Positions 1 to 53,697 of a DNA stretch of 53,697 nt are shown in pieces. The DNA is from Bdellovibrio sp. (GTDB lineage: Bacteria; Bdellovibrionota; Bdellovibrionia; Bdellovibrionales; Bdellovibrionaceae), in NCBI GenBank assembly GCA_013360185.1, contig JABWCO010000005.1, forward strand, positions 1 through 53,697, read 5' to 3'. Position 1 is the first letter of the stretch; each line of letters starts with the position of its first letter. The notes under the pieces were generated by a model, which searched no databases, was not told where the DNA came from, and was given only the letters and a program-made list of their open reading frames with translations. The position numbers and the translations under genes were made by a program.

Positions 1-354
1 ACCGCCAGCGCGGACACGTTTAGTTTCACCACGGTTGCGGTCATCGTTGTAGAAAATCACGCCGGGCAGTTGCCGGCAAGCTTCGCGCTCGAGCAGAACT
101 ATTCCAATCCCTTCAACCCCAGCACGACGATTGGCTTTGCCCTGCCGCAGGCGGGGGAAGTGAGTCTGGTTGTTTTCAACAGCAACGGCCAGTTGGTGAA
201 GCGGCTGGTGGCAGGCAGGATGCTGGCCGGACGGCACAGCCTGGTGTGGGATGGCACGAATGATCAGGGCGAGCGGGTGGCGACCGGGATGTACCTGTAT
301 GTGATCAAAGCCGGCAGCTTCACCGCGCAGCGCAAGCTCGTGCTGGCAAAGTGA
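1..354 (+). CDS. C-terminal part of a secreted protein with a type IX-like sorting/FlgD-like domain (5' truncated)
   Basis: The frame is open from base 1, so the start lies outside the window; 117 residues remain. The tail begins with the EQNYSNPFNPSTTI motif and continues with short beta-strand segments, a GRHSLVWDGTNDQGERVATG turn and a YVIKAG...KLVLAK ending. This is the usual C-terminal domain of secreted proteins in Ignavibacteria, Calditrichota and related phyla, where it is read by type IX secretion or resembles a FlgD Ig-like fold. Nothing else in the window carries such a tail, and Bdellovibrio-type bacteria are not known for it. With the kinase fragment downstream it forms a GC-rich block that looks foreign to the rest of the sequence. 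Confidence 0.8.
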   Translation, partial: TASADTFSFTTVAVIVVENHAGQLPASFALEQNYSNPFNPSTTIGFALPQAGEVSLVVFNSNGQLVKRLVAGRMLAGRHSLVWDGTNDQGERVATGMYLYVIKAGSFTAQRKLVLAK

Positions 355-391
355 GCGCGCGCCGCGAGGCGCAGTTGTTTCGATCCCTTGG

Positions 392-433
392 TGACCAGCT
401 CATCCGGAGTGATGGGCTGGTCATTTTGTTTTA
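392..433. terminator. Strong Rho-independent terminator between convergent genes
   Basis: A 13-base inverted repeat (392-404 with 411-423, one G-U pair, 6-base loop) is followed by ATTTTGTTTT. It sits between two convergent reading frames and serves the upstream + strand gene best. It belongs to the foreign-looking block. Confidence 0.8.
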
Positions 434-452
434 TGTGGGGCAGCGACGGTGC

Positions 453-740
453 TCAGGCGTCGCGCGGCAACAGGATCACGAACTCGGCAAAACGGCCTTC
501 TTCGCTCTCGACGCGAATCTGGCCGTGGTGCTGTTGCACGATGATGTCATAACTAATCGACAAGCCCAAGCCCGTGCCCTGCCCGGCCGGCTTGGTGGTG
601 AAGAAGGGCGTGAAGATGCGGTCGCGAATCTGCGGCGGGATGCCGTTGCCATTGTCGCGGATGCGAATTTCGATTTGGTCGCGCAGGTTGCGGGTGCGCA
701 CCGTCAGCGTGGGTGAGAAGCCTGCGGGGTTCAGTTTTTT
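453..740 (-). pseudogene. Histidine kinase ATPase C-terminus only, joined in frame to an unrelated gene
   Basis: About 95 residues carry the catalytic half of a sensor kinase: the N-box side [19 protein letters not shown], the G1/G2 region [19 protein letters not shown] and the final strand [12 protein letters not shown]. The N-box helix, dimerisation/phospho-acceptor domain and any sensor are missing. In complete kinases the [15 protein letters not shown] stretch follows the conserved NAxxA helix; here it is preceded by a secreted Bdellovibrio-type protein. The reading frame stays open across the join (about 725-760), so the fused ORF of 410 codons looks intact but makes no domain sense. An assembly or cloning chimera is the likely cause. 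The exact breakpoint is uncertain by about 20 bases. Confidence 0.75.
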
Positions 741-1655
741 CTGGTCAAGTTTTTCGAAGTATTGACTTAAATAAGGCGCAAGTTCTAGTGCGCCTCCTTT
801 TTCCAAAACCTGCAGAGTGTACTTTAGCTTCGAGATTGTCGAAGTCTTGTCGTCACGAATAAAGCAGACCGGACTTTGCGGTTCGTTGGCCCCTTTTGTT
901 TGCACAAAGGGCTGTCCTTTAAGACGCCCTTTTAGTGCGGCATTTGATTCTGAAGTCATCGCCGTCAACTGTTCAAAATAGGTGGGAGCTGTGTCTTTCA
1001 AATAGCCACGTAAGTGGGGGGCGATGTTTTTCCCAGAAGGAGCGATCGAAGAAAAGCCATAGATGCGTGGAACTTTTGAAAAGATGCGCGACATGCGGTC
1101 ATTGAAAGAACTGCCGATGGGACTGTAACGGAAGGCCGCGATTTGTTGCGCTTGCTCGATCGTAAATCCATCTTGTTGCAAAACAGCGGCATATTGTTCT
1201 GGGGTGCGTGAATCTTGTTCCTTGCCTGCTAAGGTGTTGCAACCAAACAAGAAGACTTCTTTAGGTTTGTGTAAAATGCCCGAGCAGGCACTGTCACAGC
1301 TTGCGGTTTCTAAAGTTTCTAAGGGTAAATTGATGCCAGATTCGCCAAAAAAATTTCCGCCAAAGTGACCGGAAATAACCAAGACATCACAAATGATGCC
1401 TTTTTTGCAGCTGGCTTTAAGCCAAGCGTTATTTTCGTTGCCGTTGGCATCAGCTTTTTCGTCGACAGTTTCAGTCAATTCAATAAAATTGAACTGCTCC
1501 GGCGAAAGATGCTTCTTAAAAAGCTCAATCTCATCATTCGAATTGATGGTCATTGCACAGACGTTCTTTTTCTCTGCCGCCAAAGCTTGGCCAGCTGAAA
1601 AATTAGAAAGAGTGATAAGTCCCAAAATGAGACATTTGATCCATCTTGTAAGCAT
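741..1655 (-). CDS. Secreted CHAT/caspase-like protein, 3' end lost at the chimeric join
   Basis: The start is placed at the ATG at 1655 because GGAGG lies 5 bases upstream; the longer frame from 1685 has no such site. Residues 1-26 are a signal peptide (hydrophobic [11 protein letters not shown], then AGQALAA). Two motifs stand out: strand plus His-Gly in [10 protein letters not shown] (H97) and strand plus Cys in [10 protein letters not shown] (C139). This order and spacing match the His/Cys dyad of the CHAT, caspase and gingipain clan, so a secreted cysteine peptidase fold is inferred. The [13 protein letters not shown] segment after the Cys fits the same fold. The region after about residue 300 is absent, replaced by kinase sequence. 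Family assignment comes from motifs only. Confidence 0.55.
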
Positions 1656-1855
1656 AAGGCCTCCGAATAGAGTTACTAAATGCAAAAGATGTTCTTGTTC
1701 TAAACAGCGGTATTTTATTTGATGGCAGAAATTAGCCCTGAAAAAGAGGCATAAACAAATTGCGGCAACGGGTGTGCAATCACGGAACAGGAAGAATGGG
1801 ATGTCTTAGATCAAGAATGAAGAAGGCCCTCTCGAGGGAGGCCCCCCCAAAAAAA

Positions 1856-2260
1856 CTAATCCAAATGTTTCGGCGTAAAGGCCTCGGGGAAAATTTCTGG
1901 GAAAGTAAACGTCTTACTTTTTCCTTGCAGATTGGTTGTGTGAACCAAAGTTTTTTCATCGGCAAATTCAGCAATCACCTGACGGCAAAAGCCACAGGGA
2001 GGCCACGGTTTTTCGGCATCGCTAACAACTAAAACCTCGACGATTTTTTTTGTAGCACCTTCGCTAACCGCTTTAAAAATGGCGACACGTTCGGCACACA
2101 CAGTGCCACCGTAAGAAGCATTTTCGACGTTGCAGCCAGAAAATATTTTTCCGTCACTCATCAGAACGGCGGCGCCGATCAAAGCTCCAGAATAGGGCGC
2201 ATGGGCGCGTTTTTGCACTTCACAAGCGGCTTTAAATAATTTCTTTTGTGTTTCTTTCAT
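1856..2260 (-). CDS. cdd: Cytidine deaminase
   Basis: A 134-residue protein, the length of the small homotetrameric cytidine deaminases. It hydrolyses cytidine and deoxycytidine to (deoxy)uridine for pyrimidine salvage in the cytoplasm. The zinc and catalytic motifs are complete: NVENASYGGTVCAER (first Cys ligand with the catalytic Glu of the CAE motif) and PWPPCGFCRQVIAEF (two Cys ligands). The N-terminal KRAHAPYSG segment is the usual substrate-site loop. Its ATG overlaps the stop of the upstream maf-like gene by 4 bases (ATGA), so the two are translationally coupled. Together with dcd at 36.7 kb the window has both a salvage and a de novo route from cytosine to uracil nucleotides. Confidence 0.93.
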   Translation of the reverse strand: MKETQKKLFKAACEVQKRAHAPYSGALIGAAVLMSDGKIFSGCNVENASYGGTVCAERVAIFKAVSEGATKKIVEVLVVSDAEKPWPPCGFCRQVIAEFADEKTLVHTTNLQGKSKTFTFPEIFPEAFTPKHLD

Positions 2261-2826
2261 AGTCCTAGATTCTCTAATATTTTTCCCAGTTCAATCAAGG
2301 GTAAACCTTGAATTGCGGTAAAATCTTGGCTTTCAATTTTATCAAAAAGTTTAATCCCATGCTTTTCAATTTTATAACTGCCGGCACAATCAAGCGGCAT
2401 ATCCAGTTGTACATAGTGCTCGATTTGCTCACGCGAAAGTTTCTTCATGTGCATGCGCGTGATGTCGGTGTAAGGAATGACCTGGCCGCCAGCCACCACG
2501 CAGATCGCAGTGATCAGCTCATGGGTTTTACCTTGCATCGACTGCAGCTGTGCAATGGCATTTTCAATGGTGTGGGCTTTGCCTAGTATACGTCCCTCAA
2601 AGGCCACCAACTGGTCGCCGCCAATAACGATCGCATCGTTATGGCGCAGGCTTTCGGCCTTCAGGCGCGCTAACTTTTCCGCCAAAGCTTTCGGGGCTAA
2701 AGCAGGGTCTTTCTCTTTTTCCTCGTCCATTAAGGGCGGGGTCGCGGTGAAGGTGTAAGCCAACCGAGAAAGAAGTTCTTGGCGGTACTTAGAAGTGCTT
2801 GCGAGGATCAGTTGCTTTTGTTTCAT
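2257..2826 (-). CDS. Maf-family nucleotide pyrophosphatase, YceF-like
   Basis: A 189-residue cytoplasmic house-cleaning enzyme that hydrolyses non-canonical or modified nucleoside triphosphates to monophosphates. Start at 2826 gives MKQKQLILASTSKYRQELL, the family's nucleotide-binding beginning; an upstream extension to 2904 has no family similarity. Conserved points are LILASTSxxR, the GGDQLVAFEGRILGKA segment with the acidic catalytic residue, and CAGSYKIEKHGIKLF. The last motif resembles E. coli YceF (7-methyl-GTP pyrophosphatase) more than YhdE (dTTP/UTP pyrophosphatase), so m7GTP is the likelier substrate; this is inference. It is coupled to cdd by an ATGA overlap. Confidence 0.85.
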   Translation of the reverse strand: MKQKQLILASTSKYRQELLSRLAYTFTATPPLMDEEKEKDPALAPKALAEKLARLKAESLRHNDAIVIGGDQLVAFEGRILGKAHTIENAIAQLQSMQGKTHELITAICVVAGGQVIPYTDITRMHMKKLSREQIEHYVQLDMPLDCAGSYKIEKHGIKLFDKIESQDFTAIQGLPLIELGKILENLGL

Positions 2827-2966
2827 AAGGGCCACTATATCGCAATTAGAGCCCTGACGCCCCGGATTTCTGCACTCCGACGCGCAGAGTGCTGGCAAAA
2901 TCACGAAAATTTCAGAGCCAAGCCCCTGAATTTGAGGTACAAAGCCTAGGAATTGGATCTGACATT

Positions 2967-3878
2967 ATGACAAAAAGAATTCTGCCTGACGTAACTAAAG
3001 ACACTCCCTCTGACCAATATGCCCCGATCGACTGGGTCGGCATGGGTGCAATTGAATTACCCATCCTGCTAAAACAGGCGGATGGTGTTTACCGCATCCC
3101 TGCACGCGCCGATGCAAAGGTCAGTTTAGATATAACTTCTTCGCGTGGTATTCACATGTCGCGTTTGTATCTCATCGCACAAAACACCCTTGCAAAAAAT
3201 GAAATGTCGTTAGGTCTGTTAGGCCAAGCGACTGATGAGTTTTTAAAAACCCACGAGGACCTCTCAACTCAGGCCTTGGTGCAAGTGCAATTCGAAGCGC
3301 CTCTTCTGCGTAAAGCTTTAAAGAGTGACAACTCGGCTTGGCGTTCGTATCCGGTGACTTTGTCGAGCGCAAATGTCGAAGGACAGAAAAAATATTTTGC
3401 AGAAGTTTTGATTACCTATTCAAGCACGTGTCCTGCTTCAGCGGCCTTATCGCGCCAGTTGATTCAAGACGCGTTTACGCAACAGTTCCAGAACAAGTCC
3501 TTGGATTTTGAATCCATGAATGTGTGGTTGGGGACTTCGCAAGGTATCGTTGCGACTCCGCACGCGCAAAGAAGCTTTGCCCGCGTGAAAGTCGAAGTCA
3601 GTGCGACCTACAATTTTGCCAACCTTATTGACCTGGTTGAAGAGGCTTTGCAGACCGCAGTTCAAGGGGCCGTTAAGCGCGAAGACGAACAAGAGTTCGC
3701 GTTGCGCAATGGTCAGAACCTAATGTTCTGTGAAGACGCGGCTCGTCGTGTTAAGTCTGCATTAGACGCCCGGTCTGAGATCTTAGATTATGTCGCAGAA
3801 TTCAGTCATGTCGAGAGCTTACATCCTCACAATGCCGTTTCTTTTATCACCAAAGGGAAAAGCTTAAGATCGTTCTAA
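2967..3878 (+). CDS. folE2: GTP cyclohydrolase FolE2 (type IB)
   Basis: A 303-residue enzyme that converts GTP to 7,8-dihydroneopterin triphosphate, the first step of tetrahydrofolate and queuosine precursor synthesis. The N-terminal IDWVGMGAIELPI, the SSRGIHMSRLY motif, the STCPASAALSRQ segment carrying the conserved active-site Cys, and the C-terminal HPHNAVSF segment with FCEDAARR identify the FolE2/COG1469 family. Unlike FolE this family does not need zinc and is often used when zinc is scarce. The ATG at 2967 starts the family homology; the frame is open further upstream to 2889 but that part is non-conserved. The gene is monocistronic and divergent from the maf-cdd pair. Confidence 0.92.
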   Translation: MTKRILPDVTKDTPSDQYAPIDWVGMGAIELPILLKQADGVYRIPARADAKVSLDITSSRGIHMSRLYLIAQNTLAKNEMSLGLLGQATDEFLKTHEDLSTQALVQVQFEAPLLRKALKSDNSAWRSYPVTLSSANVEGQKKYFAEVLITYSSTCPASAALSRQLIQDAFTQQFQNKSLDFESMNVWLGTSQGIVATPHAQRSFARVKVEVSATYNFANLIDLVEEALQTAVQGAVKREDEQEFALRNGQNLMFCEDAARRVKSALDARSEILDYVAEFSHVESLHPHNAVSFITKGKSLRSF

Positions 3879-3935
3879 AGCTCCCCCGAATCTTGACGTT
3901 TTCGTATCTTGATTAAAGCCTTTTGGCAGTGTACG

Positions 3936-3957
3936 AGGTCCTCCATACGGAGGATCT
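3936..3957 (+). promoter_or_regulatory. Hairpin masking the Shine-Dalgarno of the next gene
   Basis: Bases 3936-3944 pair with 3949-3957 as nine consecutive pairs (one G-U) around an ATAC loop. The 3' arm is GGAGGATCT and ends directly at the ATG at 3958, so the whole ribosome binding site is inside the stem. That suggests translational control, for example a temperature- or factor-dependent switch. Pairing is seen; function is inferred. Confidence 0.5.
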
Positions 3958-4320
3958 ATGAAGTTATTATTAGCACTTGGTGCATTGCTTGTTTCTATTT
4001 CTGCTCAGGCTCAAACCGCGGCTGAGCATTTACTAATTTGCGCAGGTCCTGTGCATGCCGATATCGTTTCTTTGTCAGTCATGGCAGACATGAAAAGTGC
4101 CAGCGATGAAGCTTTGTTGAACATTCAATTCCAAGATCTTTCTTTCAAAAATTTTGCGACAACAAAAGAAAGCTTCATTGATGGTTACATCGAGCTTCCT
4201 TCTTTCCAAGGTGTCGATCGCGCCTTGGTTTTGGACGACAACGGATGGTTCGTATCTTTGATGACGCCAGAAGCGACAGAATTTCTTCCGACAAATTGTT
4301 TTGAGCCCAACGAATTGTAA
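3958..4320 (+). CDS. Small secreted protein of unknown function
   Basis: 120 residues with a clean signal peptide, MKLLLALGALLVSISAQA, cleaved before QTAAEH. The mature part is about 100 residues with two cysteines (ICAGPVHAD near the start and TNCFEPNEL at the end) that could form one disulfide, and beta-rich sequence such as ALLNIQFQDLSF and DRALVLDDNGWFVSLM. No family is recognised. The start is firm: GGAGGATCT precedes the ATG, although the site is locked in a 9-bp hairpin. It is followed after 9 bases by another small secreted protein, and the two probably form an operon. Confidence 0.75.
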   Translation: MKLLLALGALLVSISAQAQTAAEHLLICAGPVHADIVSLSVMADMKSASDEALLNIQFQDLSFKNFATTKESFIDGYIELPSFQGVDRALVLDDNGWFVSLMTPEATEFLPTNCFEPNEL

Positions 4321-4329
4321 GGAGTCTTT

Positions 4330-4626
4330 ATGAAGTCTTTGATCGCACTTATTTTCGCTTTGTTCTTGCCAGCTCTTTCGCACGCTTGGGTGATGCCACA
4401 AGTTCAATTCTATGTGACGCCTCACTATGCCCAAGGTCAGGTCAATAATCCAACGCCGTACCCGCAGAACTGCCAAGGTTATGTGTACGGACAAACACAA
4501 AATGGCATTCCCTTAAACGCGTGGTTTGCGGCGCAAGTTCCGCCGTACAGCTTCGTATACGCCTACATCTATGCGAATCCGCCGTATGTGCTTGTGAACG
4601 CGTGGTCAGAGATCTACTGTCGATAG
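4330..4626 (+). CDS. Small secreted Tyr/Pro/Asn-rich protein
   Basis: 98 residues: a signal peptide MKSLIALIFALFLPALSHA followed by an 80-residue mature protein rich in Tyr, Pro, Asn and Gln (VTPHYAQGQVNNPTPYPQ, VPPYSFVYAYIYANPPYV). Two cysteines (NCQGYVYG and the penultimate IYCR) bracket most of it. The pattern Gly-Tyr-Val-Tyr-Gly followed by alternating hydrophobics suggests a small beta-sandwich. No family is recognised. AAGGAG sits 7 bases before the ATG. It lies 9 bases downstream of the preceding small secreted gene and is presumably co-transcribed with it. Confidence 0.7.
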   Translation: MKSLIALIFALFLPALSHAWVMPQVQFYVTPHYAQGQVNNPTPYPQNCQGYVYGQTQNGIPLNAWFAAQVPPYSFVYAYIYANPPYVLVNAWSEIYCR

Positions 4627-4681
4627 GCAATAGTTAGGCCACCTACGGTCTATACATAAAACTTCCAAAAAATCAGGGGAG

Positions 4682-4701
4682 GGTTGCTCTTGCTAGCAAC
4701 C
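4682..4701 (+). other. Intergenic hairpin
   Basis: GGTTGCT (4682-4688) and AGCAACC (4695-4701) form a perfect 7-bp stem with a 6-base loop in the 145-base gap before the next gene. There is no T-tract behind it, so it is a weak terminator at best. A second 6-bp stem (CACTTG/CGAGTG) follows at 4724-4739. Confidence 0.35.
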
Positions 4702-4771
4702 TTCACTATGTTGCGGGGACTTTCACTTGCTGGCGAGTGATTTACCTGTCGAGTTCGCGCAGAGAGGTTTT

Positions 4772-5809
4772 ATGATGTTTCGCTTCTTGCCATTTCTATT
4801 CTTATCGTCCTTTGCTTTTGCCGCGACCTCAGGTCCTTTGCTTAATTACGGTCGCGATGTTTCGACGGAACACAGAACTCTTCTAAATAACGACATTGCT
4901 CTTTTAAATGCTTGGCCGTTACAAACGCAGATTGAACAAGATTTTTATCAAGTCACTGATGTGGTGGGGCCTGTGTCGTCGGGTGTGGATTTGCTTAGGT
5001 GGTTGGGCGAGCGTATCAGCATCGTGACCGGTGAAGGCTTTGATCTGAATAAAAATATTTATACAGAAAGAGCAAAGTACGACTTTCAACTGCCAGGCAT
5101 TTTACCTGATCTATCCGCGCGCATGACAAGGTCTGCTCCGGCGCAAACAAAAATGTCGGTGGTCATGGCCAACATGGGGCCAGTGGTTTATTACTTAAGT
5201 AAATCGCAAGGAAAGCTTTTCGGTGTGGACCTAGCGGGGATTGGTAAGATTCCGGTTTCTACTCCGCGCGTGGGTCTGCTGCAAATTGGCCCGGGGCTTT
5301 TTCCGGCTCTGAAAGAAGGCAAGCTTACGGACTTAGACGTAAGCTTGTCGCGTTTGTTTACGTTGTTTCACGAAGCGCGACACAGCGACGGTCGTGGGGC
5401 GGCCATGGGTATGATGCACATATACTGCCCAGTGGGGCACGCTTATGCGGGCTATCCAGCGTGTGATTTTAGTTTGAATGGTGCTTACAGTGTTGAAGGT
5501 CAAATCGCAAAAGTGATGACGGAAAATTGCAGCAAGTGCACCGTCGCGCAGAAAGAGAAACTGCGTTTAAGTTATCTCGACTCTTTCAGTCGCGTGGTGA
5601 AAGAAAAACGTAAGATCTCGCAAGAAACAGAAAACGCGCAACGCGAAGCATGTGCAAAGTTAGCTGACTATCCAGTAAAAGTGCCGATGTGTGAAGAACT
5701 TAAAGAGCGCGACTTAAATCCACCAGTCATTCCGCGCGCGCCGTTTTTAGACAGTCGCCCCGAGGGAGTGCGCGAAAAAAGGAAAGGTTTCTTTGAACGG
5801 CTTTTCTAA
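4772..5809 (+). CDS. Secreted HExxH protein, putative zinc metallopeptidase
   Basis: 345 residues. The start at 4772 gives MMFRFLPFLFLSSFAFAATS, a signal peptide, and AGAGAGG lies just upstream. FTLFHEARHSDGRG at H200-E201-xx-H204 is a zincin-type HExxH helix with hydrophobic residues before it. The cysteines in IYCPVGHAYAGYPACDF and NCSKCTVAQ suggest disulfides in an exported protein. No third zinc ligand can be assigned with confidence; Glu in YSVEGQIAK about 40 residues later is a candidate. The C-terminal 60 residues are charged and probably extended. It overlaps the next gene by 17 bases. No named family is recognised; peptidase activity is inferred from the motif. Confidence 0.6.
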   Translation: MMFRFLPFLFLSSFAFAATSGPLLNYGRDVSTEHRTLLNNDIALLNAWPLQTQIEQDFYQVTDVVGPVSSGVDLLRWLGERISIVTGEGFDLNKNIYTERAKYDFQLPGILPDLSARMTRSAPAQTKMSVVMANMGPVVYYLSKSQGKLFGVDLAGIGKIPVSTPRVGLLQIGPGLFPALKEGKLTDLDVSLSRLFTLFHEARHSDGRGAAMGMMHIYCPVGHAYAGYPACDFSLNGAYSVEGQIAKVMTENCSKCTVAQKEKLRLSYLDSFSRVVKEKRKISQETENAQREACAKLADYPVKVPMCEELKERDLNPPVIPRAPFLDSRPEGVREKRKGFFERLF

Positions 5810-6371
5810 ACTTATCATTCCGATCGCCGCTGGGGCCTGCGTGTGGTTCTTCTATAGTTTTAAAGAGGACGCCAAGGTTCTGGCTGATTCCGAAGTTGCC
5901 GCGTTTGAATCTGGTGCGCAAAAAGAAATGCCGGAAGCAAGCATTGTTGAATCCAAGACTGATATCGGTGTGCTTGAAGAGTCTTCTTTGCCAACAGAAT
6001 CGGCGATGAGTCTGAGCGAGTTTTCCGAGCTCACAAAGACAGCGCAAAAAAAATTGCCGACCTTGCAAGACTTCAAAAAGCTCAAGCCCAAAGAAGCTCA
6101 CACAACGCCGTTACTCATTCAACAGGCCGGGGTCGAATTAGGAAAAATCGCCCAAGCCCTGCACGACAATCCAAATTTCGCATCTGAAGCAGTTATCTTT
6201 TATCGCGACTGTTTTTCCCGCATCAATCTGCCAGATCAAATCCGTGGACTGTGCTTAGCCAATCACCGCAATCTGCGCCTTAAAAACGGCGATCGGGCCG
6301 AATGGAACCGCGAAGAAGTCGAACAGACGACACCCGAAATCCAAGACCTAGCGCAAAAAATCCCCCTCTAA
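5793..6371 (+). CDS. Membrane-anchored protein of unknown function
   Basis: 192 residues starting at a TTG with AGGAAAGG upstream; no ATG occurs before the hydrophobic segment. Residues 6-22 (KLIIPIAAGACVWFFYSF) form one uncleaved membrane anchor. The following 70 residues are acidic and probably disordered (EVAAFESGAQKEMPEAS...), and the rest is helical, with a KLPTLQDFKKLKPKEA segment and two cysteines in FYRDCFSRINLPDQIRGLCLANH. The start lies within the preceding HExxH gene (17-base overlap), which implies translational coupling and a shared role at the envelope. No family is recognised. Confidence 0.6.
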   Translation: MNGFSKLIIPIAAGACVWFFYSFKEDAKVLADSEVAAFESGAQKEMPEASIVESKTDIGVLEESSLPTESAMSLSEFSELTKTAQKKLPTLQDFKKLKPKEAHTTPLLIQQAGVELGKIAQALHDNPNFASEAVIFYRDCFSRINLPDQIRGLCLANHRNLRLKNGDRAEWNREEVEQTTPEIQDLAQKIPL

Positions 6372-6394
6372 AAAGGGACCTGTGTCCTTTTTTT
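6369..6394 (+). terminator. Rho-independent terminator
   Basis: AAAAGGGAC and GTCCTTTTTTT form a stem with a short CTGT-type loop immediately after the TAA of the preceding gene, ending in seven T residues. It closes the 4772-6371 pair. Confidence 0.7.
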
Positions 6395-6572
6395 GGCGAA
6401 GTGTTGGCGGGTTTTGTCACTAAGGTTCCACGCTCTCCATTGACAAGTTTTTCTAAGTTAAAAAGCTTAAGGTTTTCAGACACTTTGAAGCAAAGCGGGA
6501 AGGGCATTCATGGCTCCGTCCTTGCACTTGTGCCTCGCTCACCCCCAGGACGAGAATGACCAAGGAGCCTTC

Positions 6573-8078
6573 GTGAAAAAAACTTTACTGCCGTTGTTGT
6601 TTCTAACTATTGCCCAAACGGCCTCAGCGCAAAATCTTTTCTGGCATGCCGTTGTTGAAAGCGAAATGAAGGCGATGCAATGTGCGGCATTGACTCCGCC
6701 CTCCGAAAAAGAAATGAAGGCTTTTTTGGAAGCGCGCGTGTCTGATCCTGAGGACACTATAAATCAAACTGTTCTTGGTGTGCACTTCAAAGACGAAAAC
6801 CCTCAGATGATCCAGTGGTTTTATGGCGTTCATAATTTGCACTATCCTCGTCGTGCCGACCTTGATAAGGCCGTTTTGAAAAACACTTCGTGCGACAAAG
6901 TTCTCTGCGCACTGGAAAAAAACTATGGTCAGGGCATGGCTTTGCCGATGCTGTATATTGCCGCAAAATTTGCTCTTCCGACATCTCCGCTGCTCTCTGC
7001 AAAAAGGGCGGAATATCAAAATTGGTCTTTGGATGAGTTGTCAGATATTCTGGTGGCCCTCGAGGCGACGCCGTTAGCGAAGATTCCTTTTAAACAAACA
7101 GTTTTGTTCAGAGCTAAAAGTAACCAAACGCAAGATTCCGGCCGTGGGCCAGAATACGCCGTACTGGCCAATGCGACGATGAAGTACTTTGAATTCTGGT
7201 CCAAGCAACCTCGTTTGGAACGCATTCAAACGGCTATTCACGAAATCGGTCACGTGATTGGTTTTAAGGTGGATACTCTGGAAGAGTGGAAAAATACTTC
7301 CCATCAAGGAATTTCGCAATACGCACTGACAAACCCTGCTGAAGGTTTTGCAGAGGCTTATACCGCCTACAGAATCGCTCCTAAGAAGATGAAAAGAAAT
7401 TCGCCCGAGGCCTATGCTTATTTTAAAAATAAAGTATTTAATGGTCTAGAATTTAAAACCTCGGCAGAGTGTGAAGAGTCTTTTGCCGCGTTAGATAATG
7501 AAACAGCGCAAGTCTTTCGCATGCGTTGGAAAAATGCCGAGTGGGTAAAGAAAAACACGAGCGCCATAAGTGAAGAGCTGGTTCGTCTGGAAAAATACGG
7601 GGTGTTGTCAGACTTGGCTTTACAATATTGTTCGCGTGCCTATCTTTCAGAGAGCATGGGCGGAGATCGCGAAAAAACCATGCAATGTCTTACCAACGTT
7701 TTTAAAAAACGCGCTGCTGTTTTGGAAGCACGTGAAAGCGGTCGCGAAGACATGACCATCGAAAACACCTTGATTTCGCATGTGAAGGCCATCAAGGTTC
7801 CACGTCATGTGGCTCTGGCGATGCGCGATCAGCTACGCAATAAAATCAATTTGGAGCTAAAGTCCTATTTCGAACAAAAAAAGCTTCAGCATTTCGATGC
7901 GCAAGAATATGTGCAATATTTCGCGGGCAGGGTGGAACCTGAAGACACCCCGTTCATTGCTCAAAATGGCGATGTTATAAAACCAATAATGATCAAGGCT
8001 CTGGAACAAGAGGCCAAGAAGTTCTTCATGCGAAGAGTTCTCTTCACGCCTTCATTCCAAGATTATCTCCCAAGGTAA
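6573..8078 (+). CDS. Secreted zinc metallopeptidase-like protein with anthrax lethal-factor-like active site
   Basis: 501 residues from a GTG at 6573. AAGGAG lies 7 bases upstream, and this start gives the signal peptide VKKTLLPLLFLTIAQTASA; the longer frame from 6510 would bury it. The active site is IQTAIHEIGHVIGFKVD (H223, E224, H227) followed by NPAEGFAEAYTAYR. The Glu at 257 aligns with the third zinc ligand in the xxEFFAEAF motif of anthrax lethal factor-like (ATLF, M34-type) peptidases. The remaining 240 residues are helical with no recognised domain. A secreted or periplasmic endopeptidase is inferred. The gene sits alone between two terminators. It is not obviously related in sequence to the HExxH protein at 4772 beyond the motif. 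Confidence 0.65.
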   Translation: MKKTLLPLLFLTIAQTASAQNLFWHAVVESEMKAMQCAALTPPSEKEMKAFLEARVSDPEDTINQTVLGVHFKDENPQMIQWFYGVHNLHYPRRADLDKAVLKNTSCDKVLCALEKNYGQGMALPMLYIAAKFALPTSPLLSAKRAEYQNWSLDELSDILVALEATPLAKIPFKQTVLFRAKSNQTQDSGRGPEYAVLANATMKYFEFWSKQPRLERIQTAIHEIGHVIGFKVDTLEEWKNTSHQGISQYALTNPAEGFAEAYTAYRIAPKKMKRNSPEAYAYFKNKVFNGLEFKTSAECEESFAALDNETAQVFRMRWKNAEWVKKNTSAISEELVRLEKYGVLSDLALQYCSRAYLSESMGGDREKTMQCLTNVFKKRAAVLEARESGREDMTIENTLISHVKAIKVPRHVALAMRDQLRNKINLELKSYFEQKKLQHFDAQEYVQYFAGRVEPEDTPFIAQNGDVIKPIMIKALEQEAKKFFMRRVLFTPSFQDYLPR

Positions 8079-8082
8079 CTTC

Positions 8083-8106
8083 GGGGCTCTAGTGCCCCTA
8101 CTTTTC
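8083..8106 (+). terminator. Probable terminator
   Basis: GGGGC (8083-8087) and GCCCC (8094-8098) form a short GC stem with a 6-base loop, followed by TACTTTTCC, 5 bases after the stop codon. Confidence 0.45.
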
Positions 8107-8151
8107 CTGCGGCGCGTTAAGGCGTTGAGTGAATGCTTGTTGGTAATCAAT

Positions 8152-8201
8152 TGAAAATGATTCTTAATTATTTGGACAGCCGGACTGGGATCTCTTATAA
8201 A
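8152..8201 (+). promoter_or_regulatory. Promoter of fur with a possible Fur box
   Basis: TTGGAC (8172-8177) and TATAAA (8196-8201), 18 bases apart, make a good sigma-70-type promoter. Just upstream at 8152-8170 is GAAAATGATTCTTAATTAT, a partial match (about 11 of 19) to the Fur operator GATAATGATAATCATTATC. Autoregulation is plausible but the match is imperfect. Confidence 0.5.
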
Positions 8202-8218
8202 TAGCGGCGAGGTGATTT

Positions 8219-8713
8219 ATGGGTAAAGATTCAGTTCCTTTTCTGCCAAGGCAGCATGATGAAGACATTGTCGTTCATGAGGGTGGCTTTGATGAGTCTG
8301 AACTTAAACGCATTATTCGCACCCTGAATCTGAAGGTGACAACTCAGCGTATGGCGATTTTAAAAGCGCTGCACGATGGGCGCCGCCACATCACCGCGCA
8401 AGAGCTTTATGAAAAGTTAAACAAAGAACATCCTGAAATTGGTTTTGCGACCGTTTATCGTTTTCTGCGCACCCTGACGGAAGGCACATTTGTGACGGAA
8501 GTTCGCATGGGCGGCTTGCCGGCGCGTTACGAGCTGACTCCCAAGGGACATCACGATCACTTAACATGTGTTAAATGTGGCAAAATCTGCGAATTCGAAA
8601 ATCGCGCCATCGAAAGTCTGCAAGAAAAAGTAGCCAATCAATTTGGTTTCAAACTGACTCACCACATCTTGGAACTTTACGGCGTCTGTCCGGCATGCCA
8701 AGCCAAAGGCTAA
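8219..8713 (+). CDS. fur: Ferric uptake regulator (Fur family)
   Basis: 164 residues; the start has GAGGTG upstream. Family members have 130-150 residues; the excess is an acidic N-terminal tail of about 25 residues. The winged helix is at about 27-95 (LNLKVTTQRMAILKALHDG, then the recognition region EIGFATVYRFLRTLTE). The dimerisation domain has the metal signature HHDHLTCVKCGKICEF and a second CPAC pair at the C-terminus, together the four-Cys structural zinc site. The HHDHLxCxxCGxxxEF form points to Fur (iron) more than to Zur or PerR, which is an inference. Promoter with Fur-box-like sequence lies 20-70 bases upstream, and uvrA follows after 42 bases on the same strand, so the two may be co-transcribed. 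Confidence 0.85.
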   Translation: MGKDSVPFLPRQHDEDIVVHEGGFDESELKRIIRTLNLKVTTQRMAILKALHDGRRHITAQELYEKLNKEHPEIGFATVYRFLRTLTEGTFVTEVRMGGLPARYELTPKGHHDHLTCVKCGKICEFENRAIESLQEKVANQFGFKLTHHILELYGVCPACQAKG

Positions 8714-8755
8714 AGCTGCTTGCTCTAAAAACGGGCCCAATCTAAGCTATTGGTC

Positions 8756-11365
8756 ATGGCAAAATCTGAAGATCTCGTCGACGGCATCATAGTAAAGGGC
8801 GCAAAAGAACATAATTTAAAAAATGTCAGCGTCACCATTCCGCGCAATAAAATCACAGTATTCACGGGATTAAGCGGCAGTGGTAAGTCGTCTTTGGCCT
8901 TCGACACGGTTTATGCCGAAGGTCAGCGTCGGTATGTGGAAAGCCTGTCTGCATACGCGCGAAATTTCCTAGAGCAATTAAAAAAACCAGAAGTGGATTC
9001 GATCACAGGCCTTTCGCCGGCCATTGCGATTGATCAAAAATCCGTCAGCACCAACCCGCGTTCGACGGTGGGGACGGTGACCGAGATATACGATTATCTT
9101 CGCTTGCTTTATGCCAAAGTGGGCGTGCCAGAATGTCCGACTCATCACATCCCGGTTTCCAGTCAGACTCCGCAGCAAATCATCGACGATGTGATGAAAA
9201 AAAGCATGGGCACAAAGTTTTATGTGCTAGCTCCTATGGCTTCGGGGAAAAAGGGGGAATTCTTAGCTGAATTCCAGCGCTGGGCCAAAAAAGGGTTCGT
9301 CAAAGCCAAAGTCGACGGCAAGATGATCGATCTGGATAAAGCGACAAAATTAGCAAAAACCAAATCTCATGATATTGACTTAGTGATCGATCAGTTGATT
9401 TTGAAAGACACATTGAAACATCGCCTTTCTGAAAGTATCAACACAGCATTAAGCATGGCCAACGGGCGCGTGATCATCGAAACCTTAGATGGCGAACGAG
9501 TTTCTTATTCCTTGCATTCGGCGTGTCCACAATGTGGTTACAGCTTTCCTGAAATTGAGCCCCGCCTTTTTAGTTTTAATAATCCGCGGGGAGCCTGTGG
9601 CACCTGCCATGGCTTGGGCACGATTGACTTGGTTGAAGAAGAACAATTTTCGGACTCCGAGGTTGGTGGTAAAAAGCTCGACAAAGTCGTTTATAAATAC
9701 AAGGGCAAAAAAACTTCTGATGAAGACGACGAAGAAGAAGGCGAGATGGTTCTTTCGGCGTGTCCTGAGTGTCATGGCGCCAGGTTAAAAGCCGAAGCTC
9801 TGAACGTAAAGCTTGGCGGCAAAACGATCGCCGATCTTTCTGAGCTGGGTGCCGTGGAATTGCGCGATTGGATCAGCAAGCTTTCTTGGCGGGCCAAAGA
9901 TCAACTGATCGCCGAAAAAATCATTAAACAAATTCTGGGACGCTTGGATTATCTAATTCGCGTGGGTACGGGCTATTTGTCTTTAGGTCGTCCCTCAAGA
10001 ACTCTTTCTGGGGGCGAAGCCCAGCGCATTCGTTTGGCCACACAAGTGGGTTCTTCTTTGATTGGTGTTTTGTACGTGATGGATGAGCCCAGTATTGGCT
10101 TACATCCTCGTGATCATTATCGACTTTTAAATATCATTGGCGAATTAAAAGATCGCGGCAACACGATCTTGTTGGTGGAACACGATGAAGATACGATTCG
10201 TTATGCAGATTTCGTCGTCGACTTAGGACCACGTGCTGGTATTTTAGGTGGCGAGATGATGGCACAAGGGACGCCACAACAGTTAGAAAACAACCCCCGT
10301 TCCCTGACCGGAAAATATCTTAAGGGCGAAATGCGCATTCCGATTCCAGCGCAACGGCGCAAAGGCAACGGACAATTCTTAAAGCTGCTCGGTGCCACTG
10401 GCAATAATTTGCAAAACGTCGACATGCAAATTCCCTTAGGGACTTTCACGGCGGTGACGGGCGTTTCGGGATCCGGCAAAAGTACTTTGATTATCGACAC
10501 GCTTTATAAAATTTTGGCGCAACACTTTTACAAAGCGCAAACACAACCTTCGCCATTTAAAAAAATCGAAGGTTTGGACAAGATCGACAAGGTCATCGAC
10601 ATCAATCAACGTCCCATCGGGCGCACGCCGCGCTCGACACCGGCGACTTACGTGGGATTATTTCCAATGATTCGCGACTTGTTTGCCAACTTGCCGGATT
10701 CAAAGTTGCGCGGCTATGAACCCGGCCGCTTTAGCTTTAACGTCAAAGGCGGGCGTTGTGAAACGTGCTTAGGTCACGGACAGATTCGCGTTGAAATGCA
10801 TTTTCTGAGCGACGTTTTCGTGACCTGTGATACGTGTTTAGGTCGTCGCTACAATCGCGAAACCCTGAACGTTAAATACAAAAACAAATCCATCTCGGAC
10901 GTTTTAGATATGAGCGTGGGTGAGGCTTTAGAGTTTTTCAAAAATCATCCGCAAATATATCGCAAGCTCGAAACCCTGCATCGTGTGGGTTTAGATTATA
11001 TGACCCTGGGACAAAGCTCGACAACTTTGTCAGGCGGAGAAGCTCAGCGCGTGAAGCTGTCTAAAGAACTTTCTCGTCGCGGCACTGGTAAAACTTTGTA
11101 TATTTTGGATGAGCCCACGACAGGGTTGCATTTTGATGACGTGCGAAAACTGGTGGAGCTGATTCAGGAGCTGGCGGACCAAGGGAACACCGTATTGGTA
11201 ATTGAGCACAATATGGAAGTGGTGAAAGCTGCGGACCATGTGATTGATCTTGGTCCCGACGGAGGCAAAGGGGGCGGCTATATCGTCGCCACGGGCACCC
11301 CGGAACAAGTTGCTAAAGTTTCCAGCAGCGAGACGGGGAAATTCTTAAAGTTGGTTCTTAAATAG
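8756..11365 (+). CDS. uvrA: UvrA excision nuclease ATPase, lacking a normal insertion domain
   Basis: 869 residues; damage-recognition ATPase of the UvrABC nucleotide excision repair system. Two ABC modules are visible: GLSGSGKSSLAF and GVSGSGKSTLI (Walker A), two LSGGEAQR signatures, and YVMDEPSIGL and YILDEPTTGL (Walker B). Zinc modules include CPQCGYSF...GACGTCHG and GRCETCLGHG...CDTCLGRR. The UvrB-binding domain (about 120-250) is present. Between the first module (ending CHGLG) and CPECHGARL only 47 residues remain, including the acidic run SDEDDEEEGE. Ordinary UvrA has roughly 120 there, forming the DNA-facing insertion domain, which explains a length about 70 residues below E. coli UvrA (940). 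The ATG at 8756 has no clear Shine-Dalgarno; a TTG two codons earlier is an alternative. Confidence 0.95.
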   Translation: MAKSEDLVDGIIVKGAKEHNLKNVSVTIPRNKITVFTGLSGSGKSSLAFDTVYAEGQRRYVESLSAYARNFLEQLKKPEVDSITGLSPAIAIDQKSVSTNPRSTVGTVTEIYDYLRLLYAKVGVPECPTHHIPVSSQTPQQIIDDVMKKSMGTKFYVLAPMASGKKGEFLAEFQRWAKKGFVKAKVDGKMIDLDKATKLAKTKSHDIDLVIDQLILKDTLKHRLSESINTALSMANGRVIIETLDGERVSYSLHSACPQCGYSFPEIEPRLFSFNNPRGACGTCHGLGTIDLVEEEQFSDSEVGGKKLDKVVYKYKGKKTSDEDDEEEGEMVLSACPECHGARLKAEALNVKLGGKTIADLSELGAVELRDWISKLSWRAKDQLIAEKIIKQILGRLDYLIRVGTGYLSLGRPSRTLSGGEAQRIRLATQVGSSLIGVLYVMDEPSIGLHPRDHYRLLNIIGELKDRGNTILLVEHDEDTIRYADFVVDLGPRAGILGGEMMAQGTPQQLENNPRSLTGKYLKGEMRIPIPAQRRKGNGQFLKLLGATGNNLQNVDMQIPLGTFTAVTGVSGSGKSTLIIDTLYKILAQHFYKAQTQPSPFKKIEGLDKIDKVIDINQRPIGRTPRSTPATYVGLFPMIRDLFANLPDSKLRGYEPGRFSFNVKGGRCETCLGHGQIRVEMHFLSDVFVTCDTCLGRRYNRETLNVKYKNKSISDVLDMSVGEALEFFKNHPQIYRKLETLHRVGLDYMTLGQSSTTLSGGEAQRVKLSKELSRRGTGKTLYILDEPTTGLHFDDVRKLVELIQELADQGNTVLVIEHNMEVVKAADHVIDLGPDGGKGGGYIVATGTPEQVAKVSSSETGKFLKLVLK

Positions 11366-11402
11366 TCTTGATTCTTTGCGTGGAATCGACGAGTTTTTTA
11401 GA

Positions 11403-12434
11403 ATGAAATACTTTACAGGCTCCTTTATTTTTACATTCTTTGGTTTGATTGCGTCCTATTTTGTTGGCCATTATTATGGCGGCACGGTCACGGCGGGTTT
11501 GGGTGCGCTTTTTATCGCTTCAATCCTTGCCATTCTTGAGATCTCGTTATCGTTTGATAATGCCATCGTCAACGCCGTTGTTTTAAAAGAAATGACTCCG
11601 GTGTGGCGTCACCGTTTCCTAACATGGGGAATGCTGATTGCCGTTTTCGGGATGCGTTTGGTGTTTCCGCTTTTAATCGTGACTGTCATTGCGAACGTGT
11701 CTCCTTGGGAGGCCTTAGTCATGGCCGCGACAAGTCCCGATGATTATGCTCAACTGATGTTGTCAGCACACTTGCAAGTCGCAGCCTTTGGTGGCTCGTT
11801 TCTATTAATGGTGGCACTTAAATACTTCTATGATGCCAGCAAAGAATTGCACTGGATTCCCTTTATTGAAAAACCAACGGTTTACTTGGGCAGCAAAGTG
11901 GAAGCGATTGAAGTCGCTTTGAGTCTTGTGATCTTGGCTTTGATTGCGAATTTTTTACCTGAAGAAAAAGCGTTGCCGTTTGTTATGGCCGGTATGGCCG
12001 GTCTTATCACATATGTGATCGTAGATGGTATCGGGTCTTGGCTAGAGGCTTCTGACGATCAAATGAAAGATGTGCACAAAGCCAGTGCGGGTATGTTCTT
12101 GTACCTAGAAGTTCTGGATGCGTCCTTCAGTTTCGATGGCGTGGTCGGAGCTTTCGCCATCACTCACAATTTATTCATTATCATGATTGGTCTAAGTATC
12201 GGAGCATTCTTTGTGCGAAGTCTGACCATCATGTTCGTGGAAAAAGACGCCTTAACAAAGTTTGCGTTCCTAGAACACGGCGCTTTTTATGCCATCGGAT
12301 TATTGGCGATGATTATGTTGTCAGACCCGTTCTTGCACATTCCAGAGTGGGTGACGGGGTTGAGCGGTGGAATTATTATTCTGGTTTCATTCCTGTGGTC
12401 TTTGCGGAAGGGTCCCAGAGAATTTGTAAACTAG
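11403..12434 (+). CDS. DUF475/TerC-like integral membrane protein
   Basis: 343 residues with about nine hydrophobic segments. The signature ASILAILEISLSFDNAIVNAVVLKEM with its acidic residues inside the membrane, and the repeated LDASFSFDGVVGAFAITHNL later, are typical of the TerC superfamily; the overall layout matches the DUF475 (COG2899) branch. TerC relatives are linked to tellurite resistance and to manganese or other metal handling during protein export; the function of DUF475 itself is not established. The ATG at 11403 gives MKYFTGSFIFTFFG at the first membrane segment; a TTG nine codons earlier is possible. It follows uvrA by 37 bases and overlaps the convergent exporter gene by 59 bases at its 3' end. 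Confidence 0.8.
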   Translation: MKYFTGSFIFTFFGLIASYFVGHYYGGTVTAGLGALFIASILAILEISLSFDNAIVNAVVLKEMTPVWRHRFLTWGMLIAVFGMRLVFPLLIVTVIANVSPWEALVMAATSPDDYAQLMLSAHLQVAAFGGSFLLMVALKYFYDASKELHWIPFIEKPTVYLGSKVEAIEVALSLVILALIANFLPEEKALPFVMAGMAGLITYVIVDGIGSWLEASDDQMKDVHKASAGMFLYLEVLDASFSFDGVVGAFAITHNLFIIMIGLSIGAFFVRSLTIMFVEKDALTKFAFLEHGAFYAIGLLAMIMLSDPFLHIPEWVTGLSGGIIILVSFLWSLRKGPREFVN

Positions 12435-13305
12435 CGGCAATCAGAATTAAGAAGGCGCCAGAGACCTGCAAGGGACTTAGGCGCTCGCTTAAAATTAAAA
12501 AACCAAAGATCGCCGCAAAAGGCGACTCTAACAGAAACAACATGCTGGCCGTGCTATCCGACAACACTTTTTGCGAGCGGATTTGCAAATAAAAAGCCAC
12601 GACACTGGAAGCAACACCCAGAATAAAAATCCCCGCCCACGGCAATAGATCCCGAGACTCTGTATTGATTGTCTCTTGCATAAATAGAAACGGCGTCAAA
12701 AGAATTAAGCACCAGATTGATTGGAAATTATTAAAGCGAAAGGCGTTCCCTAGGCGATTGGAAACTCGGCCGATATAGATAATATGTGCGGCGGCGATAA
12801 AAGCGCAGGCAATTGTCCACAGATCACCAACATTGATACCCTCAAGGTTTGCGCCCATCAGAATAAACGTGCCGACCAGGGCAACCCCCACCAATACAAA
12901 CGAACGCCAGCCTGCGGGCTGCTTAAAAAGTATCCAATTGAGCAATGGAACGATGACCACATAGAGACAGGTCAGAAAACCACTTTTTGTAGCCGTCGTA
13001 AATTGCAAACCAATTGTTTGCAACAGCAACATGCTGCCTAAGAAAAATCCTGCAGGGAGGGCGCGCAAAAATTCTTCCTTTAAAGATGTGAACTTCGGTC
13101 CGCGAAAAATAAGATATATAATTTCACCAAAAACTGACGCGATAATAAAGCGATACACCAACGTTTCCGCGGGAGTAAATGCCTGCAGAGCCCAGGCGGT
13201 GGCCACAAAACCGAAACCCCACAGAGCACCGGCCGCCAAAAGATCTAGGACTGCGCGCTTTTTAGTCAAAGGCTTCAGACCAGATACGAGTCTTCTCGAA
13301 TCCAT
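12376..13305 (-). CDS. EamA/DMT-superfamily transporter
   Basis: 309 residues with ten predicted membrane helices in two EamA repeats: LLAAGALWGFGFVATAWAL opens the first, and LGVASSVVAFYLQIRSQKVL with LLESPFAAIFGFLILSERLS marks the end of the second. These are the hallmark segments of drug/metabolite exporters of the RhaT/YdcZ/EamA type; the substrate cannot be read from sequence. The chosen ATG at 13305 lies inside the end of the upstream oxidoreductase gene (44-base overlap), suggesting co-translation; a TTG at 13269 would reduce the overlap to 8 bases but has no better ribosome site. The 3' end overlaps the convergent TerC-like gene by 59 bases. Confidence 0.85.
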   Translation of the reverse strand: MDSRRLVSGLKPLTKKRAVLDLLAAGALWGFGFVATAWALQAFTPAETLVYRFIIASVFGEIIYLIFRGPKFTSLKEEFLRALPAGFFLGSMLLLQTIGLQFTTATKSGFLTCLYVVIVPLLNWILFKQPAGWRSFVLVGVALVGTFILMGANLEGINVGDLWTIACAFIAAAHIIYIGRVSNRLGNAFRFNNFQSIWCLILLTPFLFMQETINTESRDLLPWAGIFILGVASSVVAFYLQIRSQKVLSDSTASMLFLLESPFAAIFGFLILSERLSPLQVSGAFLILIAASLQILWDPSAKTTGMKPE

Positions 13306-13984
13306 CAACTTCTAAAAGCTGATGCTTTACTTCTTTTATCATGCCGCCATTGCCGCACAAATAGAATGTCGTTGGGATGTTTTTATAGTCAAATTCGCTG
13401 ATAAAGTTTTGCACATAGCCCTTTTTACCCTGCCAAGTGTCTTGTGGTCGGCTGAGCACATACTCGAACTTGAAATCCTTCAATTCTTTTTCTAAGGCTG
13501 CGACTTCTTTTTCGTAATAGATGTCTTTTTCCGAGCGCACGCCGAAAAGCATACGGTAACGTACATTTGGATACTGTTCTTTCTTGGAAAGCAGATAGCA
13601 AATATGCTGCGACAAACCGGTCCCTGTATTTAAGAACACGACTTGTTCGGTCGGTGGTTCTTGGAAGAACACTTTACCGAAGGGTCCAGTAAAGTTGACC
13701 AACTCGCCCCCTTTAAGACCCCAAACGAAGGTCGAGGCGACGCCATTTTCGACAAATTTAAATAATAAACGAAAGCCATTCTTAATGCGATCATCAGAAG
13801 CGATCGAATAAGCCCGTAAAATTGGCTTCGCTTCGCCCTGGGGCACGTTCAGCATAACGAATTGGCCGGCTTTGAAGGTAAATTCCCCCGGGGTTTCCGT
13901 TTTTAGGACTAGTTCACGCACGGTGGCCGTGTGGTCGATAATTTGTTCTACTCTCATGTGATAAACGGTGCGGGCGGAAGACAT
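13262..13984 (-). CDS. Ferredoxin-NADP reductase-like flavoprotein
   Basis: 240 residues, the size of a minimal FAD/NAD(P) reductase without an iron-sulfur domain. The FAD-binding barrel holds the RAYSIAS motif (RxYS) near residue 60, with FKAGQFVMLNVP before it. The NAD(P) domain starts with VVFLNTGTGLSQHICYLL and ends with TFYLCGNGGMIKEV, the usual CGxxxMI variant. It would transfer electrons between NAD(P)H and ferredoxin or flavodoxin. ATG at 13984 is preferred because GAGGAG is 4 bases upstream; the in-frame ATG at 13996 has no such site. It leads a two-gene unit with the DMT exporter; the pairing gives no clear functional hint. Confidence 0.82.
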   Translation of the reverse strand: MSSARTVYHMRVEQIIDHTATVRELVLKTETPGEFTFKAGQFVMLNVPQGEAKPILRAYSIASDDRIKNGFRLLFKFVENGVASTFVWGLKGGELVNFTGPFGKVFFQEPPTEQVVFLNTGTGLSQHICYLLSKKEQYPNVRYRMLFGVRSEKDIYYEKEVAALEKELKDFKFEYVLSRPQDTWQGKKGYVQNFISEFDYKNIPTTFYLCGNGGMIKEVKHQLLEVDGFEKTRIWSEAFD

Positions 13985-14108
13985 ACTGCTCCTCATAGGT
14001 TGCTAAGGTCTTAATAATCCGAAAATCGCAGGCAGTCCAATATTTTAGCTTGTTACAGAACCTCGCATTCAATAAAATTTTATAAAGAAACAGTAAAGAG
14101 GTCACATC

Positions 14109-16208
14109 GTGAATATGGCGCAGCATCTTGTATTATCCATTCTGTTAACTTTGACCTTCTCAGCTCAGGCGCAAGTGTCAGCCAAGGAGCAAAGTCAAAA
14201 TGGCCCAGCGGCCACGTCTCCCAGTGCGGAAACCTCAACCACCGAGGCTCAAACGCAAGAGCAAGAGGAAATTCCAGCACCGCAAAAATCATTGCTTAAA
14301 TCTGCGGCAACACGCGATTTCAATAAGGGTCTTTATTTTGACCAAGTCGACAACGGCGTGATCCTGCCGCCGCTAGAGTTGGACTATGACTTATCACAGT
14401 TTAATGGCAAGCAGCTGCGCATCGGGAATGTTCTGTTGAACGAAAAGAACTTTCTCTTCGCTTTGTTGCCTTTAGGTAAAACTCATTCACAACTGAACCA
14501 AGTTTTAAGTTCGGGCGATGCGGGCAAGTTGGCGTTGGTCATGTCGTGGCCCGAAAAGCTTTTATCTCACGGAACAATTGAGATGATTTCTCGCACGGGT
14601 GACGTTGTTTGGACGTATTCCTTTGATGAAGAGGCTAAAAAGGATTGGCAGAAAAAAATTGACGGATGGAGAAAAGAACTGATCGCGAAAGGTGTTGCGG
14701 CAAAAGACATAGCTCGATCTGGAATTTTTGGTTCTCAGTTTGCGATTTTAGATATTGAGGGCACGAATGCTCCCTTCAAAAATCAAAAAGAGTCTTTCCG
14801 TTTCTGTGTAACTCAAACTGATGGACGCAACTCGACCAAAATGTGCTCGCAACGATATGGCACGCGCACAACTGGCAATAATACGATCATGGGCAAGGTC
14901 CGTGTGGATCCGACAACGCCGCGCGTGCTCGTGCAGAACGAAGAGGCGGCGTTGAAAAACTCTGTCGTGGTCGGTGCCGAAATGCCGACGTCCTTCTTTG
15001 CGGAGTTAGCCAGTGGGGAATCTTACGAATTCGTGACTTTGCCAAACAAATTGGAACTGATGGATATCTCGGACACAAAAAAACCGGGCGTACTTAGAAT
15101 TGTGGGTTATGATACTCGACCCACGGGGCGCTCGATTATTTTAAATCCTGATCAGTACAGTTCACTAACCAAACTTTTGGGTTTTGAGGCGACGATCGGC
15201 GATCCTCGTAAGTTTTGGGCCGCAGCCATTCGTGGTGATGATCCGAAAATTTTCTTACCAGGGCAAGGCGGGGGGATTTTCAAACAACGTTTTGAACTGT
15301 CCGAAGTTCCGCGCACACAATCCCGCGTGTACTTGCATCGCAACACACCCAAGGGCACTTACATTGATGGCATCAAACTTGAGGGACGCAAGCAGCCCGT
15401 TGCGCAAGTGAGCTCCGAGCAAAACTCTGTTGAGGTCGATTCCCGTGATCCTTCGCATTTTACCTGGGAGTTTAAAGCCACAGAACGTGGGCAGATCAAT
15501 CGCGCTTATCTGGATGTGAAGTTCGCAGGTAAAGACTATAAATCATACTATGAAATTTATAAGGGCTTCCCGCGGGAAATCTCGGGACGTTTCACTGGAG
15601 TACAGGCATCCAGCGACTTTATTGTGATGGGAGAGATCGCCTACAATCAGTGGTTTGAGGATGTCTTCGGTTGGACGAACTATTGGATGTCACGCCAACG
15701 TTGGGGTGTCAGCGCAAAATTCTTTCAGTCATTCAATGAGCTTAAAGTCGATAGCGCAGGCAGTACAGCGCCACTCAGTGTTATGACTGTGGATTTGAAA
15801 TATCGTTTAACACCCGGCTTATGGGGGCGTGACGAATCGGTGGGTGCCTTATTATCTTATCAAAATGTGACCTTTGATAAATTAAAAGCACCGATGTTAG
15901 GTGTGGGGGCCTTTTGGGCCCGCTCTATGCCAAAAGTGTTTGATGACTTATTTAACTTGATGCCGTTCATGCGCTATCCAAAATGGGTGGACATGGAGTT
16001 CATTTATTACGCGAGCTCCATGGACTCAAACGTAACCTTGAATGCACCGATGTCCTTAAATTTCCACGGAAAAGTTTTGTGGTCAGAGCGCTTATTCGGG
16101 GAAGCCGGTTTCGGTATGAAACGTTACGGCTTTACAGATTCTTCATTGAATCAAAAAGCAGAGCTGAACACGTTCTATGGAACTGTGGGCTTAGGAATCA
16201 ATTTTTAA
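14109..16208 (+). CDS. Large secreted/outer-membrane barrel protein of unknown function
   Basis: 699 residues. GAGG lies 8 bases before the GTG at 14109; an ATG two codons later (14115) is an alternative. The signal peptide is MAQHLVLSILLTLTFSAQA, followed by a 35-residue low-complexity linker rich in Gln, Glu, Thr and Ala. The middle part (about 90-480) alternates strands with Gly/Asn turns, like a set of Ig-like or beta-sandwich modules. From about residue 490 the pattern becomes amphipathic strands with aromatic girdles (WFEDVFGWTNYWMSRQRWGVSAKFF, FYGTVGLGINF at the C-terminus), typical of an outer-membrane barrel ending in Phe. A surface-exposed periplasmic-plus-barrel protein is inferred. 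No family is recognised. Its stop is overlapped by the convergent gene's terminator. Confidence 0.7.
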   Translation: MNMAQHLVLSILLTLTFSAQAQVSAKEQSQNGPAATSPSAETSTTEAQTQEQEEIPAPQKSLLKSAATRDFNKGLYFDQVDNGVILPPLELDYDLSQFNGKQLRIGNVLLNEKNFLFALLPLGKTHSQLNQVLSSGDAGKLALVMSWPEKLLSHGTIEMISRTGDVVWTYSFDEEAKKDWQKKIDGWRKELIAKGVAAKDIARSGIFGSQFAILDIEGTNAPFKNQKESFRFCVTQTDGRNSTKMCSQRYGTRTTGNNTIMGKVRVDPTTPRVLVQNEEAALKNSVVVGAEMPTSFFAELASGESYEFVTLPNKLELMDISDTKKPGVLRIVGYDTRPTGRSIILNPDQYSSLTKLLGFEATIGDPRKFWAAAIRGDDPKIFLPGQGGGIFKQRFELSEVPRTQSRVYLHRNTPKGTYIDGIKLEGRKQPVAQVSSEQNSVEVDSRDPSHFTWEFKATERGQINRAYLDVKFAGKDYKSYYEIYKGFPREISGRFTGVQASSDFIVMGEIAYNQWFEDVFGWTNYWMSRQRWGVSAKFFQSFNELKVDSAGSTAPLSVMTVDLKYRLTPGLWGRDESVGALLSYQNVTFDKLKAPMLGVGAFWARSMPKVFDDLFNLMPFMRYPKWVDMEFIYYASSMDSNVTLNAPMSLNFHGKVLWSERLFGEAGFGMKRYGFTDSSLNQKAELNTFYGTVGLGINF

Positions 16209-16247
16209 AAAAAAATGGAGCCCGCAAAGTATTGCTGCGGGCTCCAT
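16207..16247 (-). terminator. Strong Rho-independent terminator of the repeat-protein gene
   Basis: A perfect 12-bp stem (16215-16226 with 16236-16247) with a 9-base loop is followed on the minus strand by nine T residues. The T-tract overlaps the stop codon region of the convergent + strand gene. On the + strand only CTCTTC follows, so it is mainly a minus-strand terminator. Confidence 0.88.
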
Positions 16248-16281
16248 CTCTTCAGTCCTAATTCAAATCTTTGATTCTTAC

Positions 16282-18273
16282 TTAGTACGGAATTTCCAAT
16301 TTAACAGATTTCGTAATTGTCGCTGCGACCTTGCCTGTTTCTTTCAAAGTCCTTTTTGCCGTCACATCCAAGTACAAAATTTTTCCTGGTTTAATGTACA
16401 GCCACAAATCGCGAGCAGTGAAGCCAAGTTCAGTGAACGGCACATTCAGTTGCCCCTGGGTGAATTTGCTTTCGTCAATTGTGACCTCTCCGACAGCAAC
16501 TTTGTCTTTCCATAAAAAGCCCCCTGCACGAGACAGTTTGACGGTGTAAGTGGTTTTAACGCCATCATTTTTTCTAAGTGCATCTGCCATGGTTAAGCGC
16601 GCCACATCGTCGATGCCCGAAATGCCGATAGAATGAATAAGGTCGGCATTTTTAAGCTCTTCGATGTTGATAAAGCTCTTGTTCACAGAAACATTAAAGT
16701 TCACAGCGGTTACCAAACGGCGACCTTGACGCTGCACTTGCAGCAGCACCACGAGCTGTTCTTCGCGACTAAAGGCTTTTGCCGGAATTTCAAGGGCCGC
16801 CTTCTTATTCGCGTCTAGAACCTCTGAAGCTTTGTAGGTGTTAGTCCACAATGATTCATTATTTTTTGTTAAAACAGAAAGTTTATAAGACGTCTCAAGC
16901 AAAGGATGCGCTCCACTGTCTTTGAACTCTAAAACTGAGCTTTCTTTGCCCTCATTTAGGCGTACATCTGTGACCGTTTTTTTGCCAAAGTCGTCAGCCT
17001 TCCAGCGCTGGAAAAGAACTTCTTTGGTGACAGTAAAACTAAAAGTTTTATCTAAAACAAGTCCACTGCGAGTCGCAGAAATCTGAATAAGGTAATCCAC
17101 ATCAGCCGGTAAAGCCTGCGGTAAAGTGATCGCAAGTGAATCCTTCGTGGCTTTTTCTGACCCCACAATGCCTTCAAAGACCACCGAGTTGCTGTCTTTT
17201 TCTAAAATACGTAAGTTGTACTGGGTCAAGACGCGCGCTTTGATGCCAGAATCTTGAATGATCAGTTCATTGAAAACTTCATTTTTTCCAGACAGTTCGA
17301 TTTTTTTAATCGATGAAGCGCCTAAAGTGCTTTGATCGTATTTTGGTACTAAAGCCAGCTCAACAATTCCACTTGCGGCGCGAATGTCTTTACGAGCCAC
17401 TTTGTAACCGTAAACAGAATCTAAAACTTCAACAGAGACATCCGGGGACTGCTCTGAGCCTGTCATAGAAAGACGCAAGCTTTCAACTTCGCCTGGTAAC
17501 AACGTCGCGTTCGCCGGGAAGACCACTTGCACTCGCATATTCCAAGTGTGATCAAATTCATCACGGTAGCGAGTGACACAACACTTCGTCACGGTTCTGT
17601 AGCGAGTCACTGTACGAGAGCGCGCTTCAGAGCGGTACTTCGTCACTGTTCGCGTGCGGTATTCAGAGCGATATTTTGTAACGGTACGGTACTTCGTGAC
17701 TGTGCGAGATTTCTGCACACTTTCATAGCCACACACTTCGCGGCTGCGCGGGACATTTTGGCAGACTTGACGGTCTGAGCAATCTTCGCGGCTAGGACCC
17801 GTTTCACACACTTTGCGTGTTTTACAGATGCGCTCTCCGTGGGCGTTCTGACCACACTCTTCGACCATTTGGCAGATTTGTTCACCCGGGCGAGGGGCGC
17901 ACAGGCGCTCTTGATGGCATTCTCTTTCATAATCAGTTTCAGTGCGGCAACGATATTCAGAATCAGTATAATACTCTGTATCTAGGTAAGACTCTTGCTC
18001 CTGATAGGGCACGTCTTCATAGTATCCTTCAGTCTCGGTGTAAGGCACGTCGACATAATAAGTTTCTTCAGCTTGATAGGCCTCTTGTTCTTCATAAGAG
18101 TCCTGATAGGGAACACTCTTATAGATGTCCGTGGAAAGTGTTGCTTCCATTTTTTGGTTTTCGGCGGCAGTTCTTTTCAGCACAAGACTTGATTCGTCCG
18201 CATGCGCAGTAAGAGCCGTGAGCACTAGCAGCATTGCTGCTGTTGCTCGCTTTATGAACTTGTGGTTTTGCAT
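16282..18273 (-). CDS. Secreted protein with acidic Tyr repeats, Cys-rich block and basic Thr/Tyr repeats
   Basis: 663 residues; GAGGGG precedes the ATG, and residues 1-25 are a signal peptide ending in AHA. Residues 51-107 are degenerate acidic tyrosine repeats around VPYxE (SVPYQDSYEEQ, VDVPYTETEGYYEDVPYQEQ). Residues 109-181 hold ten cysteines with regular spacing (C-x5-C, C-x8/9-C). Residues 190-230 are basic repeats of R-T-V-T-K-Y-R, ending at a CC pair. The remaining 430 residues are three or four beta-sandwich-like modules of about 100 residues, with repeated phrases such as FSFTVTKEVLFQRW and FNVSVNKSF. The three N-terminal blocks swap charge from strongly acidic to strongly basic. 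An extracellular or surface assembly role is inferred. The planctomycete YTV-type cell-wall proteins come to mind, but no family is established. Confidence 0.75.
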   Translation of the reverse strand: MQNHKFIKRATAAMLLVLTALTAHADESSLVLKRTAAENQKMEATLSTDIYKSVPYQDSYEEQEAYQAEETYYVDVPYTETEGYYEDVPYQEQESYLDTEYYTDSEYRCRTETDYERECHQERLCAPRPGEQICQMVEECGQNAHGERICKTRKVCETGPSREDCSDRQVCQNVPRSREVCGYESVQKSRTVTKYRTVTKYRSEYRTRTVTKYRSEARSRTVTRYRTVTKCCVTRYRDEFDHTWNMRVQVVFPANATLLPGEVESLRLSMTGSEQSPDVSVEVLDSVYGYKVARKDIRAASGIVELALVPKYDQSTLGASSIKKIELSGKNEVFNELIIQDSGIKARVLTQYNLRILEKDSNSVVFEGIVGSEKATKDSLAITLPQALPADVDYLIQISATRSGLVLDKTFSFTVTKEVLFQRWKADDFGKKTVTDVRLNEGKESSVLEFKDSGAHPLLETSYKLSVLTKNNESLWTNTYKASEVLDANKKAALEIPAKAFSREEQLVVLLQVQRQGRRLVTAVNFNVSVNKSFINIEELKNADLIHSIGISGIDDVARLTMADALRKNDGVKTTYTVKLSRAGGFLWKDKVAVGEVTIDESKFTQGQLNVPFTELGFTARDLWLYIKPGKILYLDVTAKRTLKETGKVAATITKSVKLEIPY
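17578..17706 (-). repeat. Degenerate repeats encoding RTVTKYR units
   Basis: About six imperfect copies of a 15-21 base unit (around ACTTCGTCACTGT/GTACGGTACTTCGTGAC on the + strand) encode residues 190-232 of the repeat protein. Copies differ at synonymous sites, so selection appears to act on the protein. Confidence 0.7.
17953..18123 (-). repeat. Degenerate repeats encoding acidic Tyr units (VPYxE)
   Basis: This stretch encodes residues 51-107 of the repeat protein, with three VPY cores and 14 tyrosines among Glu, Gln, Asp and Thr. The period is about 14-20 residues and irregular. Confidence 0.65.
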
Positions 18274-18555
18274 TTTATTCCCCTCAGTGATGTCTCAACC
18301 CGGTAGCGGTTTGGGACTGAAAATCTTCCTGTGCAGGCCATAGCAAGGGGCGTACCTAAATTTATATGGGCCCCTCGGCAGGCTGTGTCAAGTGTGAGCA
18401 AAAGTATAAATTTTACCTGTCGAAGACTTAGAAACCCTCGTCATTTCGGTAACGTGGCGATGTGACCCCGTGAGCTCTTGGCCTGCTCCTTGCTCTTGCA
18501 AGCGGAGTCAAAAAAAGGACACCTTTTGCTACCGCCACCCTTGAAAGGGGTTCGT

Positions 18556-21500
18556 ATGTCCCTAAAGATAGTCATAGTATGCGCGATTTGCCTGATGATG
18601 CTGTCCATTGCCAGCGCAGAAAGCGTGTCCTTACCGCTGAAGACCATAAAAAAACCTTCTGCGGATTTAGTCAGTTCTTCAGGAACTCCTTTAGATGTAG
18701 GTCAAGCGGCGGCCCTTGCACAAAAAGGCACGGATCTGAGTGGGTTAAATCCTGTTGAAAATAAGATGTGGCAAAATCGCATCTATCCGGCTCAAGAAGA
18801 AATCCCAGGATCTTTTCCGACAGCAAACTATGGCGTGCAGTTTCTTTCTGAAGAGGCGGCGTTGCCCTTTACTTATATGTCACGTGTACAATCACGCGAA
18901 AATCCTGGGGCCTTTTATCGTTTAAGTTTAAGTCGTTATTCGCACACAACTTTGATGCGCGCAGCCCTTTTAAGAAAACTGGGTTATTACGTGCCATCAC
19001 CTAAACACTACCGCAACTTACGGGTGTTCTTTAAAACAGACGAAGAAAAACAGGCGTTCTTAAAGAATGCCCAAGAATCGATGATCTCTGACTTCCAAAG
19101 TCGGGGATGGGTGACAGAAGATAATAAGCAAAGTAACTCTTTGGTTTTTTCTGATGCTGTTTTAGAGCCCGCAATGGCCGAGTACTTTGATATTCAGTGG
19201 GGTTATGCTCCAGATCCAAATCATCCGGCGCAGTTGCCTATAGTTCAAAGATTTTCTCGGTACCGGGCTTATCGCGCATTGATTCTGCCATTTGCCTTGG
19301 TGGATGTGCCTGAAAGTATCAATCGTTTTTCGCCTAAATTTGGATCCGTCCTTTCTGGCAATGTCGTTTTAAATCATCCGGCAGCAGATTCTTTTGCGGC
19401 CTGCACTTACGAAGACGCGCGGTGGTTGACATTGCGTCTGGCAGAGCTTCGTTATCAGGACTTTCAAGAGATCGTCAAAGCCGGGGCCTTCCCAGCAGAA
19501 TTAGAAGAGTTGGTGTTGGCGAAGCTTCTGTATCGCGTGAACAATTCTTTTGAGCTTTTCAATGTGCGCGGACGAAATTCTTTGCCCTTGCCGTCATTGG
19601 ATATTTCGACTCGCGATGGTTTAGTTAAAAATGGCAAAGTGATGAAAGAATTTGTCCCAGGGTACCCGCAGCGTTTCGCTCATGGGGACCGTCAGTCGCC
19701 ATTCCAAGACGGTGATTTGGAGCGCTATCTGAGTATCCGTGGTAAATCCATGGCGATCGGCACGCTATTGAATCACTTAAATACTAAGTTGGATCTTTTA
19801 AAGGTCAGTGACCTTTATCAAAAACGGGGTCAAGAAATTCAAAACCGCGTGGCTCAACATATCAGAGAAAAACCCAACGAGCCTCTTTATCAAAAAGTCG
19901 AAGCTTGGGGCGGTCCGGTGGGCGGTTTTACCGTTGCAGGCACACGTCACATCAGCACGGGCACTTACTTTGGCAGTTCCGCGGCTATTCAGTTGGTCGA
20001 CAACATGAGTGTCGGCGCCAATCTGGGTTATTTTATGACTCTGGACGGAGTCAATAAGGTCACTCCTTTGGTGGGCTCTAGCGTTTTAGTCACACGAGAT
20101 TACACCCACGTTCGTCCTTTGCTTTCAATACAAGAGGGCAGCAACGTTAATTGGCAAGATTTAGTCATTCCTAAATACATGAGCAATGTCGCAGAAATCT
20201 TAGACAGCAAAGAACCTGCAAAAGGGCAAGATGGCAAACCAGGCCGTCAACCGCTGGATACTTTCTTAGCAGAACTGCGCGAAGGGGAAGTCTTCACCAT
20301 CACAGATTCTGTGGTTTTAGCGACCTACGGACAATTGGCTTCGTCGTTAGATGTGCTGATGGGGATTGCGCCTTTAAACTTTATGTCGTCGGTGTCTTTA
20401 GGGGCAGATGCTTCCAAAGTTATTTTACGTCAGACAAGTTTTATGCGCACCAAAGAGGGCGTACAAGTCTATGTGCGAGCCCAAAACGGGAAAACGCTTG
20501 GGACTTCGCTGGATCTTAATTACTTTATTAATTTGTTAAGAGTTCGCTCTAGCACAACCACGACAGAACTTAAAACCGATGCTTTCATTATTGATTACAA
20601 CCCAGAATATGCAGAGTTGATCGATACGGGACGAGTTGAGCAAAAATTTGTAAAAGATTTTGTGCAAACCCGTGACAATTTAAGACCGGTTTTGCGTTCT
20701 CTTTTTAAGAGCAACGATCCTGAGCTTTTATACGCGAAGTTTGCCTATAAAAAGTTTGAGATCGACCACAATTTAAAAACCAAAGAGCTGCGCACAAAGT
20801 TTTTAGCAATGCGCGTGAACTCTTTCAGCGAAGACCATTTGCTAAAAATTCGTTATCCAAACAATCCTGAAGCTCCGGATCTTAATCCCAAAGACGAAGA
20901 GGTCACCTTGTTTGCCAATAAAAAAGGCGAACTGGAAGGGCGCGATCTTTTAGGTTTTGCAACAGACTGGATTGAAGGAATTCTGAATAAAGTTTCGTCA
21001 AAAAGCAAAATTGACTTGGCTCGCAACGAGGACCCCAATCCCGCGAACACTCCTTACGGGAGAGCCTTTTGGCGCACCGTTAGTACAGAAGCTGATTTGA
21101 CCGTGAATGGCACCCAGTACCCTTCGGTGGCTGTGGTTCAGCACGTCTGGGGCGGCTGGCATTTGGAGCGCAAAAAATTCTTCCAGCTTTTAGATGAAGT
21201 GCAAAAGGATCTTAAGGGTGCGCCCTTGATGAACTATCGCCTGATCGAGCCAGAAGCTTTTGCCAATGTCACAGCGATCGACTTTTATCGTGTGACCGCA
21301 AATCTTTCGATTTTACCAGGGGGCTTAGAAAAAATCCGTGATTTGATCTTGCAACCGGCAGCTACCGGAAAATCAGTTTCGCGAGCTGGATTTATTAGCG
21401 GTCTGTTTCAAAAGATCAGCGAAAAAATCGGTAAAAAAGCCCGCGCCAATGACAAAGAGATGTTTCAGCAAGTTTTAAGCATTTTGGGTAATGGAGATTT

Positions 21501-21957
21501 AACTCAAGGTAAATTTATCTATCGCCGCATGTGTGAAGACTATCAGGCACGTTTGCACAATGGTCGGGACAACGTCAATATGACTTCGGCATGGGTTAAC
21601 GGCACCAATTACGAATGCATGGTTCCTTGGATGGAAAAGCTTTTAAATCTTTCAGCCTCTTATCCGCAAGATAAACGTGCCCAAACACGATGGATGACGG
21701 AAGTGGTTTTTGTGTTAGAAAAACAAATTCCATTGCCAATGCTGTTACAAATCCTCGGCGAAGAAAACTATGTCTTCTTCGTGCGCATCAACGGCTTCAG
21801 AGCGGGTGACGAGGATGGCGACTTAGAATATTTCTCAAACACTTTAGGCGATCCTAAAAAGAATATGGATTACGCCAGTGGTTTGATTGCGATGTTTGCC
21901 AATAAAACCCGGATTTCACCTATCGAACTGGATCGTTCTCAAGGGAGCTTCCGATGA
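18556..21957 (+). CDS. Large secreted protein coupled to a subtilase, unknown function
   Basis: 1133 residues. The start at 18556 gives the signal peptide MSLKIVIVCAICLMMLSIASA and has AAAGGGG upstream; the frame is open to 18478 without homology. The protein is a mixed alpha/beta sequence without repeats. A glycine-rich, strand-like stretch (about 480-560: GGFTVAGTRHISTGTYFGSSAAIQL) may be a barrel or sandwich. Acidic/basic helical segments dominate the last third. Two Trp-rich spots (VQHVWGGWHLERKKF) and FRAGDEDGDLEYF near the end are notable. No enzyme motif was found. Its stop overlaps the subtilase start (ATGA), so the two are made together; it could be a substrate, chaperone or surface platform for the protease. 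Confidence 0.75.
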   Translation: MSLKIVIVCAICLMMLSIASAESVSLPLKTIKKPSADLVSSSGTPLDVGQAAALAQKGTDLSGLNPVENKMWQNRIYPAQEEIPGSFPTANYGVQFLSEEAALPFTYMSRVQSRENPGAFYRLSLSRYSHTTLMRAALLRKLGYYVPSPKHYRNLRVFFKTDEEKQAFLKNAQESMISDFQSRGWVTEDNKQSNSLVFSDAVLEPAMAEYFDIQWGYAPDPNHPAQLPIVQRFSRYRAYRALILPFALVDVPESINRFSPKFGSVLSGNVVLNHPAADSFAACTYEDARWLTLRLAELRYQDFQEIVKAGAFPAELEELVLAKLLYRVNNSFELFNVRGRNSLPLPSLDISTRDGLVKNGKVMKEFVPGYPQRFAHGDRQSPFQDGDLERYLSIRGKSMAIGTLLNHLNTKLDLLKVSDLYQKRGQEIQNRVAQHIREKPNEPLYQKVEAWGGPVGGFTVAGTRHISTGTYFGSSAAIQLVDNMSVGANLGYFMTLDGVNKVTPLVGSSVLVTRDYTHVRPLLSIQEGSNVNWQDLVIPKYMSNVAEILDSKEPAKGQDGKPGRQPLDTFLAELREGEVFTITDSVVLATYGQLASSLDVLMGIAPLNFMSSVSLGADASKVILRQTSFMRTKEGVQVYVRAQNGKTLGTSLDLNYFINLLRVRSSTTTTELKTDAFIIDYNPEYAELIDTGRVEQKFVKDFVQTRDNLRPVLRSLFKSNDPELLYAKFAYKKFEIDHNLKTKELRTKFLAMRVNSFSEDHLLKIRYPNNPEAPDLNPKDEEVTLFANKKGELEGRDLLGFATDWIEGILNKVSSKSKIDLARNEDPNPANTPYGRAFWRTVSTEADLTVNGTQYPSVAVVQHVWGGWHLERKKFFQLLDEVQKDLKGAPLMNYRLIEPEAFANVTAIDFYRVTANLSILPGGLEKIRDLILQPAATGKSVSRAGFISGLFQKISEKIGKKARANDKEMFQQVLSILGNGDLTQGKFIYRRMCEDYQARLHNGRDNVNMTSAWVNGTNYECMVPWMEKLLNLSASYPQDKRAQTRWMTEVVFVLEKQIPLPMLLQILGEENYVFFVRINGFRAGDEDGDLEYFSNTLGDPKKNMDYASGLIAMFANKTRISPIELDRSQGSFR

Positions 21958-24900
21958 GACACTTTACCTGTGCCTTAGTTCTGTCGACTCTTTCGGCTCT
22001 GTCATCCGTGGCATGGGCTGCAGATCCTTTTTATCAATACCAATGGGGCTTAACAAATCAAGGTCTGCCACAAATGGTGGATTTAGATCCGATGCAAACT
22101 TATAAAGTGCCCGCCCGAGCCCAAGAGGACGTGGGTCTGCCAGAGCGGCAAAAGGCTGCAAAAAAAGTTGTGGTGGCCGTCCTAGATACAGGGATTTATA
22201 AAAATCATCCGGACCTAAAGAGCGTCATTCATCGCAATGAGTCCGAGTGCCGCGCATTAGATAAATTTAAAGCGTGCTTAGAAAGCAATGAACGCAAAGT
22301 GTGTGAAGCTAAATGGATGGATTTAAAGAATCCTGAAGTGGATCAAGACAAAAATGGCTATCCCTTGGATTGTCAGGGGTGGAGTTTGCTCGGACCTTCC
22401 GTTAACGGCATTATGGGCCGTCCAGACTTTGATGACGAACAAGGTCATGGCAGTCATGTTGCGGGCATTATCGCAGCCGAAGTCGGCAATAATATCGGTA
22501 TTCAGGGTTTAAGTGAAAACGTTGAAATTCTGCCGGTGCAAGTGATCGGTGTACAACCCAACGAGCCGATCAAGCCCTTATCTATTTACGATTCAGCGTC
22601 TGAAGAAGGACGCGAAACAATCAAACGCAGCTTAGGCGATGTGGTCGCTCGAGGCGTGATCTATGCGATGCGCTCAGGCGCTCAAGTGATTAATTTTTCA
22701 ATGGGCTGGCCCCAAACTTCAGATTCTGAATTTATGCGCAAAGTGATTGCGGAAGCGCAAGCACGCGGTGTGATCATTGTTGCCGCGGCAGGAAATGATT
22801 CAACCAAGGCGCTGTTAAGACCTTGTGCCTATGCAAACGTGATCTGTGTTGGGGCGTCTGGCCCCGATGGCGCTATAACTCACTTTTCTAATTTCGGCAG
22901 TGGTGTGGATCTAGTGGCCCCGGGCTTAAATATTTTAAGCACATATCCTCTTTCAAAACGCCCAGTGCGCTTTCGTTCGACCTTAGGTTATGAATACTTA
23001 TCTGGCACTTCTCAGGCCGCTCCGTTTGTGACCGCGGCCGTTGCAGAAATGCTAGCGCGTGGTGTTCCTGCCTCTGAAGTCTATGCACGTTTAGTTCTAG
23101 GTTCTCGTCCATTAAGGTCGAATCTGTCTTTGTTGGCAGGGGGATCCCACCAAGCAGGGGCCGCCCTGGGTGCAGAAAAAGAAGTTTATAAGAAATATTC
23201 AGTCGGTGGAAATTTAGATGTGCGCAAAGCTTTATCCGTACAGGCGCAACCTTTGATCGTGATTGCCAATAAAGAAAAAATTGAAATTCCCTGGGATCGT
23301 CAAAGCAAGGATCTGTTTTTCGAAATTTCTTTCGTGAACAAGTGGCAAGACGTCGCCATTGGCAAAGTAAAAATGAATCCCCAGTTTCTTAAACCTCACG
23401 CGGAAGCTGTGCGACCGTGGATCACCGCGATCAAAGAGGTTGCCCCTTATCCAGGAATTTGGAAAACCGGTGAAGTACGAAAATACGTGGTGGCACTGGC
23501 TTTAAATGATGCTGCTGATCCAGCAAATTCCCGCGTCCCCAGCGAGCTGGATTTGACTGTGGATGTGGCCGTTGGTGACGCCGTCCCACGCCGTTACGTT
23601 ATTGAGTCAGAAATCACGGTGGAAGTGAACGAATCAATGCGGGGGAGCGACGTCACACAATTCCCCATTGTCGGTATGCCTAAAGGCAGAGTGTCTTTTA
23701 TTCCTGTGGACCAAAACTTAGACGCCGATCCAGATAAGCGAGACTATTTAGCGTACCTGGATCAAAAAAATACCTGGCAGTTGTGGGTGATCGCCAACCA
23801 AGGACGAAGCTATGAGGCCTTGGGTGGAACAAAAATCCGCATTGAAGGCAACAGCGAAAACTTTATTGATAAGATCACGGCGCGCATTGATTTGAATGGG
23901 GACGGGCGCAGTGAGTATGTCTTAGGCGTTTTAGAAAACACCCAAGACGATGAAAATGCCAAGGGCTCGCCCACAAACTTTTATGTTTTCGACAGTTCCA
24001 TGAAGCTTGTTGAAAGTTTCCGGTACAATGGAGAACTTGCGGCAATGCCACTGGATGCCTCACAAATCTATTGGCAAAAAGTCGGCAGCACAAAACGCCC
24101 TGCCTGGATCGGTGGAGGCAAGGATCCCGCACGGAAGCGTTCCTTGAAAGATCGTTGGGAAAATCCAGAGGACATTGAAAAACAGCAGCTGCGTTTTTAT
24201 TTCTTAAATGAAAAAAATGAACTTAAAGCCCTAGAAAGCCATCAAGGTTATAAGATCGTCGATATCATTCAGCCTCGCCAAGAGCAGGTGGAAGCTGGAC
24301 GCATCTCGATTCTTTTGGCGCGCAATCAAGGTAGCGAAGCCAAGCCTTCGTATTTGTATGACTTCGCCGTGGCAGAAGTCAGTGGCGGCCAAGTGCAAAA
24401 CTTTATGGAGTTGGATCTTTTCCATGATGCCAAGGTCTATCGCAATATCTTGGACACTCGAGTTGATCGCATCATGAACTTGGATTACGGCAAAGACGAA
24501 TTTGCTGGCAGCTTCTGGTTTGGTGAGGGGTTGAGTCGGCAGCAGCGAGTCACCTTGTTTGATAATAAAAATTTAGAAATTTTAGACAGGCAGCTCAGTG
24601 CAGAGCGGTCCCAGTTTGACTCTGCCTTGCGTGTTCGAGCGGTTTTTGCTGGAGCGCAGCGTAAGGGGGCCGTCATTTTAACCAACTCAGAAATTCAATT
24701 TCACGATCTGATTTCCGGGCAAATTTTGAGTCGCAGCTTAGAGCGCTACAGTTTCTTCCCGGATAATTTATTGGTGTCTTTGTATATTCCTCTGACAATT
24801 CAGGATGTTCGCGACGCGGCATCGAAGTTGCCGGCGATGTTTACGATGGAAAGTGCGGGGCTCAGTCGTGGTGTCAAAATGTTGGTACCACTTTTTGCAA

Positions 24901-25061
24901 GGGATGGTTCCGCGATCGAATTGGTGTCACCAGCTCGTTTGAGATTTAAATCCTCTGGTTGTCGTTCTATGGAGACACCGGTGTTTGATGGCTCTAAGGG
25001 CGCGCACTCATTTGATTACTATTGCGGAGATAAGTTACTGAGAGTTCATTTGACTTATTAA
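21954..25061 (+). CDS. Secreted subtilisin-like serine protease with large C-terminal extension
   Basis: 1035 residues: signal peptide MRHFTCALVLSTLSALSSVAWA, then an S8 peptidase domain (about 60-400). The triad is complete: Asp78 in VVAVLDTGIY, His165 in DEQGHGSHVAGI, Ser353 in YLSGTSQAAPFV; the oxyanion Asn is in VAAAGNDS. An insert of about 60 residues with four cysteines (ECRALDKFKACLES, RKVCEAKW, LDCQGW) separates Asp and His. No classical propeptide is obvious: the catalytic domain begins soon after the signal peptide. The C-terminal 600 residues hold beta modules and a DLNGDGRSEYVLG calcium/FG-GAP-like motif. Coupled to the 1133-residue protein by an ATGA overlap and followed by a lipoprotein. 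A role in degrading prey or matrix protein is inferred. Confidence 0.93.
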   Translation: MRHFTCALVLSTLSALSSVAWAADPFYQYQWGLTNQGLPQMVDLDPMQTYKVPARAQEDVGLPERQKAAKKVVVAVLDTGIYKNHPDLKSVIHRNESECRALDKFKACLESNERKVCEAKWMDLKNPEVDQDKNGYPLDCQGWSLLGPSVNGIMGRPDFDDEQGHGSHVAGIIAAEVGNNIGIQGLSENVEILPVQVIGVQPNEPIKPLSIYDSASEEGRETIKRSLGDVVARGVIYAMRSGAQVINFSMGWPQTSDSEFMRKVIAEAQARGVIIVAAAGNDSTKALLRPCAYANVICVGASGPDGAITHFSNFGSGVDLVAPGLNILSTYPLSKRPVRFRSTLGYEYLSGTSQAAPFVTAAVAEMLARGVPASEVYARLVLGSRPLRSNLSLLAGGSHQAGAALGAEKEVYKKYSVGGNLDVRKALSVQAQPLIVIANKEKIEIPWDRQSKDLFFEISFVNKWQDVAIGKVKMNPQFLKPHAEAVRPWITAIKEVAPYPGIWKTGEVRKYVVALALNDAADPANSRVPSELDLTVDVAVGDAVPRRYVIESEITVEVNESMRGSDVTQFPIVGMPKGRVSFIPVDQNLDADPDKRDYLAYLDQKNTWQLWVIANQGRSYEALGGTKIRIEGNSENFIDKITARIDLNGDGRSEYVLGVLENTQDDENAKGSPTNFYVFDSSMKLVESFRYNGELAAMPLDASQIYWQKVGSTKRPAWIGGGKDPARKRSLKDRWENPEDIEKQQLRFYFLNEKNELKALESHQGYKIVDIIQPRQEQVEAGRISILLARNQGSEAKPSYLYDFAVAEVSGGQVQNFMELDLFHDAKVYRNILDTRVDRIMNLDYGKDEFAGSFWFGEGLSRQQRVTLFDNKNLEILDRQLSAERSQFDSALRVRAVFAGAQRKGAVILTNSEIQFHDLISGQILSRSLERYSFFPDNLLVSLYIPLTIQDVRDAASKLPAMFTMESAGLSRGVKMLVPLFARDGSAIELVSPARLRFKSSGCRSMETPVFDGSKGAHSFDYYCGDKLLRVHLTY

Positions 25062-25079
25062 ATTAAAAGCTGTTTTAAA
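25050..25079 (+). promoter_or_regulatory. Possible promoter of the lipoprotein gene
   Basis: TTGACT (25050-25055) and TTTAAA (25074-25079), 18 bases apart, overlap the subtilase stop codon and would start transcription about 20 bases before the AAGGAGG of the next gene. The -10 is a 4/6 match. Confidence 0.35.
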
Positions 25080-25105
25080 CAAGATTCCTATAAGGAGGAA
25101 CCACG

Positions 25106-26011
25106 ATGAAAAATGTATTACGTTTAGTTCTAGGAGCTGCTCTGGTTACGGGTTTCGTAGCTTGCGGTGGTGGCGGATCTGGCCCTGCTGGCGGTGGTGG
25201 CGGAGTTCTTTATTACCCGTATGAAACTGTTTATGGTGACGTTTGCACAACTCAGGAAGCGACTCCTGGTTGCACATTCTTGCGTGCGGATGGAACTCGT
25301 ATTACGGTTTCTGAAGACCCACATTACAATGACTATGGTTATGGTTCAGATGATCTTTGGTATGTTAAGTTTGATTACTCAGGCCGTGGCGCCGTATATG
25401 ACGATTTAGGTCGTTTCAAATACTATGCAGATGTTTCTGAATTTGCTGGCTATGTTGGTGGTAACTCTATCGGCGTTGGCACAACAGGTTTCTTTTGGGA
25501 AAACGTTTCTGGCGGAACATACTGGTTAGGTAAAAACGGCGTACTTTACAGTGCAAACCGTGGCAACTCTAACTACGGTCAAGCGGTGAACGATAAAACT
25601 TCGTCTGAAGCATCTGACACAAATTTTGCTGCTTTGAATTCTGATTCAAATAAAGCGCTAGTGAAATTGGCTTCAGAAAAATTGATGAAAGAATACGGCT
25701 TCCAGCAAGACAAAGCAGTGGCTGTCGCTTCTGCATTGAACTCTTGGGCGGTTGCTGCAGCAGAACGTGGTACGACTTCTGAAAAAGACATGGATAAACG
25801 CTTTAAAGCTGTATTCGGTGTTCAGTTCTCTGACGCTTTGGCTGCTGTAAAAGATATGGCGATGGGTGATAAAGCAGCGATGCAAGATCTTACAAACAGA
25901 TCTGCTTCTGAGCTAGGTTTGAAACCTCACCAAGCGCAAAAATTCATGAAAGGTATGTACAAGAAAGCTCTAGCTAGCTGGGGTTACGACGAAAGCAACT
26001 TCAACTGGTAG
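25106..26011 (+). CDS. Lipoprotein, likely abundant, unknown function
   Basis: 301 residues. The signal ends in a lipobox, VTGFVAC, and the Cys is followed by a flexible glycine tether (GGGGSGPAGGGGG). The N-terminal half has aromatic, Gly-rich strands (LYYPYETVYGD, YNDYGYGSDDLWYVKFDYSGRGAVYDDLGRF) and two cysteines. The C-terminal half is helical (EKLMKEYGFQQDKAVAVASAL, DKRFKAVFGVQFSDALAAVKDM, LGLKPHQAQKFMKGMYKKAL) and looks like a compact alpha-helical module. It has an ideal ribosome site (AAGGAGG), codons biased to GCT/GGT/GAA/AAA unlike its neighbours, and a textbook terminator, together suggesting high expression. It follows the subtilase by 44 bases. No family recognised. Confidence 0.8.
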   Translation: MKNVLRLVLGAALVTGFVACGGGGSGPAGGGGGVLYYPYETVYGDVCTTQEATPGCTFLRADGTRITVSEDPHYNDYGYGSDDLWYVKFDYSGRGAVYDDLGRFKYYADVSEFAGYVGGNSIGVGTTGFFWENVSGGTYWLGKNGVLYSANRGNSNYGQAVNDKTSSEASDTNFAALNSDSNKALVKLASEKLMKEYGFQQDKAVAVASALNSWAVAAAERGTTSEKDMDKRFKAVFGVQFSDALAAVKDMAMGDKAAMQDLTNRSASELGLKPHQAQKFMKGMYKKALASWGYDESNFNW

Positions 26012-26052
26012 TTGCATCGTTCGCAGATTTTTTAATCTGACGTGCATGATAG

Positions 26053-26084
26053 AACCCACACTTAGTAAGTGTGGGTTTTTTTTT
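26053..26084 (+). terminator. Strong Rho-independent terminator
   Basis: AACCCACACTT (26053-26063) and AAGTGTGGGTT (26067-26077) form an 11-bp stem with a 3-base loop, then run into nine T residues. It ends the 18556-26011 operon. Confidence 0.93.
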
Positions 26085-26102
26085 GCGTACGGGCGGTCCG
26101 CG

Positions 26103-26513
26103 GTGACTTGTGGCAAGGGGTGTCTTTTTGACGACGCATCAGCAGATCTCTATGGACGCCTGTTGGTCCTGACTCAACAAGATGATTCTGTACAGGGTGT
26201 TGTGACGATTCGCGCGGCAACGCCCAAAGACAATGTTATTGGTACTTTGATCGCTGAAGTGAATTTTTTCAACTATCAAGGCGGTTCTTTCCAAGAAAAA
26301 TGTTTTGGACATTTTTCTGATGAAGAGCAAGTGGTGTCTTTTATTTGTGACAAAAAGGTTTTGCGCCTATCTCTGAACAACTCTGATGAAAATCTGATGA
26401 GCTATATGGCTGGCAGTTTTGCATCGGCAGAAGTTACTTTCGTGGATCTTCCGTTGACTGAGCAAAGTCCAAGAATCGCTGTCGAAGTCAAAAACCTAGA
26501 TAGAAAAAGGTAA
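26103..26513 (+). CDS. Possible small gene or 5'-truncated remnant, unknown function
   Basis: About 136 residues from a GTG at 26103; no convincing Shine-Dalgarno is seen there or at the TTG at 26163. The frame also reaches an ATG at 26046, but that would translate the terminator, so it is rejected. The product has cysteine pairs (TCGKGCLF, EKCFGHFSDEEQVVSFICDKK) and beta-type sequence (VVTIRAATPKDNVIGTLIAEVNFF), as in exported proteins here, yet it lacks a signal peptide. It may be a gene that lost its 5' end. Coding status is uncertain, though codon use resembles neighbours. Confidence 0.4.
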   Translation: MTCGKGCLFDDASADLYGRLLVLTQQDDSVQGVVTIRAATPKDNVIGTLIAEVNFFNYQGGSFQEKCFGHFSDEEQVVSFICDKKVLRLSLNNSDENLMSYMAGSFASAEVTFVDLPLTEQSPRIAVEVKNLDRKR

Positions 26514-26577
26514 ATTGCTTTTGTGTTTCTTGCGCACCAGTCCTAGTCGCCTTGTTGCGAATTTACCATTGTGTGAA

Positions 26578-27135
26578 TTAGAACGGAAGGTTGAAACTGA
26601 GGCTGGTGCTGCCTTGCGCGGATTGATGGCGCAGTTCAAGCTTTGAGGGGCCTAAGTTTTTGCTGAATACGAAGTCAGCGCCTTGGCCGTCGAAAGAACA
26701 TGTCGCAGAGGATGATTCGTCGACGCGATATTCGACACGGTTCACTTGGGTGAATTTTATGCTGGCTGGTTGTCTGGAGCTTCCTTTAGAGGGCGGATTC
26801 TCTGCGAGATCTGCACTTTCTTGTTCATTGCTTTCAGGGTCTTCATTGGTGCTTAAAAAACTCTGCAGTTTTTCGTTCCAACTATCTAGGATCACTTGAT
26901 CGCGCCCCTGCAAAATTAAATCTTTCTGTCTCCCGGACCAATCGGAAGCCACCGAGGCCAGGTCGTGTCCGTTTTGTGGAATCGCAAAATCAGAACTTTG
27001 TTGCGGTTGATTTAACAGCGCGGGATCGACCACTTGCCATTGTTCGGGGTTTTCTTGATAGGAAAAATTTTGGTAAGAAATAAGTAAAGCTGTAGTGCAA
27101 AGAATAAATAGAAACCGACGTGAAAGATTATTCAT
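26578..27135 (-). CDS. Signal-anchored envelope protein of unknown function
   Basis: 185 residues. Residues 6-22 (RRFLFILCTTALLISYQ) form a signal peptide or anchor with no clear cleavage site. The middle 80 residues are Gln/Glu/Asp/Ser-rich and probably unstructured (LSTNEDPESNEQESADLAEN). The C-terminal 60 residues alternate polar and apolar residues (YRVDESSSATCSFDG, FVFSKNLGPSKLELRH, STSLSFNLPF), like a short beta domain with one Cys. No family recognised. It is followed upstream, on the same strand, by a barrel protein 87 bases away. The ATG at 27135 has only a weak ribosome site. Confidence 0.55.
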   Translation of the reverse strand: MNNLSRRFLFILCTTALLISYQNFSYQENPEQWQVVDPALLNQPQQSSDFAIPQNGHDLASVASDWSGRQKDLILQGRDQVILDSWNEKLQSFLSTNEDPESNEQESADLAENPPSKGSSRQPASIKFTQVNRVEYRVDESSSATCSFDGQGADFVFSKNLGPSKLELRHQSAQGSTSLSFNLPF

Positions 27136-27222
27136 TCTTTAAGGTTAACTGATAATTTAAAAAAATTCAGAGAAGCCTTTTGGACTGTTCCATTCTGAGA
27201 AAGACTTCTTCCGTATTATTTT

Positions 27223-27885
27223 TTAAAAGTACGTGACCACTTCAGCGCCGAACGCCAGGCCTGTAAGGGTGGTGTCGGTCGTGCCGCCAGACGACTTTAA
27301 ATACATATAGCTAAGGTCTAAACGCAGACCAAAATTTTGCCCTGTGGGAAACCACTTTGCAAAGGGCCCAGCAAGAATAAGCATGACGTCTCTTTTTTGA
27401 CCAGTGCCGGAATCGCTTTGACCAAAGCCACCCTGTGCACCCAAGCCATAAACAAAAACTTCTCCAGGCATGTTGGGAATCAGATTGTAGTCGGCAAAGC
27501 CCCCAAACACCAGGGATGTCGTTGTGACATTTCCGGATTGATCTGAGTTATAGGTCACAACAGGTCCTATTTCAAAAGTGCCAAAATTCCAACCGTATTG
27601 CGCATCTAAGCGCATGTCCGTTTCGTTTTGCGAATTTGCCGCGTCTGACTTGGTATTGATAAATGAAAAGCGCAAGCCCAGGAGGTTGTTGCGTGAAGAA
27701 GGGGTGCTTGAATCTGTGCCGACAAAGTCGTCTCCGGCTAATTCATACACTTGGCCATTTTCCAGGGTCCCACCAGAAAACTCGACAACGGCTTGATTGC
27801 CTTTGACTCTTTTTACTTTGATTTTTTGTGCGAACGCGAAGCTTGCAAAGGTAAGAAGTGAAAGTGTCAGAAGCCATTTTTTCAT
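27223..27885 (-). CDS. Small outer-membrane beta-barrel protein
   Basis: 220 residues; signal peptide MKKWLLTLSLLTFASFAFA and AAGGAG 8 bases before the ATG. Residues 22-50 form a short periplasmic strand-turn-strand (KIKVKRVKGNQAVVEFSGGTL). The rest has eight to ten amphipathic strands with aromatic ends (LLGLRFSFINTK, DMRLDAQYGWNFGTFEIGPVVTYN, GLRLDLSYMYLKSS) and closes with AEVVTYF, the terminal Phe of a barrel recognised by the Bam complex. It resembles the OmpA-like/OmpW-size porin-like proteins in layout, without a recognised subfamily. Confidence 0.8.
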   Translation of the reverse strand: MKKWLLTLSLLTFASFAFAQKIKVKRVKGNQAVVEFSGGTLENGQVYELAGDDFVGTDSSTPSSRNNLLGLRFSFINTKSDAANSQNETDMRLDAQYGWNFGTFEIGPVVTYNSDQSGNVTTTSLVFGGFADYNLIPNMPGEVFVYGLGAQGGFGQSDSGTGQKRDVMLILAGPFAKWFPTGQNFGLRLDLSYMYLKSSGGTTDTTLTGLAFGAEVVTYF

Positions 27886-27987
27886 TGCTGGGTCTCCTTA
27901 AAGCTAACCTAAAGTCGATGAGTTCATTCTTGCAATCGGGTCTAGGCCTGTCAACGCTAAGTTGTTTCAGAATGAAGCAGGGAAAGC

Positions 27988-28015
27988 TTAAGTTATCGTC
28001 CCGTCTGGCCGAAAA
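27988..28015 (+). promoter_or_regulatory. Sigma-28 (FliA)-like promoter
   Basis: TTAAGTTA (27988-27995), 12 bases, GCCGAAAA (28008-28015) resembles TAAAGTTT-N11-GCCGATAA (6/8 and 7/8, spacer one longer). It would start transcripts about 17 bases before the HD-GYP gene's ATG. Confidence 0.5.
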
Positions 28016-28038
28016 ATGAATTGGGGGAAGGGAGACCT

Positions 28039-28686
28039 ATGTCAGCAAAGTGGGGAGACATACCTGCATGGACCTATGAGGCCGCGCAGTCATTGATGCA
28101 ATCTTTGAAATTGGTCGACCCCGTGACATATGCTCATTGCTGTCGTGTGGGCGAAATGTCGCGCAAACTTGCCCGTGATATTGGTCTCGGCGAATACGAA
28201 CAAAAGGTCGCCGAGTTCGCAGGACTTTTTCATGACATCGGAAAAATCGGCATCCCGCAATCCATCATCGCTAAACCAGGCAAGTTGGATGCGGAAGAGT
28301 ACGCCTTAATGCAAGGGCATTCCATGTTAAGCGAATCCATCATCACACCTTTTGCTCATCATAAATTCTTTGCAGATCTTTTGCCCGGCGTGCGTGGACA
28401 CCATGAACGTATTGATGGCACGGGATATCCAGACAAAAAACGCGGCGATGAAGTGCCCTTGATTGCGCGCTTGATTTTAGTTGTTGATACCTATGATGCC
28501 ATGTCTGAAACACGGGCTTACCGCCAGGGTTTATCAGATGATGTTATTTATAAAGAGCTGAATCGCTGTGCGGGGACTCAGTTTGATTCCCAATTGGTCA
28601 AAGAATTCCTGCAGACTCATAAAACGTGGGCCCAGCAAGGCTCGGATCCAGAAACACTTCACCATATCCTGAATAAGGTGGCATAA
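28039..28686 (+). CDS. HD-GYP domain cyclic di-GMP phosphodiesterase
   Basis: 215 residues from the ATG at 28039, with AAGGGAG 6 bases upstream; the frame from the TTG at 28021 would remove the ribosome site. The whole protein is a stand-alone HD-GYP domain. All diagnostic motifs are present: the early His in DPVTYAHCCRVG, the HD pair in LFHDIGKIGIP, the HHERIDGTGYP signature and the DTYDAMSETRAYR helix. Hydrolysis of cyclic di-GMP to pGpG or GMP in the cytoplasm is the family's role. There is no receiver or sensor domain, so activity is likely set by expression or partners. The sigma-28-like promoter ties it to motility regulation, by inference. Confidence 0.92.
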   Translation: MSAKWGDIPAWTYEAAQSLMQSLKLVDPVTYAHCCRVGEMSRKLARDIGLGEYEQKVAEFAGLFHDIGKIGIPQSIIAKPGKLDAEEYALMQGHSMLSESIITPFAHHKFFADLLPGVRGHHERIDGTGYPDKKRGDEVPLIARLILVVDTYDAMSETRAYRQGLSDDVIYKELNRCAGTQFDSQLVKEFLQTHKTWAQQGSDPETLHHILNKVA

Positions 28687-28691
28687 CTAAC

Positions 28692-28730
28692 GCCACCCCT
28701 TGGAAAAGGTTTGCGAGCAAGGGCGGTGGC
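28692..28730. terminator. Hairpin between convergent genes
   Basis: GCCACCCCTTG (28692-28702) pairs with CAAGG-GC-GGTGGC (28718-28730) with a two-base bulge and a 15-base loop. No clear T-tract follows on either strand. Confidence 0.4.
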
Positions 28731-28752
28731 GCCGTTGCCTGCTATATAGAAA

Positions 28753-29556
28753 TTACTTTTGAATTCTGTTAGTACTTTCAAAAATCTTGTCAGCCGATTT
28801 GGCAACAAAACCCTGATAAAGTTTTCCGTCCGCTAAAGGATAGCGCTTAGCAAACTCATAATAGCAGCCCGGGATGCTGTGGGTGCCGTCATCAAATTTC
28901 ACTGGTATTTCAGACGCCATCGTCGAGCTTTGCTCAAGATAGTCCGCTGTTGTACCTTTAATCTCGCCCCCAGAGGCATTCAAGACAAAACCTTTGCCCT
29001 TGACGAAGTCATTCAGAACTTTAATGTCGCTGAACTTTTCCAAGTTGTTGATGTACACAGTGAAGTGGTTCGGACGGAAACCGTAGGCTGCAACCCAAGA
29101 AGCATATTCACTTTCTTTGGCTAACTGAGCATACAACTCATAGGTCATTTTCCAAGGGCGTCCTGCCATGGCGAAGTCTTCTTTGGCGATGATCGCATCG
29201 GGAACTTGTTCAACCAGTTTGTTAACGGTGTCGCGAATGAACGGAGAGACTTTTTCAAGCTCTAATTCACTGATAAAAATTTTCGGCATTTTTTCGTTGG
29301 GATGCTCGTAGTGTTTCGCATAGAGCTTTTTCTCTATAAAGTGGTAATCACCTTTTTCAACGTAGCCCCATTTTTTAAAATGCTGAGCCAGGGATTCAAT
29401 GCCTAAGCGCGGGTGATTGAAAGTGCGAAGGGCAATATGATCGTTCAAGACAGTTTCGCCTTGAGCGGTGAAAAGGTCATAGATTTTTTTTGCGTCAGGA
29501 TTGAGTTTGCAGTAATCAACCCACATATTTTCTAAGAGTGTTTCTAGGCTCATCAT
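28753..29556 (-). CDS. DUF1338-family protein (2-oxoadipate dioxygenase/decarboxylase-like)
   Basis: 267 residues; GAGGAG precedes the tandem ATGs (29556, 29553). The motifs DHIALRTFNHP near residue 40 (His ligand), RPNHFTVYINN (second His) and SIPGCYYEFAKRYP near the C-terminus (Glu ligand) are those of the DUF1338/YdcJ/HglS family, non-haem iron enzymes with a glyoxalase-type fold. Characterised HglS converts 2-oxoadipate to D-2-hydroxyglutarate in lysine catabolism. This is the short form, about 200 residues smaller than P. putida HglS, so the substrate may differ. It is monocistronic. Confidence 0.82.
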   Translation of the reverse strand: MMSLETLLENMWVDYCKLNPDAKKIYDLFTAQGETVLNDHIALRTFNHPRLGIESLAQHFKKWGYVEKGDYHFIEKKLYAKHYEHPNEKMPKIFISELELEKVSPFIRDTVNKLVEQVPDAIIAKEDFAMAGRPWKMTYELYAQLAKESEYASWVAAYGFRPNHFTVYINNLEKFSDIKVLNDFVKGKGFVLNASGGEIKGTTADYLEQSSTMASEIPVKFDDGTHSIPGCYYEFAKRYPLADGKLYQGFVAKSADKIFESTNRIQK

Positions 29557-29678
29557 CGCGATATCTCCTCTAAATAGGACCCAAGGTTACCGCCGATATT
29601 TTGGGGGCGCAACGCTGCTCTTAATGGCAGCGAGCGTTATTCGTTGGACCTGGAAGGTATTTCGCCAACAATAGGACG

Positions 29679-30704
29679 ATGAGCTTTTTACCTGAAATTC
29701 AACAAATAGAAAAAAGAATCCGCCAGTCCGTAGGGACCACGACTTCTGTTCGTTCGGAAGTGTTGGCCTACAGCGAAGCCGGTTCTTTGCGTGTGCCGAT
29801 TTATAAAATTTCTTTCGGCAGCGAGGATCCAAAAGCTCCCGTGCTGGGTTTCACCGGAGGCGTGCACGGTCTGGAGCGCATCGGTGCGCAAGTGTGCGTG
29901 GCTTTGATGAATTCCCTGGCCGAGTTGGTCACGTGGGATGAGACTTTGCAAAAAACGTTACAGAACGTGCGCATTTTTTTTATTCCGACCGTGAACCCCA
30001 TTGGCATCATCAAAAAAACACGCAGCAATCCGCGTGGCGTGGATTTGATGCGCAATGCGCCCGTCGAAGGGGATAGTCCCGCATTTGCTGTCGGAGGGCA
30101 GCGCTGGTCGCCACGGATTCCTTGGTATCGCGGGATTGAGGGCGCCCCTATGGAAGTCGAAGCGCAAGCTTTGGTTTCTGCCGTGGAAAAAGAAATCGCA
30201 CAGAGCTCTTTAGCGATCACCGTGGATGTGCATTCGGGCTTTGGCTTTCAGGATCGCATTTGGTTTCCCTATGCAAAAACCGTCAAACCATTTCCTGATT
30301 TGCCTTTAGCATATTCTTTGAAAGAACTTTTGGATCGCACCTATCCTCATCATTTTTATCGCTTTGAACCCCAGGCGCAGAGCTACACAACCCACGGGGA
30401 TTTGTGGGATTACTTGTACGACAATCAACGCGCCAAAGCGCCACAGGCGGCTTACTTACCCTTGTGCCTTGAAATGGGCTCGTGGTTGTGGGTTAAGAAG
30501 AATCCTTGGCAAATTTTCAGTGCTGAAGGGCCGTTTAATCCAATCAAAGGTCATCGTCAGCGTCGCACCTTACGGCGCCATAACACGTTGATGGAATTTT
30601 TAATTCGCGCCGTAGCTTCACAAAAATCTTGGGCGCATTTAAGCGATTCACAATTGAAAGATTTTAGTCACAGTGCAAAGGAACTTTGGTATGGCGACAC
30701 CTAA
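29679..30704 (+). CDS. M14-family zinc carboxypeptidase
   Basis: 341 residues without a signal peptide. The zinc site is complete: GGVHGLERIGAQ gives His63 and Glu66, and TVDVHSGFG gives His185. The substrate-binding NPRGVDLMRN is the family's N-R pair, and PLCLEMGSW carries the likely catalytic Glu265. It belongs to the M14 carboxypeptidase superfamily and, given the lack of export signal, may act on peptides or murein peptides in the cytoplasm. Its 3' end overlaps the alpha/beta hydrolase gene by 14 bases, so both are translated together. The start has AGGA 3 bases before the ATG, a little close. Confidence 0.85.
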   Translation: MSFLPEIQQIEKRIRQSVGTTTSVRSEVLAYSEAGSLRVPIYKISFGSEDPKAPVLGFTGGVHGLERIGAQVCVALMNSLAELVTWDETLQKTLQNVRIFFIPTVNPIGIIKKTRSNPRGVDLMRNAPVEGDSPAFAVGGQRWSPRIPWYRGIEGAPMEVEAQALVSAVEKEIAQSSLAITVDVHSGFGFQDRIWFPYAKTVKPFPDLPLAYSLKELLDRTYPHHFYRFEPQAQSYTTHGDLWDYLYDNQRAKAPQAAYLPLCLEMGSWLWVKKNPWQIFSAEGPFNPIKGHRQRRTLRRHNTLMEFLIRAVASQKSWAHLSDSQLKDFSHSAKELWYGDT

Positions 30705-31431
30705 GAATTGGATTTTACTGCGCGGCTTAGCTCGTGGAGTCGGGCACTGGGGATCGTTCGTTACAACGTTAAAAAGTCGTTTTCCCAATGACAACTTCGA
30801 GTTGATCGACATTCCTGGCAACGGTTTGCGCTGTCATGAAAAAAGTCCGACGTCGATTCCTGAATATGTGAAGGACATGCGCGAACGCAGTGAGTTTGTG
30901 CGCAACAGAAAAAACTTTCATCTTTTTGCGGTCTCTTTAGGTGGCATGATCACCGTCGAATGGATGCGTCAGTTCCCGCACGAAGTGGAAAAAGCTTTTG
31001 TGGTCTGTACAAGTTCGGCTTCGACGTCCTCTTTCCACGAACGATTGTTGGCAGATAATTATGGCAAAGTTTTACGCATGGTTACTTCTAAACGTGATGA
31101 TGCGGAATGGGAGCGCACTATTTTGAATATGATCGTGAATGATCATGAACGTCGCTCTGCGGAAATGGCACAGATGATTCAATTTTCGAAAGATCATCCC
31201 GTAAAACTTGCCAACGTCGCTCGCCAGCTGCTGGCGGCCTCTCGTTATCGTTTTCCAGAACAAGCTCCGGGTAACATTAAGGTCATTGGTTCTTACGGAG
31301 ATCGCTTGGTGTCGCCCACTTGTTCTTTAAAGATCGCAGAACGCTGGGGGACCACCGCAGTCATGCATTCTTGGGCTGGCCACGATGTGCCCTTGGATGA
31401 TCCTCAATGGCTCATAGAACAATTGCTCTAA
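30691..31431 (+). CDS. Alpha/beta-hydrolase (paralogue A)
   Basis: 246 residues; the ATG at 30691 has AAAGGA upstream and lies within the M14 gene. WILLRGLARGVGHWGSF is the oxyanion-side start, FAVSLGGMITVEWM holds the nucleophile Ser, and HSWAGHDVPLDDP holds the likely catalytic His; YGDRLVSPT near the end probably supplies the Asp. The family acts on esters, amides or lactones; the substrate is unknown. A second copy at 43890-44633 shares the same opening W-[IV]-L-[LV]-R-G-x...HWG-x-F, the D-I-x-G-N-G motif, the SLGGM elbow and AGHD...DP.W ending. Coupling to the carboxypeptidase suggests a shared peptide or ester substrate. Confidence 0.82.
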   Translation: MATPKNWILLRGLARGVGHWGSFVTTLKSRFPNDNFELIDIPGNGLRCHEKSPTSIPEYVKDMRERSEFVRNRKNFHLFAVSLGGMITVEWMRQFPHEVEKAFVVCTSSASTSSFHERLLADNYGKVLRMVTSKRDDAEWERTILNMIVNDHERRSAEMAQMIQFSKDHPVKLANVARQLLAASRYRFPEQAPGNIKVIGSYGDRLVSPTCSLKIAERWGTTAVMHSWAGHDVPLDDPQWLIEQLL

Positions 31432-31599
31432 AATCAAGATTTTATGGGCATATTTGCGCGGTAATAAATTCAATCTAGGTGACGTTTTTTTACCCTCAGG
31501 GCACGTATATTTGAGATGAAGCCGCTCGACGCGTGGTTCCGTTGACTCGCGAGGCCTTTTCTTATTCTCTGTAAGCTGGACTTTTAGCTAGAGGAATCT

Positions 31600-33039
31600 G
31601 TGGTAATAAGGACCTGTATCGCGGCGGCGCTTTTATGCGTTTCTGTGGTCGCACATGCACAATCTCAATCTTTGAAGCTCGGGGGCAACCCAGCGCAAGG
31701 AGTGATGTCGCTGGAAGAACCAGAACGTTCTAAGCCGGCGCAGGTCTATGGCCAAATCCGTATGGAAGGCATGCAGTATTTCACTAGTATCCCGGAATCC
31801 CCCCAATTATCTTTTAGTCAGTTGTTGTCAGCACGTTTGTCGGCCTTGAAGGAAACCTCTTGGGTGGATTTTGTGGGCGACGTTTCTGGCGGTACTTTCT
31901 TCTCACGCGGGCAATCGCACTTTGTCGTGCATGAAGCCTATACAGCGACCCACGGAAAAACGCCGTTAAAAATTTCTCTAGGTCGTAAAAAAGAAGACTG
32001 GAGTGATTTGGATCGCCGCTGGCACCTTGGTATGTGGCAGCCTAAATTTGCGATCGACACCCTTCGCCCTGAAGAGCAGGGGCTCACTGGCTTGTTTGTT
32101 AACTACACGGCGAAAAGTTGGGAAGTCTTAGCCTTTGCGACACCGTTATTTATTCCCAGTATGGGACCCGACATCCGCGAAGAAGGCGGCGGTTTGGTGG
32201 CCGACAGCCGTTGGTACCGTGCCCCTTCCAGAGATTACGATTTCAACAGCCGTATCAACACTATTGGTTATGACTTGGACATTCCAGACACGGCAAAGCT
32301 TATCGGAAATGGTGGCGCCGGTTTAACAGCTCGTCTAGGGCAAGAAAGCAGCGGCGCATGGATGCGTGTCAGCGGCGGCTATTTGCCAGTCAATGAATTG
32401 ATTTTAAAGCGTAAGAACTTTAAAGATGTGTCCTCGGATAAAGTGGACGTGACGGTGTCTCCAGAAGTCGGTTACCACAGTGTTTACTCTGCTGATTTAG
32501 GTTATACATTCTTTAACAACAGTGTGAAAACAGTGTTGTCATATTTGGAAGATCATCCTCTTGAAAAAACTCCGGATGTTGATTGGTCAATTCAAAAACT
32601 AAAACCCATTAAGTCTTATTCAGCCGCAGTGGATTTTTCTTTGTCCAATTTCTTAACAAAAACTTTGGCTATTCAGTTAGAGTACCTCAAAGTCGAGGGC
32701 GGAGGCATCGTTGATATTCTGTCTTCTGGACAAGACGATGACTTCACACTTTTTGATCAACGCTTAAAGTTCACCAATGCGCTGTCGTTTCGGGTTGAAG
32801 GGCAGTTGGCGAGCTTCTGGGGACGTCCCTTCGTAACGCGCTTTAAATATTTATACGACTACGATCAACGAGGATCTTTGTTAAATACAGAGTTTCTTTA
32901 TTACCCGAGCAAAAAATGGGCTGTTGTCATGGGCGGAGACATTCTGGGAGTGCAGGACGAAGAGTTCAACACCTCAGGCTTTCTCAATCAATACCGTGCT
33001 AATGACAGAGTCTATGGGGGCATGACTTATGTTTTCTAA
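31600..33039 (+). CDS. Outer-membrane beta-barrel protein
   Basis: 479 residues from a GTG at 31600 with GAGG 5 bases upstream. The signal peptide is VVIRTCIAAALLCVSVVAHA. The mature part is a large barrel: repeated amphipathic strands (VYGQIRMEGMQYF, SWEVLAFATPLF, SVYSADLGYTFFNNSVKTVLSYL, FVTRFKYLYDY) and a C-terminal YGGMTYVF ending in Phe, as needed for Bam-dependent insertion. No family is recognised; alginate-export or long-chain transporter barrels of similar size are possible. It overlaps the following lipoprotein by 11 bases, so the two are co-translated and probably form a complex, with the lipoprotein on the periplasmic or surface side. Confidence 0.8.
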   Translation: MVIRTCIAAALLCVSVVAHAQSQSLKLGGNPAQGVMSLEEPERSKPAQVYGQIRMEGMQYFTSIPESPQLSFSQLLSARLSALKETSWVDFVGDVSGGTFFSRGQSHFVVHEAYTATHGKTPLKISLGRKKEDWSDLDRRWHLGMWQPKFAIDTLRPEEQGLTGLFVNYTAKSWEVLAFATPLFIPSMGPDIREEGGGLVADSRWYRAPSRDYDFNSRINTIGYDLDIPDTAKLIGNGGAGLTARLGQESSGAWMRVSGGYLPVNELILKRKNFKDVSSDKVDVTVSPEVGYHSVYSADLGYTFFNNSVKTVLSYLEDHPLEKTPDVDWSIQKLKPIKSYSAAVDFSLSNFLTKTLAIQLEYLKVEGGGIVDILSSGQDDDFTLFDQRLKFTNALSFRVEGQLASFWGRPFVTRFKYLYDYDQRGSLLNTEFLYYPSKKWAVVMGGDILGVQDEEFNTSGFLNQYRANDRVYGGMTYVF

Positions 33040-36000
33040 GGCGTCTTTCAACAAACTCACGGCCATGGTGTTAGCAATTGCGATCACCCTCACGGGTTGT
33101 GATTCTAAAGTTGGTGAAGAACCACCTCCGGCCGCCAGTCAAGAATTCGCGGGCACGCAGTGTTTAAGTGAAGCTAAACCCGTGGTGAAAGCTTTTCTTG
33201 AAGGGACGGCAAAGGCCCAAGAGCTTGAAAACAGCTGGGATTGCGTTTCCAGCGTCGTTGAAAAATTCAAACGCTATGTGCGCGGCCGCACAGCCGATCG
33301 CTATACGGTGCAAGAGTTGGCCACCTTTTTGGAAACGAATTTCTTAAATAACTCGAAAGACCAAAAAGAAAAGCTTAAAATTTCGCCGGCGTTGCAGGCA
33401 GAGTTCATGAAGATCAAGCAGATCTTTATTGGCGGCGGACAAGAGTACATCACGCGGGCTGAGATCGATAAGTTGATCGTGCTTTTTAAAAATCTGCGAC
33501 AAATCACAGTGGGGCTAAACCCGTACATGAAAGTGATTTCCTTAAACTGGACGCCATCTGGAAATAAAAATATTGAAAGTGATATTCGCTATTTCGAGGA
33601 AGCCAATCAGGAGCTCCAAAACGGCGCACGCCACCTGGCAGCCTCTATCGAAGCCAATGGCATCGCTTACAAACTTTCTGACTTCGCCGCGTTCACGGCA
33701 GAATTAAGCAGTTTTTTTGACGAGGGCTGGGAGTTCCCGAGCTCGATTGAAAAGTACATGCCGGTGATTAAGAAAGTAAAAAAGGCTTTGGCCGGTGGGG
33801 ATGAAGATCTGATCACGACCTCTGAATGGCGCCGCTTCTTGAATTTAGGGGCCCGTGGTTATGTCCAGTACTTACGTTATTTTTATTTTATTCAGTCAGT
33901 GCCTGAGACGGGTTCGGGCTATCGCCTTTCTTATTTAGCAAGAACCGTCGAAGATGTCCTGTCGGTGTTTCAAGACTTGGTCGCAGAAAAACCAGAGGGT
34001 GTTGTTTCTAGATCAGAAGTCTTTGAATTGTTAAGCACGCTGCAGGTCGTATTCCCGGATCTTAAAGTTTCAGATGCTTTGGTCTTAGAGTTCATGAAGA
34101 TCAAACAGCTCTTTTTCGGTGGCAGTGTGGAATCTTTCACGTCCGCTGATTTTGGGACGGCTCGCTTAAAGGTCAGTCGCATCAAAATTCTAGTAGAGCG
34201 CTTTATGCCGTATTACTCAATTTACGGTGGCGAATGGGATCCAAGTTTTTACGACAGTCAAGAGTCACAAAAGCTCTTCATGGAATCGCAATTCGTGCTG
34301 GAGTCGACAGTGCGAGAAGCGGGTGTGTTGTTTGAAGGAGCCTATGACTTAAAAGATCTGGAAAAGTTATTTGCCGAAATCGAAAGGCTTTATCCCCCTG
34401 GGGGCAGCAGCTTTGCGGCGACCATAGAAAAGTATATGGACTTGGCTGTGACCGCGAAAAATCTAGTTTTTGCAAGTAACGACTCGTCGTTGCGCAAATC
34501 TGAATGGAGCGTGTTACTGGGGTTTGCCGCGCGCTTTTATTCGGATTATTTGTACTATGATTATTTTTTAAAGGATCAGTCCTTCGAAAGACCACTCACA
34601 CTTAGTTATTTTTCAGTCCTGGTGAATCAGTCCCTGAACATTCTGCGTGACTTACTAAATACAAAGGTGGATGGACCAGAAATTAATCGGGCGCAGATCA
34701 ATAACCTTTATGCGAAACTGATGGCTGTCGACCTCGTACCGAAACTGACGAACCAAGCTGTGGATCAAGTTGTCGGTGTGGCCTTAAATAATATTTTGGT
34801 AACGCCGGAACAGCGTATAGGCGGTTACAAACCCAACGCCCTGACGGTGTCTTCTCTTGAGGTCGTGCGGGAGGAAGCTCAAGTGTGGTTGGATACTGAG
34901 CTGTTTATTTTGGGTTTGTCTGAAAACTGGCACGCGGAAGAGGGTTTAAAAGCTAAAGAGCTGATCACCGTTTTGCAGAAAGCGTTAAAAGACGAAGCTG
35001 CGACGGCATACTTGATAAAAGGTCTTAGCGAACTGTTGTTGTCGGTGAATAGTCCCGTGCCAATGACCGTCGATCAAGAAGGTCGTTTGATAATTTCAAA
35101 ATTTGAGTTCCCCTATACACGCAAAAGCCTGCGTCAACAAAATATCAATCGCGGATTGACTCGCATTCTTTTACGCTCTTTCGTAAACGAGAATTCACGG
35201 ATTATTTCCTACAGTGGTGCCATACTCAGTGAAGTAGAAACGGCCTTTGTGACGTTGAAGCCCATTTTGGTTGAACTAAAGTTGATTGAGGAGTCCAACA
35301 CGGGCTTTGCTTCAGCGCGCTTCCGTGAAGCCAATATGTTTGCTCCGCATGCAGATGGAAATACCTTGGCCTCGTATACAGAAATTTCTGATCTGGTGGG
35401 GATGATTTTTTCTGGATTCAAATTAAACTCCTTGTTGAAAATCGACCTGGTGGCCAAATGCACGAAAGCCCCCGTTGACGCAAAAACGACGGTGACAATT
35501 GGTTGTGCACGAGATTCTTATCGGCAGACGATGCCAACAATTATGACAGCAACTCCAGAATACTTGGACTTCATGAAGAAGGTTTCCAAAGATCAGTGGG
35601 CCATTTATATGGAGAACGTCTTTAAATCGGCAGGTTATATCCCGAACAACCAACAGCTGGTGCGCCTGGAGGATATTTCTTTGGCGCCCCACGTGATGCA
35701 ATATATTGAAATGGTCTTTTTGCGTTTTGATCGTAATAGGGACGGAATCATTTCGGTAAGTGATGCAGAAGGTGCCTTCCCAGTGTTCAGAGGCGTCTTG
35801 CGAGAGCTTGCCGCGGATCAGTTGAAAGATGGGACTTTAAAGGAAGAAGACCTTTGGGCGTTATTTACGTTTATTTTGCGCTATGGGAAGCCGCCAGAAA
35901 CCATTTGGGAAAAGGCCAGATTTCTAAGTTGGCGCAACAAAGTGATTCCGTGGGATGTGCGGGCTGATCGCATACAGTTGTCGTTAATTTTAGGTTTTAT

Positions 36001-36100
36001 CGCAGATGCGGTTGCAAAAACCGCCGCAATAGAGAAAGCCAAGCAGCCTAACCCTAATCTAACACCTTCGGGTTATCCACCTTGGCTGCAAGCACCGTAG
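33029..36100 (+). CDS. Large lipoprotein with tandem duplication and an EF-hand
   Basis: 1023 residues. The lipobox ITLTGC gives an acylated Cys near residue 24, followed by a short acidic Pro-rich tether. Two homologous modules of about 227 residues follow: the first has EFMKIKQIFIGGGQ (at about 125) and TSEWRRFLNLGARGYVQYLRYF (265); the second has EFMKIKQLFFGGSV (354) and KSEWSVLLGFAARFYSDYLYY (491). Each ends in Tyr-rich helices. Near residue 900 is a canonical EF-hand loop, DRNRDGIISVSDAE, with the expected Asp/Asn/Asp/Gly/Ile/Asp-Glu positions. Otherwise it is helical, with no enzyme motif. It is coupled to the upstream barrel. Calcium-sensitive surface function is inferred. Confidence 0.8.
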   Translation: MFSKASFNKLTAMVLAIAITLTGCDSKVGEEPPPAASQEFAGTQCLSEAKPVVKAFLEGTAKAQELENSWDCVSSVVEKFKRYVRGRTADRYTVQELATFLETNFLNNSKDQKEKLKISPALQAEFMKIKQIFIGGGQEYITRAEIDKLIVLFKNLRQITVGLNPYMKVISLNWTPSGNKNIESDIRYFEEANQELQNGARHLAASIEANGIAYKLSDFAAFTAELSSFFDEGWEFPSSIEKYMPVIKKVKKALAGGDEDLITTSEWRRFLNLGARGYVQYLRYFYFIQSVPETGSGYRLSYLARTVEDVLSVFQDLVAEKPEGVVSRSEVFELLSTLQVVFPDLKVSDALVLEFMKIKQLFFGGSVESFTSADFGTARLKVSRIKILVERFMPYYSIYGGEWDPSFYDSQESQKLFMESQFVLESTVREAGVLFEGAYDLKDLEKLFAEIERLYPPGGSSFAATIEKYMDLAVTAKNLVFASNDSSLRKSEWSVLLGFAARFYSDYLYYDYFLKDQSFERPLTLSYFSVLVNQSLNILRDLLNTKVDGPEINRAQINNLYAKLMAVDLVPKLTNQAVDQVVGVALNNILVTPEQRIGGYKPNALTVSSLEVVREEAQVWLDTELFILGLSENWHAEEGLKAKELITVLQKALKDEAATAYLIKGLSELLLSVNSPVPMTVDQEGRLIISKFEFPYTRKSLRQQNINRGLTRILLRSFVNENSRIISYSGAILSEVETAFVTLKPILVELKLIEESNTGFASARFREANMFAPHADGNTLASYTEISDLVGMIFSGFKLNSLLKIDLVAKCTKAPVDAKTTVTIGCARDSYRQTMPTIMTATPEYLDFMKKVSKDQWAIYMENVFKSAGYIPNNQQLVRLEDISLAPHVMQYIEMVFLRFDRNRDGIISVSDAEGAFPVFRGVLRELAADQLKDGTLKEEDLWALFTFILRYGKPPETIWEKARFLSWRNKVIPWDVRADRIQLSLILGFIADAVAKTAAIEKAKQPNPNLTPSGYPPWLQAP
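33341..34620 (+). repeat. Coding tandem duplication inside the lipoprotein gene
   Basis: Two copies of a unit of about 680 bases lie end to end: equivalent points are 33401/34088 and 33821/34499. Nucleotide similarity is high only in short stretches such as GAGTTCATGAAGATCAA, so the duplication is old. The outer limits are approximate. Confidence 0.7.
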
Positions 36101-36686
36101 CATTTTGCAGGATCAGTCCCACATAATTGCCGGTTCCATTCTGCGAGGGCAGCGAGCTCATGTTGCCGTCGGTATCGATGTCGGCAGTGGCGGCTCCATA
36201 TTGAACCATATTACGTCTCCAGATCATCACTCGGGCTTTTGAAGCCACGTTATGGACGTCGATAACCAAATCCAAAGAGGCCGGGTAATAATAAGTCAGT
36301 GCAGAGCTAGGTATTGAGGCCGAATTGCCATTAAAGGCAATTTGCCCATTCACGCTGGCGCCAGACCGGGTCAAGGTGATGCGTATGCCATTGGCTTCAG
36401 GCAAGGCGCTGTTCGGGGAATACATGATCACGGAAATTGAACTGGCCGAAATAGCGCTGTCGAGGGAGGCTTTTAAAGTAAAGGAGCGACTGGAGGAGAT
36501 GTTCAGCGCTTGGATAAAACGAATTGTGCCTGAACCTTCAATTTTTGTGGAGTCACTTTGGGAAAAGGCACCAGAAACAGTCGTAAAGCTGTCGATACCG
36601 GAAACGTCCTCTTCAGTGACTTTTCCGCACGCCGCAAAAACAAAGGTACCTAGAATTAAAAGAGATCTTAGAATGAGTTTTTCCAC
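36054..36686 (-). CDS. Small lipoprotein of unknown function
   Basis: 210 residues. The GTG at 36686 gives KLILRSLLILGTFVFAAC, a lipoprotein signal with lipobox FAAC, then an acidic stretch. The mature domain is Ser/Thr-rich beta sequence (SRSFTLKASLDSAISASSISVIMY, ITLTRSGASVNGQIAF, LVIDVHNVASKARVMIWRRN), consistent with an Ig-like or jelly-roll module. No family is recognised. The start overlaps the end of dcd by 19 bases, and its 3' end overlaps the convergent 1023-residue lipoprotein by 47 bases. Translation probably depends on dcd; no strong ribosome site is seen. Confidence 0.7.
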   Translation of the reverse strand: MEKLILRSLLILGTFVFAACGKVTEEDVSGIDSFTTVSGAFSQSDSTKIEGSGTIRFIQALNISSSRSFTLKASLDSAISASSISVIMYSPNSALPEANGIRITLTRSGASVNGQIAFNGNSASIPSSALTYYYPASLDLVIDVHNVASKARVMIWRRNMVQYGAATADIDTDGNMSSLPSQNGTGNYVGLILQNATVLAAKVDNPKVLD

Positions 36687-37204
36687 ATCATGGACTCTAC
36701 CGGTAACGGTTTCTTGTCGTTATACTTCGCGGACGGTTTAACGTTGTATGACGTTAAAATGTCACCTTTCACTTCAAAGTATATCAACTGACCAATCGGC
36801 ATGCCAGCGTAAACTCGGACGGGCTGTTTTACGGAAATCTCAAGTGTCCAATAGTTACAGAAACCCACGTCGCCTTTACCGGCTGTTGCGTGGATATCGA
36901 TACCTAAGCGACCGACACTGGATTTACCTTCTAAAAATGGGACGTGTTGCAAAGTCTCTGTGTACTCCGCGGTCACGCCCAAATAAAGAGTGTCGGGCTG
37001 CAGAACAAATCCTTCTTCAGGAATTTCGAAAGATTTGATCTTGTTATGTTTCTTCGCGTCCAGCACTTCGTCTTCATACACGGCCAAAGTTTTACCCAAG
37101 TGAACATCGTAAGAGTTCGTTCCTAGGCACTCTCTGCGGAAAGGTTCTACTTTAATAGAGCCTGTTTCCATGCATGCGAGAATCTGCTGATCCGTAAGAA
37201 TCAT
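36668..37204 (-). CDS. dcd: dCTP deaminase
   Basis: 178 residues. It deaminates dCTP to dUTP, the main route to dTMP in many bacteria. Visible motifs are GTNSYDVHLG near the start, FLEGKSSVGRLGIDIHATAGKGDVGF, the catalytic Glu in NYWTLEISVKQP, and GMPIGQLIYFE. The segment HATAGKGDVGF resembles the bifunctional dCTP deaminase/dUTPase of Methanocaldococcus (HQTAGWIDAGF) in its TAG, whereas E. coli Dcd has TAH; bifunctionality is therefore possible but unproven. The ATG shares one base with the stop of rpmG (TAATG), so translation is coupled to a ribosomal protein gene. Cytidine deaminase is also encoded in the window. Confidence 0.88.
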   Translation of the reverse strand: MILTDQQILACMETGSIKVEPFRRECLGTNSYDVHLGKTLAVYEDEVLDAKKHNKIKSFEIPEEGFVLQPDTLYLGVTAEYTETLQHVPFLEGKSSVGRLGIDIHATAGKGDVGFCNYWTLEISVKQPVRVYAGMPIGQLIYFEVKGDILTSYNVKPSAKYNDKKPLPVESMMWKNSF

Positions 37205-37383
37205 TACTTAGTTTCTCTGTGAACTGTGTGGCGCTTAAGATTTGGATTGTATTTCTTCTTCTCAAGACGACCTGGAGTCTTAGTTTTGTTTTTCTTCGTT
37301 GTGTAACGAGAAACAGGTTTTCCTTCAGCACGAGCTTCTGTGCACTCTAGAGTGATGATGATTCTTCCTGATTTTTTTGCCAT
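37204..37383 (-). CDS. rpmG: 50S ribosomal protein L33
   Basis: 59 residues (too short to have been flagged by a long-ORF scan): [18 protein letters not shown], then [29 protein letters not shown], the L33 signature. The start has AAGGAG at a good distance. L33 with zinc uses four cysteines; here only the first Cys (LECTE) is left and the CxxC partners are replaced (KYNPNL instead of KYCPFC), so it is a zinc-free form that keeps a relic of the zinc form. It is the first gene of an operon with dcd and the small lipoprotein. Such zinc-free forms are common. Confidence 0.93.
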
Positions 37384-37578
37384 TGCGCTGCTCCTTAAAG
37401 TCTCTTCAAAGTCTTTTCAAAATATTGTCGCTACTTCCATCTCAGTTTTTCTGAGTTGGCTCAAACTATATTGCCATGCGTAAATTGGAAAAAATGACAA
37501 TACCTTTTCAAAGGGGGTCAAGGTATCAAAGGAAATCAGAAACTTCAACAGACAATTTCGCGTCTTAAAGGGAATTTC

Positions 37579-38457
37579 ATGAGATCTTCGACTCTTTTTC
37601 TTGTATCGGTGCTTCTCTCAGCTTGTGTGCATGCTCAAACAACCGGCATTTTGCACGGAAAATCCTTACAGCCGGTCCCCCTCACAGAGACTTTAAGTTC
37701 AGTCACTCCGGGTTCTGTGGTGGTCATTGGCGAAAACCATGGTTTCAAAGCCCATCAACAGCAGCAGCTCGAAATTATGCAGGCTCTGCGTGCACAGGGG
37801 CTGAAGGTCTCTGTGGGAATGGAATTTTTTACATACACTCAGCAAAGCCTCGTGGACTCTTACCATCAGGGCCTTTTAAGCGAAGTGGATTTTTTAAGGG
37901 CGATTGCTTGGGGGACCCCTTCTTTTGACTTCTATCGTGATCAGGCTCTCTTTGCCGATCTGCGCGAGGGGGCGATGACTTTGGCGCTCAATGCTCCGCG
38001 CGCCCTAACGGGTAAAGTGGCGAAACTGGGTTTGGAATCTTTAACCGCCGAAGAGTCAGCGCTGTTGCCGCCGCAATTTACGCTTGGCCGTGACAGTTAC
38101 AAACGTCGTTTCTTAGGGATGATGCCACATTTACCAAACCCGCAAGCCGGGGAACGTTACTTTGCTGCGCAGTCTATCTGGGATGATACGATGGCGTGGC
38201 GCACGGCTGATTTTTTTGCAACTCATCCGCAAGATGTGCTGGTTATTGTTGTGGGTGAGTTCCACGTGCAGTTTGGTGGTGGCCTGCCGGATCGTATTCG
38301 CGCCCGTGCCCCGCATATTCCGGTTTTGACCTTCTCTCAGATCAACACAGCAGGACTTTCAGAAGAAGAGCTGGGAATCGAGATTGCTCCTTCTGCGACA
38401 GAAGGTCCTCGCGCTGATTTTCTGTGGCTTGCGCCCGCACAAAGTCTAGGCTTTTAA
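37579..38457 (+). CDS. ChaN-like (Tiki/DUF399) envelope protein
   Basis: 292 residues; AAAGGG upstream. The start MRSSTLFLVSVLLSACVHA ends in a possible lipobox (LSAC) or signal peptidase I site. The conserved core of the ChaN-like haem-binding/Tiki superfamily is visible: VVVIGENHGFKAHQQQQLEIM near the start (Glu-x-His with helix), VSVGMEFFTY, LNAPRALTGKVA, AQSIWDDTMAW and VVGEFHVQFGGGLPDRI. ChaN of Campylobacter binds haem as a membrane lipoprotein; relatives include metalloproteases (Tiki, TraB). The EFHVQFGGG element and the GENH element supply candidate metal or haem ligands. Its exact role is inferred. It is divergent from the rpmG operon. Confidence 0.8.
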   Translation: MRSSTLFLVSVLLSACVHAQTTGILHGKSLQPVPLTETLSSVTPGSVVVIGENHGFKAHQQQQLEIMQALRAQGLKVSVGMEFFTYTQQSLVDSYHQGLLSEVDFLRAIAWGTPSFDFYRDQALFADLREGAMTLALNAPRALTGKVAKLGLESLTAEESALLPPQFTLGRDSYKRRFLGMMPHLPNPQAGERYFAAQSIWDDTMAWRTADFFATHPQDVLVIVVGEFHVQFGGGLPDRIRARAPHIPVLTFSQINTAGLSEEELGIEIAPSATEGPRADFLWLAPAQSLGF

Positions 38458-38471
38458 AGAGTCTTTGAGCT

Positions 38472-38508
38472 TCCTGTGCTTTTTCCTAAGATAGAGAGGA
38501 GCACAGGA
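38472..38508 (+). promoter_or_regulatory. Hairpin covering the Shine-Dalgarno of the CheY-like gene
   Basis: TCCTGTGCT (38472-38480) pairs perfectly with AGCACAGGA (38500-38508), 9 bp plus two G-U pairs, loop about 19 bases. The AGGAG site for the ATG at 38515 is in the 3' arm. Translational gating is inferred. Confidence 0.45.
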
Positions 38509-38514
38509 GTATTT

Positions 38515-38922
38515 ATGTTTCCACTAGAGACCCGCATTTTGGTTATCGACGATATGCCATCCATTCGTGACCTGGTTAAAAATACGTTGAAAGCCATGGG
38601 CTATAAAAATATCCAAGAGGCAGAAGACGGGGAACAAGGTCTGAAAATTCTTCTGCAAAACAATACCGTCGATTCACACATTCAGTTGGTTATTTCTGAT
38701 TGGAATATGCCCAAAATGAAGGGCTTAGATCTTTTAAAGCAAGTGCGCGCCACGGCCGAGCTTGCGAGTTTACCTTTCGTGTTGCTGACCTCAGAGTCAG
38801 AACGCGATCAAGTCACAGAGGCCGTTTTAGCTGGAGTTTCACAATATATCGTGAAACCTTTTTCTGCGAAAATTTTTGAAGATAAATTAAAAGCGGCCTA
38901 CGCAAAGCATAACAAGGCTTAG
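38515..38922 (+). CDS. CheY-like single-domain response regulator
   Basis: 135 residues from the ATG at 38515 (AGGAG 6 bases upstream); the longer frame from 38476 adds unrelated residues. All receiver residues are present: the acidic pair in ILVIDDMPSIRDLV, the phospho-acceptor Asp in LVISDWNMPKMKG, the switch Ser/Thr in FVLLTSESE and Lys in YIVKPFSAKIFEDKL. The DxNMPxMxGLDLL and VKPF phrases are like chemotaxis CheY. No output domain, so it acts on protein partners such as a flagellar motor switch or a kinase relay. The cognate kinase is not adjacent. Confidence 0.93.
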   Translation: MFPLETRILVIDDMPSIRDLVKNTLKAMGYKNIQEAEDGEQGLKILLQNNTVDSHIQLVISDWNMPKMKGLDLLKQVRATAELASLPFVLLTSESERDQVTEAVLAGVSQYIVKPFSAKIFEDKLKAAYAKHNKA

Positions 38923-38955
38923 TCATCTTTTGCAATTGCTGTGGAACGTACAAAG

Positions 38956-38983
38956 CCGGGCAGGCCTTGAGCGACCTTCCCGG
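38956..38983. other. Hairpin between convergent genes
   Basis: CCGGG-C-AGG (38956-38964) pairs with CCT-T-CCCGG (38975-38983), 8 bp with one mismatch. A second stem, AGCGAG/CTCGCT, follows at 38984-39004. No T-tract on either strand; it may still reduce read-through. Confidence 0.4.
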
Positions 38984-39023
38984 AGCGAGAAAGAACTCCT
39001 CGCTGTGTGTGCCGAACAAGGTC

Positions 39024-42000
39024 CTATTTTGCCGCCAAAAACTCCAAACCTTTGAAATAGGCTTCCGATGAAGAGGCCGTGTCATTTGAGTCATGTTGCA
39101 AAGTGATTGCCACGATTTCAAAGTCTTCGACCTTTCTATCTGGGAAAGCTCTTTTTAAGTCTTCGGCAAGGTTGCGTTGGTAAATTTGTGCTTTGCCGAG
39201 CTGATCGGGATTATTCAGCAACAACTGTTTTGCCTCTGGCAATGTGGCGACGACGACGTTTTTATTCGAGTACCAGTTTTCAAAGATATCGCCGGCCTTG
39301 CGTGTTTCGTTCGGTACCGCCCCGCCGTAGTAATAGCCAAACAACAAGATGCGATCCGCTTTGGCATCGACAGTGGTTCGATCGCTATTGGCCAAGCCGT
39401 CGCGGATCGTAAACCATACTTGGAAGGCAGAGTCATCTTTGCCGGTTTTTCCTTTTACCGGGTCTGCTCCGCTCACATCTTTGGTGACTGCTAGCTTCAA
39501 ACTCATATTCGAAAACTCAACGGGTGAAAAGCGGTAGGCCATCGTTGTCATACGAATTGAGTTGTTGGCACTTTTCATCAGGGCCCAATTTTTTTCGCCG
39601 GCGAAATCTGCCGTGGCGTAACCGAAATCGGCATTGTCATCCAAACCACCCGGAGATCTGGATTCATAGTTGAATTGATGATCCATTCGGAAGTGCACCA
39701 TATTCTGATGATCATAAATGATCCGGATGCCGTTGCTGGAGTTTTGCCGTGTCACCGGATGGACTTTTGTTCCGGCCATCACGTCACCTAATTTTGCGAC
39801 ATCGAGGGACGCGTAAGGGTCGAAACGCAGAGCCGAAGCCGGCAAGGTGACTTTGGTTTCATAGTTGTCGGCGGGGTCGTTGATTTTCGGTAAGACTTGG
39901 CGATTTAAGTCCCACGAGTTGTCGAATACAAAGAGGTCTTGCAGCTTGTCTTGTTTTAATCCGATTTGTACTCCGATACCTGGGGCCTTCATGCGATAGT
40001 AATTACGATCTTTAATAAAGTGTTTGTTGGCGACGCTTAAGATCGCGTCGGCATTCCACTGTAAATTGGCGAGATCGTCGTTAATGTTAAGCTCTGACAC
40101 CGTATTGACCAAACCCTTCATGAACGCTTTTTGATTAAAGCGCGAGGCCAAGATACCAGCCAAGTGATCAGCGTTGATGGTGCCTAAGTCGACCGCCTTT
40201 AGACGCGGAGGGAACTTGGACGAAGACACTGTCACTACGCCGTCATTTTCCTCATCGAATTGTCCGATGATTTTTGTGGCCTTCATAAAGATGTGGGAAT
40301 TTTCTGGTTCGCTCTTAAACGTCACAGAAAAATATCTGGTAAGACCAATCAGGGATCTTTCATTTTTTCGCCAGAACGCAGCTGCTCCGGCAGGAGTAAT
40401 AGAGCGCGCGGCTGGTTTATCTTTGCAGATGTCCGGAATTTTGTTTTCCGTCAAAGCTGAAACCAATTGAAACGGGACATCCGTCGTGTTCAAGATCGTA
40501 GAGCCGTGCAGCCCCGACGCCACGGACACCATGCCTTTGACATAAGTTGAAATGAAACTTGGTTTTCTTAAGAAGGCATGCAAAGTGTCCATGGCTCCTT
40601 TGGAGTAGCTGATAAAGAAATACTTCGGGGGGGCGTGACCGCGCTGCACTCGGGACTTAAAGTCTTGCGCTAAATAATCTAGAATAATTTCGCCATTCAC
40701 TTCGCTGCTGCAGCTGCTTTCTACTGGAGGCTGAATCACACGCAAACCCATTTCGTCAGCCAGAGCATTCAGCCCCAAGCTAAAAATTTCTTTATCGAAA
40801 ATGGCATTATAGACGCCGGGAACGTAGACGATTGTGACATTCTCAAGCTTTTGACTGTTATATATTTTTGTCAATGGAGTGGGGTAAATGCGGCCCTCAT
40901 AGTCCGCCTCAAGAATGGCTTCTTTAAACAACATTTGTGCTGCCGACAAGTGATCTTTGCCGAAGGGTTTGGTTAAGGCTTCAAAGGATTTTGTCAGTTG
41001 CTCTTTGTTTGCGATCCAGTGACGAGCGAATTGCAAATCACGGGTTTCGGGTAAGTAAGCCTTTTCTTGCACGACGATGGAGTTCTCTAGCAAAAAGGGC
41101 ATCTGATGCATTTTCATCACCGCGCGTTTTGCGTTTAAAGTATACTTCTTGAATTTTTCAAGCAAACCGTCGCTATTTTGGATATCTATAGCGCGTGCGT
41201 CCAGGCTGGCAGTTTTTTGATCCTGTAAGAGGCTGACTTTTTCTTTGATTTTATTGATGCGTGCGTCTTTCAACAGGTTTTCCGCAGAGCCTGCCGTCAG
41301 TACGGCGTCGGCAATGGCGCCCACATCTTCGGGGGAAATCATCGATTGGACGTCAAAACGCGAAATATCAAAATTCATTGCCGACATATTTTGGGTTTGT
41401 GTCGGATCAAAGCGGAAGGCATCCATGAAAGTTTTAATTTCTGAAACCAAGAAAAACGGGCGCGTGTCCGCGACGAATTTTGTGATGTGGCGGAAGATGC
41501 GTTTTTGGCTTAAGTCTTTGGCGTCTGTTTTGATGCCGTCACGGGCCTCGGTCATGACCTGAATCAGGGATTCCTTGCCAGTGCTATTGTGTTTCTGGGC
41601 CGCTTCAGCGAACAGATTTTTGGCTTCGATGCCAATGACTGATAAAACGTCTTTAGAGCGAATTTGCCCGGGAATTTTACGCTTATTCGACGCCATCAAC
41701 CCAAAAGACGAAGCGGCGGTTAAGGATCCGTGGGTGCGGTACATCTTAGTCATGCCACCCAGGGAATTTTTAATGAAGTACCCATCTTTCAAAGTTAAAA
41801 TCATGTCTGGAAAATCGAAATTTCTTTCTGATGCGGATTCGATCAGACGGAAAAGAGCGTCAGGATAGTTGGTGCCTAAGCTGGCTTGGAAGGCTTGATT
41901 GTGATCAAGGAGTTTTTCCTTATTTTCTTTGGATTGATATTGTTTTGCCAGTTGCAAAGGATTGCCGACAACCGGTGTATAGGTATAAAGACCTTTTATT

Positions 42001-43025
42001 TTATCATAGCGAACCTTGGCTTCGCCCTCACTTGTGATGACCGTCATCGTGGTGGCCACAGAATTGTTTTTATTCACTGAAATTGCCATATCAAACCAGG
42101 ACTCTTTGCGCAGCTCTTGGATCAACGGCAGCATGTTTTTGCGGTCCTTCATATAGACCGGGGCCCATGTGCCCAAGGCCATCAGAGGCATTGCCACGTC
42201 TTTAGAGTTCTGCAACTGTTGCGTGAAGTTCAGGCCGGCGCGTTGGACGGGCTCACTGACTTCAATACCCAACAGCTCTTGCTCGGCTTTTCCTTCGCTA
42301 AAGCGGCCAACGTTGCCATGGTCAGAAACCAAAATGATCTCGACATCTTGACCCTTGTCTTTGAAGGCCTTCGCCAGACGTTTTATTTCCGCGTCTAATG
42401 TTTTAAGCACGGGATAAAGGCGATTTATTTGTGTATGAGCGATCGAATCCACGGCGCCGATGTATCCGGTCAGAAATTTTTTAGGTTTTGCCGCGACCAG
42501 GTCATCTATGACTGTTTTAAGTTCTAGCTTCGGCACTTCGTCAGTGGGGAAGTACATCAAAGCTTCAATATAGGGATTAAAAAAAGCATCAAACGCACCC
42601 ATATAGTATTTCGGGAAAGCCAAGCGACGGTAATAGTCCCGAGGATCGCCTTGAATAGACTGGGTTGAGTCGTCAAAATAAGTGGCCTCTACTGATTTAA
42701 TACGGCCGGAGGCACCGAAAACTTCGGCGGTGTTTGTAACCGTAGCCCAAGCGAGGTCCGTCATTGACGGAAATGGCGACACGTGGGCACCGACGTTCGA
42801 GAACTCTTTAAAGAGCCCCTGTTTTTGCGCCTGCTGAAAGGCATAGTAGCTAAAGCCGTCGACAGCTAAGATAATGGTCTGTACTGATTGTTGGGTGGAT
42901 GTTGTTTTTGCCGAGGACTTCCATGGCATCTCGATGGCCCGCGCCGGGGAGGCGACACTTAATGACAGCACGCTGGCAAGAATGCTCATGGTCAGTAAGT
43001 GGTGGTATTTAGTCGGGCGTTTCAT
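39024..43025 (-). CDS. Secreted fusion: alkaline-phosphatase-superfamily + alpha/beta lipase + DUF3047-like
   Basis: 1333 residues; GGAGG precedes the ATG, and residues 1-30 are a signal peptide ending in ARA. (1) About 50-450: a type I phosphodiesterase/nucleotide pyrophosphatase-like phosphatase fold. ILAVDGFSYY gives a metal Asp (56), SPFPSMTDLAWATVTNT a nucleophile Ser/Thr region (87-89), DSIAHTQ a metal Asp/His, SDHGNVG an Asp-His, and THGSL the last His. (2) About 730-960: an alpha/beta-hydrolase with FISYSKGAMD (Ser808), NDGVVTVSSS (candidate Asp) and TINADHLAG (His954), like bacterial lipases. (3) The last 200 residues resemble DUF3047 (QVWFTIRDG, ITLQHDSNDTASSSEAYFKGLEF). The middle is helical. 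A secreted lipid or phosphoester hydrolase acting on membranes is inferred. The pairing of both enzymes in one chain is unusual. Confidence 0.75.
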   Translation of the reverse strand: MKRPTKYHHLLTMSILASVLSLSVASPARAIEMPWKSSAKTTSTQQSVQTIILAVDGFSYYAFQQAQKQGLFKEFSNVGAHVSPFPSMTDLAWATVTNTAEVFGASGRIKSVEATYFDDSTQSIQGDPRDYYRRLAFPKYYMGAFDAFFNPYIEALMYFPTDEVPKLELKTVIDDLVAAKPKKFLTGYIGAVDSIAHTQINRLYPVLKTLDAEIKRLAKAFKDKGQDVEIILVSDHGNVGRFSEGKAEQELLGIEVSEPVQRAGLNFTQQLQNSKDVAMPLMALGTWAPVYMKDRKNMLPLIQELRKESWFDMAISVNKNNSVATTMTVITSEGEAKVRYDKIKGLYTYTPVVGNPLQLAKQYQSKENKEKLLDHNQAFQASLGTNYPDALFRLIESASERNFDFPDMILTLKDGYFIKNSLGGMTKMYRTHGSLTAASSFGLMASNKRKIPGQIRSKDVLSVIGIEAKNLFAEAAQKHNSTGKESLIQVMTEARDGIKTDAKDLSQKRIFRHITKFVADTRPFFLVSEIKTFMDAFRFDPTQTQNMSAMNFDISRFDVQSMISPEDVGAIADAVLTAGSAENLLKDARINKIKEKVSLLQDQKTASLDARAIDIQNSDGLLEKFKKYTLNAKRAVMKMHQMPFLLENSIVVQEKAYLPETRDLQFARHWIANKEQLTKSFEALTKPFGKDHLSAAQMLFKEAILEADYEGRIYPTPLTKIYNSQKLENVTIVYVPGVYNAIFDKEIFSLGLNALADEMGLRVIQPPVESSCSSEVNGEIILDYLAQDFKSRVQRGHAPPKYFFISYSKGAMDTLHAFLRKPSFISTYVKGMVSVASGLHGSTILNTTDVPFQLVSALTENKIPDICKDKPAARSITPAGAAAFWRKNERSLIGLTRYFSVTFKSEPENSHIFMKATKIIGQFDEENDGVVTVSSSKFPPRLKAVDLGTINADHLAGILASRFNQKAFMKGLVNTVSELNINDDLANLQWNADAILSVANKHFIKDRNYYRMKAPGIGVQIGLKQDKLQDLFVFDNSWDLNRQVLPKINDPADNYETKVTLPASALRFDPYASLDVAKLGDVMAGTKVHPVTRQNSSNGIRIIYDHQNMVHFRMDHQFNYESRSPGGLDDNADFGYATADFAGEKNWALMKSANNSIRMTTMAYRFSPVEFSNMSLKLAVTKDVSGADPVKGKTGKDDSAFQVWFTIRDGLANSDRTTVDAKADRILLFGYYYGGAVPNETRKAGDIFENWYSNKNVVVATLPEAKQLLLNNPDQLGKAQIYQRNLAEDLKRAFPDRKVEDFEIVAITLQHDSNDTASSSEAYFKGLEFLAAK

Positions 43026-43248
43026 AGGTCCTCCGCGAGTTCAAAAAATTGCCTCAAACAGATAAGAGGCAAGTAAAATGCCAGGGAAGCAGCGGTCATA
43101 GAGTTTAGGGGCTGTCTGGGGCAGAGACGGGCTGCAGTGGTGTCTCACTCTGAGATTGCTGACAATTATTTGCGATACCTGTCTAAAACTTGCACTGCTT
43201 GCCAAGGCTTGCGGCCTGAGATATTTTTTGGAGTTCAAGCGGGGGATA

Positions 43249-43884
43249 ATGGCATTCACTATTAAACTTATTTTGACGGTCGCCTGTGTGGGTTTGTGGC
43301 TTTTGACGCAAAAAATTTTGGGGCAACGTAAAGTCCCTTTTAAAGATCGTATCAGCGACTGTGTGTTGCAGTGGACAGAACGGCAAAATGCTTATTTGCA
43401 TAAGAACCCACGGGTTGCTAATGGGCTTTTGATTGCAAGTTCTCTGGTCATTGATGCCCTGGGAATTTTTATTATTGTGCAGACTCTTTGGGGGGATAGT
43501 GTCCGTCCTTTATTGGCACTCTTGGTGCTTTTTACTTTGCGGCAAATTAATCAAGCTATCACGATGCTGCCCACACCTCCCGGAATGATTTGGCGAGACC
43601 CCGGGGTGCCTTCGCTTTTTGTGACCTACGGCGTGTCGAATGATTTATTTTTTTCAGGGCACACGGCCTTAGCGGTGTTGGGGGCGCTGGAGTTGGCGCA
43701 GCTCGGAGGCCCGCTTTTTATGACCTTGGCCGCTTTCGTGGTGGCGTTTGAAATTTTGGTGGTGCTTTTGCTGCGCGCGCATTGGACTATGGATGTGTTT
43801 GCGGGGGCGGTGACCGCGGCCTGGGTTTATGACTTGATAGGGCGTTTTGCGCCTTCCGTCGACGCGTGGATCGCGGGCTTTTAA
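43249..43884 (+). CDS. PAP2-like membrane phosphatase/transferase
   Basis: 211 residues from the ATG at 43249 (GGGGG upstream); the frame from 43156 is not supported. About five membrane segments. Two active-site motifs match the C-terminal half of PAP2/sphingomyelin-synthase-type enzymes (PAP2_C): NDLFFSGHTALAVLGAL (first His) and LLLRAHWTMDVFAGAVTA (second His with Asp). These cleave or transfer phospho-headgroups from lipids via a phospho-His intermediate. The first motif of classical PAP2 (KxxxxxxRP) is not visible, as expected for PAP2_C. It is divergent from the phosphatase/lipase fusion, so both could act on phospholipids. Confidence 0.8.
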   Translation: MAFTIKLILTVACVGLWLLTQKILGQRKVPFKDRISDCVLQWTERQNAYLHKNPRVANGLLIASSLVIDALGIFIIVQTLWGDSVRPLLALLVLFTLRQINQAITMLPTPPGMIWRDPGVPSLFVTYGVSNDLFFSGHTALAVLGALELAQLGGPLFMTLAAFVVAFEILVVLLLRAHWTMDVFAGAVTAAWVYDLIGRFAPSVDAWIAGF

Positions 43885-43889
43885 TTCGT

Positions 43890-44633
43890 TTATTTAGTTT
43901 TAAGAAAATTTTGAACTTGTTCAAGGACCCAGTGGGGATCTTCTAGCGTCAAATCGTGCCCGGCGGCCGGGTGTTTGATGACGGGAATGTCCCATTTTTT
44001 TGCAATCTTATGGGAACAGTCGGGGTGCACGACGCGGTCTTTTTCGGAAGCTAAAACCAAAACCGGTGCTGGCGGCGTTCGTCGTTGTGTAACTTGAGCG
44101 GCGACAAACATTTGCCATAAAAAATTGATCGGCTTTACCGGATGCTCCAGTACCCGGGGGCCCCAGCTTGCGGCTAACTGTTGCACTCGGTCTGCGGGCA
44201 AGGCGGTCGTGGTCAAACGAATGATGATTTCCTCACGACGAAGCGGGTCCTTTTGTATGGCAGACTGAAAAATGTTTTTTAAGGACAGAGGTTGTAAGCG
44301 TTTATAAATCGCCGAGTTGTTCAAACTGCAGTTGATTAAAATCACGGCTTCGACTTCGTCGGGATGGCGATGGGCCCATTCCAAGGCCAGCATGCCGCCC
44401 AAAGAAAATCCCAAAAGAATTTTTTTGCCAGGGGCCGGAGCTTGTTCACGCAAAGCTTGAACGTTTTTATTTAGGCTTAAGGGCGTGGTGTGTTTGCACT
44501 GGCGACCATTGCCTAAAATGTCTGCGGTGTGGAACTGGTGCGTCGGGAAATGAGCCCGCAAATGGGGTAAAAAATCACCCCAGTGGAAAGCTTCACTCAT
44601 AATTCCGCGCACCAACACCCACTGCTTGGACAT
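43890..44633 (-). CDS. Alpha/beta-hydrolase (paralogue B)
   Basis: 247 residues. QWVLVRGIMSEAFHWGDFLPHL begins the fold, LGFSLGGMLALEWAHRHP carries the nucleophile Ser, VLASEKDRVVHPDCS the Asp, and HPAAGHDLTLEDPHWVLEQV the His. It shares the sequence plan of the hydrolase at 30691 (HWG-x-F, DIxGNG, SLGGMxxxEW, CSxKIAxxW, AGHDxxxxDPxW), so the two are paralogues 13 kb apart. It starts 3 bases after the htpG stop with no good Shine-Dalgarno, so translation is probably coupled to htpG. Substrate unknown; a small cytosolic esterase or peptidase. Confidence 0.85.
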   Translation of the reverse strand: MSKQWVLVRGIMSEAFHWGDFLPHLRAHFPTHQFHTADILGNGRQCKHTTPLSLNKNVQALREQAPAPGKKILLGFSLGGMLALEWAHRHPDEVEAVILINCSLNNSAIYKRLQPLSLKNIFQSAIQKDPLRREEIIIRLTTTALPADRVQQLAASWGPRVLEHPVKPINFLWQMFVAAQVTQRRTPPAPVLVLASEKDRVVHPDCSHKIAKKWDIPVIKHPAAGHDLTLEDPHWVLEQVQNFLKTK

Positions 44634-44636
44634 GGT

Positions 44637-46511
44637 TTAATGTTTACCAGAATCCGCAGCTTGCACCATCAGTTCCGCCACCTGCTGGGAAAACTTCACT
44701 GGATCGGGAATACTTGAACCTTCGTTTAACAGAGCTTGGGCGTATAAGATCTCAGACCATTTGCTCTGTTGCTCTGGTGCTGCTTTGAGCATTTTTGCAA
44801 ACAGAGGATGTTTGGGATTGATCTCCATCACTCGTTTGGTCGGCATATTGTATTCTTGACCCATTTGCGCCATCAAACGTTGCATATGCGCCGAAGGGTC
44901 TTGTGCGGAAGACACTAGGCACACTGGGGTTTGCGTCAAGCGATCTGAAAGCACCACATCTTTAACTTGCGCTTCGAGAGTTTTTTTCATCTGCGTTAAA
45001 AGAGGAGCATAAGTTTCAGAAGCGGTTTTTAGTTCTTCTTCTTTTTTCTTTTTTTCCTCTTCACTGTCGAGGTTTAAGCCCTCTTTCGTAATCGACTGCA
45101 GTTTTTTACCCTTGTATTCTGTTAAGGCATTGACCACCCATTCGTCCACCGGATCGACAAGCATAAGAACTTCATAATTCTTTTCTTTAAGCTTTTCTAA
45201 ATACGGACTGTTGCTGACCTGACTGATTGTGTCTCCGGTGATATAGTAAATTTCTTTTTGCGCCTCTGGCATGCGCGCGATGTATTCTTCCAGCGTGGTC
45301 ATTTTGTCAGACGTTGTGGAGTGGAAAAGAGCCAGATCTTTCAGCTTTTCCTTATTTGCCGCGTCCCCAGGAATCCCTTCTTTTAAAGTGGCACCGAACT
45401 CGCTCCAGAAGTTTTCATAGGCCGTACGATCTTTGCTGATAAGATCTTTTAAGGCAGCCAAGATTTTTGTGGTGACATTTTTGCGGATCAAAGACACTTG
45501 GCGGTCTTGTTGCAGAATTTCGCGTGAGACATTCAAGGACAAATCACTGCTATCGACCAATCCTTTAACAAAGCGTAGGTACGACGGCAGCAAGTCTTTG
45601 CAGTCGGCCATGATAAACACACGTTTAATATAAAGGCTTAAGCCATATTCTGTGTCACGCATGTTAAAGTTCCATGGCTTTTTCGCAGGAAGGTACAGGA
45701 TCGAGCTAAACTCCATCGTGCCTTCGGCCTTATAGTGAATCGTTTTTAACGGTTCATTAAAATCTTGAGCGATGTGTTGATAGAATTCTTTGTGTTCTTC
45801 GGCGGTGACATCTGAAGGGTTTTTCAGCCACAAAGCTTTTTGCGAATTAAGAACTTCGTCGTCCTTTTCGCCTTTCATTTTAATTGGATGAGCCACGAAG
45901 TCAGAATACTTTTTAACCAAAGACTTTAAAACCCAAGGGTCTGTGAAGTCTTGAACTTCGTCTTCTTCTTGGAATGTTTTTAAGTGCAACGTGATGGTTG
46001 TGCCATTGCCAAACGGACGGGGCACGTTGTCGATCGAATACGTGCCATCACCAGTTGATTCCCACAAAACGCCTTCATTCGTACCGGCTTTTTGCGTGTG
46101 TAAGGTGACTTTGTCTGCGACCATGAACGCAGAATAGAATCCGACACCGAATTGGCCGATCAGTTCAGGTTTATTTTTCATTTCTTCGTTCATTTGTGCG
46201 AACGCTTTGGCGCCAGAACGGGCGATCGTGCCGATGAACTGCACCACTTCTTCTTGATCCATGCCGATGCCGTTGTCGATAATTTTTAAAGTTTTATCTT
46301 GCGTGTTGCCCTCAAGGCGAATTGTCGGTTCCCAGTTCGCCGGCAACAAAGAAGCATGGGTCAAAGATTGAAACTTAAGCTTGTCAATTGCGTCGGAAGC
46401 GTTGGAAACCAACTCGCGTAAAAAGATCTCTTTGTGTGAATAAAGTGAATGAATGACGATATCTAAAAGCTGCTTAATTTCAGCATTAAAACTTTGCACT
46501 TGTTTAGCCAT
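44637..46511 (-). CDS. htpG: Hsp90-family chaperone HtpG
   Basis: 624 residues, the standard length of bacterial Hsp90. The GHKL ATPase begins with FNAEIKQLLDIVIHSLYSHKEIFLRELVSNASDAIDKL (N-box), DNGIGMDQEEV (G1), GTIARSG, and GQFGVGFYSAFMVADKV (G2). The middle domain has FNMRDTEYGLSLYIKRVFI and LNVSREILQQDR, and the C-terminal dimerisation domain closes with DPVKFSQQVAEL. GGAGGAC precedes the ATG. It helps refold and remodel client proteins in the cytoplasm under stress. The downstream alpha/beta hydrolase starts right after the stop. No strong heat-shock promoter was recognised in the 134 bases upstream. Confidence 0.97.
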   Translation of the reverse strand: MAKQVQSFNAEIKQLLDIVIHSLYSHKEIFLRELVSNASDAIDKLKFQSLTHASLLPANWEPTIRLEGNTQDKTLKIIDNGIGMDQEEVVQFIGTIARSGAKAFAQMNEEMKNKPELIGQFGVGFYSAFMVADKVTLHTQKAGTNEGVLWESTGDGTYSIDNVPRPFGNGTTITLHLKTFQEEDEVQDFTDPWVLKSLVKKYSDFVAHPIKMKGEKDDEVLNSQKALWLKNPSDVTAEEHKEFYQHIAQDFNEPLKTIHYKAEGTMEFSSILYLPAKKPWNFNMRDTEYGLSLYIKRVFIMADCKDLLPSYLRFVKGLVDSSDLSLNVSREILQQDRQVSLIRKNVTTKILAALKDLISKDRTAYENFWSEFGATLKEGIPGDAANKEKLKDLALFHSTTSDKMTTLEEYIARMPEAQKEIYYITGDTISQVSNSPYLEKLKEKNYEVLMLVDPVDEWVVNALTEYKGKKLQSITKEGLNLDSEEEKKKKEEELKTASETYAPLLTQMKKTLEAQVKDVVLSDRLTQTPVCLVSSAQDPSAHMQRLMAQMGQEYNMPTKRVMEINPKHPLFAKMLKAAPEQQSKWSEILYAQALLNEGSSIPDPVKFSQQVAELMVQAADSGKH

Positions 46512-46645
46512 AGTGTCCTCCGAAAAAAAACTTAAGTTGAGGGATTTAATTTGTCCCTACAATCTGAGGTTCCGGGGCCATTTGGCAAGGTCCTTGGGCA
46601 AAAAAATGTATTTGGCTCAATGTGGCGAAAGGGCCGCTCTTGCCG

Positions 46646-48598
46646 TTAAGCGACTTTAAGATTTTTCTTAGGGAGAGCAGGGGATTCGGTGGTGTAGGGC
46701 ACTTCGATGTAAAGCGATGTCCCTTGGCCCAAGTTCGACTCCACCCAGACTTTACCCAGAAGAGCCTCGGCAGCGACTCGGATGGCGTCCATTCCGACTC
46801 CGCGGCCAGAGATTTCTGTCACTTGTTCCTTGGTTGAGAACTGACTGTCAAAAATGTGTTGAAGGACTTCGGCATCAGTTTTGCGCGAAGTATCCACACC
46901 TTTTTGGGAAAGTTTACTGCGGATTTTTGCAGGATCGACGCCGCCGCCGTCGTCTTTGATCAATATTTGCAACGTCGGAATCAAACTTTGGTTCAGAATA
47001 TTGCACGTGACTTCAACGTGCCCTTCTGCGGATTTACCGTTGTTTAGGCGAGCGCTGGGCACCTCAATCCCATGATCCACAGCATTTCTGAAGGCATGCA
47101 CAAGTGTTGAGAAAAGAGTGCTGTAGACTTCGGGCATCACCATTAAGTTTCCATTGGTGATTTTTAAAGGAGCCACTGACTTGTCAACTTTCTCAGCCAA
47201 GCGAAGCATGACTTCACCGTAGGGTTCTAAAAAGTTTTTTACGGGCTCCATAACCAATTCTGTCAACAAGTCTTGGGCTACAGGGGCTCCCCCTGGTAAA
47301 GAACGGATTTGGCTGGCGACTTGGTGCACTTTACTTAGGCCGATTTCAATTTGACGTTCCGGAGATAGGAAGGAGGAACCTAAGATGTCGCGAGTTTCAT
47401 TTAAGAAACCGGTGAAAGTTTCTTTGATGCGCACTGATTTATCTTTGAGCAAAACCAGCTTGTCGGATTCGGGCGTTTCATTGAATGCCGCTAAAAGAGT
47501 TTCCCCTTCGTGGCAGGCATCAGCGACTTGTTTGATGGAAAATAAAGCCGCCCCGCCTTTTAGGGTGTGCAAGTGACGGAATAAAGATTCACCATCAAAT
47601 TGCGCGGCGGGTTTTGCGGTCTCCGCTTGAATCGCCGTCACCATAGTTTGCGCTTCTTGGATGAAGCGACTGATTTCCCGTTTGCTCTTGATCATATTGA
47701 TGATCAGTTTGGCGTGCTCTTTTTCATTTTCGGCTTGGTTTTGTGCTTCAACCAAGGAGGTGATGTCCGAGGCCACGACCACGAGGCCTTCGATGGCTCC
47801 TGCGTTAGAACGGAGCGGATGATATTCTAAAGAAATATAACGATCTAGCGAGTGGGGGAAGCTTGTGGGCCCCAACGGCGAAAGGTCTTCAAAGGGCAAC
47901 ATCTCCATAAAGATGGTTTGCATCCACTTTTTAAAGCCTTCTACTTTATTTTCTGGCAGCTTCAAGACATCCCAGATGTTTTTTCCATCGGGGCGGCATT
48001 CCACAGTTTGTAAGCAGGCTTTAGAGGATACGTCTAAAACTTGGCCCACGGAATTAAAGATAAAAAATCCTTGGCCTAAGCTATCCAGTAGGGCGGACAT
48101 GGTTTGATTTAAACGTGAAAGTTCTTGAGTGCGAACTTTGACCATCTCCTCTAAGTTTTTACTGTAATCTTCGAGTTTAGCTTTGGCGTCTTCGAGCGCT
48201 CGGATCACGTCTTCTTTTTGTTCAAGTTCGGCCCGGTATTTTTTCTGCAAACGTTCTTCCAAGGTCACGTCTCGCACGAAAACGATCCAGTTCTTGTCAC
48301 CCATTGAATCAAAGATTGGTTGGAGGGTGATTTGCACTTTGCCTTCTCCGCCTTGCGAAGTTTTAAAGGTCAGCTCTTTGTACGGCGTGGCATCGCAAAT
48401 ATGCAGCAAACGCTCAAGAGCTTCGATTTTTTCGCTGAATTCGAACAGCTCACTAAACTTCATGCCGCGAGTGATTTTACGGATCGAAAGACCCGCCACG
48501 GTGGCTGCCGTTTCATTGCAATAGACCACCTTTTGATCTGCACTCAGAACAAAGACAGGTTCTAACAATGTATCAAAGAGTGAGTATTGAATCTTCAT
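46646..48598 (-). CDS. CheA-like histidine kinase with two PAS domains and Hpt, no CheW domain
   Basis: 650 residues. Order: PAS-like domain (about 1-115: FDTLLEPVFVLSADQKVVYCNETAA), coiled coil (118-165), second PAS (165-290: LLDSLGQGFFIFNSVGQVLDV), coiled coil, Hpt domain with phospho-His344 in RHLHTLKGGAALF, and a CheA-type ATPase (430-640: AFRNAVDHGIE, DDGGGVD, GRGVGMDAI, GQGTSLYIEVP). Chemotaxis CheA also has P2 and CheW-like domains; both are missing, so this is a cytosolic relay kinase of a CheA-derived type. It overlaps the FecR-like gene by ATGA, and presumably both respond to one stimulus. Confidence 0.88.
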   Translation of the reverse strand: MKIQYSLFDTLLEPVFVLSADQKVVYCNETAATVAGLSIRKITRGMKFSELFEFSEKIEALERLLHICDATPYKELTFKTSQGGEGKVQITLQPIFDSMGDKNWIVFVRDVTLEERLQKKYRAELEQKEDVIRALEDAKAKLEDYSKNLEEMVKVRTQELSRLNQTMSALLDSLGQGFFIFNSVGQVLDVSSKACLQTVECRPDGKNIWDVLKLPENKVEGFKKWMQTIFMEMLPFEDLSPLGPTSFPHSLDRYISLEYHPLRSNAGAIEGLVVVASDITSLVEAQNQAENEKEHAKLIINMIKSKREISRFIQEAQTMVTAIQAETAKPAAQFDGESLFRHLHTLKGGAALFSIKQVADACHEGETLLAAFNETPESDKLVLLKDKSVRIKETFTGFLNETRDILGSSFLSPERQIEIGLSKVHQVASQIRSLPGGAPVAQDLLTELVMEPVKNFLEPYGEVMLRLAEKVDKSVAPLKITNGNLMVMPEVYSTLFSTLVHAFRNAVDHGIEVPSARLNNGKSAEGHVEVTCNILNQSLIPTLQILIKDDGGGVDPAKIRSKLSQKGVDTSRKTDAEVLQHIFDSQFSTKEQVTEISGRGVGMDAIRVAAEALLGKVWVESNLGQGTSLYIEVPYTTESPALPKKNLKVA

Positions 48599-50763
48599 TT
48601 TACAAAGGTCTCATTCTTTTGATGGTAAAGTGTGAACTCACGTTTTTCCGTCCATTCGGACAGTTCAGCGTCGCTTTTTGCTTCAGCTCGCACGCGCCAA
48701 TAGATTTTACCTAAGGGCATGCGGTCTTTGATCAGGTAGCGGTTTCCAGCTAAAGATTTGGTAATCAAAACACGTGAAAAATCTGCTTTATCGGAAATCT
48801 CGATGCGATAGCCTGTAGCTCCGTCGACTTTTTTCCACTCCAGCCAAATGAACGGTTCCATCTGTGTTTGTAAAAAGATAGAAGCGGCATTGAACGGCTC
48901 CATCAGCAGCGGTTTCGTCAACGGGGTGCGGAATGTATAAAGGACTTCCTCAATATTTGAAAATTCGGTCAAAGGTTTGTTGTTTTCATCCAGGGCCTGT
49001 ACGCGCACATGGTAAAGTCCTGGATCGGGCAGAGTCACAGTGCTCGTGTTCGATGCATACTCTAAACGTTGTGCTTTCGAGAAATCTTTATTTTTATCGA
49101 TCTGCACCAAGTACGACTTTGCAAAGGGCACCTCACTCCAGCTGATGGGAGTTTCTTCGGGGCCGGCTTTTGCGCCTGTTTTTTGAACCGTTTTTAAAGG
49201 ATCTAAAATCACTCCGCCCACACCAATCTCCATAGAGCCGGTTTCACTGGGGTCACTGATAAGGCCATTGAGGCCCCGGGCATAAACTCGATAATAGTAC
49301 TGACCTGGTTTGTATTGCCCCCAAGCCGCGGTTGTTTGCGTGACTTCGTATTTTTGCGGATCGGAAAAGCTAACGTCCTTAGAAATTTGCAGGATATAGT
49401 TTTTTGATTGCAATACGGGCTTCCACGCCACTTGCGGTACTTGCGGTGAAGCGGGGTTCCGGTCTTTGCTTGAAGGGGCTTGGAAGAACACTTTCTTTGT
49501 GAGCAAAATAGGGCGCGCGGGTTTGACGTCTCGTTTTGCGGTCAAAGTCATAGTGAAAGGCACGGGTGTTGACCAGGGGGATATTTTTTCGTCGGCTGTT
49601 TTGCCTTGCACTCGCACCCAATAAGTTCCCGAGGCAAGTTTTGGCGTGATCGCGGCTAAATCTTGCGTCTGACTTTCTTTGATGATGTTTTCAAACTTTT
49701 CATCTGTGGCTAATTGCCAGGTGAATGATTTTAAATTTTGTGGTGAAGACCATTTCACATCTGTTGAGGCCACGGGAGCTTCCTGATTCTTTACTTTAAG
49801 CTCTAATTGAATTTGCGCCATCGCGGCCGGCCAGGTGACTTGCGGGCCGACGAAATAGGATAAATTCATGCGTCGAGTGGGCGAGGTGAGGTGGCTTTGG
49901 CCTTGGCTGTTAAAAGCTTTCACACGCCAGAAGTAAGGGCCGGGTGCTAAAGGCTCGGTCACTTGTAAACCACTTTGCGTGGTCTTTTTATTATAGGTCA
50001 ACGTAGAGAAGTCTTCCTGGGGAGAAACTTCTAATTCATAGCTAGCAAGGTCGCCTTTGCCTTGCCATTCAAAAGGCAAAGGATCATCGGGGTTGATGCG
50101 CATCCATTGCATGTTGTCGGCTGTGATAAGTTGCAAAGTGGGTTTTTCAAGTTGTTTTACTTCACCTTTTTTATCGACAGCGACGACGGCGTTTTTCGGC
50201 AGTTCTTTGACAGCCTGTCTTTTTTTATCAACTAACTGGATATTTCCAGACAGAAGCTTTAAATCGACATTTCCGCTGTGGGACTTTTTAAACTCGATCG
50301 CTGCCTTTTCTTTTGAACCTTTTGTGCCCTCAAGTTTGAACTCTTCTTTTCCCGACTTTACAGTCAACGTGGAACCTTGTGCGAGTTCTCCGACCAAGTT
50401 TCCATAGCGCAGATCTAAACTCATTTGACCGTCGTTCAAATTCAAAGTGATCAAAGAGTTCGGCTGAATTTTAATTTGCGTTCCATCTTGCAAGCGCACG
50501 ACGGCTTCGGAGCGATCCCCGGTGAAAATTGAATCGTTTTGATAGACAAGGTCCTGGCGTGATGCTGGTAACCAGCTAAAGGTATCTAAATTTTTACGGC
50601 GAACATCGTTTTCAGAAACCGCGACGTCACCGATTTTTTGTAAAGCGCTGTCATTGTTTTTTGGGAATAACAAAGAGTCATCATACAGGAAGTATGAAAA
50701 CGCCAGCAAGGCAATGCAGGCGATAGCAAAAATACTTTTCTCTGTTTGTCCAAACCGCGACAT
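48595..50763 (-). CDS. FecR-domain membrane protein with fibronectin-like repeats
   Basis: 722 residues. An N-terminal anchor (SIFAIACIALLAFSYFLY) places the rest outside the inner membrane. A FecR-like domain follows (about 70-210: DSIFTGDRSEAVVRLQDGTQIKIQPNSLITL and SLDLRYGNLVGEL). From about 230 to the end come about five fibronectin III-like repeats with the recurring phrases YELEVSPQEDFS, PGPYFWRVKAFNSQG, PGQYYYRVYARGLNG, PGLYHVRVQALDENN and KIYWRVRAEAKSD. FecR domains sense or regulate sigma factors in classical systems; here no sigma factor is near, and the protein precedes a CheA-like kinase with an ATGA overlap. A sensing or surface-binding function is inferred. Confidence 0.82.
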   Translation of the reverse strand: MSRFGQTEKSIFAIACIALLAFSYFLYDDSLLFPKNNDSALQKIGDVAVSENDVRRKNLDTFSWLPASRQDLVYQNDSIFTGDRSEAVVRLQDGTQIKIQPNSLITLNLNDGQMSLDLRYGNLVGELAQGSTLTVKSGKEEFKLEGTKGSKEKAAIEFKKSHSGNVDLKLLSGNIQLVDKKRQAVKELPKNAVVAVDKKGEVKQLEKPTLQLITADNMQWMRINPDDPLPFEWQGKGDLASYELEVSPQEDFSTLTYNKKTTQSGLQVTEPLAPGPYFWRVKAFNSQGQSHLTSPTRRMNLSYFVGPQVTWPAAMAQIQLELKVKNQEAPVASTDVKWSSPQNLKSFTWQLATDEKFENIIKESQTQDLAAITPKLASGTYWVRVQGKTADEKISPWSTPVPFTMTLTAKRDVKPARPILLTKKVFFQAPSSKDRNPASPQVPQVAWKPVLQSKNYILQISKDVSFSDPQKYEVTQTTAAWGQYKPGQYYYRVYARGLNGLISDPSETGSMEIGVGGVILDPLKTVQKTGAKAGPEETPISWSEVPFAKSYLVQIDKNKDFSKAQRLEYASNTSTVTLPDPGLYHVRVQALDENNKPLTEFSNIEEVLYTFRTPLTKPLLMEPFNAASIFLQTQMEPFIWLEWKKVDGATGYRIEISDKADFSRVLITKSLAGNRYLIKDRMPLGKIYWRVRAEAKSDAELSEWTEKREFTLYHQKNETFVK

Positions 50764-50875
50764 GAGGTCTCCCGTTGAAGCTTATCGGTTGGAAAGTATA
50801 GATCTTTTACGGACCTAAGGCTAAGTCCCCTCAGAATTTGTTTTCCACCCTCCAGTAAAAGGGCATACTAAACAC

Positions 50876-52711
50876 GTGAAAAAACGTGGCATATCAATAA
50901 GATATAAGATTCTTTTGTTACTAACTTCGCTGCCATTAATTACGCTTTCCGTGTACTTAGTATTGGCCCTGCAGATTTTTGAAGAAGACAAAATTGCGTA
51001 TGTCTTTGATTCCTCCAGCAACATGTCGGGCACAATGGCGGCTCAAATCAAGACACAACTGAATGGTGTTTTGGGGACCACGAAGCCGATCTTTCAGGAA
51101 TATTTGGGACAGCAAAAATTTTCTTCCGTCGCAGAGTCTATTTTTAGAAACGAATCGGACCTTGAGGCCGTGGTCGTCTTTTCTCCCAACGCCACGGGCA
51201 GCTTAGAAAAAGTGGCATTGTTGGAAAAAGTCGAGGGTCAGACCCAAGGAGTTCTGGATTCTTTACAGATTCCAATGGCCGCTTATTTCAGCGAAGTCGA
51301 AAAGGGTCGCCGTATTGCAAAGACCCCCTTTAATGATGATCGTGTTTTTATTTTAGAAAAAGTCACAGATGAAACTAAAACGCGAACAACGGTGTTCCTG
51401 GTGATCGTGCGAATGAGTGAAGCGGCCGAGATGTTCCGGTCGGGCGTTTCCCAAAAAATTTATTTGATCGGCCAAGATGGCTCTGTGTTGTTCGGACCGG
51501 ATGCGATGTCGGGTAAGAGACTGCAAACTCTTGTTGCTCCGGCCTTTTTAAGTGGATCTGCCGCGCAAGTAGCTCAGGGTGCTGAAACCAGCAAAGCGGT
51601 AAATGGCACGGAGCTTTTGGTGGCGTATTCCCGTGCAGGCTTCGGTGACCTGATTGTCGTCACCACCGTGGAAAAAGACAAAGCTCTGGGGGCCGTGCAA
51701 ATATTGATTCGTAAGTCTTTAATCTTTTTTGGTATATTGATTTCCCTAACGGTGATCTTAAGTTTGTTTGCTTCTAGTGGCATCACCCAAGCGCTGACTC
51801 AGTTGTTCAAAGCCACGCAGAAAGTGGCCGAAGGGGATTTTAATATTCGTGTTGATGTCACTTCCAATGACGAAGTTGGCAGTCTCGCAGATAACTTTAA
51901 CATCATGGCTGCCGAAGTTTCCCGCCTTTTAGAACAAACCGCCGAAAAGGCGCGAATGGAGTCCGAACTACAAACAGCTAAGACCGTACAAGAAACTCTT
52001 TTCCCCGAGACTCGCGCTAAGATCGGTCCGTTATCTATTGCGGGCTTTTACGAACCTGCCAGTGAGTGCGGGGGGGATTGGTGGCATTACTGTCAAATTG
52101 GTAACAAGATCTTTCTGTGGATTGGCGATGCGACCGGACACGGTGCTCCCGCGGCCTTGATCACGAGTGCGGCGAAGTCAGCATCGACGATCATTGAGCG
52201 TTTAAATATTTCTCCAGCAAAGGCCTTGGAACTTTTAAATCGCTCGATTTACGATGTTTCCAAGGGGCGGATCATGATGACTTTCTTTCTGGGGTCATTT
52301 GATTTAGAAACGGGCGAGTTCGTGTACTGTAATGCCTCCCATGAAGCACCATTTTTAATTAAAAAAACAGAAACAACTTTAAAAAAGAAAGATCTCGTGC
52401 CGTTGAACGAAGTGAACAATCCAAGACTGGGACAGGCCCGTGATTCATCGTATCAGCAAACAAGTGTGCAGTTGGACGAAGGGGATTCAGTCTTTTTTTA
52501 TACTGACGGAATTCCTGACATTCAAAATCCCGGTAAGGAGGCTTGGGGTGAACGTGAGTTCATCAAAGCCTTAATCAGTGCGCACAAAGACCAACCTGAG
52601 GTTGGAGATTCTGTGGACCGTTTCGTTTTGAGTTTTCAGGGACATCGGCAGGGGGCTCCTTTGATCGATGACGTGACATTTTTTGTGGTCAAACGCGAAG
52701 CCGTTCAATAA
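50876..52711 (+). CDS. SpoIIE-type PP2C phosphatase with periplasmic sensor and HAMP
   Basis: 611 residues from a GTG at 50876. The first membrane helix spans about 10-32 (KILLLLTSLPLITLSVYLVLAL), then an extracellular sensor of the dCache type (about 35-270: LEAVVVFSPNATG, IYLIGQDGSVLFGP), a second helix (275-300) and a HAMP domain (LTQLFKATQKVAEGDFNIRVDVTSNDEVGSLADNFN). The C-terminal 225 residues are a SpoIIE/RsbU PP2C phosphatase: SECGGDWWHY, LWIGDATGHGAPAAL, DEGDSVFFYTDGIPDIQN and IDDVTFFVVK supply the metal-binding Asp residues. Such enzymes dephosphorylate STAS anti-anti-sigma proteins, and a STAS protein follows 45 bases downstream. No matching RsbW-like kinase is seen. Confidence 0.92.
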   Translation: MKKRGISIRYKILLLLTSLPLITLSVYLVLALQIFEEDKIAYVFDSSSNMSGTMAAQIKTQLNGVLGTTKPIFQEYLGQQKFSSVAESIFRNESDLEAVVVFSPNATGSLEKVALLEKVEGQTQGVLDSLQIPMAAYFSEVEKGRRIAKTPFNDDRVFILEKVTDETKTRTTVFLVIVRMSEAAEMFRSGVSQKIYLIGQDGSVLFGPDAMSGKRLQTLVAPAFLSGSAAQVAQGAETSKAVNGTELLVAYSRAGFGDLIVVTTVEKDKALGAVQILIRKSLIFFGILISLTVILSLFASSGITQALTQLFKATQKVAEGDFNIRVDVTSNDEVGSLADNFNIMAAEVSRLLEQTAEKARMESELQTAKTVQETLFPETRAKIGPLSIAGFYEPASECGGDWWHYCQIGNKIFLWIGDATGHGAPAALITSAAKSASTIIERLNISPAKALELLNRSIYDVSKGRIMMTFFLGSFDLETGEFVYCNASHEAPFLIKKTETTLKKKDLVPLNEVNNPRLGQARDSSYQQTSVQLDEGDSVFFYTDGIPDIQNPGKEAWGEREFIKALISAHKDQPEVGDSVDRFVLSFQGHRQGAPLIDDVTFFVVKREAVQ

Positions 52712-52756
52712 ACTTAGATCTATGTTAGAGTTTTGCTAAATCAAGGAGGAAACACG

Positions 52757-53227
52757 ATGGGCAAACTGGATGTAAAAATGGAAAAAACTCCTGAAAAATT
52801 GGTGGTTCGCATGGCGGGCACAATCGATGAAGACGTGGATTTTTCGCAGTTTAGCTTAACCGGAAATCCGGCAATCGACGTGGAATTGAGTGGATTAAAA
52901 AGTATCAATTCTTGTGGCATCCGCGAGTGGATTAAGTGGATGGGCACAGCCTCTGGCGCACAAATTTCATTCTCTAATTGTCCCAAAGTGATTGTGGACC
53001 AAATCAACATGGTGGATGGTTTTTTACCTGCGTCGGGTAAAGTAAACTCCTTTTATGTGCCGTATTATAACGATGAGGCCGGCTCAGAAAAAAACGTTCT
53101 GTTCCGTTATGGGACCGAGTTCACAGATTCTTCCGTTACGCCACCAGAGTCGGTGAAAGATGAAGAAGGCAATGATATGGAAATGGATGTCATTGAATCA
53201 AAGTACTTTAAGTTCATTAAAAAATAG
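52757..53227 (+). CDS. STAS-domain protein with altered phospho-acceptor site
   Basis: 156 residues from the ATG at 52757 with AAGGAGG 7 bases upstream. It has the STAS strand-helix pattern (KLVVRMAGTIDEDVDF, AIDVELSGLKSINSCGIREWIKWM), in which the loop aligned with DSSGL of SpoIIAA reads NSCGI. The Asp is Asn51, the phosphorylated Ser is Cys53. The C-terminal 50 residues are an acidic extension (VTPPESVKDEEGNDMEMDVIES) unusual for the family. It is the likely partner of the upstream SpoIIE phosphatase, but Ser phosphorylation at the usual position is not possible; Ser52 is an alternative. The alignment is by eye. Confidence 0.75.
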   Translation: MGKLDVKMEKTPEKLVVRMAGTIDEDVDFSQFSLTGNPAIDVELSGLKSINSCGIREWIKWMGTASGAQISFSNCPKVIVDQINMVDGFLPASGKVNSFYVPYYNDEAGSEKNVLFRYGTEFTDSSVTPPESVKDEEGNDMEMDVIESKYFKFIKK

Positions 53228-53328
53228 CGCCTGACTGAAAGTCTAGAATAGAAGCGGGATCTGTACGATAGTCCTGCTTCTGTCGTTTTAAGCTTAATAG
53301 ATTTCTGGATATTTCCGATGAAGAGATC

Positions 53329-53697
53329 GTGGAATTAGGAAAATCAAGAATTCTCATATTAGAAGACGACGAAGCTGTCGGTCTCGCGTTGAAAGAAGTT
53401 TTAACGCGTGCGGGACACCATGTCTTTCTGGCGACTCGTCCGAGTGAAGCCAATGAAGTTTTATCCACTCACAACAATATTGATTTTCTTTTCTGTGACT
53501 GCCTTTTGCCGCAAATGACTGGCCTGGATTTTATCAAGCAAGCTCGCGAACATTATCCGAGTGTACGTTTTAAAGTCATTTTGATGAGCGGTATTTATGG
53601 CGACAAACAGTTCATTCAGGAGTCGACGCAAGCGGCGCAAGCAGTGGCTTTTTTAAAGAAGCCCTTCGAGATGGAGCAAGTTTTAAAGATTGTAAAA
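53329..53697 (+). CDS. Response regulator receiver domain (cut by the window end)
   Basis: The 123 codons to the end stay open. From the GTG at 53329 (GAAGAG 4 bases upstream): RILILEDDEAVGLALKEVL has the acidic pair, DFLFCDCLLPQMTGLDFI the phospho-acceptor Asp, KVILMSGIYGD the switch Ser, and VAFLKKPFEMEQVLKIV the Lys. It may be a single receiver or the start of a larger protein; the rest is outside. The start is uncertain because the frame is open upstream without an ATG. It continues the signalling gene run after the STAS gene (101 bases between). Confidence 0.75.
   Translation, partial: MELGKSRILILEDDEAVGLALKEVLTRAGHHVFLATRPSEANEVLSTHNNIDFLFCDCLLPQMTGLDFIKQAREHYPSVRFKVILMSGIYGDKQFIQESTQAAQAVAFLKKPFEMEQVLKIVK

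Follow-up and report, generated by a model that had tools for sequence, protein, structure and literature searches.

Residues ~41-251 of a 663-aa exported protein of Bdellovibrio sp. very probably form one giant antiparallel beta-hairpin of ~210 residues that stands on Fn3/Ig-like modules. This architecture was deduced from the coupled lengths of the two hairpin arms, the mirror-like placement of the cysteines and the agreement of both with an AlphaFold2 (AF2) model. The gene is located in the window, i.e., the whole 53,697-nt stretch of contig JABWCO010000005.1 that was analysed, and its parts are listed below (window coordinates, strand, description and basis).

16282-18273 (-), hairpin-protein ORF, ATG start, 663 aa
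18199..18273 (-), Sec signal peptide, residues 1-25, type I, no lipobox (sequence; same type in orthologues)
18124..18198 (-), leading strand into the hairpin, residues 26-50, conserved R34 and L46 (A1 alignment; AF2 strand from ~41)
17950..18123 (-), ascending acidic arm, residues 51-108, 6/12-residue VPYxxx-ExYxxx repeats, 14 Tyr, net charge about -16 (composition, periodicity, arm coupling, AF2 strand)
17731..17949 (-), putative disulfide-ladder part, residues 109-181, ten Cys in mirror pairs (mirror test)
17833..17853 (-), hairpin tip, residues 141-147 (GQNAHGE), turn at 143-147 (Cys mirror centre 145; AF2 turn, model 118-122; tip conservation)
17584..17730 (-), descending basic arm, residues 182-230, RTVTKYR/RTRTVTKYRSEx repeats (composition, arm coupling, AF2)
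17578..17583 (-), invariant CC pair, residues 231-232, hairpin foot, no mirror partner (30/30 in alignment)
17521..17577 (-), end of the descending strand, residues 233-251, RDxFDH motif, joins the base (alignment, AF2)
16285..17520 (-), Fn3/Ig-like beta-sandwich modules, residues 252-663 (AF2 pLDDT ~90; Foldseek, VIA-align; A1)

The probable hairpin protein and its gene

The signal peptide of the protein reads MQNHKFIKRATAAMLLVLTALTAHA, and neither a lipobox nor a surface anchor was found in the 663 residues. By composition, residues 51-107 carry 14 Tyr, 12 Glu and 5 Asp with 1 Lys and no Arg (net -16), residues 108-187 contain exactly ten Cys (spanning 109-181), and residues 188-240 contain 17 Arg/Lys, 12 Thr and 6 Tyr (net +13) including the CC pair at 231-232. 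These counts bear out an earlier note on this DNA, which had described a Tyr-rich acidic block, a ten-Cys block and a basic RTVTKYR block. Identities at a lag of 6 over residues 51-240 were 8.3 s.d. above shuffles, and lags of 12, 18, and 30 were also prominent. Since the lag-6 signal is present in the Cys block too, the blocks appear to be versions of a single 6/12-residue beta-type repeat and seem to make up one uninterrupted element (residues ~41-251) instead of three. The CC pair without a mirror partner might form a vicinal or an intermolecular disulfide. Within the base, one ~108-residue module (about 428-535) is missing from most genus members in the A1 alignment.

The gene is single-copy in its own genome as judged by a search for further copies. 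Its convergent neighbour (window 14109-16208) encodes a 699-aa exported-looking protein with no Pfam match; a 1159-aa protein of unknown family (18478-21957) adjoins a 1035-aa protein with a subtilase (S8) domain (21954-25061). Among the Bdellovibrio relatives, the gene neighbourhood gave no conserved partner past close species. In one clade of the distant family f18, the hairpin gene has a fixed position on its own next to riboflavin-type genes. One orthologue copy comes from what we take to be B. bacteriovorus HD100, where the neighbours are an enoyl-CoA hydratase, a methylmalonyl-CoA mutase and a histidine kinase. These neighbours fit bd1852-bd1855 as named in two publications (PMC7529429; PMC12448681), and would give the orthologue a tag of about Bd1856/1857; in the literature searched, no paper that names Bd185-type locus tags together with 'Bdellovibrio' is about the hairpin gene.

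Relatives and distribution

A tblastn search of 119 related genomes detected relatives in 37, where the three-part layout can be recognised. Matches occurred in 15 of the 58 genera searched, mostly genera of the same family and a few from other families of the order; the gene is present in 17 of 24 genus genomes and missing from the other seven. Named records with relatives include Bdellovibrio bacteriovorus kdesi and several Bdellovibrio, Pseudobdellovibrio, and Bdellovibrionales bins. The A4 profile, built from more distant relatives, matched 93 of 291 sampled genomes of the phylum. A contig scan with the single protein as query returned no relative, and no relative was found in viral contigs. 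The acidic/Cys/basic layout described in the earlier note is conserved in orthologues, in which the repeats are neither missing nor scrambled.

Searches of Pfam and NCBIfam with the protein and all A1 and A4 members, and of PDB sequences with both profiles, gave nothing convincing, so the remark that no known family fits holds for these three collections. Five A1 members match NCBIfam EntB (best 1.2e-6); the window protein gave no EntB match. We know of no described family of this architecture, and the fold searches reached only the modules or phage proteins. The comparison with planctomycete YTV proteins that had been suggested yielded nothing: the PF07639 profile has no match to the protein (E<=1) or in the whole genome (E<=0.1).

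Coupled arm lengths

The length of the acidic arm was taken as the distance between a conserved anchor (L-x-x-[ND]) and the first Cys, and that of the basic arm as the distance between the invariant CC and the Cys that most closely precedes it. The resulting acidic/basic lengths in 25 orthologues were 34/25 (one protein), 46/37 (nine), 58/49 (nine), and 70/61 (six). The difference between the arms is constant at 9 and the lengths change in steps of 12 in 25/25 orthologues measured, as predicted by residue-by-residue pairing of the two arms. The segment between the arms varies from 42 to 174 residues in the same 25 proteins and is uncorrelated with arm length. On a tree built solely from the sequence C-terminal of the CC motif, the arm-length classes need about eight changes, and the well-supported branches alone force three to four changes per class. 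Close species are counted repeatedly among the 25, and the number of independent arm-length events is therefore nearer eight.

Cysteine mirror

The Cys spacings in the window protein are 10-6-9-6-10-6-9-6-10. The pairs C109-C181, C119-C171, C125-C165, C134-C156, and C140-C150 each sum to 290, which gives a centre at 145, and 10/10 Cys are mirror-placed about a turn (permutation p 0.0055). In the family set of 29 proteins, 246 of 267 Cys (92%) are mirror-paired, with 58% expected from shuffled spacings. The 37 proteins of the distant set have 598 of 678 Cys mirror-paired (88%, vs 49% for shuffled spacings), and 34 of the 37 reach p<0.05; L123 pairs 36 of its 38 Cys and L121 pairs 30 of 32. Some mirrors are imperfect: L005, L009, and L010 are one residue off, L119 and L120 pair 16/24 and L134 pairs 4/6, and in the distant set an offset of 2 is usual for the outermost Cys pair. 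The mirror centres in relatives are mostly NG/DG/SG-type turns. Gly is found in 62% of odd rung spacings vs 15% of even ones; an odd spacing would flip the strand face, and the Gly enrichment there fits beta-bulges.

Four proteins from Bdellovibrionota (L123, L121, L122, and L125) have 30-38 Cys in the mirror pattern with a half-span of up to 170 residues. In some orthologues (L013, L015, L026, L027, L028, and L102) the tip is a long Pro/Gly-rich or RPD-type low-complexity insert and the flanking Cys are still mirror-placed. The 10-Cys class shares a conserved tip, ECGTNAxGxxICKTR.

Structure prediction and fold comparison

AF2 was run on residues 26-663 with 14 sequences. In the model, the strands 41-128 and 162-251 enclose two shorter ones, and the turn falls at 143-147. 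The mean pLDDT is 83 and the pTM 0.44; since the hairpin reaches a pLDDT of only about 50-80 (beta-sandwich modules, about 90), the model supports rather than proves the hairpin. The arm-coupling and Cys-mirror tests are independent of the model. The charge register between the arms is not unique because the repeat has a 6-residue period and even shifts of 6 score alike.

In Foldseek and VIA-align comparisons, the modules match fibronectin-type and Ig-like domains (Z 8.5-10); the other fold-search matches were large phage proteins at very low TM-scores. The protein has tandem beta-sandwich modules together with a signal peptide, one of two features expected of Fn3/Ig-like multidomain stalk proteins (fibrillar adhesins), the other being an adhesive domain with a cell-surface anchor. 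Pfam and NCBIfam gave no adhesive or anchor domain in the protein, and the conserved tip is a candidate at most.

Alternatives to an intramolecular hairpin

Simple 6/12-residue repeats expand and contract easily, and the blocks could be unstable low-complexity sequence without a defined fold whose symmetry is accidental. We consider this scarcely credible, as such drift is contradicted by the exact coupling of the arm lengths, by a Cys mirror that in two protein sets greatly exceeds the level for shuffled spacings, and by invariant residues (CC231-232 and several Y/R positions). The earlier note had suggested a self-assembling or cross-linked surface material with charge pairing, disulfides, and possibly dityrosine; acting between molecules, these would join the three blocks into a layer or matrix at the surface. 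If two chains paired in antiparallel fashion, the arm lengths would indeed be coupled equally, the unpaired CC231-232 could link chains, and the block composition and the analogy with the cysteine-rich planctomycete YTV wall proteins (PMC8567305) also point that way. However, the Cys mirror, the nine residues between C140 and C150, and the NG/DG-type turn at the centre in relatives all fit a local hairpin; the hairpin in the AF2 model is intramolecular; and the genome contains no further copies and the gene has no conserved partner genes. We concluded that such a material is unlikely. The charge pairing it invoked survives as pairing of the acidic with the basic arm within one chain, as indicated by the arm coupling and AF2, and its disulfides as probable bonds between Cys mirror-placed across the hairpin of one chain, not between chains.

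Similar plans in Myxococcota and Methanobacteriaceae

Myxococcota proteins with a lipobox-like sequence show the same acidic-tip-basic order, and their tip is short (C-GSST-C or C-GYGTSHRT-C). Three of them (L045 6131-7705, L047 6173-7660, and L048 6227-7702) combine a lipobox-like start and TPR-like helices with the same hairpin plan and a tiny C..C tip. The AF2 model of a Myxococcota relative was of low confidence, with the base strands paired.

Several Methanobacteriaceae proteins (L046/L155, L157, L158, L159, and L161) end in acidic EPYxxTExY-type and basic RTRTVTKYR-type repeats. These adhesin-like proteins share the plan and the charge order with the Bdellovibrio protein. Their own acidic EPYxxTExY repeats, followed by a loop and basic RTRTVTKYR repeats, have the same 16-residue unit in both arms; they differ in having little or no Cys and a right-handed beta-helix ahead of the hairpin. 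The sign of the charge switches at residue 226 of 451 in L157 (halves of 226/225), and the only two Cys of the region are mirror-placed within about two residues of the midpoint. By the same crude measure the charge halves are less even in L155 (72/145), L159 (40/133), and L158 (200/249), to which long loops that lie in one half contribute. The available text of a 2024 survey of Methanobacteriaceae adhesin-like proteins does not contain the word 'hairpin' (PMC11532034). The plan found in Bdellovibrionota, Myxococcota and Methanobacteriaceae may reflect common descent or convergence.

Proposed function and comparison with known proteins

After Sec export, the protein would fold into a hairpin of ~100 residues per arm on the Fn3/Ig-like base. 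The lower hairpin would be held by the acidic Tyr-rich strand facing the basic Thr/Tyr strand, with Tyr-Arg/Lys and Glu-Arg cross-strand contacts, and the upper hairpin by mirror-placed, putative disulfide rungs that end in a tight turn. With a rise of ~0.33 nm per strand residue, an extended hairpin would be about 30 nm long; beta-hairpins are normally short elements.

Location beyond export and function, like the disulfides, we infer. As the likeliest function we tentatively propose a stiff cell-envelope spike or stalk. The tip that it could present to a ligand or to a second surface is either the conserved CGTNAxGxxICKTR or, in other species, a flexible Pro/Gly loop. The proposal draws on the export, the length, the conserved tip in the 10-Cys class and the occurrence of the archaeal relatives in adhesin-like proteins; gene-neighbour analysis gave no support for it, and 7/24 genus genomes do not carry the gene. 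The same hairpin architecture could instead serve as a periplasmic strut of set length, between the membranes or to the cell wall, which would differ from the spike in place and role alone. Such a strut agrees with the window protein, in which a Sec signal peptide but neither lipobox nor surface anchor was found, and with the Myxococcota relatives, which are apparent lipoproteins. A fixed gap is nevertheless ill-suited to the wide variation in length, with 12-residue steps between close species and ~170 residues per arm in distant relatives, and the Methanobacteriaceae relatives sit in adhesin-like proteins. We consider the strut rather unlikely.

By function, the proposed spike would be a variant of stalk-like surface proteins. 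In bovine ultralong CDR H3 regions ('stalk and knob'), there are likewise two long antiparallel beta strands with a YxYxY Tyr motif, a disulfide-bonded tip and an Ig base; these belong to an antibody, comprise 40-70 residues in total and have no homology to the hairpin protein, and an acidic/basic split and a mirror ladder are not described in the available part of that article (PMC5994613). Cys-rich repeats and a place in the cell envelope also characterise the YTV-motif proteins of PF07639 (PMC8567305; PMC5287468), and these cysteine-rich cell-wall proteins have been reported only from Planctomycetales (PMC8567305). The Bdellovibrio MIDAS adhesin Bd0875 is a predator surface protein with predicted disulfides, comparable to the surface role proposed here, but it has a vWA/MIDAS fold and a lipobox (PMC11003981).

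Implications

The long hairpins of this family seem to follow a rule that can be read from sequence: an addition to one arm is matched at the mirror position of the other. The rule provides a structure test without need for homology and exposes a large unannotated protein family in a phylum of predatory bacteria. More speculatively, giant two-stranded beta-ribbon spikes of roughly 20-60 nm may make up a previously undescribed class with a mirror-symmetric ladder (charge-zipper rungs below and up to 18 disulfide rungs above). They would grow only by matched insertion and could be cell-contact devices common to predatory Bdellovibrionota, Myxococcota, and methanogen surface proteins. As a natural design, the mirror hairpin would be a compact way to build rigid spikes at the nanoscale; should its tip bind prey or other cells, it would also offer a new handle on predator-prey contact.
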